Origin: Xestospongia bergquistia
Taxonomy: Eukaryota; Porifera; Demospongiae; Haplosclerida; Petrosiidae
Length of the DNA stretch: 64,000 nt
Assembly: GCA_963965975.1 (NCBI GenBank)
Contig: OZ014424.1
Span: forward strand, 4,154,001 to 4,218,000
Direction of reading: 5' to 3'
Shown one piece after another: positions 1 through 64,000 of the stretch. A program made the translations under genes and the position numbers. A model generated the notes under the pieces. It searched no databases, was not told the DNA's origin, and saw only the letters and a program-made list of their open reading frames with translations. How positions within the stretch are numbered: position 1 is the stretch's first letter; every line of letters starts with the position of its first letter.

Positions 1-85
1 TATTCATTTAATTATTGTTACTACGTGATGTTTAGTACCATTTAATTGTTTGTTATCTACGATTATCTTTTAATTGTTTATCTAG

Positions 86-2956
86 GTGATGTTGCCTGGA
101 GACTGTATGACACATACGGTTTCCCTGTGGATTTGACTCAATTAATGGCTGAAGAGAGACATGTTCAAATTGATATGGAAGGCTATGAGAAAGCCAAACA
201 AATATCACAAGTTAGTGCTCACATAACGATGTAATAAAAGATCATAATAGTCTCGTTCCCAGACCTACCTGAGTGAATTGGTCTGGAAATGAGACTAAAT
301 TCATAATTTAGTTGGATTATTTTATTTCCCATTCATTCTATCTATTTCAGTTAGTTTTCTACTCTTGAGTAACTGAAAATTTGACAACTACAACAATGCT
401 ATTTTATACTCACATATATTATGGTTTTATGTCTGTACATTTTGCTAGCCTCTTGCCTGTATTTTGATCAGAAGTCATCTTTTGAAGTGTATGATGAATA
501 ATTAACCCTTGTGAGATGGTGTCCTAACTACAGCAGTAAATAGAAGTGTTTTAGTTGCCTCTAAACTTAGTCAGCTCATATATTGATATAAGAAAATATA
601 TAGTATACCATATCACCACTCAGTCTATCACAATATATCAATATCTTGATAAATTGTGGTAATACTATAAATAGATATGTAAGATCCTTTTCAAGCCTCA
701 TTCTGTTTGCATGTGTTTAAGCAAATATGTTCATCTAATAATTTTTTAATTATAACTCTTTAATTTTGTTATATCTAATGCTCTTTATTTGTTGTTATTA
801 GGAGATATCTCGTGGAACAGGAGGTGGAGTTGATGAAACTGTTAATTTGGATGTTCATGCAATTAGTGAATTAAAATCAAAGGGACTTCCTCCAACAAAT
901 GATCTTCCCAAATATAAATACACTGCTGATGATAAAGGCACCTACAGTAAGTACTATTACTACAATATATGTACTGGATATTAAAATACTATATAATAGT
1001 TAGTGACCTTGTTAATGGTCTCTAACCTATGTTACTACAGCCACTAATTTCCCTGTGAAAAACAAGTAATATGAGAGCTTTGACCTAAATTTTTTTCAGT
1101 GCTTCAAAAGTACTTAAATTAAATTAGTACATAATACATTTATTGTACAACTTCTGATTTACGTTCTATAGCTACTTGTTAATATATAATATGTACAGGT
1201 GCCAGGGCTGGGGTCAAATACATAAGTATTTGTATTTTGCTGTATTTAAATACTTTTTTTGAGTATTTGTATTTGTATTTGTATTTTGAATTTCTGAAAC
1301 AGGAAGTATTTGTATTTGTATTTCAAATACTTCGTGTAATCTTCAAATACTGCTTTTTAAATTGTTTGTTTCTGTGGAAAGACTATTCAGCATAGCAGGA
1401 AAAGTTTTCGCTCTAATCAATGTCACCTAACCAACAAAACATTTGAAGAACTTATGTTTATTAGATGCAATCAATAATTTGTAATGATTAATTGATTACA
1501 TGTAAAAGCAAATAATGGGGATATGCTGGGATAGTATAAAGAAGTATTTGGAAAGTATTTAAATACTTTTCAAAGTATTTGTATTTGTATTTGAAATACA
1601 TTCCTGCTAGAAGTATTTTTATTTGTATTTTGTATTTTATATTTTGAGAGTATTTGTATTTGTATTTAAATACTATTCAATGTATTTGACCCCATGCCTG
1701 TCAGGGGCTAAGACAATCTGTTTGGTCAATTCATGTGGTACATGAATATGTATGTGTATCTGTGATATGATACCATAGAATTTCAAAGTGCTGAATCAAG
1801 ATACAGTATTATGACATAATGTCACATGCAGCATGTTATAGCACAGTTCGTATTATATATACTATAATGTACTGTTGTATGTAACAACCCTTGAACCTGT
1901 GGCCTACCACCTAGCTTACATAATACCACTCTGTATCTCCCAATACAATCCTTAATATTGAGCGTTAACTTGTACATGTACTGTTTGCTTACCTCAATTT
2001 AATATACCTCTTTATTAAAGTACCACCCGTTAATAATTGCTGTGTCGACAACCATCATTCCATTTAATGCCTTAATCAAAGCTAATCCTTTACACTAGCA
2101 ACATGCATTGATTCATCAATATTTACTTTTAATAATTGATAAATGCTATTATTTTATTATTCTATAGAGTTTCAGTCTTGTGAAGGTACTGTTGTAGCTT
2201 TACGTTACAATAAAGGATTTGTAGATGATATAACATCAGGACAACTGGCTGGTATACTAGTTGATCAAACCTGTTTCTACGCTGAACAAGGAGGACAAAT
2301 ATATGATGAGGGATTTATCAACAAATTTGGAGATGATGTAAGACAAAGTAATAGACAGTATTATAGCTATAAACTATAATTGTAATGCATGGCTATAGTT
2401 TTGAAGGCTCAATCTGGATATAAAAGATTGTTCATTGTTTATTGGAGGTCTTTCTATACTCCTCTTGTGTGAATATTCTCATTTGTACAAAGATGACTAC
2501 GTGTACACATACTTAGTAGTTAATAGATAATATGCACATTTGACACACCCACTAATAAATATTAAAGTACAACACTGAATATTGACTGAAGTAGATGTTT
2601 GATTCAAACACCTGACTTGTTGTACATAGTTGATTTCCTCTGGGAATCTCTTCTTTACTATGGTAACCTTATTACATTTACTATGGTAACCTTATCTAAC
2701 ATTACATTAAAATGTATCCTAACTGATCGTATGTTTACTGTTGACCTTTGACCTATAACTTTTAAGTAATCATACATATTAATCTACTTGTTATGTGTCT
2801 GATAGGAGACTGAGTTTATTGTACGTGATGTACAAGTGAGAGGAGGTTATGTACTGCATGTAGGATCAATTGAAGGACATCTCAAAGTAGGAGATAAAGT
2901 CACACTCACTATTGATGGGGTAAGTCTATGATGACTGCTACTGTTAATAATGTGAT

Positions 2957-3009
<53 letters not shown>

Positions 3010-3497
3010 CCTCCCTCCCTCCCTCCCTCCTCTCAGGAGCGTCGTAGTGATGTTATGAAGAACCATACTGGAACACATGTTCTCAACTTTGCTTTACGTA
3101 AGGAGCTAGGAGAAGCAGATCAAAAAGGATCTCTAGTTGCTCCTGATAGATTAAGATTTGACTTCACAGCTAAGGTACATTAGTACACTACTACAGCTTA
3201 GCTAGCACCAGATATGACCTATGAACATTGGGTATAATTAAATAGCAAAACAAGAGATTATAATCATTTACAATCATCCTAAGATTACATTGCGTTTTGA
3301 TGGTACTCTTATTGCTATGAAGAACTACAGTTTACCAAGTCTAAAGACTGGAGAGTTGGAGAAATCTATGGTGCTATTCAAAGATATTTTTTTCATCACA
3401 TAACCTCAATTGGCCACATCCAAATCAAAATGCTTGCAATAGCAATAATTAAATTCTTTGGTTGTAATGTGCATTTGTGGTTAAAAGTGATGGGATT

Positions 3498-3536
<39 letters not shown>

Positions 3537-5860
3537 TACCAACAGTGTAAAACAATCTTAGGAATGTCTGGCACACTGAACATGCCAGGTGGAAAAATTT
3601 GATATGAGATTTTTTGGCTTTTTAGTAATTGTTTGTTGTCACACACACAATTACTTGCTTCTTTGTCTCTTTTAACCTACTTAACATAATTTAGAAGAAA
3701 TTTTAACCAAATTTTTGCTATCTTAACAATATAGAATTTTTTATTTGATGGTTGATACAATGACATTGTTTACTGTAATACAATGTATGTCTTTAATATT
3801 AGGGTGCTATGACAACAGAGCAGATCAAGATGTGTGAGAAAATCACTCTAGAAATCATCAAAGCTAATCATCCTGTTTATGCTAAAGAGACACCACTCCC
3901 TGTAGCTAAAGAAATACAAGGTCTCCGTGCTGTTTTTGATGAGGTCAGCACAATAAATGTACATGTGCTTTTAAGTTACATTAGATATTAAATAGAATAT
4001 TTATAATTGCTGGTGTATTAGAACCTATATCTGTTTAATGATGAGTACAAAGGTCATATTGTCCATGTAGTAGAACCTGTGAAAAGTGTGTGTGTGTGTG
4101 TGTGTGTGTAATGATGAGTACAAAGGACATATATCTATCATTGTAGGTATATCCTGATCCAGTACGTGTGCTAAGCATTGGTGTACCAATTGAGACATTA
4201 ACAGAAGATCCAACTGGTCCATGGGCTATTGATAACTCTGTTGAGTTTTGTGGCGGAACGTAAGTCTCTCTCTCCTAATGAAGAGTCTCTTTATACAATA
4301 GTAATAATTTATATCTGTTTTATTAGACATTTACTTTTCTCTGGACATATTGAGTCTTTTGCTATTGTTACTGAAGAAGCTATTGCTAAAGGTATTAGAC
4401 GTATCGTTGCTTTGACTGGTGAAGAGGCAGTGAAGGTAAGTACAAAAATAATAACAATGTATGTTTTAAAAGTACCGATAAATGTTTGACTACCAGACAC
4501 TACTAGTTTTTGTGGTTTTTGAGAGTTAGAATAATAATTGCTAAAACGATGTCTGCTATAGATTTCTTGCCAGACACACAAAGCATACTAGACAGTCAGT
4601 CCCACTTGTTGTGTTTTATAACATTGTTGTATTCAACTTTCTAAGCCAATTAATAAAATGTAACTTCACATCTGTTCACACACCGCAACCAACAAAATAA
4701 TTATCTTAGTAGGAGTGCTATGAGGATGATTTTTGTTATAGACTTGTGCTTCCAGCTTTTTAAACTTCATTAATATTGAAATACACTTTAACAGTTGGAC
4801 TATTAAAACAATCTTAAGATATTCTTGTTTGACTACAAGTAATTATAGTGCTCTATTGGGCGTGGTTGGTGGTGTTTATTGGGTGTGGTTGATGATATTC
4901 TATTGGGTGTGGTTGATGATGTTCTATTAGGTATAGCAATGGTGTCTTATTAGGTATGGCAACTAGGTTCTATTGATGTGGTTGACGATGTTTTATGGAG
5001 GGTGTGTCTTATTAGGTATGGGAATTGTATTATATTGGATGTGGTTGATGATGTTCTATTGGATATGGTTGATGATGTTATATTGGGTGTGGCAGTAGTA
5101 TTTTATTGAATGTGCCAAAGATTGTCTATTGGATGTGGTTGATGATGTTCTATTGGATGTGGTCGATGATGTTCTATTGGATGTGGTCGATGATGTTCTA
5201 TTGGATGTGGTTGATGATGTTCTATTGGATGTGGTCGATGATGTTCTATTGGATGTGGTTGATGATGTTCTATTAGGTGTGGCAGTGGTATTTTATTGAG
5301 TGTGCCAAAGATTGTCTATTGGGTGTGGTTGATGATGTTCTATTGGGTGTGGCAATGGTATTTTATTAGGTGTGGTTGATGATTTTCTATTGGATGTGCC
5401 AATAGTGGTCTATTGGGTGTGGCTCAGAAACATGTTATTAATATTATAGTATTACATGAAGTATATTTGTTCCTAACAAATATTTTATGATTAATTATAT
5501 TTTTAGGCTCATAAACGAGCAGGAGTATTAGAAAAAGAAGTGAACAGGATATGTTCTAAAATTCAACAAGAGTTAGGTAATGGCTCCATTACTGCCAAAG
5601 AAGCAAACAAACTCATTGTCAAGCAAGGAGATGTAAGAACCATATCTTTAGCTACAGACCATTGCTTATTTTGTATGTACTATCAAGTATATTATATGCC
5701 TGACTATTTCGTATCTATTATATCATATTTAGATATTGTCTTCTGCTGTGATTTCTCAATGGAAGAAAGATGAACTGAGAGAACAATTAAAAGATGTTAA
5801 AAAATCAGTTGATGATGCTGATAAAGCTACCAAAGCGTTACTTATACAAAAGGTATTTTT

Positions 5861-5891
<31 letters not shown>

Positions 5892-8592
5892 TTATTATTA
5901 AGGAGTGACATATTATTAATATTTGGATTATTGTATATTGTGTAGTCTATTGATCGTGCTAAAGAAATAATACAGAATATTGATCAATCTAAAACACCAT
6001 TTGTTGTGGAAGTTTTTGAAGCTGAAGGTTTGTCCAAGGTATATCAATAAAGTGATTTTTGAAGTCGTTTTGAAGTAATGCTCACCCACACCATATTCAT
6101 TGCTGTCTCTGTGTAAATGACCCATTCTATTATATCCTACAACAATCCTGTAGGCTTTGGATAGTGCTCTCAAACAATTCAAGTCTCTGGCTCCATCAAC
6201 TGCTGCTCTTCTATTAAGTTTGGATCATGAGAACAAGAAAGTACTTTGTCTTGCTCAAGTACCAAAGGTAAGTCTCAATATTTTACACATATATGCATAA
6301 AGTCAAGGTAGATTAGTTAGTGATGCATGCTTTGAGTGTTATACAAATAGCGTTCACATAACTCACTACATGTAACACGAATTATTTAGCATAGTATGTG
6401 AACAATTGTATATAGTACACTTCAAAGTAACTACAATTTCTTGAATTGTTCTGTCTTGTCCTACGTTTGCAATTTGTTCCTGGTCAACCTTGTTTATTAA
6501 ATATACTGTTCCCAAAGTACTCCTCCCTGTATATTGTATTTTATTAAATATACTGTGCCCAAAGTACTCCCCTGTATATTGTATTTTATTAAATATACTG
6601 TGCCCAAAGTACTCCTCCCTGTATATTGTTTTTATTAACTCTACTGTTCCCAAAGTACTCCTCCCTGTATATTGTATTTTATTAAATATACTGTGCCCAA
6701 AGTACTCCTCCCTGTATATTGTATTTTATTAAATATACTGTGCCCAAAGTACTCCTCCCTGTATATTGTTTTTATTAACTCTACTGTTCCCAAAGTACTC
6801 CCCTGTATATTGTATTTTATTAAATATACTGTGCCCAAAGTACTCCTCCCTGTATATTGTATTTTATTAAATATACTGTGCCCAAAGTACTCCTCCCTGT
6901 ATATTGTATTTTATTAAATATACTGTGCCCAAAGTACTCCTCCCTGTATATTGTTTTATTAACTCTACTGTTCCCAAAGTACTCCTCCCTGTATATTGTA
7001 CATATGCACTCAAGAGACCAGCTACAATTTCACATCATTTAGTGTACACATATGTGGTTTAGAGTGAGTACAAGGTAGTAGTAGGTGAAGAGATATATCA
7101 TCAGGTGTTCTTCCTGACATAGCGACATTAAAATGTATGAGAGTCTCTAACAATTGAAACCCACAGAACTTATTTTTTGGAAAAACAATTAATTTCTATC
7201 ATTGAGTTTTCAGTAGCTGAACACACCCATCCTGTGTACTCTGTTAATTTAGTTTTACAACATAATATGCAGTATTGACATATTTAATATGACATCATTA
7301 CTCATTTAAGGCATAAACTGATTTTAATGCAAAGCCCTTTTCTTTGAAGCCTGACTCCAATAAATCCAGACCAATATTCCTAACTTAATCAGATGACCTC
7401 AAAGTCAACAGCATGTTGACAACTGGTAACACATGTGTGTGTACTTTGTCTTAGCCTCACAAAGTCTTATAACAATACTTGGTCAGATACCACAAAAATA
7501 ATAACAAAACATGTACTATTGACCCTGTAATGTAGTGTATTATAGTATTAACACTGTACAATACTAGACTAATGTAGTGTATTATAGTAGTATTAACACT
7601 GTACAATACTAGACTAATGTAGTGTATTATAGTAGTATTAACACTGTACAATACTGGACTAATGTAGTGTATTATAGTAGTATTAACGCTGTACAATACT
7701 GGACTAATGTAGTGTATTATAGTAGTATTAACGCTGTACAATACTAGACTAATGTAGTGTATTATAGTAGTATTAACACTGTACAATACTAGACTAATGT
7801 AGTGTATTATAGTAGTATTAACACTGTACAATACTGGACTAATGTAGTGTATTATAGTATTAACACTGTACAATACTAGACTAATGTAGTGTATATAGTA
7901 GTATTAACAATGTACAATACTGGACTAATGTAGTGTATTATAGTAGTATTAACACTGTACAATACTAGACTAATGTAGTGTATTATAGTAGTATTAACAC
8001 TGTACAATACTAGACTAATGTAGTGTATTATAGTAGTATTAACACTGTACAATACTAGACTAATGTAGTGTATTATAGTATTAACACTGTACAATACTAG
8101 ACTAATGTAGTGTATTATAGTAGTATTAACAATGTACAATACTAGACTAATGTAGTGTATTATAGTAATATTAAATGCACAATACTGGGCTATTACTATC
8201 ACGTATAGTAATATTAAGTGTATAATATTTGGCTAATGTATAGTAGTGATATTATATGTACAATACTGGGCTATTACTAGCACATACAATAGCTAATATG
8301 CTAGCAGCAGGTTACATTGCTACATCAGTATTATATTTGCTAATGCAAGTACACTACTCTTTCCTGGATTAGCTTTGGTTAAAGACTATAGTAGCTAATA
8401 TTACTCTCTTCCTGTTTACAGGTTCTAATAGATCAAGGTCTTAAAGCTGATGAATGGGTAAAAGCTGTATCAGTGCCAATTGATGGTAAAGGAGGAGGAA
8501 AAGACAATAATGCTCAAGCTATTGGTATTAATGTTGACAAGTTGAAGGATGCTGTGGAAGTGGCTAAACAATATGCAACCTCTTGTATTTGA
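86..8592 (+). CDS. AARS1: Alanyl-tRNA synthetase, cytosolic type (3' part; 5' end outside window)
   Basis: The enzyme charges tRNA-Ala and hydrolyses mischarged Ser/Gly-tRNA-Ala in the cytosol. Thirteen exons are visible: 86-210, 802-946, 2168-2337, 2806-2919, 3037-3174, 3803-3943, 4147-4259, 4327-4435, 5507-5632, 5733-5852, 5946-6038, 6154-6267, 8422-8592. All have GT-AG borders and together give about 559 aa. The first exon carries the YDTYGFP stretch that follows the catalytic core. The third contains AEQGGQIYD of the editing domain. The fifth has the HTGTH zinc/editing motif and exon 8 completes CGGTH, the second half of the metal site. The last exon is the C-Ala domain, ending TGA at 8590-8592, with a possible ATTAAA poly(A) signal at 8636. 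The aminoacylation domain lies left of the window. The [12 protein letters not shown] stretch favours the cytosolic over the mitochondrial paralogue. Introns are inflated by repeats. Confidence 0.95.
248..297. repeat. Short hairpin element in AARS intron
   Basis: A 50-bp imperfect palindrome begins TAGTCTCGTTCCCAGACC and ends GGTCTGGAAATGAGACTA. The outer arms pair, leaving a small centre. A related hairpin lies at 25029-25095, so this is probably a dispersed miniature inverted-repeat element and not a gene feature. Confidence 0.55.
1203..1700. mobile_element. hAT-like MITE in AARS intron
   Basis: This is a 498-bp element with terminal inverted repeats. The left end is CAGGGCTGGGGTCAAATAC. 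The right end, reverse-complemented, is CAGGCATGGGGTCAAATAC. The interior is built of GTATTT repeats in both orientations and has no coding potential. Flanking 8-mers acaggtgc (1195-1202) and tcaggggc (1701-1708) match at 6 of 8 positions and look like a decayed 8-bp target-site duplication. CAGGG-type ends plus an 8-bp duplication are typical of hAT transposons. The family assignment is inferred from these ends only. Confidence 0.6.
2958..3030 (+). repeat. (CT)n/(CCTC)n microsatellite forming a polypyrimidine tract
   Basis: An unbroken pyrimidine run of CT then CCTC units ends six bases before the AARS acceptor AG at 3035-3036. It therefore serves as the polypyrimidine tract of that 3' splice site. 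Confidence 0.85.
3505..3533. repeat. (CA)n microsatellite in AARS intron
   Basis: This is a simple CA dinucleotide run. A GT run at 4087-4108 lies in the next intron. Both are non-coding. Confidence 0.9.
4852..5424. repeat. 24-bp minisatellite in AARS intron
   Basis: About two dozen degenerate units of roughly 24 bp fill most of the intron between the exons ending 4435 and starting 5507. The consensus resembles TTCTATTGGATGTGGTTGATG. Copies are most uniform at about 5110-5275 and more diverged toward both ends. Confidence 0.85.
6498..6993. repeat. 47-bp minisatellite, 11 copies
   Basis: Eleven tandem units each carry CCCAAAGTACTC followed by CCTGTATATTG. Some copies lack 2 bp, and two sequence variants alternate (ATATACTGTGCCC and CTCTACTGTTCCC). 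Alternating variants suggest the array grew by multi-unit duplication. It lies in the last AARS intron. Open frames across it are repeat artefacts. Confidence 0.9.
7528..8175. repeat. 45-bp minisatellite, about 15 copies
   Basis: Units run CTAATGTAGTGTATTATAG plus AGTATTAACACTGTACAATA. Because 45 is a multiple of three, the minus strand stays open and reads [15 protein letters not shown] again and again. This is a repeat artefact and not a gene. It lies in the same last AARS intron as the 47-bp array. Confidence 0.92.
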
Positions 8593-8842
8593 ATGTTTTA
8601 TGAGTTAATTGATGTTCAATATGAACGTATCTTGAATTAAATTGTACTGTGATTTGTTTATTAGGTTTTCTTAATTGATTATCGACACAATATAATTATT
8701 TTAAATGATATTTAATTATACTGGAATGTAGTAAGTTGTTATTATAAATATTAGTGAGACTTGTGCACATAATGAACTACTGACTACTGATTACAATAAT
8801 TATTAGAGAATTCAGTGTATTTGACTTTGATGAGCAGAGCAG

Positions 8843-11800
8843 CTAGAGACTGTATAAGACAAAAACAGATTGTGGTCACAATACATTTCATTTATAGATT
8901 GAGGGAACATTGTGGTGAGTAACACTTACTGTGAAGTATCACTATTGTAATTTCCATCATCTGTAGTGAACACACAACATATTCATAATAACTTGTCCAA
9001 TTAAAGACAACAGTTGTACTTACCACATTTCAGATAACTATCAGTAAAAGTTCCTTCAATAGGATGGCCATCATTTGTTGAGCACCACGATATACCACAT
9101 ACATAATTTGTTTGTAAGGGATTGAAGATATGGTTGTCATTTTTAGAACAGGATGGCTCAAATGGATAGGCCATTAAGATTGTTACATTAGGATTCTTAG
9201 TTAGTGCTATACACTGACGAGCAAGATTCATTATAATCTCATAGCGCTTCACATAATACTCGCTAATTGACAAATTAGGAAATAGAGTATCTCTTAAAAC
9301 TCTTAACTTGAACTCTGTACAGTCTAAAGTGACAAAAAGAATATTAATAGTCTAACTAACAACATAATGTGTGTTACATAATACAGTCAGAGTTGTTTAT
9401 TGTTTGTAAGAGTTGTTAAACTATGATATGAATGATGGTATGAGTGATGAAACAAATATAGGAAACTAGTGGATTGTTTCACTTACTTTGACATTTTCCA
9501 CTGTGTCTCACAATAATATTTGTCTTATCAATACAGTTTTGTTTCTCTAATTCACACTGATTTAAGTAAGTCTTCCCATCACAGCCACAAACATGTTGTA
9601 CTTCTGAAGGACATTTATCATCACAACTAAGGGAGAAAAAATGATATACATTGTAATGATTAGAATTTGAAATATGGTTGTACTTTTTTCTGCATGCAGC
9701 TTACCTGCTTCTGACACAGGTTTCATTGACACATTCATAGCCAACAGTACAATTTGGTTCACAATAATCTGTGAAAAGAAAAGGAGCTGATGAATCAAAT
9801 TATATACACACTGCTACTATATATATATATATGCTATGATTTTAAAACAATTTTATAATTATAAAAGTTCCTCTAGGATTATTTGATTGTACTGTTGTTG
9901 CTTTAAGGGACTGGATGGATTATTAGTAATTTTAAAGACTAGAGATTTAGCAGAAACTACAATACTGTTTAAAAAGTTTCTCAAGTTACAGAGCTCAGAA
10001 GCTTTGATCTGTCATGTCCAATTCAAAGCACTTGCTGTAAAAGTAATGATATTTGTTGGTTGCTATGAGTGTCAGTGGTTATTTTATGCAGGCTAATTTC
10101 ATGGATTCCTCTCAACAATGGCATACACCGATGAAATGGACATTACCTACATATATTTTCTTATAAATTTAATGTACTGAACATGACAGCATAATGGAGA
10201 ATACAGCATGTTGCCTACTACATGGCTGTTTATAATTACTGGAAGTAATGTTTGAACACAACCATGTTGCACTATTGCTTAGAATGAGCTTCCATGACGC
10301 CATATACATACCAGGTACAGTGATACAAACCAATAGTTTAATTGTTTGTAATACAGCTGTTGTGTTAATATAGAGCAATTTGAGCTAAGTAAACATTGTA
10401 GAACAGTTCATAGCACTACTGGACCTCTGGTAAGGGGATAAATGCAAGAAATACTAATCTATATTTTGACATCATTTTGAAGAGTAATAACCATTGACTA
10501 TACTGTATTCTTGTGAGATAAAAAAATCTCATTAGAGGGTTATCTGTTCAATAAACCTCTCATTGGATTACTGGATATTGGATTAATCCTGCTTGTATTA
10601 GACTCGTCCTTTGGAGTCTCCCAATATATTACAAACCCACACAATATCCAGCCATATTGGACACTTATCCATTCAATAATAATATTATATATAATTGTTG
10701 AATCTGGAGGCAAGAAATTGTAATCATTGCTGCATAGGAAAACTAGTCATGCTTAGGAATGCTTCTCAGAACTCACCACAACCGCAAGGATTCTTCATGA
10801 GTGTGACTACATATAGTAAAATGGTTTGTCTGTCTAATGAGCAATGTGGATTTGTTATCAAGTCTTGCAAATAATTGATAGTGAAAACAAAAATGTCATG
10901 CCAACTTTCAATTTCAACAAGTTACATCCTTTAAATTTAAACTGATATGATTGAAATCTTATATTACTTCTATTTCTTCAGATGTTAACGATATCTTGTT
11001 AGCTACTATGCAGAACATAACTCAATAATAAAAAATTCAATTTTATCTTTCAAATTTAATTATAAGAAGCAATTCAATTACTGATGTCAAATAAAACATT
11101 TTCTGGCATATCCTAGTCATCATAATGCACTATATAACATAAATACAAGTTGCTTTATTAAAGACTAATTGTTTCTTCAAGTCAACTGAACTGCTTTTAA
11201 ATCTTACTGCTTTAGAGTTAAGTTGGGATGTTTGGATGCAGCAAATAAATATTGACAATATTACTTATGTGATATAGTTATTTTGTATCAGGGGAGGCAT
11301 GTTGCATTAAATGTATCTCCTAGTAATACCATAATTATAGTTGGTATAATTCAGGGGACCTAATTATTTGGTATTACTAGGAGATACATTAAATGTATCT
11401 CCAAGTAATACCATAATTATAGTTGGTATAATTCAGGGACCTAATTATTGCAATTAATGAAGAAATGAAATAAGATATTCCAATATATTTTGGTAATTTA
11501 CGGGAGAAAAGTTTGCAAAGAATGGTTTCTTAATTATTTTACTTGTGGTAGATATGTGATGTAGGACTTTCACATTTATAACAAAGTCTGGCTATCTGAA
11601 ACTGGTAAGAAATTGGAATGTAGGTCTGACAAATCATCAATAAGCTTTATATACTGGACACACTTATAATCTGGTTGACCAGACATATATGGAAAAGTAA
11701 TTCTCCCGTGTGTTGCCTACCCACACACTATATTGAACACATGTATGAAGACCATGTACAATTATGGTTTTAATTTTTGTGGTTTGGCTTATTATCTATA

Positions 11801-12074
11801 ACCACAAAACTTTGAACCCCTCAAATTTTATAAACTATAATTATGGTATTATTAGTATAGTTATATACATACACGTGGTTTAAAACAAAGTTAGGATCAC
11901 GTGTGTCATAATGAGATGTATAAATTAATCTACCAGCTTACCTATAAAAGTAGAGTCATTGTCGTTTACTGGATTTGCATTAATTGTTGAGAAAAAAGTT
12001 AGTGCTGTTAACAAAATGAGAAGAGTTTTCTCTCCAATGATTGGTCTTTTTAGTAAGTGTTGCAGTCCAAACAT
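8843..12074 (-). CDS. Secreted follistatin/Kazal + thyroglobulin type-1 protein (SPARC/testican-like)
   Basis: The product is predicted to be a small secreted matricellular protein of about 224 aa. The exons, in order, are 12074-11942, 9768-9705, 9626-9487, 9323-9024, 8960-8930 and 8849-8843. Their sum is divisible by three. Exon 1 starts MFGLQHLL and has a hydrophobic signal peptide (LLILLTALTFF). Exon 2 gives a follistatin-type Cys stretch (DYCEPNCTVGYEC). Exon 3 is a Kazal domain (VCGCDGKTYLNQCEL). Exon 4 begins with a helical stretch like the start of a SPARC EC domain and then a thyroglobulin type-1 module (ISWCSTNDGHPIEGT). The last two exons encode only a short tail, and the 7-nt terminal coding exon is the weakest part. 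Family membership is inferred from domain order. Its 3' end faces that of AARS. Confidence 0.65.
9769..11941. other. Long intron of the SPARC-like gene
   Basis: This is 2.2 kb of AT-rich sequence between the signal-peptide exon and the follistatin exon. Apart from the inverted/direct repeat at 11309-11449, no convincing exon was seen. A possible extra minus-strand exon near 10778-10805 (NPCGC reading, good donor) was not needed for phase. Confidence 0.55.
11309..11449. repeat. 59-bp direct duplication with nested inverted repeat
   Basis: Two copies of about 59 bp (11309-11367 and 11390-11449) each contain AGTAATACCATAATTATAG and GGTATAATTCAGG. Between them, 11369-11390 is the reverse complement of 11310-11331. 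The stretch can therefore fold into a 22-bp-stem hairpin. Confidence 0.75.
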
Positions 12075-14683
12075 TATCGCATATAAAATTGTCTGAAATT
12101 AAAAGAGCAAAAAAATAATGACACGACCGACTCTAGCTTTTTCGTTGCTTAGAAACGAATGGAGTTCGAGAGTAGAGTAATTACTCGCAAATAATAAGAC
12201 ACTATTAGTCTATTACGCTACAGCAATATAAGGTAGTCTGGCGTTGCCGCCCCTAAACACAATGAGACTGACCTAAGTTATTTTCAGGAATGACACCGTC
12301 CAAAAGATGGTAGAATACTCTTCTTGATTAAGTAGATCCACTAGTAAGTCTACAAACCACTTCCGAATGCAAACTGTGACTTTTAACCATTCTTTATATA
12401 AACTCATCTTTTTGATATGGCTTTAATTAAGGAGGTGTGACCAAATCTAATTCTAATATGCAAGCTGCGCCATAGACCATTTAGCTATACAATCTATGGC
12501 TGCGCATACAATAGTGGTATGTCTATTTCACATAACTCTTCTCTATTGTCACTACGTGCTCATCTAGTGTCTAAGGATTCGTATTCTGTTGTTGTTGCAG
12601 CTTATTAGAATAAACGCCGACGCACGTAACAACCTATGAATATTATTACATTTCCAGCGAGCGATTGGGTGTGACTGATAAGTTATATATGTGCATTGTT
12701 TTAATTCTTTGATTGGTCGGCAATGCTGTAGGGGAAAAGACAATTTGGAACGATAGATTTCCTCATTTATCTATAGTGTGACATAAGGTGTATTGTAGCA
12801 ATGTATAGTTTAAGATGTACAACCAATTTTTTAATCATAGAATTAAAAAAATACAAGAAGGTGTTATGTGAAAAAAAACTAAAAATTAAATCACTTTGAA
12901 TTTATATACTCATTCACATAGTTACATGGCTTGTGTAGTGGACAGACAACTAATTATAAGTTAATAAAATTGCACATTACATTTACTATAGTATTTTTTT
13001 TATTTCCACAACTATTGTCCACCCACATTGGTGATAAAATAAGTTGATGACCAGCATATTCCTTTGTGAATTCCAATTAGTCATATAAATCTTATTGAAG
13101 TAAGTATACTGACAAATCTATATATGCTGTTGGTGTAAAGAATTAGCTTTGATAAAGATAATAAATGAAAGGGTTGCATTGCAAATGGTTTGTAAACTAG
13201 ATGATGAGCAACAGGCTCAAAGCTCGCTCCTTTGTTTACATGGTCAACATTAACTAAATGAATAGACCAAATGCATGCTTGGTGTATTTGTTGATATTAA
13301 ATGTAGTTTTGATGAACAACTATTAACATCCCCCAGTATTCTAGGAAGGATGTGACTACTAAAATAAAATATAATCTTAACTGGCCAGACTTGTCTCCTC
13401 AGTCAATTCCAACTTAGTATAACACTCCCAGTATTCTAGGAAGGATGTAGCTACTAAAATACATGTAGTCTTGGCAGGTCAGACTTGAATTCCTCAGCCA
13501 ACTGAGTACATCATTTACATACTCCAATATTCTAGAAAGGATCTAGTCAGATTAGATTCTGGTGATGTTGCTAAAGTCTAGCAATATTTCAATGAAACTT
13601 GGAATATACATATAATATATAATATGGCCACATATTCACACAATCAACTTTGACTAATATATTAATTTGGCTCTTTATGTCCCTTCAATTTTAATTCAAT
13701 ACCTCTTATACTTTGTCTTCATGAGCTCTCAATTTATCTCTTGTATAATGTACATTCACTAAACTAACTGTAGCAGAGGTACAGCTTCCTGAGGGAGGCA
13801 GGCCTGATGGGTTGTTTAGGCAAGCCAAAGGTTATTTATGTCACATGTACAGAATAATGCATGTGCAATATAATATTATATTCAATATGCAGGTTGGGGT
13901 AAAAGGGTTTTATGGTTTGATGCCATAGAAGTTCAAATGATGTCACTGTCCAGTATCTGATAAATTAATATATACAGTGCTGTGATAAAGTCATCCACAC
14001 AATGGTACCGTCACAACCAATTTCAAGCCACAAGGGCAACCCGCAGTCATGCATATACAAGTCCAGCCCAATTCCAAGTGTTGTAATGTTATGTGTGGGC
14101 TGGCTTGAATTGGCCTTGTGGCAATGGTTCAACAGAAAATAAAAAGTCCAAGTATTTATTTCCTACAGAAACCTCCCACCTGTCTAATTGCATGAATACT
14201 AAGCACTGAATCAAGATACAGTACTATGATCTTATGTTATAAAAAGGTTATATAGCACAATCCATGTTCTACTGTAAACAGATATTAACAGTGTATTATA
14301 ATATGTAACAAACTTTGAGCCTGTTGCTCACCATCTAGTTTACAATACGTTTGCACAACCCTTTCATTTATTGTCTTTATCAAAAATCCTTTAAACCAAC
14401 AACATACATAGATTTGTCAGTATTTACTTCAATAAAAATATTCCTAAAATAATTTTTAAAAGAATCATGTACATAACTAGTGATATTATGGCAAATTAAG
14501 GGAAGACGATTCTCAATATTCTTTACAAAATTATTGTTCTTTTTCTGATAATTAATTAAGAAGTTGGGTCACTATATAATTTTATCCAAAGAATACTTTA
14601 GTCTGCAAAATAAATGGACTTTGTTCTAGACATAATTATTCAGACTGAGGTAAAAATAATAAAAGTGATCAATTCAAAAGTGA
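12075..14683. other. Intergenic region with a 96-bp repeat
   Basis: This is the upstream region of the SPARC-like gene followed by the downstream side of the first ankyrin gene. No coding exon was recognised. Around 13330-13620 a unit of about 96 bp containing TATTCTAGGAAGGAT occurs three times (13334, 13430, 13525) with divergence. The rest is AT-rich without clear structure. Confidence 0.6.
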
Positions 14684-15781
14684 TTACTCTTGATGTTTTG
14701 ATTTCTTAAAAGTCTCCAATATTTGAATGACATCATGATGACCATTAGAACGTGCTGTCATTAGAGGTGTCCAGCCATGTTTATCAGCTAGGTTAGGGTC
14801 TGCACCATTGTTAAGTAGTGTAGAAACGATAGAAGAATGACCGTTCTGGCTAGCAACAAGAATTGCTGTTTCTCCTCTTTTGTTCTGGGTATTTATAAGA
14901 ACTCTCCACTTTAATAATATCTTAATGATGTAACTATTACCATTAGCACTTGCTGTCATGAGAGGTGTCCAGCCATATTTGTTAGCTAGGTTGGGGTCAG
15001 CTCCATTTTTAAGTAGGGTAGAAATGACAGAAGAGCGATTGTTCTGGCTGGCAATGAAAATTGCTGTCTCTCCAATTTTGTTTTGGGTATTTATAGGAAC
15101 CTTCCATTCTAGCAATATCATAATTACATCATCATGACCATTAGCACTTGCTGTCATAAGAGGTGTCCAGCCATAGTCATTAGCTATATTAGGATCTGCT
15201 CCATTGTGAAGTAGATATGAGACGACTGAGAAGTGACCATTCTGGCTAGCAATGAAAATTGGTGTTTCTTTTTTTCCATGGGTAATTGGATACTTCATTC
15301 ATTGCAATATTTCCTCATGATCATTTGAATTGCCTGGCATGAAGTTATGAAACAACAAATATACAACTATTACAGCTATCATTATTGCTACTATCTTTGT
15401 ACGTGTTCGAACTTTTTGAACAATTTTCAACCATTGATAAAATGTTTCTTGCATGGAAGGTATCAGTTGTGAATCATTATTTCTGGTCAATTCTTTATCT
15501 AAAATAGAGGCATATTTTTGTCTAATATGCTCAGCAACTGCAGGATTGACTTTTTCTACTGCATCAGCTACAGTATGCCATGAATGTACAGTGTTCCTTT
15601 CGTCTAGCCATTTTTGTAAAATATGCATTTTACGCTGTGATATTCCTTGGAATTGTTGCCTGATATCCTCAATAACATACCAAGGTACATTGAGATACAT
15701 AGCTAGTTGATCCCATTCAACTACTTCTCTCAGTTCATCACAGAGTAAATTAAGAGTGGGTGGATATAGATTATCTGACAT
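14684..15781 (-). pseudogene. Death domain - TM - ankyrin gene interrupted by an in-frame TGA (copy A)
   Basis: One reading frame runs from ATG at 15781 (MSDN, matching the intact paralogue) to a stop at 14684, broken only by TGA at 15301-15299. The first part (160 aa) has a Death domain (LNLLCDELREVVEW to the AEHIRQKY helix) and a transmembrane helix (about IVAIMIAVIVVYLLF). After the TGA, about six ankyrin repeats of 33 aa follow immediately in the same frame. Aligned to the intact gene at 21717-24065, the TGA sits where LLKW or LLEW has its Trp (TGG), so one G-to-A change explains it. It may be a pseudogene, two separate ORFs, or a strain allele. An in-frame upstream ATG at 15835 also exists. 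No frameshifts are visible. Confidence 0.75.
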
Positions 15782-17149
15782 TGTTGAACTATACAATAAT
15801 ATAAGATAGCATTGATTATATAAATCAACTATCATTCAAACTTGTCTCACACATCAGACTCCACTCCCCTTTTTCACAATCACTTTGCAGAGACAGGTAG
15901 TGGAGCTTGGCTTGCAAGACTGTATTGATAATTTAATGAGCATATTAAGAGAATAATTACTATAATGTACACGTATTAAATAATATGTGTCACTGTGTGT
16001 GTGTGTGTGTGTGTAGGTGCAATGATCCACTTGAAAGCCATTGAGTAGATTGTAAAGTAAAACTTCTTACTACATCATTTTTTACAGAAGCCGAGGACAG
16101 ACATTTCAATCCTTATTTCCTATTTCTTCCATGCATCTTTGTACATTTATAAATTCCAATTAATGACCAGTTGATGAGTTCCAATTTCTTATTCTTTATT
16201 CGATTCTTGACATGTGCGCCTTTTCTATGCTTTCCTTGTTACTTAGTAAAATGAAGAGCGCGAGTACCACAAGCTTTCTCTTAGAATCAAGCATCAGTGA
16301 GATGTTTCCAGTTGAGTTGAGTTTCTGATTTTGGTTGAATATTGTAGATCTGTTATTTATGGAAGCTGAGGACAGACATCTCAACTCTGTATAACCCTGT
16401 TTGACTGAATTAGGAATTGGAATGCCCATTCTCAGCTTCGTAGTTATCATACACAGTCAAATGGACCTAGCCATACGTAGATAATTAAAATAATTTGTTG
16501 GGTAGACAACAGCAAATATAGGCTTACAAGTTCAATACAAATTCTCAGTGGATAAAAAACATAAGAGCTCTAACTAGCCTTATCATAAGATTAAAGTTAT
16601 TGATTAGACTGTGAGATCAGTCTTATAGCCAATACAACAAGTATTGCACACACTAGCCACAAATGCATGTAAGCTTAAGTTGTTAAATGTTTCTTTTGTA
16701 ATGGATTACACAGTACTAAGGATAAAGTAATAAGTCAATGACTTACAATCCACTTGGGGCGTGGCCGACTGGGCAAGAGATCACTATAGTCTATGAGAAT
16801 ATATACCAGATACAGTTTAACCACACCCACAGCGGAAACGTTTTAATATATTTCCACTTGTACTTAAATTTCTCCTAGTTCAGTTAAAGATTTTAATAGT
16901 CAATTATATTATAGTTGTTATTATTATTAATGCTCTACAGTACAATATCAACTGTACTGAATGCCAGTCAGTACTTAACATGATTGCCAATATAATGAAT
17001 AAATAATACTGTATTATTATTAGTTGAAAATTTGTTAAAATTGTGATTGCTAAATAACATCCTCTAACTTATGCCTTCCTTCTAAATAAACAAAGAAGTA
17101 CATAAGAGAGAAGCTATGAACCTGTCATGGCAATTTTGTTCCTAGTTAG

Positions 17150-17285
17150 AATTGGACCTAGGTCCAATTTATGCAAATTAAATTTGGACCTAGGACCCAA
17201 TTTTGCTGCCTAATTTAGACCTATACTGCAAAAGTTGTTCCTAGAGATAAGTCCACTTGCGGCAGCAAAATTTGGTCCTAGGTCT
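17150..17285. repeat. Nested palindromes / MITE-like inverted repeat
   Basis: 17150-17169 is a perfect 20-bp palindrome (AATTGGACCTAGGTCCAATT). 17186-17210 and 17261-17285 form a 25-bp inverted repeat with two mismatches, sharing the CCTAGG core and ending in GGCAGCAAAATT on the right arm. This suggests the ends of a small palindromic element. Confidence 0.6.
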
Positions 17286-17812
17286 CCTTTTGGCAGTATA
17301 TAATCTAAATAAAGACAGCATATGTTATATAATTATAGGTTATATTATACAGGTTACTATAATGCTATAATTAATTAAGAGTTTTTACACAAGTGCCACA
17401 TATCCATGATATGTGCCTCTTGGTCTGCCAAGTGGCACTTGAGACTTCAACACAATCTTCATAATATCAGTCTTTGCAGCCTTCACACTTAATCATTCTA
17501 CCCCCTTCTGCTTGACGACACTTGTAGTACACTTCGAATTTAATATCAGCAACACATTGTTTTGTTCTCAGTTCTCTGATATTTTGATTCTTCTCAGTTC
17601 ACTGATGGATTGATTCTTGATTGTTCACTTCTCCAATGGATTGATTGTTCTCTGTTCTCTTGATGAAAAAGATGAGTCGCTCTCCTGCCCATTCTCTTCT
17701 CTCTTCTTCCTTCAAGCCTTCTTTCCTCTTCTTTTTTATTTTGATTTATATTTTTTGGGCTATTCAGCCTATACACCATACACGTACTTATACAATCCCT
17801 AAAAAATTATCT

Positions 17813-17884
17813 CCCCCCCTGCCACTCGGCGGCCTAAAATTTTTTTTTAATATCTCAGTCTCAGGCCGCCGAGTGGCGGGGGGG
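17813..17884. repeat. GC-rich 22-bp-stem hairpin
   Basis: Seven C, one unpaired T, then GCCACTCGGCGGCCT (17821-17835) pair with AGGCCGCCGAGTGGC and seven G (17863-17884). The loop is 27 nt of T-rich sequence. Such GC content is unlike the surrounding AT-rich DNA. Confidence 0.8.
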
Positions 17885-18404
17885 ACTCTGGGGTGCGCGT
17901 GTGTGTGTGCTGTGTGCTGTGTGTGTGTGTGTGTAGGTTGGTGGTCCTTTTTCACTTCCTCTGTCTCTCTTCACTCTATATCTATTCATTGTCACCATCA
18001 GTTCATAACTACTCTCTTTTTCTTTCCCTGCAGGAGCAGCACTGGTGAAAAGGTGAGCTATCTTTCCATCCATCCATCCACTTTTCATCCATTTTTTAGT
18101 ATCCAGTTGTTATTCTTCTCTTTCTCCCTCTATGTTCTCAACTTGTGGACTGACTGGACTCTTGGGAACTCTCCGTCTTCTTTTTCCTACTATTGTTGAA
18201 TTGGAGACCTTCACTGGACTTCTTGGTGGATTGGAGACGAACTTCTTGGGGACTGTTCAACTACAGATACAGTTTTATCTTATATTTTCTTAATTTTTAT
18301 TTTTATTTTATTTTTAATATTTTCATTTTATTTTTATATATTTTTTTTATTTTTTATAGTTTCATTATAGTTTGTTCTAAAAAAGTTTTTCTTTTTTTCT
18401 TTAT

Positions 18405-18547
18405 TCTTTTAAATAGTTTTGTATTTAATCTTTTATATATTCTTTTAAATAGTTTTGTCTTTAATTTTTTATATATTCTTTTAAATAGTTTTGCCTTTAA
18501 TCTTTTATATATTCTTTTAAATAGTTTTGTCTTTAATCTTTTATAGT
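18405..18547. repeat. 36-bp minisatellite, 4 copies
   Basis: Four units of TTCTTTTAAATAGTTTTG followed by TTTAATCTTTTATATA lie within a T-rich tract. The unit length is a multiple of three, which creates an artefactual ORF. Confidence 0.8.
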
Positions 18548-20639
18548 TTGTTCTAAAAAAAAACAGTTTTCACTAAAATAAGTCTATTAACTTTAGTTTC
18601 AAAGGTTTTTTTAATGTTGCTGTTCTCTTTCATAGTTTTTTTTCTCAATTTTCTCTTTTATGGTTTATTTATTTTTTTCTCATTTATAGTTTGTTATTTA
18701 TTTCATTTATAGCTTGTTTTTATTTCTTTTATAGCTTGTTTTTTTAGTTTGTTATTTTTCTTTTATCTTTTATAGTTTTATATTAATTGTTTTTTTAAAA
18801 AACATTTTTTAAAGTCAATCTTAACTTTAGTTTCAAAGATATTAAAGTTAATTATTATACAGAATTCAATTTCTTGAATAAGATTAGAATTAAGTTTCTT
18901 TTGAAACTGTAACTTTTCAAACTCTAATACATCTTTAATTGAAACTGTAATACTTTTTATCTTAAATAATACCCTATCTTTAATATTACTTCTTTAATAA
19001 GCAACTACAATGAGTTTACTTATCATTGCTGTTGTATTATATAATTATACTCATTGTTATTACAACATAATATTATATATCATTTATTCCTTTAGTTTTA
19101 CAAGAAACAATTCTTTAATTTCAATCATATTATATCTTTTTTACAAAAAACTATATCATTAATTTTAATTAATTGATTAATGTAGCTTTCCCAAATAGGA
19201 TTACATTAATTATTGTATGTCACATTATAATGTTCATGTTGTTAGTGTTTTATTTGGTATAAAACCTGACAGCTCCTCATATGCCACACATGTTGTTAAA
19301 AGGAACAACCATCCTGACTTGGATCACCTTTGACAGTCGGATCATTCCACATCCAAATAAATAGTAACTATATTTCATTACTTTTAAAGTTTTTGTTAAA
19401 TTCATTTTATATTTTTATTTGTTTTAAGTTTTAAAAAATAGTTCTAAATCAGTTAGCTTTTAAGATGATTCAAATTGAACATAATATTTTCTGAATGTAG
19501 GTCCCTCAAAGTAAAGCCTATACATGTCTATACTATCACTTGATGTAACTTCAATATTATTTAAACCAATTCTTTTAAAAATGAAAATTATTTTATTTAT
19601 TAAATTTGTCTCAATTGTTAACAAATGAAAAGTTATGTTGTTGTCTTTTAAATATCAATAAAGACAATAATTAGAATATCAGTTCTCAGTTATTTACAGT
19701 GAAAATATTAACAATACCCTTTTTTATCCTAATTGAGTTAATCTGTTGTCATCACAACTCTCCCTAGTGATTGTGACATAATTTTATCAGATCATCACAG
19801 ACTTGATATATAGCTATCACATATCATATATGAGGCCTAGATAACATAATAGTCTGTCCATAGTTATATTCAATTATACATCTATTTGTCCATAAATGAA
19901 TTCATTGATTCATCTATCCATCTATTCATTCAACTATTCATCCATCCATTATGTCAGGTTTTTACTTCAGTTTTCCTTTTTTAAAGTTTTGTTACACTAT
20001 CATGTTAAAGACAATACCAGTTGTCTAATTATAAGATATCATGGCATAATGCTTAGCTGTAATCTGTACATGACATGATCACATGATTGATCACATGATA
20101 GTCACATGACTTGTCTTTTTTAAATTACTGTGTCTACAGTCAAGACATTTGTTTTTCTACTAACACTTTATAATTTACTAATGGAGGACAACTCTCATAT
20201 AAAGGATATCATAACAGTGTCTACTAAATAGAGTGGTCCTATTATATTATCTACTAACAAAAGGATACGTAAATATTTGCCTTGTTGTGAACCAGAAAGT
20301 GTCCATATGGGATCAAAGAGAAAATGAAGGGTGTTCCCTTTTAGCAATAATAGTTTAGTCTCTGGGGATTCCAACTGGAGAGAGAGAGAGAGCAACAGAG
20401 AGATGGAACATATAAAAAACATGTTTACTTGTAAATCATGTTAAGTAGTGCACAGTATCACTGCTATCATACCCAATTGAACTTTAGTTTTGTTGATTAT
20501 AAAGATTGTAATAAAATATGACATACACAGTTCATAGAAATAACATCTTCAAATCAAATAATTTTAACTTGTATAAATAACAGACATGATTGTTTACAAA
20601 CATTTTCATATTCAGTTATTAAGAAAATTATTACTATTC

Positions 20640-21165
20640 CATACTTTGCATATTGATTGGAACATTCCATTCTAGTAGTACATTAACAACATCATTATGA
20701 CCATTGTGACTAGCTGCTATAAGAGGTGTCCAACCATTTCTGTTGGCATGGTTAGAATTTGCACCATTTTTAACAAGGAAGACAAACAGAAGGATGATCA
20801 TTCAGGCAGGCTAAGTAAATTGCAGTTACTCCGTCTTTCGCTCAGAATTTATTAGAACATTTGACTTTAATAATAACTCAACAACATCACCATGCCTATT
20901 CTCACTAGCAATCATAAGAGATGTCCAGCCATCTTTAACTGCAAGGTTATGAATCTGTACCATTTTTAAGTAAAGTGGAGACGATAGAATTGTGGTCATC
21001 CCAGCTTGCTGAATAAATTGCTGCCATTCCTGCTTTGTTTTGCATATTTATTGAAACATTCCATTTCAGTAATAATTCAACAACATCATCAGGACCATTC
21101 TGACTGGCTATCATAAGAGTGTCAACGTCACTGATTGTAAGAATTATATACAACAGAAACAACAA
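20640..21165 (-). pseudogene. Ankyrin-repeat relic of the DD-TM-ANK family (copy B)
   Basis: Minus-strand fragments of about four ankyrin repeats match the neighbouring genes. They include LMIASQNGPDDVVELLLKW, then a repeat pair, then GWTPLIAASHNGHNDVV. The frame shifts at least three times: after NGTDS near 20948, at the RKDGVTAIY segment near 20855, and near 20785. Each shift leads to stops. The first repeat lacks its usual GWTP start, and only a short hydrophobic stretch (LFLLYIILTI) remains upstream. No Death domain was found before it. It is a decayed tandem duplicate. Confidence 0.8.
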
Positions 21166-21716
21166 CAGTTAGTTAGGTTGTGGAAATGGGACTAGGAAAG
21201 AGAGTTAACATAATTAATTTTTTATTATGAAATTATTAGTTCAATTCTAATGCATAAACAATGATGAAGGTTTAAATGTATTATCCAAGAGATCGTTCTT
21301 TGAGTTGGACTGCATTGCTTATGAAAGTCATTAAGACTAGAGCTAAATGGTGTATGTCTTAGAAAGTCATCAGATTACCATCCAGCATTGAAAAGTCATA
21401 GTTGAGCCAGGACTCTGTAAAGATATGACTTTTAGCATTCTGTAACTCAATTAAGAACCAGTTTTTATAACAGTGATCATCAGTATTACCAGACTAAAAG
21501 AAAGGTCTTTGTTATAAAAGAAACAATAACAATAATAATATATAATATAATCAGAGAGAAAGTAACATTTCAAATTTAAACATATAAACAACAGACATAA
21601 CTACTTTCTATAAATACAACAAATCTATTCTTGGGAAATGTTGTATGCAAACTACATAAAGTAACTGCATGGCAATGCAAATCACTACTATTCTGTATCA
21701 CATTGTCTTAAAATCT

Positions 21717-24065
21717 TCACTTGAACATTCGAATGATATCACCATGACCGTTTTGATGAGCTATCATAAGAGGTGTTATGCCATCATGGTTAGCTAGGGT
21801 TGGGTCTGCTCCATGGCGAAGTAAAGTAGAGACAATGGACGAGTGACCACTCTTACTAGCAATGTAAATTGCAGTTGCTCCCTCTTTGTTTTGGATATTT
21901 ATTGGAACTTTCCATGTTAGTAATACATCAATAACATTATCATGACCATTGGAACTGGCTTTTATAAGAGGTGTCCAGCCATATTTGTCAGCTAGGTTAG
22001 GATCTGCTCCATTGCTAAGTAAGGTAGAAACAATAGAAGAATGGCCATTCCAACTGGCAGAATATATTGCTGTTACTCCCTCTTTGTTTTGGGTATTTAT
22101 AAGTGCTTTCCATTTCAGTAATAATTTGACAACATCATCATGGCCATTCTGACTGGCTATCATAAGAGGTGTCCAGCCATCATTGTTAACTAGGTTTGGG
22201 TTTGCACCATTGTTTAACAACTTAGACACAGCAGAAAAGTGGCCGTTAAAACTAGCAGCAGATATTGCTGTCATTCCATCTTTTCTTTGAGTATTTATCG
22301 GAACTTTCAATCCTAGTAATACATCAACAACGTTATCATGACCATTGGAACTGGCTATTATAAGAGGTGTCCAACCATTATTGTTAGCTAGGTTAGGGTC
22401 TGCCCCATTGCTAAGTAAGATAGAAACAATAGAAGTGTGGCCTTTCTTGCTAGCAGAATATATTGCTGTTACTCCCTCCTTGTTTTGGGTATTTAGTAGT
22501 ACATTCCATTTCAGTAATAATTTGATGACATCATCATGACCATTGGAACTGGCTATCATAAGAGGTGTCCAGCCATTATTGTTAACTAGGTTTGGGTTTG
22601 CACCATTGTTTAACAAATTAGACACAACAGAAAAGTGACCGTTAAAACTAGCAACAAATATTGCTGTTGTTCCATCTTTTCTTTGAGTGTTTATTGGAAC
22701 TTTCCATGTTAGTAATACATCAACAACATAATCATGACCATTGGTACTGGCTATTATAAGAGGTGTCCAATCATTATTGTCAGCTAGGTTAGGGTCTGCC
22801 CCATTGCTAAGTAAGATAGAAACAATAGAAGTGTGACCTTTCTTGCTAGCAGAATATATTGCTGTTACTCCCTCTTTGTTTTGGGTATTTAGTAGTACAT
22901 TCCATTTCAGTAATAATTTGACGACATCATCATGACCATTGGAACTGGCTATCATAAGAGGTGTCCAACCATCATTGTTAACTAGGTTTGGGTTTGCACC
23001 ATTGTTTAACAGCTTAGACACAACAGAAAAGTGGCCGTTAAAACTAGCAACAAATATTGCTGTTGTTCCATCTTTTCTTTTGGTATTTATTGGAACTTTC
23101 CATGTTAGTAATACATCAATAACATTATCATGACCATTGGAACTGGCTTTTATAAGAGGTGTCCAGCCATATTTGTCAGCTAGGTTAGGATCTGCTCCAT
23201 TGCTAAGTAAGGTAGAAACAATAGAAGAATGGCCATTCCAACTGGCAGAATATATTGCTGTTACTCCCTCTTTGTTTTGGGTATTTATAAGTGCTTTCCA
23301 TTTCAGTAATAATTTGACAACATCATCATGGCCATTCTGACTAGCTATCATAAGAGGTGTCCAACCACCATTGTTAGCTAGGTTAGAGTCTGCCCCATTG
23401 CTAAGTAAGGTAGAAACAATAGAAGAGTGGCCATTCTCGCTAGCAGAATAAATTGCTGTTATTCCCTGTTTGTTTTGTGTGTTTATTGGAACATTCCGCT
23501 TAAGCAATAATTCAACAACATCATTATGTCCCTCCTGACTGGCTACCATAAGAGGTGTCCAGCCATCACTGTCAGCTAAGTTAGGGTCTGCCTGATTGCC
23601 AAAGCATATGTAAAAGAAAATTGCAAGCAATAAACAAGCAACTGAGATAACAAGCACTGCCAATAGCAGTTTTTTCAAGGTGGTAGGCCATTTCTTTTTT
23701 GTGGCATTAGCTTGTGGTGTTGAGCTATTATTTGCTATACTTACACTACCTTGTTGGGAAGTTGAAGGTATTTCATCTAGAATACTAGCATACTTTTGTC
23801 TAAGTTTTTCAGTTACTGCAGAATTGAGATTTTCTACTGCATCAGCTACAGTATGCCATGAATGTACAGTGTTGCTTTGTTCTAGCCATTTTTGTAAAAT
23901 ATGCATTTTGCGCTCTGGAATGTCTCCATCTGGGTGACATGCTTTGGCATTCTTAATTTCAGCAGTAGGTATATTGAGATATACAGCCAATTGTTCCCAT
24001 TCAGACACTTCTTTCAGTTCTTTACATAATAGATTGAGAGTAGGTGGACTGTGATTGTCAGACAT
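21717..24065 (-). CDS. Death domain - transmembrane - ankyrin repeat protein (intact, single exon; copy C)
   Basis: This is one uninterrupted ORF of 782 aa from the MSDN start at 24065; an upstream in-frame ATG at 24101 would give 794 aa. MSDN is preferred because copy A shares it. Residues of about 10-95 form a Death domain (TLNLLCKELKEVSEWEQL, HSWHTVADAVE). Next comes a Ser/Thr/Asn-rich linker, then a basic residue cluster and a transmembrane helix (LLLAVLVISVACLLLAIFF). About 19 ankyrin repeats of 33 aa follow (GADPNLADNNGWTPLMIAS-type, often with NTQNKEGVTAIYSAS). Repeats alternate in two kinds, giving a 66-aa higher-order unit. Two blocks 1188 bp apart are nearly identical over about 250 bp. 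The topology suggests a membrane-anchored adaptor linking Death-domain signalling to ankyrin-bound partners. The function is unknown and the topology is inferred. Confidence 0.85.
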   Translation of the reverse strand: MSDNHSPPTLNLLCKELKEVSEWEQLAVYLNIPTAEIKNAKACHPDGDIPERKMHILQKWLEQSNTVHSWHTVADAVENLNSAVTEKLRQKYASILDEIPSTSQQGSVSIANNSSTPQANATKKKWPTTLKKLLLAVLVISVACLLLAIFFYICFGNQADPNLADSDGWTPLMVASQEGHNDVVELLLKRNVPINTQNKQGITAIYSASENGHSSIVSTLLSNGADSNLANNGGWTPLMIASQNGHDDVVKLLLKWKALINTQNKEGVTAIYSASWNGHSSIVSTLLSNGADPNLADKYGWTPLIKASSNGHDNVIDVLLTWKVPINTKRKDGTTAIFVASFNGHFSVVSKLLNNGANPNLVNNDGWTPLMIASSNGHDDVVKLLLKWNVLLNTQNKEGVTAIYSASKKGHTSIVSILLSNGADPNLADNNDWTPLIIASTNGHDYVVDVLLTWKVPINTQRKDGTTAIFVASFNGHFSVVSNLLNNGANPNLVNNNGWTPLMIASSNGHDDVIKLLLKWNVLLNTQNKEGVTAIYSASKKGHTSIVSILLSNGADPNLANNNGWTPLIIASSNGHDNVVDVLLGLKVPINTQRKDGMTAISAASFNGHFSAVSKLLNNGANPNLVNNDGWTPLMIASQNGHDDVVKLLLKWKALINTQNKEGVTAIYSASWNGHSSIVSTLLSNGADPNLADKYGWTPLIKASSNGHDNVIDVLLTWKVPINIQNKEGATAIYIASKSGHSSIVSTLLRHGADPTLANHDGITPLMIAHQNGHGDIIRMFK

Positions 24066-24101
24066 TTTACACTGTAGAATGATGATATATACAGCTGTCA
24101 T

Positions 24102-26025
24102 TGCATTACAATAGAAATTACATTCATTGTTAACAATGAATTTGTTTTATGACCTACCTCAACTCAAATTAATAGTCTTCTTGATAGGTTATAAGGTCAC
24201 AGTGATTAGGGTTTTTAAAACTATAAATAATAAAACAATATATTTAGTGTTAACATGATCAGAAGATGAATACATAGTGTGATATTTTAATTTTTAAGGA
24301 AGCAAAATAGTTCTGATTGATTTGCAATGCGAAGATGTCTACATAAATTGTAAATATATGCAGACAGAGTGCAAGTCAGTTTGGAAATTGTATTAATATA
24401 TAACTATGGCTTCATACATTTTTACATATTTAATATACACACACACACATACACACATATATACTTTCAGGCATTATTGGATGCAAGACTACAATCTAAG
24501 TGTGAATATTAAATTAACATACGCTTTTTCTGATGCTTAAGACTATAAAAGTGGCCTACTTACCAGAAATCAGCAAGAAAGTTAAGAATTCTCGAGAGAG
24601 CAGCCCCACCCTTGTTGGACAAACCCTTGGGTGACGCACAGTGGCCTAGGCTCGGTCTCACGCGAGTTATAATAATTAACTCTTTCAGAGCTAACTGTAT
24701 CTACGCATCTAGATAGTGGCCATTTTATTTCATTTACAGCAAGCTGTAGGTTTTGTAATACTTATAGAGAGGGAACGGTAATCTGTGTAGATGCAATTAG
24801 CTCATAAAAGGTTAATTGTTATAATTTGTGTGAGTCCAAGTCTTATGCTCACTGTGCTTCAATCACCCAATTTGGTTGCTAGCTAAGTTAATTATTAGAC
24901 TAAGCTAGCATCAAGTAGATAATGGCATAAAGTTCCTTACCTAGCATGTACAATGTTATACTAACTGTTTTAATTCTATAATGGGATGTTGACATATAAA
25001 AAAAGAAAGGTATATATAGGGTCAAGGGTAGCCTTGTCCCGAGACCTACTCGCAAGTGAAAATTTCGCTTGCGAGTAGGTCTGGGGACGAGACTACGTCA
25101 AGGGAATCTTCATTGGTGATGTTGCATAATCCAGTGAATGACCTGGTTACATGGAGATCTAGAAACAAGCTCTAGTAATAACTGAAAGGTTAACAATTGT
25201 AATTATGTTATACCAATTTCACATGTACTATGACATGTGACATTTAATTATCTGAATTAACAATCTACCACATACAACTGAGTATACTATAAAACAGACT
25301 AATCAATTAGTGACTGGTCTATAGTTCCTCTTAATTAATATCCTTCATTTATTACATAGTATCTACATTAGACATCAATAATTGGACAGTATATATAGTT
25401 TAGTACAGTTTTCATGCAATACCGGTACTCAGAATTAAAATTAATTGAGCAACTGATGTTATTTCATAGACTGAATGTATTACATTAGTTAGCTAACTCC
25501 ATAGATCTATTGATTGCACTCAAGATGGACTGTTGTATTAAGACACTGGGCTCAATTACTTCATTACCTCCTATTTCATACAGAAAAAGTAGTCATTTTG
25601 TGCACTTGATGTTCTAGTATTAGAACTGATGCAACCACTAGACTACATTATTGGAACATTAATTTTATTCCATACCTGCCAGTGGCACTGTCATAATAAT
25701 GTATATCTGCAAGTAGTAGTACTATTTGTCATAGTATTATAATTATATTTGTATAAGAATATAAGTTATAATATATTATTTATTATAATTATGTGCACAT
25801 GATCAACATGCGGTTTGGTGTGTGACAATTTGTTTCATAGAGATATCTCAGGTCTGATGTTGCTGCATGTTTATTAATATTTGTTTTCCTTTTTTATAAC
25901 ATCAAGACTGTAGACTTATAACAAAATACAACATTAGTAGCTTTAAAATACTATCTTGCTATTTGTATCAATAATATGTAGTTTTGTTTATATGGGAGTC
26001 ATCTATAGATATCACAAAATATAGT
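24102..26025. other. Intergenic region
   Basis: This is AT-rich DNA between the ankyrin gene promoter side and the 3' end of NIT2. It contains a short CpG-containing patch at 24590-24670, a CA run near 24438-24458 and the hairpin element at 25029-25095. No protein-coding exon was recognised. Confidence 0.55.
25029..25095. repeat. Short hairpin element, second copy
   Basis: This 67-bp palindrome has an inner arm CCTACTCGCAAG pairing with CTTGCGAGTAGG across a loop of about 11 nt. Its outer ends TAGCCTTGTCCC and GGGGACGAGACTA are similar to those of the element at 248-297. It is probably a non-autonomous inverted-repeat element. Confidence 0.65.
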
Positions 26026-29000
26026 TTAAACAGCTGTCACATTGTATAAGTCATGTCTCTTTTGAGAAGTGGTAGGTACTTGTTGTCGAACATCATTTAG
26101 ATAAGACAGATCTATAAAAGACAATTCAAATGAATATAACCTGTCATGTTCCCTCATTATAGTAACAATATCAGTTCTTATAACAACTTACTAATGTCTG
26201 AATATATAATAGTCTCTTTCTCGTCTGCTTTAGCTATAACTTCACCCCTTATGTAAAAAAAAAAACCCAATCATTCTATTATTGGGAGAAGCCTGAGTAA
26301 GCCCCAATTACATTAGTCAATAAAGCATCCTTGTATGTTAATATGAATGTACAGTGACTGTGAACTAAATATATTAGACTAACCATGGAGATACTATAGC
26401 GGAGTGACCCCAGGCAACATAGGAAGCTGTTTCATTTCTGGCTGGACTACAAGCAGCTGTGTATAACTGGCTATCTAAAGCTCTATATAGCAGATAGAAT
26501 AGTACAGATATTATATTATAGTCACATTAATGAAACAAGCAATATTATAAATGCTCCTTTAATACGACACATTTAATGAAATGATAATGCTACCGTATAG
26601 CAAGTTTTATTGGCAATGGGAATTTAATGGATTGCCATCAAACAGCTAAATTGGCAACATTAAAATTGGTGGTTTCATAAAATGGCTAAGTTAGTCAGCA
26701 ATAATATCACTACATTAACATGACACAAAATTGACAATTCTAATATTTAGTAATTGTCTTGATCCACCAAATTAAATTAGTTGCCTTAAAATATGTCATA
26801 TAGTATTGTCCAGTCAAAAGTATGTCTTCTGTAAAGGCATATAATAGATAACATAACTTCAGTCAAGAACATGTACATTATATATACAATACATGTGTAC
26901 ATGTACAAAGTATAGGGTGAGGTTGCCAACATAATAAAGGTATATTTTAACCACTAACCTAGACCTAACCAAAAGTTCCCAATGTGCTGGTCCACTTGTC
27001 ATGTTAAAAGCACCTGGATAGACCAGTAGTTTACAATCTAATTGTATGGAGAGAAGGTAAATCAGAAGTTAATGGTATAAAAACATTTGAAGTAAGTATA
27101 TATAAGATAGTGTGCAAATAGAGAAAGACAACAGCAATAGAATCAATAGTAATGTCTATCAGTGGAGATTGTAGCTCACTACCATTGACTATGAGACACC
27201 TAATTTATTGATATTACATGTAACATTTTATCTAGCATAGTACAAATTAAGTTAACTGTTTATATTAATATCAATATGTATAGATTTACCTTTTTTTGCA
27301 TATAATGCTGCTAGTTCAGGAAACCTCAAATCATAACAGATACCCAGTCCAATTTTACACCATTCTAAATGAGAAGGGAAATGTGTAAGACCCTATACTA
27401 AACCTATTTAATTCATAGGTCACTATAGTAATATCTGTTAGTATAATCTATAAAGGGGAATTTCCTGAGTTACTCAGAAACGTTCTGAAGCATTACCAGG
27501 AGAGTATATAATGAAAAAGATTAAGGGAGAAAGAGTGTGAATCTCACAATTGATTAAAATGCTAAGCAAAGCTCTTGAGTGTCGTGTTACTATATTTAGA
27601 TCGTTAATTAATATTATTTTATATACTAGTAAGTCATGTGCCTACTTTTTGTGAGTTTGTCTAAATATAGTGACATAACTCCTAAGAGCTCTACTTAGTT
27701 TTTAATCAATTGTATGAAATATTCATGACATTTTCCCTTACTATCTTCTTCTCATTATACATTCCTGGTGTTGTCTAACTAACAATATTATTTAAATGAT
27801 GAACACATTCAAAAAGTCCATAATATTATATTTTTGACAAATATGGCATTAAATTTGGTTGTAATACAAACATAGTTGTTTGCAAAACACCAATTATCAT
27901 TATTGCCACATCACTTTCTACACACACACACACACTATAATGCACTAAACTATTAATATCTGGCCTTACCAGTGTCAAATGTTTGCAATTCAGTACCAGG
28001 ACTAAGGACCTCTGATTCTTGAAACCTTATCTTTCCTGGTATATCAACGTCAAAAAGGTGTATCTATAGATTTTATAGATAAGTTAGAAAGGGTATAGTT
28101 AGTTGTATATCACTACATACAATAAAGAGATAAGACATGACTATACTTATATAAATATTTAGGACTGTCCACATTCAATACAGTATCTTATAAGAATTAT
28201 TAATTTGGATATACTCAAATATATTTTGTTACATCTGTCTGTTCACAATCAAACATTTCTATGTTGGTCATAATCTTGTTTATATGTGAAGCATATTAAC
28301 CAAACTATATACTAAATAGGTAGTCAAACTCACACTAAAAGTGGTAGAATTTATGTAACAGTTACAGCTGTCACATTTGATGAGATGATAATAAAACTGA
28401 CACTCACTTTTCTAAATTTTGCTAGTTGTTCTCCAGCAGGACTGAACACAGTACAAGTATTATAGATCTTGTCTCCATCTTTCTCTGGTATACTCCCTTT
28501 GAACAACAAAGGAGAAGACCATGTTATATACTATACTAGTCAATGATCATATATAGGTCATAGACATAATGAATATCATAATGAAGTAGACTACAAAGTG
28601 AAATTACTAGTTTATAGTTTTAGGTATTCAGTATTACTTATATAATTTAATCTGCCTGGCACACTGTCCAGGAGTTCCAAGACTGTGTACTATGTATTTA
28701 TATATAGTTATATATGCTACTCACAATGCTTTATTATATTGTTGTATACAACCTTCAAGATGACAAATGAAATTAACCAGCATAATAAAGTAACTGATGA
28801 TGCTCATTGCAACATATCAGTTTAATATAATGCTACTGTGCATGACTGATTTGAGGCTTGAAAGCTTATGTGAGCAGTATTGTAGCTTCAACCTGCTTTT
28901 TTAGTCTTCTGGTTTAGCAAATATAGTGCCATTAAAATAATGCTAGTTTATTAAGTGTAAAATGAGCTTTATTCCCTAATAAAAGTATACATTATATTAC

Positions 29001-29350
29001 TACATACCACCAATGAGATATGTCTTTGTTTCTTTTGCAACTTGTGCTAGACAATTTGTAGACTGTCCTGGTATAGGTTCACAATAGTCAGGAAAATATT
29101 GGGTACCATAAGGAGAATTAAAACATTCTGGTAATACAATGACTTGTGCTCCATTAGATGCTGCTTCTTTTACAAGTTCAGTAGCTCTTTGAAGATTGGT
29201 AGCTTTATTAGATCCAGCTAAGAGCTGTATTAGACCAAGACGAAAAGTTTGAGCAACTGTGAAAGATAAGTGTGAGTTTATGATATAAAAGTATTAATAC
29301 TTACAACTACTATACTATAACAACATATACAGACCTGATGATGAAGCCAT
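26026..29350 (-). CDS. NIT2: Omega-amidase / nitrilase family member 2 (complete)
   Basis: The enzyme hydrolyses alpha-ketoglutaramate and alpha-ketosuccinamate to the keto acids plus ammonia. It works in cytosol and mitochondria after glutamine transamination. Nine exons are 29350-29335, 29256-29008, 28496-28408, 28063-27970, 27364-27290, 27037-26959, 26482-26384, 26247-26192 and 26111-26026. They give 280 aa, close to the usual 276. The catalytic triad of the nitrilase superfamily is visible: Glu in [10 protein letters not shown], Lys in the [14 protein letters not shown] region, and Cys in [29 protein letters not shown] and [17 protein letters not shown] are also characteristic. The first exon codes only MASSS plus one base. 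It is transcribed in the same direction as DNMT1, whose 3' end is 620 bp upstream. Confidence 0.96.
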
Positions 29351-29972
29351 TTTTTCTTTATGCATATACAGATTATACGCCCAGCCAAACACACCCCCAA
29401 AAATAAGGTCATAAGGTCAAAAGTTAAATTGTAAATTTGTACAGTAAAAAGTAATTTCTGTCAATTCATATAAGTAATATCAGTTAAAGTAATACTAGTA
29501 TTAGAGGACTACTGATCTAGTAGGCTTGTACTAGAGTGCCAACCATGATCTATTATATAAATGTACTCCACTCCCCAGCAATATTCTGAATCATCTCTTC
29601 TTCATCTCTGAAATATATCCCATTTATCATTTGTATTAGAAGAGCAAAATAGTTCACAACACAAGCTCTTCTTGACCTATCAAATCTGTAGAACAGTTAT
29701 AGGAAACTCTATTGTAAGAATACTCATGAAATGAACTACACTGAGCAGGTAGTGTGTAACCAGTACAAATAGTTGAGGATTAAAGTGTATAAGTTAGGCA
29801 TATATATAACCAACCAAAATAATAGAATTATACCTAGTAAGCTATTATTAACTCTTTCTACTCTATGGTCACAAGGCCCACATATCTAGTTATACAAAAA
29901 TAAAACAATATTTTCTTTGAAACAGGTGCACTTTAATTTATCAATAGTTAATTTTATTTATAGTTGAGAGGT
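29351..29972. other. Intergenic region between NIT2 and DNMT1
   Basis: About 620 bp holds the NIT2 promoter and the DNMT1 3' UTR. No TATA box or other clear motif, repeat or ORF was seen. Confidence 0.5.
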
Positions 29973-32900
29973 TTATAGAGTGGAAAATTTATTTTTCTCC
30001 TCGATAGCCTTCTTTATTTCTAACCCAATAGCTTTTGCTAATAAAGGAGGAACAGCATTTCCAACCTATATGTCAGTAATATAGTAAGTCTACCAGATAT
30101 ATTGATGTACATACTTGTCTATGTTTGTCTAATATAGTACCGAAAAATCTAAATGTATCTGGGAACCCTTGAGAACGAGCACACTCTCTAACACTAACTA
30201 CACGATGTTGTTCAGGATGAAGAACACGACCCTAAATATACACATAACAAGATTACATAATTAACTGCTCTAATTTCACTAAAGTAATATTGAAATAATA
30301 TTTTAAAAAATTAAAATTGTCTTGTAGTGAAACGGGGACATGATATTATTGTAATGATAACTAACCTGTTTGCCCATAGGTTCAGGATTAGTAACAGTTG
30401 TACTGAAGAAACCATCCCATTCAAGTCGACCATACAAACCTGCCCAATGATTGTGTCGATTGCCTATAAATATATCACAGTAATAAGAATGTAATTTACC
30501 TAGTTAATAGTAAGATAAACAATGTACTAAGATATATATAACAGATATCTATATTAACCTGTATGAGGTAAACACCATGGGACTAATGTACCATACTGTC
30601 TATCTGCTGGATCACATTGTCTGTTTTCAGCACATGAACATACACCTCGGAGAGACTTATTTTTACCACGTCCATTCTTCTTGTCATCATGAGTGTATCT
30701 CCTAACAATAGAAATGATATTGTATTTAGAATAAATAGTTTAACAATGAAGACTGAGAATGTTTTGGTATAAAACCTGTCAAACTCCAAGGAATATCATG
30801 TTTAGACACTTTATTATGGGGTGCCATTTGTGCCAAAATTGAATGCATTCAATGGTATAGTTAACATGTTATGATTTACTTTTTAATGCTCATTATCTGT
30901 TAAATAACTTGTGATTTATTAAATAACACTTGATTTATTAAATAATACATAATTTATTAAATAATTAAGAAGTAAATTGAGTGTTATTTAATAAATAATG
31001 ACTTATTCATCATATCATGATAATATTCCAATTTTGACACAAACAGTGCCCCATACTTTATTACTAATCCAAGTACAAAACACTATGAATAAACTGAAAA
31101 TATTCAATAACTCAGTATATTATTAAAAGAACAACACTTGTACAAACTATTATATACAACAAGTGTAAACTTACAATTTAGGAGCATACGTTCCATCTGA
31201 TAATCTAACAACAATATTTGGTAGATCTCTCCAATCAGCTCCAGGAGCAACAGGTATATATCTCATACGAGCAGCAACAAGTGGGTTCATTTCCTTACAT
31301 ATATGATCACGAAGAATAGGTTGATGTTGTTTACCTCGAAGCTAAGAAAGTAAACAAACTATTATCAATTATTAAAATAAGGGACTTACTAGACGTTGGA
31401 AGTGACAATGTGGTTCTCCATTGTAGTTCATGTTAAGAGCTGATGACCCATTACGTATATCAGGTAAATCTGACATGGCATCTTTGACAGTGATGGTACG
31501 AAATGGAGCAGAGTCTAATCTGATGGATGTCTCAAACTAGAAAAAACAAGAAATTACATTCTATCATGTTCAAGAAAGCAACAATGTGCAATATATTTAA
31601 ATTAAGAGCGTCACACTATAACTGGTAGACAACAGATTGAGCACAATTCTAGAAAGTTCTATGATATTGTTAGTGATGGAGTCATATAAACAGTTAGAGA
31701 GAGGACTATGTTTTATTAGAAAGCTCTATGATATTGTTACTGATAGAATCATACAAACAGTTAGAGGACTATGGTTTATTACATCATAAGTATCATGTCA
31801 GACATTCTCACCTTAGTATCATCAACAACTATTGTTAACTGACAAGCTCTAGGACTAAATACATGAGTGGGGTTAGGAAAGTTGGGTAGTTTCTCTCCAG
31901 GAGCTGCTGCCAAAACAATAGCTCTGAAAATAAACATTACTTCATGAGTAATGATATAGATCATTTCATTACCTTCTTCTTGTTTGAGGGACACCATATT
32001 GACCAGCTTGTAATACACCAAATGTACACTATAATAATACAAGTATATTATAACTTACTATATAAGTGTTCTTACTTGATATCCCATTTTAACTAGACAA
32101 CGTAGTGTTAGTTTGAGGACCATACTTCGTTTGAATGATACAAAATTACGAACATTCTCCAAAAGAAAGAAACGAGGACGATAATACTCACAAAAACTCA
32201 AATAAGAGATAACAAGTGAATTCTAAAACAAAGGAAGAGAAACTATGAATGAAATTATAATATGTAATATAAATTATACAAAGACAACTTATCATAAAGT
32301 TATCAGTTATCTGTTATTAGCGTTTAATATGAGCTTAGATTTTAGTCTTAAATTGGAGTCCTACAAAAACATACAAAGTAGGAGATCATACCTTAAACTG
32401 TGAGTATTCTCTAGAATTGAATCTGTTCATTCCACTAAATCCTTGACAAGGTGGTCCTCCACATAACATCTCAACGTCACCTTTTTGTGGTAAACGTTGC
32501 CCTTTAGCAGTCTCTACACCCTTTATATAGAGAAATAGAGCAGGACTTTGGTAGAAGTAATGTTATATAAATGCATCTTTCTAACAGTAGACAGCACTCA
32601 ATACATATGACAGTACTGAATTGTATAGAACAACCCTTTATTAAAGGACATTGCCTATACTCTTATCTAGTCACATGAAATTGTTAAAGTGTCTATGTTT
32701 CATTGTAAAATAGTGGTATCATATCATACCTCCATTACAAGTTTAAGTAGAGCGTTACAGTCATCAGTGAAGACAGATGCCTTTGTATAGTTCAATCTAA
32801 ATGCCTGTGCTGCTGGCTCGTCTTTTTCAATGGCCCAACATGCCTCAGCTACACCTGACTGATGAAATCCTTCTGTCAAACCTGTGAACAAGAACATTAT

Positions 32901-33117
32901 ATATGTAATAATAACATTATATATATGTAATAATAATAAAACTAGGTAACCACTGACATATTAAAATACAACTAGTCTATTTACCTCCACATCCCGCAAA
33001 GACATCTAGAGTTCTCAATTTATGAAAGGATGGTGGAGGTTGAGTTTCTTCTTGTTCAGTACTAACTGGTGTGTCATGAGCTGGTCCTTTACCTTTATTT
33101 TTACCCTTGCCTTTACC

Positions 33118-33164
<47 letters not shown>

Positions 33165-36100
33165 GAGAGGGAGGGAGAGAGAGAAAGAGAGAGAGGGAGG
33201 GAGAAAGGGAGGGAGAGAGGGAGAGGGAGAGGGAGAGGGAGAGAGAGAGAGAGAAGAGAGAGAGGGGGGGGAGAGGGAGGGAGAGAGAGAAAGAGAGAGA
33301 GAGGGAGGGAGAAAGGGAGGGAGAGAGGGAGAGGGAGAGAGAGAGAGAGAGAAGAGAGAGAGCATCATTTAAAATCTGTGATATTTCATTACCTTTCCTT
33401 TCCCCTTAGATCTGGCCTGTAGGGGAGGGTCTTCAAATTCTCCAGTCTTTGCACAGTAAGCCTTCAATAAAAGACCACATCAAACATGTCTAGACACTAC
33501 ACCCATTAACCTCTAAAAAGTAAAACCTATCAGGTCCTCCCAGGAAGTAGGAGTCAATATCCCCTTCAATATCTTCCCCATGTTGTACAGTACATTTACC
33601 ACATACAATATTAGCCTCTACAGTAGTCTCTATAAAAACATCAGTTAATATAAGCAAAGTACTTCAAAGTAACACACCTTCATTACTCCAATAGACAAGA
33701 TTAAGATCAGCTTGATCTGTAGCATTGTCTTCTTTGTGTGTGTCTTGTGGTCTGCATGTAGACATGTATAACAATAACATGTATACAAGTACAATAATAA
33801 TTACATGCATACATGTACAATAATTACATGTAAACAAGTATGATAATAACATGAAAACATGTACAATAATAACATGTACACAAGTACAACAATTACCTAT
33901 ATTATGTAATATTCATGTACATGTTCAAACTCATTACCTGTAGAACATTCTCACTTTAAGGTAAACCTTAACATCATCAATAAGTTTACTAATAGAGGAC
34001 TTGGTAAATATCTCCAATATTTGACCTGTAAATTATAATAGATGGTAAGTTCATTAATTATTTTACTAACCTATTTGAAATGGAGGTGAAGAATCAGAGT
34101 TACTGCCCTTGACATAATCTGACATTTTACGATATTTTTCAGGATACATTTCTTCATCAATCTAATAATGAAAACATTAGTCATATCAACATATGGTATA
34201 TAACACTCCATGTATGTGTGTGTGTGAATAAACAGTACATTTACAGGCTATAATATAGGAGTCTCTCCTTAATTAATGGCACTAATAAACTATTTAACAA
34301 GAATTAGTGATTATTCAACTTACAGATTCATCTTTTTTTGGTTGTTTCTTTGATAATGTTGTAGTTTTTTTAACAGAAAAGGTGTAAGTGTCTGGTAATA
34401 AACAGATACAATCTCCAACAGAATATGTTTGATAGTCAAGAACAAAAGAGCTACAAAGAGTTACAATCACAATATAATGCATCCACTATACATTACATAC
34501 TTAAAGAGAGTATGTTTAGAATTGTTTGAGGACTCGATTTTATCTTTTGCAACAGCAATTTTGCTCTACGTTAAAAAATGTAACAAGTATCATTAAAATA
34601 ATGTCTACTGTACAATGTACATCTAGTCATAATCTAATCATATCTAATCATAATCTATTCATATCTAGTCATAACCTAATCATATCTAGTCATGATCTAA
34701 TCATATCTAGTCATGATCTAATCATGATCAAGGATTTAGTCATTATACAAAAGGAAGCAACCTACTAATTCAGCTGTCTTCCTTCGATCACAAGATGGAC
34801 AGAATATTCTTTGTCCTTCCTTTGATTGAAAATCACGACAATTGCTAGGGATGTCTTCAAAACGAGCTGTTGTAACATCATACCATTTCTGACAAAAGAA
34901 TGTCCTGCCATCTTCCTCTATTTCTTCCTCCTCAGTGACTTCCTCACCTCCCATCATAAACCAGTTATTAGGAGGATATTGAAACTCCACCTGTGTGTAA
35001 TCAGTAGTTGATTGAATAATACACTGAAGTATTAGTATGGGACTAGAACAAGTGTCCTCAATATAGAGGTTGCATAATACACTAAAGTATTAGTATGGGA
35101 CTAGAACAAGTGTCCTCAATATAGAGGTTGCATAATACATTAAAGTATTAGTATGGGACTAGAACAAGTGTCCTCAATATAGAGGTTGCATAATACACTA
35201 AAGTATTAGTATGGGACTAGAACAAGTGTCCTCAATATAGAGGTTGCATAATACATTAAAGTATTAGTATGGGACTAGAACAAGTGTCCTCAATATAGAG
35301 GTTGCATAATACACTAAAGTATTAGTATGGGACTAGAACAAGTGTCCTATTATAAGAGGGAGTACTAGTTTGTAATAACTAACTTGAACTTTATCTATAA
35401 TAGCTCCCAATGGATTATCATCACATTCATCCAGGAGAAACAGTTCTCGAGGATCACCAGTCTCTCCGAGGGCTGTCTCACTAGATCGACTAGATTGGAA
35501 AATATATAAAACAACTTTAAAAAACATAAATTTATATTAAAGTTTAAAGTCAATTTCTTACAATTAAGAAGAGCAGCTCCATTAGTGAGTTCAGTATTAT
35601 GTTAACTTTTAAACTCACATGATTGTGAATGATTACATGTACACATGTCAATGTACATCAATTATAAAACATTAATACATCTACATGTACACTCACTATC
35701 CATGGTGCATCTATACCACCATTAATAATATATCTACACTTACTTAAACCACTATCCATGGTACATCTATACCACCATTAATAATATATCTACACTTACT
35801 TAAACCACTATCCATGGTACATTTATACCACCATTAACAATATATCTACACTTACTTAAACCACTATCCATGGTACATTTATACCACCATTAATAATATA
35901 TCTACACTTACTTAAACCACTATATCCATGGTACATTTATACCACCATTAATAATATATCTACACTTACTTAAACCACTATCCATGGTACATTTATACCA
36001 CCATTAACAATATATCTACACTTACTTAAACCACTATCCATGGTACATTTATACCACCATTAATAATATATCTACACTTACTTAAACCACTATCCATGGT

Positions 36101-39100
36101 ACATTTATACCACCATTAATAATATATCTACACTTACTTAAACCACTATATCCATGGTACATTTATACCACCATTAATAATATATCTACACTTACTTAAA
36201 CCACCATCCATGGAACATTTTCTTTCCATTATTATCTTCCCACATTGACATAATACGTACTATATAGAGTGGATCATCAGGTACTTCAGGACACACTGAC
36301 ACTACATCATGTACCAACACCTGTTAGAATACAAGGAGACGATTAAAATAAATGAAATAAAACTATAAAACCTCTACATTTCATATTTTAATTTTTAAAT
36401 CATATTTTGTTAGTATGGATTATACAACAACTACATCAGTCATTTCTAATTCAAAATTGTTTCCATATAAAGTATTGCTATTGACATATGTCATTGTGTA
36501 TTACCTTTTCTTTGTTAATAAGGACTTGTGAGTAATACTTGCGATGTCCCTCAATCCAATCTGGTTCACCTATCCACTCAACTTTGGTCTAAAACAATAT
36601 ACAACTAATTACTACAATAATAGCAGGAACTTACCTTTATCTTCTTCTCTTCTTTAATTTTCTTACTTGGAGATCTAATGTCTTTCTACAAGAAGAAATA
36701 TCAATGTAAGTACATATTTATAAACCCCATCTATCACAACCTCTAACTCTTAACTGTAATATCCAATTATAATGTGCATATTTACAATATGATGTACTTA
36801 CTGCATTTTTCAAGTCAGGGTCACTATCCATCTCCTCATTTTCATCAGCTGTTTGTATAGCCATATAAGGACAACTAAATAATGACAAAATAATGAATAC
36901 AATATATTATATAGTGTATCTACAGTAAGGGTATTCAATGTCAACTAAATGACAATTCTTTGATACCAACTCTTTTTTAGGTTTAGGGTCTAAAGTCTAG
37001 GGAGAAAGAAAGAGCTTGAGTTGTCAATTTGGGAGCTGATATAGTGGGAGCTGGTTTAATGTAAGTTGACACTTTGACAGTTGATATTCTGAGACTAAAT
37101 CATACAATAAAGATACTGTGTGCTAATAAACAATAAAGACTACTCCATTGTTAAAAGCTGATACATTCATACTTAACTGGTTAACTATATGTTACGGAAC
37201 TTACCGTCTGTGGACACAAGCTTGTTTTGATCGTCCAGTTCCTCCAAATTTAATCATATCTTTACAAGCATTACATTTCCCACAATCAGTTAGTTGACAT
37301 ACTTCACAAACACCACAACGACGTCGTCTAGGAGCTGAATTAGACGACTTGCCGTCAATCTGGTTCTTGAAAAACATCTCAAAAATATTACGAACCAATG
37401 GAGTTGTAGTAGCCTATTACAAGATATCAACAAAACAGAAATCAGTGATATGAATACCTTAGTATGTTTGGATGCCTTCACTTTGGGCTGCTTAGCTGAC
37501 CTCCTGGCAGATTTCCTACAAAGGAGTAATATGCCAATAATCAATTTCCACATATGCTAATAATATATAGCTAAGTTCTTGCTTCCAATAATTATTTACA
37601 TGAACACTGTTTATAATTCACAGAGCAATAGAAAGGTCACTATGAGAACAACACATCAGAACAAATAATCTTAATCAAAAAAAATAGAACTATCAACAAC
37701 AGCAAGGATAGAAATAGCTAGAAATATGTTCTATTGTATTTGACATGTAAGTACTGTTAATAGAGACAATTATAACTATCTAAGAAAAACAACTACAGAT
37801 AAAGTAATGTTAAAATGAGCAGATTTATCAATTTGTCCCCCTATGTGTACGTGTACTTATGTAACTTGTGTTACATCAATTGTGAGAGCAACATTAACTT
37901 ATTATGTATTAAAGCTATTATAAATAGTGTAAGAACTAACTGTTTTCCTAATGTGACTCCTGATAGTTTTATTAAAGCTCTCATACAAGGAGATACTAGT
38001 AATAGATCTTCATCTTCATCACTATATTGATCATAACTTTCAACCTAAATAAAGTAGAACCCTGTCATTATGAATATGATAATAATTAATGAAATGATTT
38101 TTGACTTGTTCTTAATGTAATCAACTAAACCAAGAAAATAAACAGAGACACTTAATGGAAACTACATGCTTTCAAATATTATTATATAGTAGACTAATCA
38201 AAGGTAAGAGAAAAAGATTATATAACTATTTTACAATCTTGCCTACAGTTGCCAAATTTCATCACATCCATAGTATTATGTAATACCTGCTCCACAATGA
38301 ACTGTGCATGTCTTAGGAGAGCATCCTCAGTAAAGGAGGTACAGCCAATAGATTGAGGAGGGACTGTAGTCTCTATTTTATTTAATAGATCCTCATAAGT
38401 AGCTACAGGAAACTCTTCAAGATACTCTATTACAATCTATAGAACCAGAATAAAATGCATGTACAAACATTCATACACTAATTAATATGTGCGTATATAC
38501 ATGTACTGTGTATGTGTAGTGACTATACTTTACTAAGGTAGATTTTCTCTTGTACAGAGGCCATTATTTCACTGTAGTCTTGAGAGGATTCCATTAATAT
38601 ATACTCAGCATAAGCTGAAGTGAACAAAATCATATTAAGACATTAACACTGTTTATAATTAGTAATTACCTGTAGTAAATCCAACAAGAGCTTTTTCTCC
38701 TCCATCAAAACCAGCAATCCACCATGAATTGATAGGACCTAGTTCTTTAGTAGGTATACCATCTACATACAATGTATAAATTATTAAAATAAAAATGAAC
38801 TGTACAATTTTAATAAATGTACATTAAAGTATACAAAATCTGAAATCGTGTATACAAGTCATCAAAGTAGGTGGGGTTTTGATCCAAAGCTCCACCCATT
38901 TTAAAATCAGTATTGCACTGGTATGATATACCATAGCAGTAACACACACTCACTACATAACACAGTTACTAGTTGAGCATGCTGACTAAGCTATGGATTA
39001 CTTGTATACATGTTGTTACCTGAAGGGTCAGGGTTTTCGTCGTAAATTGGTTTGACAGTTCCACTGAAAAAAAGCTCGACATTTTTTTCAACCAGCCCAG

Positions 39101-40994
39101 TATCAAATGGACACAAATGATGATTTTGATCATAAACACTACACAAAATAAAATCACAATAATAATCATTGACATATGTAATAAATATGATGTATTAATG
39201 CAGACATTATCAAATGCCTCAAGTCCTAATATTTATTATGTGCTGAGTTATAAAATTGTCATAACATAATCTTTTTAATGTGGTAATGTGGTTGCCTAAA
39301 AGAAAAAAAATGTACTTTTCAAATTCTAGGAAAATTAGGCCTTAAAACCACAGCAGATAGACCGCTATTTCTCTATGTGGTTGTCTCAGTAAAGAGGTTC
39401 CTTATTAACAATAAAGTGTATTATATAACATACGTAAAATCTGTTATCTTGTGTTGTGGTATATCATCTAATGCACTCTCCTGATCACCACTTAATAAAG
39501 ATAGGCTAGAATCAGCTAGTGTGATAAATTCTTCATTCTAACAAAGAGATAATTGTTAATATTAATACAATGATTTGAACTTACAGCATTAGGTGGGTCA
39601 CCGATGAAAACTTTTAATTTTGGATCATCCAAATGTTGCCTACAATAACAACATGATTTGGGGGGCTGAATAGGAACCTGTAATAATACAAGACCTCTTA
39701 TTCATGTACATTATGTTAGATATGTTTATACCGCTGGGGCAACATCATTAACTACTTCACATGACTCTGAATTTTCTGTTGTCTCTTCACTTTTAGATTT
39801 TTTGGTCTCTGGATCAGTAGACTAAAGAGGATAAAATTTTAAAATTTTATTCTATGGACAAAGAAGCTTTATTATAAAGCACTAAATTATGATAAATTTT
39901 AATGCATTTTAAATTCTGTTATTCATAGATTCAGCAATTAAATGTTACTAATATCACAGTAGTTATTATATGATACAAAATAGGTTTATTATATACTGAC
40001 TGTAGATGTAGAGAGACTCCCTTCACTATCAACCTCGTCATCAAAATCAGGTTGTTTACGTTTCTGAGGACTAATATTATAATAAAATAGCAATAGTTAT
40101 AAAATAAACAGAACAAAAATAGCTATACCCCTTAAAATATCCTGAAATATCAAGCTGCCTTGAATTCCCTTGAGATTTAGATACTTTGCTAGTACTGCCT
40201 GCAGTATTAGATGAAGATCTTCTCTTAGCTTTGGCTGGTTTAGTCACTGGACTATCAGACACTTCCATAGAATCATCATTGTCATTAGAAAGTGTTCTAT
40301 AAAAGTGACATACAAGTAACATACTCATTAATGTATAGATACACATCCTATTACATATGTCCATTGTCCATATACATATAGTACACATGTACCATCCTAT
40401 TATACATGTCCATATACATTTAGTACACATATACCATCCTATTACATATGTCCATATACATTTAGTACACATATACCATCTTATTGCATATGTCCATATA
40501 CATTTAGTACATATATACCATCCTATTATACATGTCCATATACATTTAGTACATATATACCATCCTATTACATATGCCCATATACATTTACTACACATGT
40601 ACCATCCTATTATATATGTCCATATACATTTAGTACACATGTACACTGCCACATCAATGTGTACTTTGAACTTAGTACACTTAAATTGGCAGAAATAAGC
40701 AAGCTGGTGTAGTATCTTACATGAAAAAGGCAAGCAATCATTGATTATACTTGTTTAGTATCAATTATACTTATCCATTTTTCATATTATTACTAACATG
40801 GCCTTCAGGGAACTGGAATCTGTTTTTTCAGCTGTAGTTCCATTTGTTAGATGAACACCTTCTTCTCCAAGCATTACAACTAGACTAGAATGTGTTGCCT
40901 GATTACTTACTGAAGTTAGTTTAGGCAGTGGCTTGGCGGGTTGAGAATGGCGCCCTTTCTTCGCATCATTAGAGGTGAAACACGTGTGACCCAT
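29973..40994 (-). CDS. DNMT1: DNA (cytosine-5)-methyltransferase 1 (complete, 38 coding exons)
   Basis: Maintenance CpG methyltransferase acting at replication forks. Exons, 5' to 3': 40994-40798, 40296-40129, 40070-40001, 39821-39732, 39677-39585, 39537-39434, 39138-39020, 38762-38670, 38614-38529, 38436-38287, 38044-37941, 37515-37458, 37413-37205, 36874-36802, 36685-36635, 36588-36505, 36320-36196, 35489-35384, 34990-34766, 34565-34501, 34450-34324, 34161-34071, 34025-33938, 33751-33678, 33629-33511, 33461-33393, 33117-32985, 32881-32730, 32520-32392, 32222-32076, 32028-31973, 31923-31812, 31536-31390, 31341-31175, 30701-30559, 30463-30366, 30231-30115, 30065-29973. They sum to 1443 aa. 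PIP box QLDISGYF (about 112-120); RFTS (about 175-390; [22 protein letters not shown]); CXXC finger (about 470-515; [30 protein letters not shown]); two BAH domains; KG-rich linker. The catalytic domain has DVFAGCGG (motif I), [10 protein letters not shown] with the nucleophilic Cys, [10 protein letters not shown] and VGNAVPP (motif X). The ATG at 40994 is the first in frame. All key motifs are intact. Confidence 0.97.
33119..33361 (-). repeat. Long (CT)n-type polypyrimidine microsatellite at a DNMT1 acceptor
   Basis: This is about 240 bp of GA/GGGA repeats on the plus strand, so CT/TCCC on the transcribed strand. It ends directly at the acceptor AG (33119-33118) of the exon coding the KG linker. 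It contains two similar halves of about 120 bp, suggesting a duplication. Open frames in both strands (Arg/Glu or Ser/Leu/Pro repeats) are artefacts. Confidence 0.9.
34616..34740. repeat. Irregular 16- to 33-bp repeats in DNMT1 intron
   Basis: Variants of CTAATCATATCTAGTCATGAT are repeated several times between two DNMT1 exons. Confidence 0.75.
35015..35349. repeat. 58-bp minisatellite in DNMT1 intron, about 6 copies
   Basis: Near-identical units contain TTAGTATGGGACTAGAAC and GTGTCCTCAATATAGAGG. Copies differ mainly at one site (ACACTAAAG or ACATTAAAG), with the two types alternating. This indicates growth by two-unit steps. Confidence 0.92.
35695..36215 (-). repeat. 56-bp tandem array duplicating a DNMT1 exon end and its 5' splice site
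   Basis: About nine units of 56-58 bp occur. The last unit overlaps the real exon 36320-36196. The exon's last 25 nt plus donor read (minus strand) CCATGGATGGTGGTTTAA then GTAAGTGTAG. Each intronic unit reads CCATGGATAGTGGTTTAA then GTAAGTGTAG. Eight downstream units thus carry a decoy donor with exon-like context. Decoy donors lie near 35741, 35797, 35853, 35909, 35967, 36023, 36079 and 36135. Use of any decoy would add TAA in frame straight after the normal junction. Confidence 0.88.
40358..40640. repeat. 42-bp minisatellite in DNMT1 intron, about 7 copies
   Basis: Units contain CATATACATTTAGTACACAT and ACCATCCTATTACATATGTC. The length is a multiple of three, so the minus frame reads [14 protein letters not shown] repeatedly. 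This is an artefact and not part of DNMT1. Confidence 0.9.
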
Positions 40995-40995
40995 C

Positions 40996-41007
40996 TGCGC
41001 ATGCGCA
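40996..41007. promoter_or_regulatory. Palindromic NRF1-type motif between DNMT1 and RPS4
   Basis: TGCGCATGCGCA matches the palindromic NRF1 consensus YGCGCAYGCGCR. It lies 2 bp from the DNMT1 ATG and 38 bp before the RPS4 ATG, so it may control both genes. A CACGTG E-box sits nearby at 40981-40986, within the first DNMT1 codons. Binding is inferred from the motif only. Confidence 0.6.
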
Positions 41008-41018
41008 AACACACCATA

Positions 41019-41029
41019 CTCTTTTTCTC
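41019..41029 (+). promoter_or_regulatory. Probable 5' TOP start of RPS4
   Basis: The pyrimidine stretch CTCTTTTTCTC lies 15-26 nt before the RPS4 ATG. It matches the terminal oligopyrimidine start of ribosomal protein mRNAs, which would imply a 5' UTR of only about 25 nt. The start site is inferred. Confidence 0.5.
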
Positions 41030-41044
41030 AATCAAGGAGGCAAC

Positions 41045-43332
41045 ATGGTTAGTGAATCTTTTCACATCATCTAAATATCATAAATAAAATCATCATCTTA
41101 ATACTTGCTATTGACGTTGCCATCCATATTTTAGGCTAGAGGGCCGAAGAAGCACTTGAAGAGGCTCAATGCCCCTAAACACTGGATGTTGGACAAGCTA
41201 TCTGGAAGATATGTAATGAAGCATGTGCTTGTATGGAAAGTTATTTAATGTGCCTCTTTTTTGTCTAGGCTCCCAGACCATCAACAGGGCCACATAAATT
41301 ACGTGAATGTATGCCATTGATAGTATTTTTAAGAAATCGTCTCAAATATGCATTGACTGGTGATGAAGTTAAGAAGATTGTTAAACAGCGCTTAATAAAA
41401 GTTGATGGAAAAGTTCGTACTGACACCACTTATCCTGCTGGTTTGATGGGTAAGGTGTAAACCAGTATCTAGAGTGCTTGTACATAATGACATTGTACTT
41501 AAAGTAATGGATAAAGTGTTATGCAAATGAATTATGGAAATTAAAGCATGACCACACCTCTCATGCTTTTAATTTCTGTAATATATGAGTAAAAATTAGG
41601 CTTATTCTGATTTATTGTACAATTTGGATCAAAACGTTTCATGTTATTACTATTAAAGAGATCTGTCTTCAACTACTGATGTCTCCATTTACTTGTCTTT
41701 AGCTTGAAACAGAAAAAGAAGTGATGACAGAATTGCTTTGAGACCACGCCTACCATGATAAACATTGTTCTATAGTTATTATTAATAGCACACTTGATGT
41801 TTATGATCAATTAAACCATGGACGCTCCCCATGAAATACCCATTTACAGTCAAAAATGTGAAGTTATGTCTATAAGCCCAGTGTACGTAGTATACTTTGT
41901 ACCCAATAGATCACATTTCTCCATTTACATATGGCATTCACAAGTTGACAAAAATATTTATACTATTGGCTAAACTCTATGCCACGACTAAATGTTTGTT
42001 AATGTTACCGGCATTTTTACATGTGTTAGTAGATATTAGCAGGCAAGTATAACACATACTAAGATGAGTGCATTATATTACATAGTGACTATCTTTCTCT
42101 GTATAGATGTTATTACTATTGAGAAAACTGGAGAACATTTTCGGTTATTGTATGATGTGAAAGGTCGCTTTTGTGTTCATCGAATTACCCCAGAAGAAGC
42201 TAGGGTAAGCTGATGTGAACCTACATTACATGTACAGTTATAATAGTGTTAGTTAGCCAATGTTTGTGCTATGATGACTGGAATAATCCCAGCTCGCTTT
42301 GAGCTCATAGAGTGTTGAAGAGAGACAGTTCCTTCTTGACACTGAGCACTATGGCTATTTCTATCGTATCATATACCATGAATAGTCTTAACATTAGACT
42401 TGATGGATTTCCTTGAGTAGATGCTACCCTCTAATAATAACTCTTCCTTTCTCTATATGGCATTGAAATTAACACTACCCTCAAATTGATATTACTCAGC
42501 CAGAAAATAGTTGAAATATGATAAATTTCTTAACAGTCCAAGTTCACAACCGATTAATAACATACAACATTAACTTCTTGCTTTGACGTAAACAATTATC
42601 AGTTCTGCTTGAAGTTGCTGTCAAAGCTTTATCTATCATATCTTAGCTAATATATAGAGTTCTAAAGGTACAGTTTATTATAAAGGTTCCGAATCAATTG
42701 TTATATTAGTGTCTTTGATTATTTCTCTATGCTCTCAAATAGTAGCCTCCCCCACTCTAGGACCTTGATTGAAATAGACGCTGCGGCTCTTACTTGAGGG
42801 AACACTTTACTTCTCATATGAAATAGTATAAATTACAAATAATTTCTACACTATGATGTAGTGTGTATGCTGTTACTTTTATTATTGTCTTTTTGTTGTT
42901 GTATAGTACAAGCTAGGACGTGTACGGAGAGTCCAACTTGGTCCCAAAGGTGTCCCATTTTTGGTAACTCATGATGGCCGAACCATTCGTTATCCAGATC
43001 CGTATATTAAAGTCAATGACACTGTTAGAATTGACATCTCAACTGGGAAGATCACAGACTTTGTTAAGTTTGATGTAGGCAATGTTGTGATGGTTGTAGG
43101 CGGGCGAAACTTGGGCCGAGTAGGTGTCATTACACATCGAGAAAAGCATCATGGGTCATTTGATATTATCCACATCAAAGATTCAGTAGGAAACACCTTT
43201 GCCACACGTCAGACGAATGTGTTTATTATTGGTAAAGGTACTAAAGCTATGATTTCACTACCAAAATCTAAAGGAATTCGATTGACGATCGCTGAAGAAA
43301 GAGATCGTCGTTTACAAGCAAAGGGTCTATGA
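41045..43332 (+). CDS. RPS4: 40S ribosomal protein S4 (complete)
   Basis: Structural protein of the small ribosomal subunit. Exons are 41045-41047 (the ATG alone), 41135-41212, 41269-41449, 42107-42204 and 42907-43332, giving 261 aa (human S4 is 263). Splitting directly after the ATG is also seen in other animal S4 genes. Diagnostic stretches include [19 protein letters not shown] at the start, [17 protein letters not shown] (S4-like RNA-binding region), [39 protein letters not shown] (KOW region) and [15 protein letters not shown] at the end. The gene is head-to-head with DNMT1 across about 50 bp. Introns 3 (657 bp) and 4 (702 bp) are much larger than introns 1 and 2, and intron 4 holds a probable C/D snoRNA. 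Confidence 0.97.
42266..42349 (+). ncRNA. Probable C/D box snoRNA in RPS4 intron 4
   Basis: A C box ATGATGA (42271-42277) and D box CTGA (42342-42345) are bracketed by a terminal stem GTGC (42266-42269) with GCAC (42346-42349). The resulting 84-nt RNA has the usual size and sits in a ribosomal protein intron, the standard host. The candidate guide just upstream of the D box is GACAGTTCCTTCTTGACA. A degenerate C'/D' pair may lie around 42299-42315. The rRNA target was not identified. Confidence 0.55.
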
Positions 43333-43793
43333 ATTGTTTTGCAATGAACATAAGAGAAGAGTACATTATATGTATGTTTCCATCTTGTTTTCAAAATTAA
43401 AGGTGTTTTTTGAAAAATGATTTCTTTGATCTGGGGTGGGTGTGAGATCGAGCTGTCTAATAGTCTGGAAATGTTTGTATTACAGAAGACAGGTGGCATG
43501 TACAGTATAGGACCATTTACTGTAGCTTCTACTTTGCCCATAATATAAGTACATTGGATGTTAGATTTAATCCATTCATTAGTTATATGCTGACAGTTGA
43601 TATTTGTCCCCTAGTACTATGAGAAAATGACTACTCTTGTGTTTGTGTCAAGTCAGCAATATTACTGGTATAACATAGCTTATATATATATATGTCCAAA
43701 TATTGCTATATAAATAATCTTTACCAAAAAATAATATATAATTTTTCCAGAGACCAATACAAAAATAACAATATTTTGTTAAAATAATATAAT
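43333..43793. other. Convergent 3' flanks of RPS4 and the next gene
   Basis: This 460-bp AT-rich stretch holds both 3' UTRs. A short TA run lies at 43681-43692. No ORF or RNA gene was recognised. Confidence 0.55.
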
Positions 43794-46700
43794 TTATTGT
43801 GATTCACATTGATCATTACCAGGTGGTAGTTCAAGAAAACTGTGTTCAGTTGAAGTGGGTTGCGTCAAAGTATGGTGGACAACATGAATGTGACTGTGTC
43901 TATGTTTATGAAGGTGCTTGACTTGTACATGATATGAAGTTGATTGGTGATAGACATCGTAATCAGCTACTGCCATATTACTTATAGAAGAGTCTTGTTC
44001 ATCTTCAAACGAGTGAATGGGTCCCAAATAACATAATTGTTCCAGTTTGTTTGTCGATTTTGGTGATGTAATTGTTGTTCTGTTCTGTAATGCTACAAAG
44101 TCGGAATCATTATTACTTGGAAAGCATTCCATGGATATGGGTGTGTCAGGATGGACGAGTGGAGAATCAGTTTTTAAAGCTAGTCCTAGGTCCTTTAGTT
44201 GACCTAGTGTAAGATAATTATGACATTTACAATTTTTTCTTCTACAGTGATCACAAGGTTCAGTTGAAATTACTTTGACATTACGACTTTTGTCATGTGT
44301 ACGTGGTTTTAAAGCACCAGAGTAGGACTGGCGGTTGTACATTTTGTGTTTACCAGGGCAGTTATCGTCAATTGTAGTATCAATTACTGGAGTAGGTTTG
44401 TCTTTATAAGTGTGGGTGTGGTTTGGTTTAGCATGATGATGATGTGTGGTCTCACTATAGCGAGTTGAAGAAGGTATTGCAGTGTTAGGAGGTAGAGAAA
44501 CTGGTCGTTTCTTACGTTGTCGACGAGTTCTGTATTCTGCAGGGTAGTGAATGCTAGAGGATCTTTGTTTCGTTTGGTGTTCATCAGAGGTGTTGATTGA
44601 GGTTAACGCTATGTTTCTTAAGACTTCTACATTCTGAGGAATAGTCGATTGAAGTGATGTCTCAAGAGTATGACAGAATATATGTACCAGCTCATTCCAG
44701 TCCTATTAATGAAAAGTTATAGTAGTATTGTATCAGTATAGCAGTAAGTTGTAGTAGTAGTCAGTGTAGCAGCCCCTACTACAAAAATATATCTTCCATT
44801 ACGACAAACATTATTTCTTAAAAGGACTTTATGCATTAGTTACGATCAGTTATGGTTAATGAAACAAACCAAACTATATCTTTTCTTTCATCTTAGCTAA
44901 CTTGCTCTAAAATGAACATTACCGGCTGCTCTTATTTAAACATTACACATGCTGGATATAGTTATTAAGCCACACCATAGATTCCATTAGCAAAAGACAG
45001 ATAATGTTAACATACATGCGTTACTACTTACTACTATGTATCATTATAATAACATTGTGTTAACAAAGTACTTTATGGTTAGCTTAAATTTGTTTGAGGT
45101 ATGCTAACTGACCTCTGTTGTTAGCTTCTTCAATATATGGTCTGGTACAGCCAAGTTAACTTGTGGTAATGAGTCTTGTTTTTTGTCGTCATCCTAAAAA
45201 TTAACGAGAACAACTTGTATCAGTACTCACATCTAATATGGGATGTTTGGCAAGTGTATGTAATAAATCATAATTGTAATGATCATTCCAACACTTTAAA
45301 AACAAGTGTTAAAATATTGTAATTGGGTTTAATAGTAAACAGTATCAGTTATTGCTATGAAAAGCACACCACCAATATTATAAACAGCAAAGTGATGGTA
45401 TTGTTTTGTCTTTGTTTTGGAGGCCTTTAACCACTTCAAACACATCTACTACAGTCAATTTAGACTAAAAAGATTTTAATCATATTAAGCTATCCAAAAT
45501 AACTTATAAACATATGCATATGTATATTGTGATACACTTTTGTGAAGCTGACCAGACGATCCAGCACAAGACAAGTAGACTATAACACTGACATTAATAG
45601 GGTATTTGTATACATACATATGTATGTAATCAGGACAGGACATGATATCATGGCATTGTGCTAACAAACTTGAAAGTCAATTGTTTACAATGTAAGTTCT
45701 AGTTGCATGAGACAATATTCTCAATATGTTTTGTGATCTTTCAGATGATGACTTTAATGTTGTCTGTATTTTCTAAGTACATTCCTATCCTGTAAAGAAT
45801 ATGTGAATGATAGTCTGTATAAGACAAGTCTGTCAAGGAGGTACTAGAACTAATTAACGTTATCAAGCGCAAATGATCTAAGGCTAAAGTGGAGGTGTGT
45901 GTCATTTAAGAGTGTTGTCACATCCTACATTACATACTGTAAGTTTATAGGGCTTTCCATTACATCATACTATCAAAGGAATGCATTCAGTATGTACAGT
46001 GATATATGAAAAGAGCTTATGTGGGAGCAATGAATACAATTTATTCCGTTTAGTGTCATGACTAAGCATCTTTAAATGAATTGGTTAAAAAATAATAGTA
46101 ATTGTGTATGCTAGACTGCATTTATATTGTTAGTTACATTCATAATCTAGGTGAAAAGAACATAACAAGAAAGGGACTAGTAACAGCATATATAGGCTCA
46201 TAAAGGAAGGAAGAGTATGTAGTTCAATGGAGAGATAGTACTAGTAATTCAACTGTACAGAGAATGTCCAACTAGCTATTAAATCAGTTCTCAATAACCA
46301 AATGACTAGGTGTGAGTGTATATAGAACCTAATTTGGGAGTAGAACTGGGCCCACTCCTAATCTGAGTAGTATGTGCTAATGGTTTGCTTGACAATTAAG
46401 ATACTAGACCACAAGGTTATCTCAGAAACTGCATAAGCTGCTGGGAAAAAATCATTTATTGTCATTCCTGAACTGAATCTATTAGTGGGTTCACAAACAG
46501 AGCACATAAATCACACATCTCTCCTATATGATAAAGGAAACATTTAGAATGTTTCTAGACAGTATACTAGGGAAATTTAAATAGTAACATCCTGTGAGGA
46601 ATTTCTCTCTCTCTCTAGTCTAAATTAAATGTCCCTTGCAAAATTTAGTGTTTTAAACATATACATACTATCCTATAACATACAGGGATATTGTTAAACA

Positions 46701-47513
46701 AGAACCCTCCCTAATAACACTTATTACATCAAAGAAAACATCAAAAGATATCTAGTTTATTCACATGATACCGACTAGATAACAAAACGAATTGAACCAA
46801 TCCAAACATGTACCTAAAAAAACCCTTTCCTTGTATTATAGGCTATCACTACTGGTCTTTTTATAGCCTATATCATGGCAGCACACCCAATATGAATCAA
46901 TCTGAATCAATCCAAGCGCAAACAAGTGCATTTGCAGTTAAACAAGCTCCCTTGAATACATAATAACAAATACTGGTATGTATTAAGTAAGACTAGTTGT
47001 AGTATGAAAGATGCCAAGAACTACATGTTGTAAACATGTTCTGGTATTTGAATGAGTGATGGTCTAAGACAACTTTTTTTCATGCTGTCACTTCAAAGCA
47101 AAGTCTAGTCAGACCATCAAAACAACTAACCATACTCCTTTCAATTAGCAGCCATGATATTATACACACCTTATCAACACCATGTTCTTGATCGCTTTCT
47201 TCATGCTTGGTTTGAGAATTATCTGATGAGGAAGAAATGTCCCTGGTGAGCTGCAGTGTTATTCCTTGCTGGCACAAATTTTCTTCAGATGAAGTGCTGT
47301 CATTATTTATCAGTAAACACTGATGGCTGTTCATACTAACTGCTGTTGCTAGAGACTCTCTACTGCCCATTATACCAACACCATCACCTAAAGCAAGAAT
47401 CCCTTTATAAATAGAACAGTTACTGGGTCTTTTGACAACTTACTGCCGCCACTTAGAGTGAAGCGAGTTTTCGTTGCAGATTTACCTGCTGTTTTGCCGA
47501 TTTTGTTGCCCAT
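43794..47513 (-). CDS. N-myristoylated, His-rich protein; possible Naked-cuticle-like
   Basis: The model has four exons: 47513-47444, 47387-47170, 45193-45113 and 44702-43794. They sum to 425 aa. The start MGNKIGKTAG fits an N-myristoylation signal followed by basic residues. The middle is Ser/Asp/Glu-rich, then comes a hydrophobic patch (DHILKKLTTEDWNELVHIF) and a basic run (YRTRRQRKKRPVSL). A small Cys cluster reads CDHCRRKNCKCHNYL. Two His-rich tracts occur: THHHH at about residue 205, and KHLHKHRHSHIHVVHH near the C-terminus. A myristoylated N-terminus and a His-rich tail together recall Naked cuticle (NKD) Wnt regulators, but no EF-hand is visible. The NKD label is a weak inference. Introns of 0.4 and 2.0 kb could hide further exons. 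The function is unknown. Confidence 0.6.
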
Positions 47514-47962
47514 CGTCTCTTTCTTTTGCGAAGAACGGACTGTAAAACCATCTGCTACTCAGATTGGTTTATCATCGAAAGAATGAAACGGAGTCCCACT
47601 CTTCCTCGGTATATTACATTGTTCGGTTACATCAAAGAAACCGCAACGTTTGAAGTGATGATATAAATGATGCTAATAAAACACAGACTGTTTTTATTAA
47701 CTTTTGTTATAAATATAAAGAAATTAATACACAAATATTTAACAAATATTTATGGTTGTTAATGCGTGATAATAATAATAATAACATCCTAGATTAGTTT
47801 GTCATCTATAAAGAAAAAAGTTCAAAAGATATTAAAATGACTATTTTATAACCAATAAAAATAATTAACAAACAGATTATAGTGCAATAACAAAGCCAAG
47901 AAATAAATATCTAGTTCAAATGTAAAATTTACACGTAAGCAGTGACTTACTAGATAGAGACA
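47514..47962. other. Promoter region of the myristoylated gene and 3' flank of ATXN3
   Basis: The first 150 bp is richer in CpG than the surroundings and probably contains the promoter. The remainder is AT-rich. No further feature was seen. Confidence 0.5.
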
Positions 47963-50900
47963 CTATTGAGGTTTGTTTGTACTCTTCCCCTCTCCACTTT
48001 GAGGTGTATTATCTACAATAAGCACATACATGTCCATAGTAATTACTATTAAATTATAAATAAATCATTCTATTCATATGATAGGTGACTTCATAATCAA
48101 AACAAAATTCTCTCCTTTCAAGGAGAAGATATTAGCAATCACTTTTACATTGATCTAACACCCAAAGACAGTTATGTAGTAACACAGTCTAGTATACCGT
48201 AACAATGTGTGAAGCTCATGGTTTCATTATGAGTGCAAAGAATAGATCACGAATACTTTATAATTGAAATTGATACATGACAAATTTTTCAGAACAAAAC
48301 CACTCAGATAGGAGTACAAGACTTTCAAATTTAACTACAAATTCTCTCAGCCTTCTGTGATAACACAAACACTTGCAAATGTAACTACAAATTCTTCCAG
48401 CCTTCTGTAAGACACAGAATGTTGATCTGCTTGTCTACATATTTATGAACAAGGGATGCTGTCTTACCTGAGAGACTAAGAGCAATAGCTTCAGCTAACT
48501 GAAGTTCATCAGGATCAACAATTATTTCTTTGCTAAGATCTTTACTAGCAGCAATAGCTTCTGCTAATTCAATTTGATACTGGTTTTCAGGATCAATTTT
48601 TTGTTCAGTTTTTTTAGTGCTTTCATTACGTTTTGGCTTTTGTTCTGGTTCATATGGAGCAAGTGTCAATAGTTCATCAGCTTCACATGATGGGAGATTA
48701 CCTGTTACTACAAAGATAGAGTATCCTATAGGAAAGAAAACATGTTGTCAACCATCTGTCATAATAGAGATGACTAGTACATAATCCTTGAGGTAATTCA
48801 AATGGGCTTGGTTTTAAAAACACTTTTTAAAAAGCATTTTACTGGGTTAGTCCACTTGGAGTAAATGGACTCTTCTTTACATATGTGTGTGCTGTGAGTC
48901 AGTGACATCATAGATAAAGGTCAAAGAACATGAATTATGTGCTAGATTAAATGATTACTAATGGCTTCTGTTAAATACAATTTAGCAAATTGTATTATAA
49001 CTTTTTAAAATTTTTAGTTTTATAGCATGAGTTTATGAGTGTATGAGAATGTGGATACCACTTTAAAATAAGATGAGGATCATACTAATTTATTTTTTAT
49101 TATACAATTAAGACTATGAATAGAAACAACACTAAGATAGACCATGTAGTGGAATATTTTTCAGTAGATTAACTAAAAATCCATTAAAGTTAAAGTTTAT
49201 TTACAATATGATACTCTACAGCTTAAGATCAAGGTACTCTCTAACACACTCAATACCTTTGATACTTACACCCTGGCTGGTCTACAATGTGGTATATACT
49301 ATATCAACTTAAAGGTACAATGAGTACAAAAGATCAAGGTATACTTGATAACACTGGAGTATATGCCCAAGAGACATTTCTTTGTTTAACTAGACTGTGG
49401 TCAATTCATGACTGCAAAAGAGTACAATAATCCCTAGAGCTTCACATCAAGGTATTTGGGGTTCTCTTTTACATAATATATGTTTGTAAGTGGAATGAGT
49501 TTAACATGCAATGGTTGCCATAATTATCTTAGTTTCTTTGATGTCGTGTATTTATGATGTAAATTAGTAAAACTATTTTATATAGGAAATTGATCACTAA
49601 AAATCAATTGCTACACTACACATTTTGGCCACTTCATCAATCCGTCATCAAAGAGGTTATAGAAACAAACAAAGAGCTGTACAAAGCTTTGACATAACGC
49701 AAACACATATGATATCATCTAAATACAAGTACATCTGTCCATTGAAAATGGCCCCAAGTTACTACTAATCCAGTTTACAAAGAAATCACAACAACTATTA
49801 AGAGTGGGTATGGATATTAAGATAAAACAATAATAACATTGATCATGTTCTTTGGTCTAACAAAGCAGTTAGAACCGGACTTATAGACAAAGCAAAAAGT
49901 GTTGCATGTGCACAGATAGATTGTTCTAGACTGCATGACTGAAAATTTGGCTGAGAATTTGATTTCATAATTTACATGCCAAAGTGCTTGGTTACAATAA
50001 CTGCATAATAAAAAATGTAAATAATAGAATTTTAGATAACCTATAGGAATGAATCACTGAGAACCAACCCATCTGTGTGCAGTACTCACTACTGTTCATT
50101 CAGGAAGAGATAATTACTCACTATTACACTATCACATGTTGTAGATATATAGTGCTCACCTTCACTTTCTAATTGAGCTAAAAATAGTCTAAGATATGTG
50201 TCTGATATCAATTCCGGTTCATCCTTTAATGAATCTAAATTAAACCACTGTGAAAAAATAAGACAAGTCAACATTATGTTAATACATTCATTATAACTAA
50301 CTTGGAATCCTAATTTTCTAATAGTCAGCCAATGAAGTTCATGATTACATATAAATGCTTTCTGAGCTCTAGGTGTGTGCAAAATAAACTAAACTAAACA
50401 AAATATTTAAGAAGCTACATAATCTAAGTCATACATTTAATAGTTTGTTGTCATGACAGTAAATGACATTGTTTTTGTTTAGCGGGAATAGATAATACAA
50501 TATGGCTTGGAAATCAAACAAAATCTAACAGAGAAATGTATCCCCCCACTTAAAGAGACAAGGTATAATTTGAATTTTAAAAACCACAGCAGGACTATGT
50601 ATATCAAGAAACACTACAAGATACTTATAGTATTACATTCTTGAATCAGAAACAAATATACTGTTTTATTGCTAACATTATTGACTACCATGATCAGTCA
50701 AAGATATATTAACTATAACACCAATACTCACAATTTCTCACCACATCATTACCCACTTGCAAGCATTAAAGTATGTAATAACTCCACCACAAACCACCAT
50801 ATACTGATGGAGCTGGTTTTGGATGTCCCCACAAGAAACAAATTCTTAATTAGTTCTCTCAGTCAAACTTACACAGGGTTTCTTTTGGCTTGTTTCATTC

Positions 50901-52472
50901 GAGGAGAAGATAAAGGTTGTGTATCTAGGGACCATATTTTTAGTGCTTCACTGATAACCTAGAAAAGATAATGGGATATTTCATTAAAGAAAGTACACAT
51001 CTATAATCAAAATGTTTTTTTGTTGTGTAAAATTTTACAGCAATATTAAATTTTTTGACTTTGCTTCCAACAATAATTCACTTTCTGCTTGATTCAAAAA
51101 TTTATGTACATTAACAAAACTAAGTTGGCCAGCTTTAGAAATACATGTATATACAAATAAGTCTGATACATTATATTTATTGTAAAGATATCAGAGTACA
51201 AATCTCTGACAAGCTACAAAGGTACTTTTTCCACATGATTGCACTTGTATATAAACTGACACTTAACATGACCAGATGTTATCTAACATTCTAGGCAAGA
51301 ACAGTCATAAATACTACCTTTACCTGTACTGAGAAGAAGCCACTGTCATCCATATTAGTGGAAGGTTGCTATAGTGAAGGACAAAACTGTTAAACATCAT
51401 CTGTCTTTGACCACAAATTTGCATAGTCAAAACCTCATCATTTACATATAATAATAGTTAGTATTTATTGTAATGTCTACAATGTCAGGACACAGCACTA
51501 ACTTGTTGTATTTGTAATATTTGTGGTCTCAAATACATAACATAGTTATACTGGTATTCCTGTATTTATGGCTCATGTATAATATTACTTTCTTCTATTA
51601 GGATTGTCTACTAATTTTTAGTACCTCCATAATACGTTTGTATTCAGCTTTAGTTATATCACTACCACTAGTAAGATGTTCCTTCTCTGCTTCATCAAGA
51701 CGATGTGCTATCTCTGCTAACTGAACAGGATTAAAGTAAGAACCTATATCAAAAGATATAAAGAGAGAAATATTCCAGTCACATGCAAGTGAAGAATTGA
51801 GAGTTAGGCTCACTGAGACAATTGGGACCTTGAAATACACTTATAATAATAGCAGTCTTACTACTGTATATATACTGATAGTAATATAGGTGTTAATTTG
51901 CAAGAAAGGCCTTAATAATTTATGGCATCTCTCTCAAGTCTCAATGTGAGCAACGAAGTACTAAAAGAACACTAATGAAGTGAGTATTGTGTAATTGTAG
52001 ATGGTACGACTGATAACTTGGTTCCCAAAATGAAACCCTACTAACACTATAATGATTGACACAATATTGGTATCATATAATAAACCACAATAAGGGCACA
52101 AGCAACAGTTATAGCATTTGTTATGTATTCACTATTTATAGTAAATACAATAGATATCATTTTACGTGACAAAAAGGGTAGCAATATAAGGTCAGAGTAT
52201 TGGTATGTTAATTAGCGCCCACAGAAGGTGAGCCAATTTAGTGTAATTGCTGTCAATACAATTGTGGTAGTGACAACAGTATCAATATATCTGTTACAGA
52301 AGGTCATCAAATGATCATCCTTTCCTCATTTCTACCATCTTACCTTGTAGGAGGTTATTGAGACAGTGCTGTGCACATAATTGACCTTCTTGCTATAAAA
52401 TTAGTACATTAAATAATTCTAAATATGTTTACTGTGAATAGTTAATACCTTCTCATGATATATAGCATCCAT
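47963..52472 (-). CDS. ATXN3: Ataxin-3, Josephin-domain deubiquitinase (complete, no polyQ)
   Basis: Cysteine deubiquitinase that edits ubiquitin chains. Nine exons are 52472-52449, 52392-52344, 51743-51625, 51368-51324, 50958-50873, 50368-50302, 50247-50160, 48725-48468 and 48012-47963. They give 261 aa (human is about 361). The Josephin domain covers about 1-175 and starts MDAIYHEKQEGQLCAQHCLN with catalytic Cys14. The catalytic His is about residue 120 (CNHELHWLTIRKLG) and the Asn about 133 (WFNLDSL). GYSIFVVTGNLPSCEADELL closes the domain. Two ubiquitin-interacting motifs follow (QIELAEAIAASKDLS and DELQLAEAIALSLSG). The protein then ends in a short hydrophilic tail (STNKPQ) with no glutamine tract and no third motif. 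The intron of 1434 bp before the penultimate exon holds no recognised exon. Confidence 0.95.
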
Positions 52473-52687
52473 TGCCCAGCAAATTATTTAATGGGTGTGG
52501 CCTACAGAAATGACCCGCCTTTAGCACGTGCAACGCCCACTTCTAAACTTATTCAAAGTTCATCAAGTGAGTAGGTGGAGATAAACAAACAAACTGGAAA
52601 TTTTTTTAAATAAAAAATCGATACAGTTATAAAATTTTAATCAGCAAGAAACTAATCTAAAGTAAATATTAAACCAGTGTCATTGTG

Positions 52688-63830
<11,143 letters not shown>

Positions 63831-64000
63831 CTAATAAAATATAAGAATACATAATTAATTATACATTTATTAAATAATAACACACATAATAATTAAATTA
63901 GTTTATAATAACAAGTACATTGAATCAGACAAATTTTTGTTAGCTTTAAATTCACATTTTAAAAAAAAATTACTGAACATCTTTTTCATCTTTTTCATGA

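Follow-up and report, generated by a model that had tools for sequence, protein, structure and literature searches.

The window analysed here is a stretch of 64,000 nucleotides from the genome of the sponge Xestospongia bergquistia (contig OZ014424.1). It contains a DNMT1 gene, for which a Pfam profile search gave a BAH match of 1.7e-16. One intron of this gene carries a tandem array that starts inside the upstream coding exon and repeats its 5' splice site. The features of the locus, all located on the minus strand, are the following:

36321-36323, minus strand: acceptor CAG adjoining the upstream side of the DNMT1 exon 36196-36320
36196-36320, minus strand: DNMT1 coding exon (BAH1), with a DNMT1 match across the join; its last 25 nt appear to have founded the repeat
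35490-36195, minus strand: host intron of DNMT1, 706 nt, phase 2 (joins tested; gapless DNMT1 alignment across the junction)
35694-36220, minus strand: minisatellite detected by TRF, 56-bp unit, 9.3 copies, 96% matches, overlapping the exon by 25 nt
36190-36195, minus strand: true donor GTAAGT, the first of nine (GTAAGTGTAG site 36195; DNMT1 alignment)
36132-36137, minus strand: decoy donor 1, 58-bp step (GTAAGTGTAG site 36137)
36076-36081, minus strand: decoy donor 2, 56-bp step (GTAAGTGTAG site 36081)
36020-36025, minus strand: decoy donor 3, 56-bp step (GTAAGTGTAG site 36025)
35964-35969, minus strand: decoy donor 4, 56-bp step (GTAAGTGTAG site 35969)
35906-35911, minus strand: decoy donor 5, 58-bp step (GTAAGTGTAG site 35911)
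35850-35855, minus strand: decoy donor 6, 56-bp step (GTAAGTGTAG site 35855)
35794-35799, minus strand: decoy donor 7, 56-bp step (GTAAGTGTAG site 35799)
35738-35743, minus strand: decoy donor 8, 56-bp step (GTAAGTGTAG site 35743)
about 35666-35723, minus strand: degenerate tenth unit, in which GTAAGT is lost and GTGAGT starts at 35697
35384-35489, minus strand: next DNMT1 coding exon, with the acceptor TCCAATCTAG ahead of TCGATC and a predicted 3' end

Joining the exons at donor 36195 yields a gapless alignment of 76 residues to the BAH1 domain of human DNMT1 (E 3.4e-20), which agrees with the placement of the array in BAH1, before the catalytic part, by the initial annotation. The exon 36196-36320 is parent-like and has kept MFHGWWF, which aligns with MFHAHWF of human DNMT1. 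The acceptor before 35489 is located about 200 bases past the array and outside the repeat unit. Another array found by TRF (58-bp unit, 35012-35348) lies wholly within the following DNMT1 intron.

All nine occurrences of GTAAGTGTAG in the window are on the minus strand. The donors had been described as nearly equal; in fact, all nine sites have the same sequence from -9 to +17, so that any local donor score is equal for all of them, and the first is the conserved one. Each of these nine sites thus repeats the true donor, which the degenerate tenth unit lacks. The unit is composed of 25 nt of exon and 31 nt of intron, contiguous with GTAAGTGTAG. The claim that the last 25 nt of the exon recur with two differences is correct for five decoys in ungapped comparison; the last decoy (35743) has three differences, and the number rises to 12 in the two 58-bp units, where an extra TA shifts the sequence. 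The likeness between unit and exon continues, weaker and gapped, to about 36 nt. Relative to the exon, the decoys have the changes TTC to TAC and TGG to TAG in common, and two TA insertions and two A-to-G changes are interspersed among the units. Local alignment of the exon with two joined units scored 19, as compared with a maximum of 13 in 2000 doublet shuffles. The unit is thus related to its flanking exon, which would not be the case for an ordinary intronic satellite, and it joins the end of a coding exon to the start of an intron, as in an exon/intron-border VNTR. TRF, site counts and alignment therefore confirm the array with its exon-derived unit and repeated donor, and the proposed tandem duplication over the exon/intron border is borne out by the exon-derived unit adjoining the donor. 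The interval originally assigned (35695-36320) includes the array and also takes in the entire upstream exon.

Reading through the exon into any of the eight decoys gives ...FHGWWFK followed by TAA; translation thus reproduces the immediate stop that had been asserted for every decoy (Lys, then TAA). The predicted stop is located 54-448 nt ahead of the junction that the respective decoy would form, and a stop placed that far before a junction is expected to trigger nonsense-mediated decay. When equal donors compete in model substrates, the acceptor-proximal one is often preferred. Moreover, SRSF1 or hnRNP A1 can shift donor choice either way, as described in the relevant section of PMC5585400. 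By analogy with the acceptor-proximal preference and these protein effects, the decoys in DNMT1 could be used.

Similar arrays were found at other genes of the same genome. The sample consisted of 20 stretches picked for GTAAGT clusters, and a second fetch was added later; the locus-by-locus exon checks leave out L002-L031. As the arrays were located via three intact donors, decayed arrays are under-sampled. The start of six of the 20 stretches coincides with the donor of a coding exon supported by homology, which may be no excess because many single GTAAGT are ordinary donors; these exons encode enkurin, SPT5 (weak), NUP160, a protein kinase, a septin and an AMP-binding enzyme. The border array of a glycerol kinase gene was added by the second fetch. 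Family matches extend across the first-donor joins of enkurin (6.5e-20) and NUP160 (5.1e-8), Pfam matches across those of the protein kinase (3.5e-12) and the AMP-binding enzyme (3e-15), and matches to PDB sequences across those of septin-6 (1.6e-8) and the glycerol kinase (1.8e-12); in Pfam, the glycerol kinase and the septin gave no family match. For SPT5, two CTD matches (2.2e-5 and 1e-4), both slightly below the Pfam cut-off, support the upstream exon alone. Border arrays whose first donor is the donor of a conserved exon are those at L032, L036, L040, L042, L048, L050, L052-L054 and L059, of which we take L042 to be a MAP2K (Pfam: protein kinase) and L050 to be of the bubblegum type (Pfam: AMP-binding). 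Thus, the strong first-donor preference that had been offered as an alternative is supported by protein conservation at DNMT1 and is repeated at the first-donor joins of six other genes.

No supported exon was found at the first donor of L033, L035, L038, L043, L044, L045, L047, L049 and L051 or, in the second set, of L055, L056, L058, L060 and L061. L039, which presumably resembles BET1, gave no PDB match and, in Pfam, two weak hits (0.067 and 0.077), the homology search with L034, presumably resembling a TBC protein, found no match and the L046 exon matched 0 Pfam families. No tandem array was found at L037, and L041 was later judged to be a coding repeat instead of a border array. The periods of the border arrays elsewhere in the genome range from 19 to 65 bp, and the exon part of the unit from 0 to 28 nt (six measured); the 65-bp unit of the glycerol kinase gene encloses an entire short intron. 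In four AMP-binding paralogues, the same intron, located next to a nearly unchanged exon, contains 4, 8, 13 and 4 copies of GTAAGT and is 168, 422, 681 and 135 nt long, respectively.

Cell counts in 12 arrays gave 4/576 variable donor cells versus 64/2092 other cells in border arrays, and 39/522 versus 97/1282 in non-border arrays. The apparent donor conservation in the border arrays was gone after counting each variant once per array. For this event test, 30 arrays were tried and 24 were scored (13 border, 11 non-border), leaving out L032, L033 and L048 (too few units), L056 and L060 (no array) and L057 (neither group); the border label took in the coding repeat L041 and the unverified L034, L039 and L046. 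In the 13 border arrays scored, 21 donor-column change events were observed versus 22.9 expected, and in those with at least five copies 15 versus 15.3. Donor columns and other columns change at a similar event rate in border and non-border arrays alike. A hand-restricted set of homology-supported arrays with at least five copies (DNMT1, L040, L052, L053 and L059; L052 and L053 have a common ancestry and are thus not independent) contained 15 donor events and 46 others, with about 12 donor events expected, and thus led to no other result. Decayed donors occur in L052 and L053. In the DNMT1 array, 0/81 donor-column cells vary versus 11/442 other cells (0 versus 6 events), which taken alone could hint at constraint; however, the pooled events are without excess conservation. 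As donor columns vary like other columns, there is no sign of decoys being kept or purged.

The observations are best explained by a neutral exon/intron-border minisatellite of the CBS 31-bp VNTR type, with splicing at the first donor 36195 (rough probability 0.8). The segment duplicated in tandem would have taken in about 25-36 nt of the DNMT1 exon and about 20-31 nt of the intron and, after a few early changes, would have grown to about nine copies through unequal exchange or slippage. The conserved junction suggests that splicing takes place at the exon-side, acceptor-distal first donor, which probably wins because exon definition and transcription order favour it. The eight identical decoys would be tolerated and drift neutrally, making the intron longer. 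Judged from the sequence, the spare donors look like harmless by-products and not like a control device.

The initial annotation had suggested that array length could tune DNMT1 dosage. For this purpose, some transcripts would have to use decoys, gain the TAA and be degraded, and array length would set the dose. The exact match of the decoys to the true donor and the early stop predicted for all of them are consistent with such a device, and the human CBS 31-bp VNTR is reportedly associated with reduced CBS enzyme activity, by the title of a paper by Lievers from 2001 that is cited in PMC5188458. However, dosage tuning is unsupported because unrelated genes show the same architecture, donor columns are no more conserved than other columns and the exon next to the array is nearly unchanged in paralogues whose donor counts vary between 4 and 13; we regard it as unlikely. 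As a whole, the earlier interpretation is partly supported. The row of donors might also have been kept as extra U1 sites that aid exon definition or block premature polyadenylation. This would be in line with the intactness of nine out of nine DNMT1 donors and with the low donor-column variation in the cell counts of several border arrays, but the signal is lost in the event counts (15 versus 15.3), L052 and L053 contain decayed donors and GTAAGT has been lost from the tenth DNMT1 unit, making a splicing aid very unlikely. Finally, tandem arrays are prone to assembly errors and the copy number could have been collapsed or misassembled. We consider an artefact extremely improbable, given that the interspersed TA insertions and A-to-G changes and the degenerate last copy supply internal order and that comparable arrays are present in many other places; the border-spanning unit would stay real even with a wrong copy number.

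Comparable duplications at splice sites are known from other organisms. As stated in the pertinent part of PMC2630376, the human CBS 31-bp VNTR, c.1444_1467+7(16_21), consists of 24 nt of exon and 7 nt of intron in 16-21 copies, each of which should thus carry a donor. The DNMT1 unit likewise crosses the exon/intron border; unlike the polymorphic CBS VNTR, the array has fewer copies and lies in another gene and organism, of which one genome was sampled. The same part of that source describes human CBS 844ins68, a 68-bp duplicated intron/exon junction in which one of two close splice sites is strongly favoured. Here, too, duplicated junction sequence sets splice sites close together, but 844ins68 affects the junction between intron 7 and exon 8 and adds a single copy. 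Four duplicates of a 24-bp segment with AGGT are spanned by an intron of fission yeast, according to PMC4974935. As in the Rogers model (potato RdRp; the 24-bp AGGT repeats of fission yeast), short tandem duplications touch splice signals in DNMT1. In contrast to intron gain under that model, the array does not include the DNMT1 acceptor, and its copies merely lengthen an existing intron; intron gain by tandem duplication was rejected for DNMT1 since the acceptor in use, TCCAATCTAG, is not supplied by the repeat unit. A literature search with one wording on minisatellites at donor boundaries found no match, which does not prove absence from print.

Tentatively, these arrays may form a genome-wide class of donor minisatellites in numerous conserved genes, with 3 to about 16 copies of their own donor starting from the authentic site, freely variable length and a near-absolute first-donor rule. 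Length could vary so freely in such a class because splicing would choose the donor that directly follows the exon, even where the local sequence of the sites is identical. If this is true, the class would provide a natural copy-number series for the choice of the spliceosome among equal donors, which is usually studied in built constructs. DNMT1 offers nine natural identical donors, and further natural cases are enkurin, SPT5, NUP160, the protein kinase, the septin, the AMP-binding enzyme (four paralogues) and the glycerol kinase. The finding also calls for caution, as a striking decoy array at a famous gene may be one of a class in a minisatellite-rich genome.

A special tendency of GTAAGT to form arrays was not observed in comparison with reversed-word controls, the counts being similar in one case (642+842 versus 637+934) and lower for GTAAGT in the other (180+167 versus 1283+2077); each comparison used one control word and counted matches instead of arrays. 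Arrays with AG|GTAAGT (AGGTAAGT) gave 3+2 = 5 matches in 3 places, the reversed word 516+654 = 1170. This scarcity might reflect avoidance of the strongest decoys, although a comparison with one control word, in which a few satellites may account for the counts, is not a test. Outside arrays, the window contains 54 GTAAGT, of which about eight resemble DNMT1 donors by eye.

The DNMT1 exon that encodes part of the BAH1 domain is followed by an intron carrying repeated copies of its own exon/intron border. The array has a 56-bp unit and spans 35694-36220 in the window (9.3 copies, 96% matches). The donor GTAAGTGTAG occurs nine times on the minus strand and nowhere else in the window.

36196-36320, minus strand, DNMT1 BAH1 exon
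36195, minus strand, GTAAGTGTAG, donor of this exon
36137, 36081, 36025, 35969, 35911, 35855, 35799 and 35743, minus strand, GTAAGTGTAG, intronic decoys

All nine donor sites are identical from -9 to +17. According to the initial annotation, the unit contains the final 25 nt of this exon with two differences. In an ungapped comparison, this description holds for five decoy units, whereas the last unit has three differences and two units of 58 bp are shifted because they are offset by an extra TA. In a local alignment, exon and repeat unit scored 19, as compared to a maximum of 13 among 2000 doublet shuffles. A degenerate tenth unit (about 35666-35723) has lost GTAAGT and carries GTGAGT at 35697, which is a possible candidate for an extra weak donor.

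Moreover, the decoys have two changes in common (in the old frame, TTC to TAC and TGG to TAG), neither of which is present in the conserved exon. Thus, the probable parent is the exon, and one founder probably gave rise to the copies in the intron. The unit variants are interspersed: units 2 and 6 have a TA insertion and units 4 and 7 an A-to-G change, a pattern that fits the expectation for repeated expansion. The simplest account of the mutational origin would be a short tandem duplication over the exon/intron border that was followed by expansion. The DNMT1 array is the same kind of object as the 31-bp VNTR of the human CBS gene, which one paper reportedly links to lower CBS activity. The CBS repeat is named c.1444_1467+7(16_21) and consists of 24 exonic and 7 intronic nucleotides, as stated where PMC2630376 gives its designation. 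New introns can also arise from tandem duplication at intron borders, as described in PMC4974935; the DNMT1 array differs from the cases considered there in that no new intron was made.

Joining the exon via donor 36195 to the acceptor 35489 yields a Pfam BAH match (1.7e-16) and a gapless match to human DNMT1 over 76 residues spanning the junction (3.4e-20). Therefore, the donor that preserves the conserved protein is 36195. The two exons that follow each match DNMT1 separately. The earlier prediction that any decoy would immediately introduce a stop codon was borne out by translation, because all eight decoys, and also 35697, read Lys-stop. For the eight decoys, the predicted stop lies 54 to 448 nt ahead of the resulting junction, and for 35697 the distance is 494 nt. 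In older in vitro work, the intron-proximal one of several equal donors was reportedly used by default. If this default were valid here, splicing would select the last decoy and yield a truncated DNMT1; conservation of the encoded protein argues that it does not hold at DNMT1. We rather infer a preference for the first donor, and splicing would tolerate the array because this donor, which gives an exon of 125 nt, would be recognised earlier or better than the later ones, which give exons of 183 to 577 nt. Which of several competing donors is used depends on the context and on SRSF1 or hnRNP A1, as reported in PMC5585400.

Arrays of this type recur in the genome. A pattern search for three GTAAGT motifs spaced 12-40 bases apart returned 347 matches in 146 Mb. 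By our own count, the first matches listed, which lie on contigs 1-3, comprise 26 clusters, of which 20 were fetched, having been picked before their flanks were seen; the six left out were five near-copies or neighbours of fetched clusters and one that did not look tandem. Reading upstream of the first donor in the 20 clusters revealed that six start where a homology-supported exon ends.

Exons at the first donor of fetched clusters
L032: enkurin, homology-supported
L036: SPT5 CTD, just under Pfam's cut-off, upstream exon alone tested
L040: NUP160, homology-supported
L042: protein kinase, homology-supported
L048: septin, homology-supported
L050: AMP-binding enzyme, homology-supported
L046: exon with no matching Pfam family

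At all supported loci but SPT5 (five of six), a family match extends across the junction when the first donor is joined to the following exon. L034 and L039 look coding and gave no convincing match, and no exon was seen at the first donor in nine of the 20 clusters (L033, L035, L038, L043, L044, L045, L047, L049 and L051). L037 was rejected because there is no tandem array, and L041 (G000:C2:260440-266700, minus strand) because GTAAGT is read in frame as Val-Ser in an open 12-residue coding repeat with a 36-bp unit, as judged by eye.

A second fetch of ten stretches included three relatives of L050. Together, L050, L052, L053 and L054 are four AMP-binding-enzyme paralogues on one contig (C3, about 2.62-2.65 Mb) whose corresponding introns carry the same donor array. 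The exon end is near-identical in all four (WDQFMELGN...CCASLIYT, few substitutions), and joining at the first donor lets reading continue into SGTVGNPKGVMLSHD; for L052 and L053 the comparison covers the first two exons plus the beginning of a third.

Donor arrays of the AMP-binding paralogues
L050: intron 168 nt, 4 GTAAGT
L052: intron 422 nt, 8 GTAAGT
L053: intron 681 nt, 13 GTAAGT
L054: intron 135 nt, 4 GTAAGT, the fourth off the 37-bp step

Since 4-13 GTAAGT stand beside a near-constant exon, array length shifts greatly with little exon change.

Five other stretches of the second fetch had no exon at the first donor. L059 (G000:C1:9585300-9586900, minus strand) matches glycerol kinase (1.8e-12), and its 65-bp unit, repeated about six times, comprises an entire short intron and 8 nt of joined exon edges; correct splicing would have to bypass every inner donor and acceptor. 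L057 (G000:C1:28163900-28165300, minus strand), chosen for a micro-exon-like unit with its intron, contains by eye about seven in-frame acidic micro-exons of 24 nt with 45-nt introns (69-bp unit). Judged by its sequence, it is a tandem exon duplication at micro-exon scale. L055 (G000:C14:4949500-4950900) carries 18 GTAAGT in steps of about 42 bp, each preceded by AG or AT; no open frame of at least 20 residues was found upstream of its donors.

When cells were counted, the donor columns of border arrays, which were taken to begin at the donor of a coding exon, seemed less variable. With every variant scored once per array, 15 donor-column changes were observed versus 15.3 expected in the border arrays with five or more copies (n=8), and 18 versus 17.7 in the corresponding non-border arrays (n=5). 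For all scored arrays, the counts were 21 versus 22.9 (border, n=13) and 27 versus 27.0 (non-border, n=11). Event counts from these arrays, which were found via intact donors so that decayed ones are under-sampled, give no evidence for selection keeping or purging decoys. Arrays of the longer consensus AG|GTAAGT (three AGGTAAGT) are very rare in the genome, with 5 matches in 3 places as compared to 1170 for the reversed word. Based on this single control word, the strongest decoys might be avoided in arrays.

Among the other arrays listed at about 30 to 41 kb of the window, no second exon-border array was seen by eye. The following DNMT1 intron is mostly occupied by a 58-bp minisatellite (35012-35348, 5.8 copies, 97% matches), which leaves the exons untouched. 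On the minus strand, a GA/CT microsatellite of roughly 240 bp (33120-33362) closely precedes an exon that presumably carries a catalytic motif, and an oversized pyrimidine tract is a possible role for this microsatellite. Long tandem arrays of 198/396 bp are located at 21760-23599 and 14726-15269, and they resemble coding ankyrin-type repeats in appearance.
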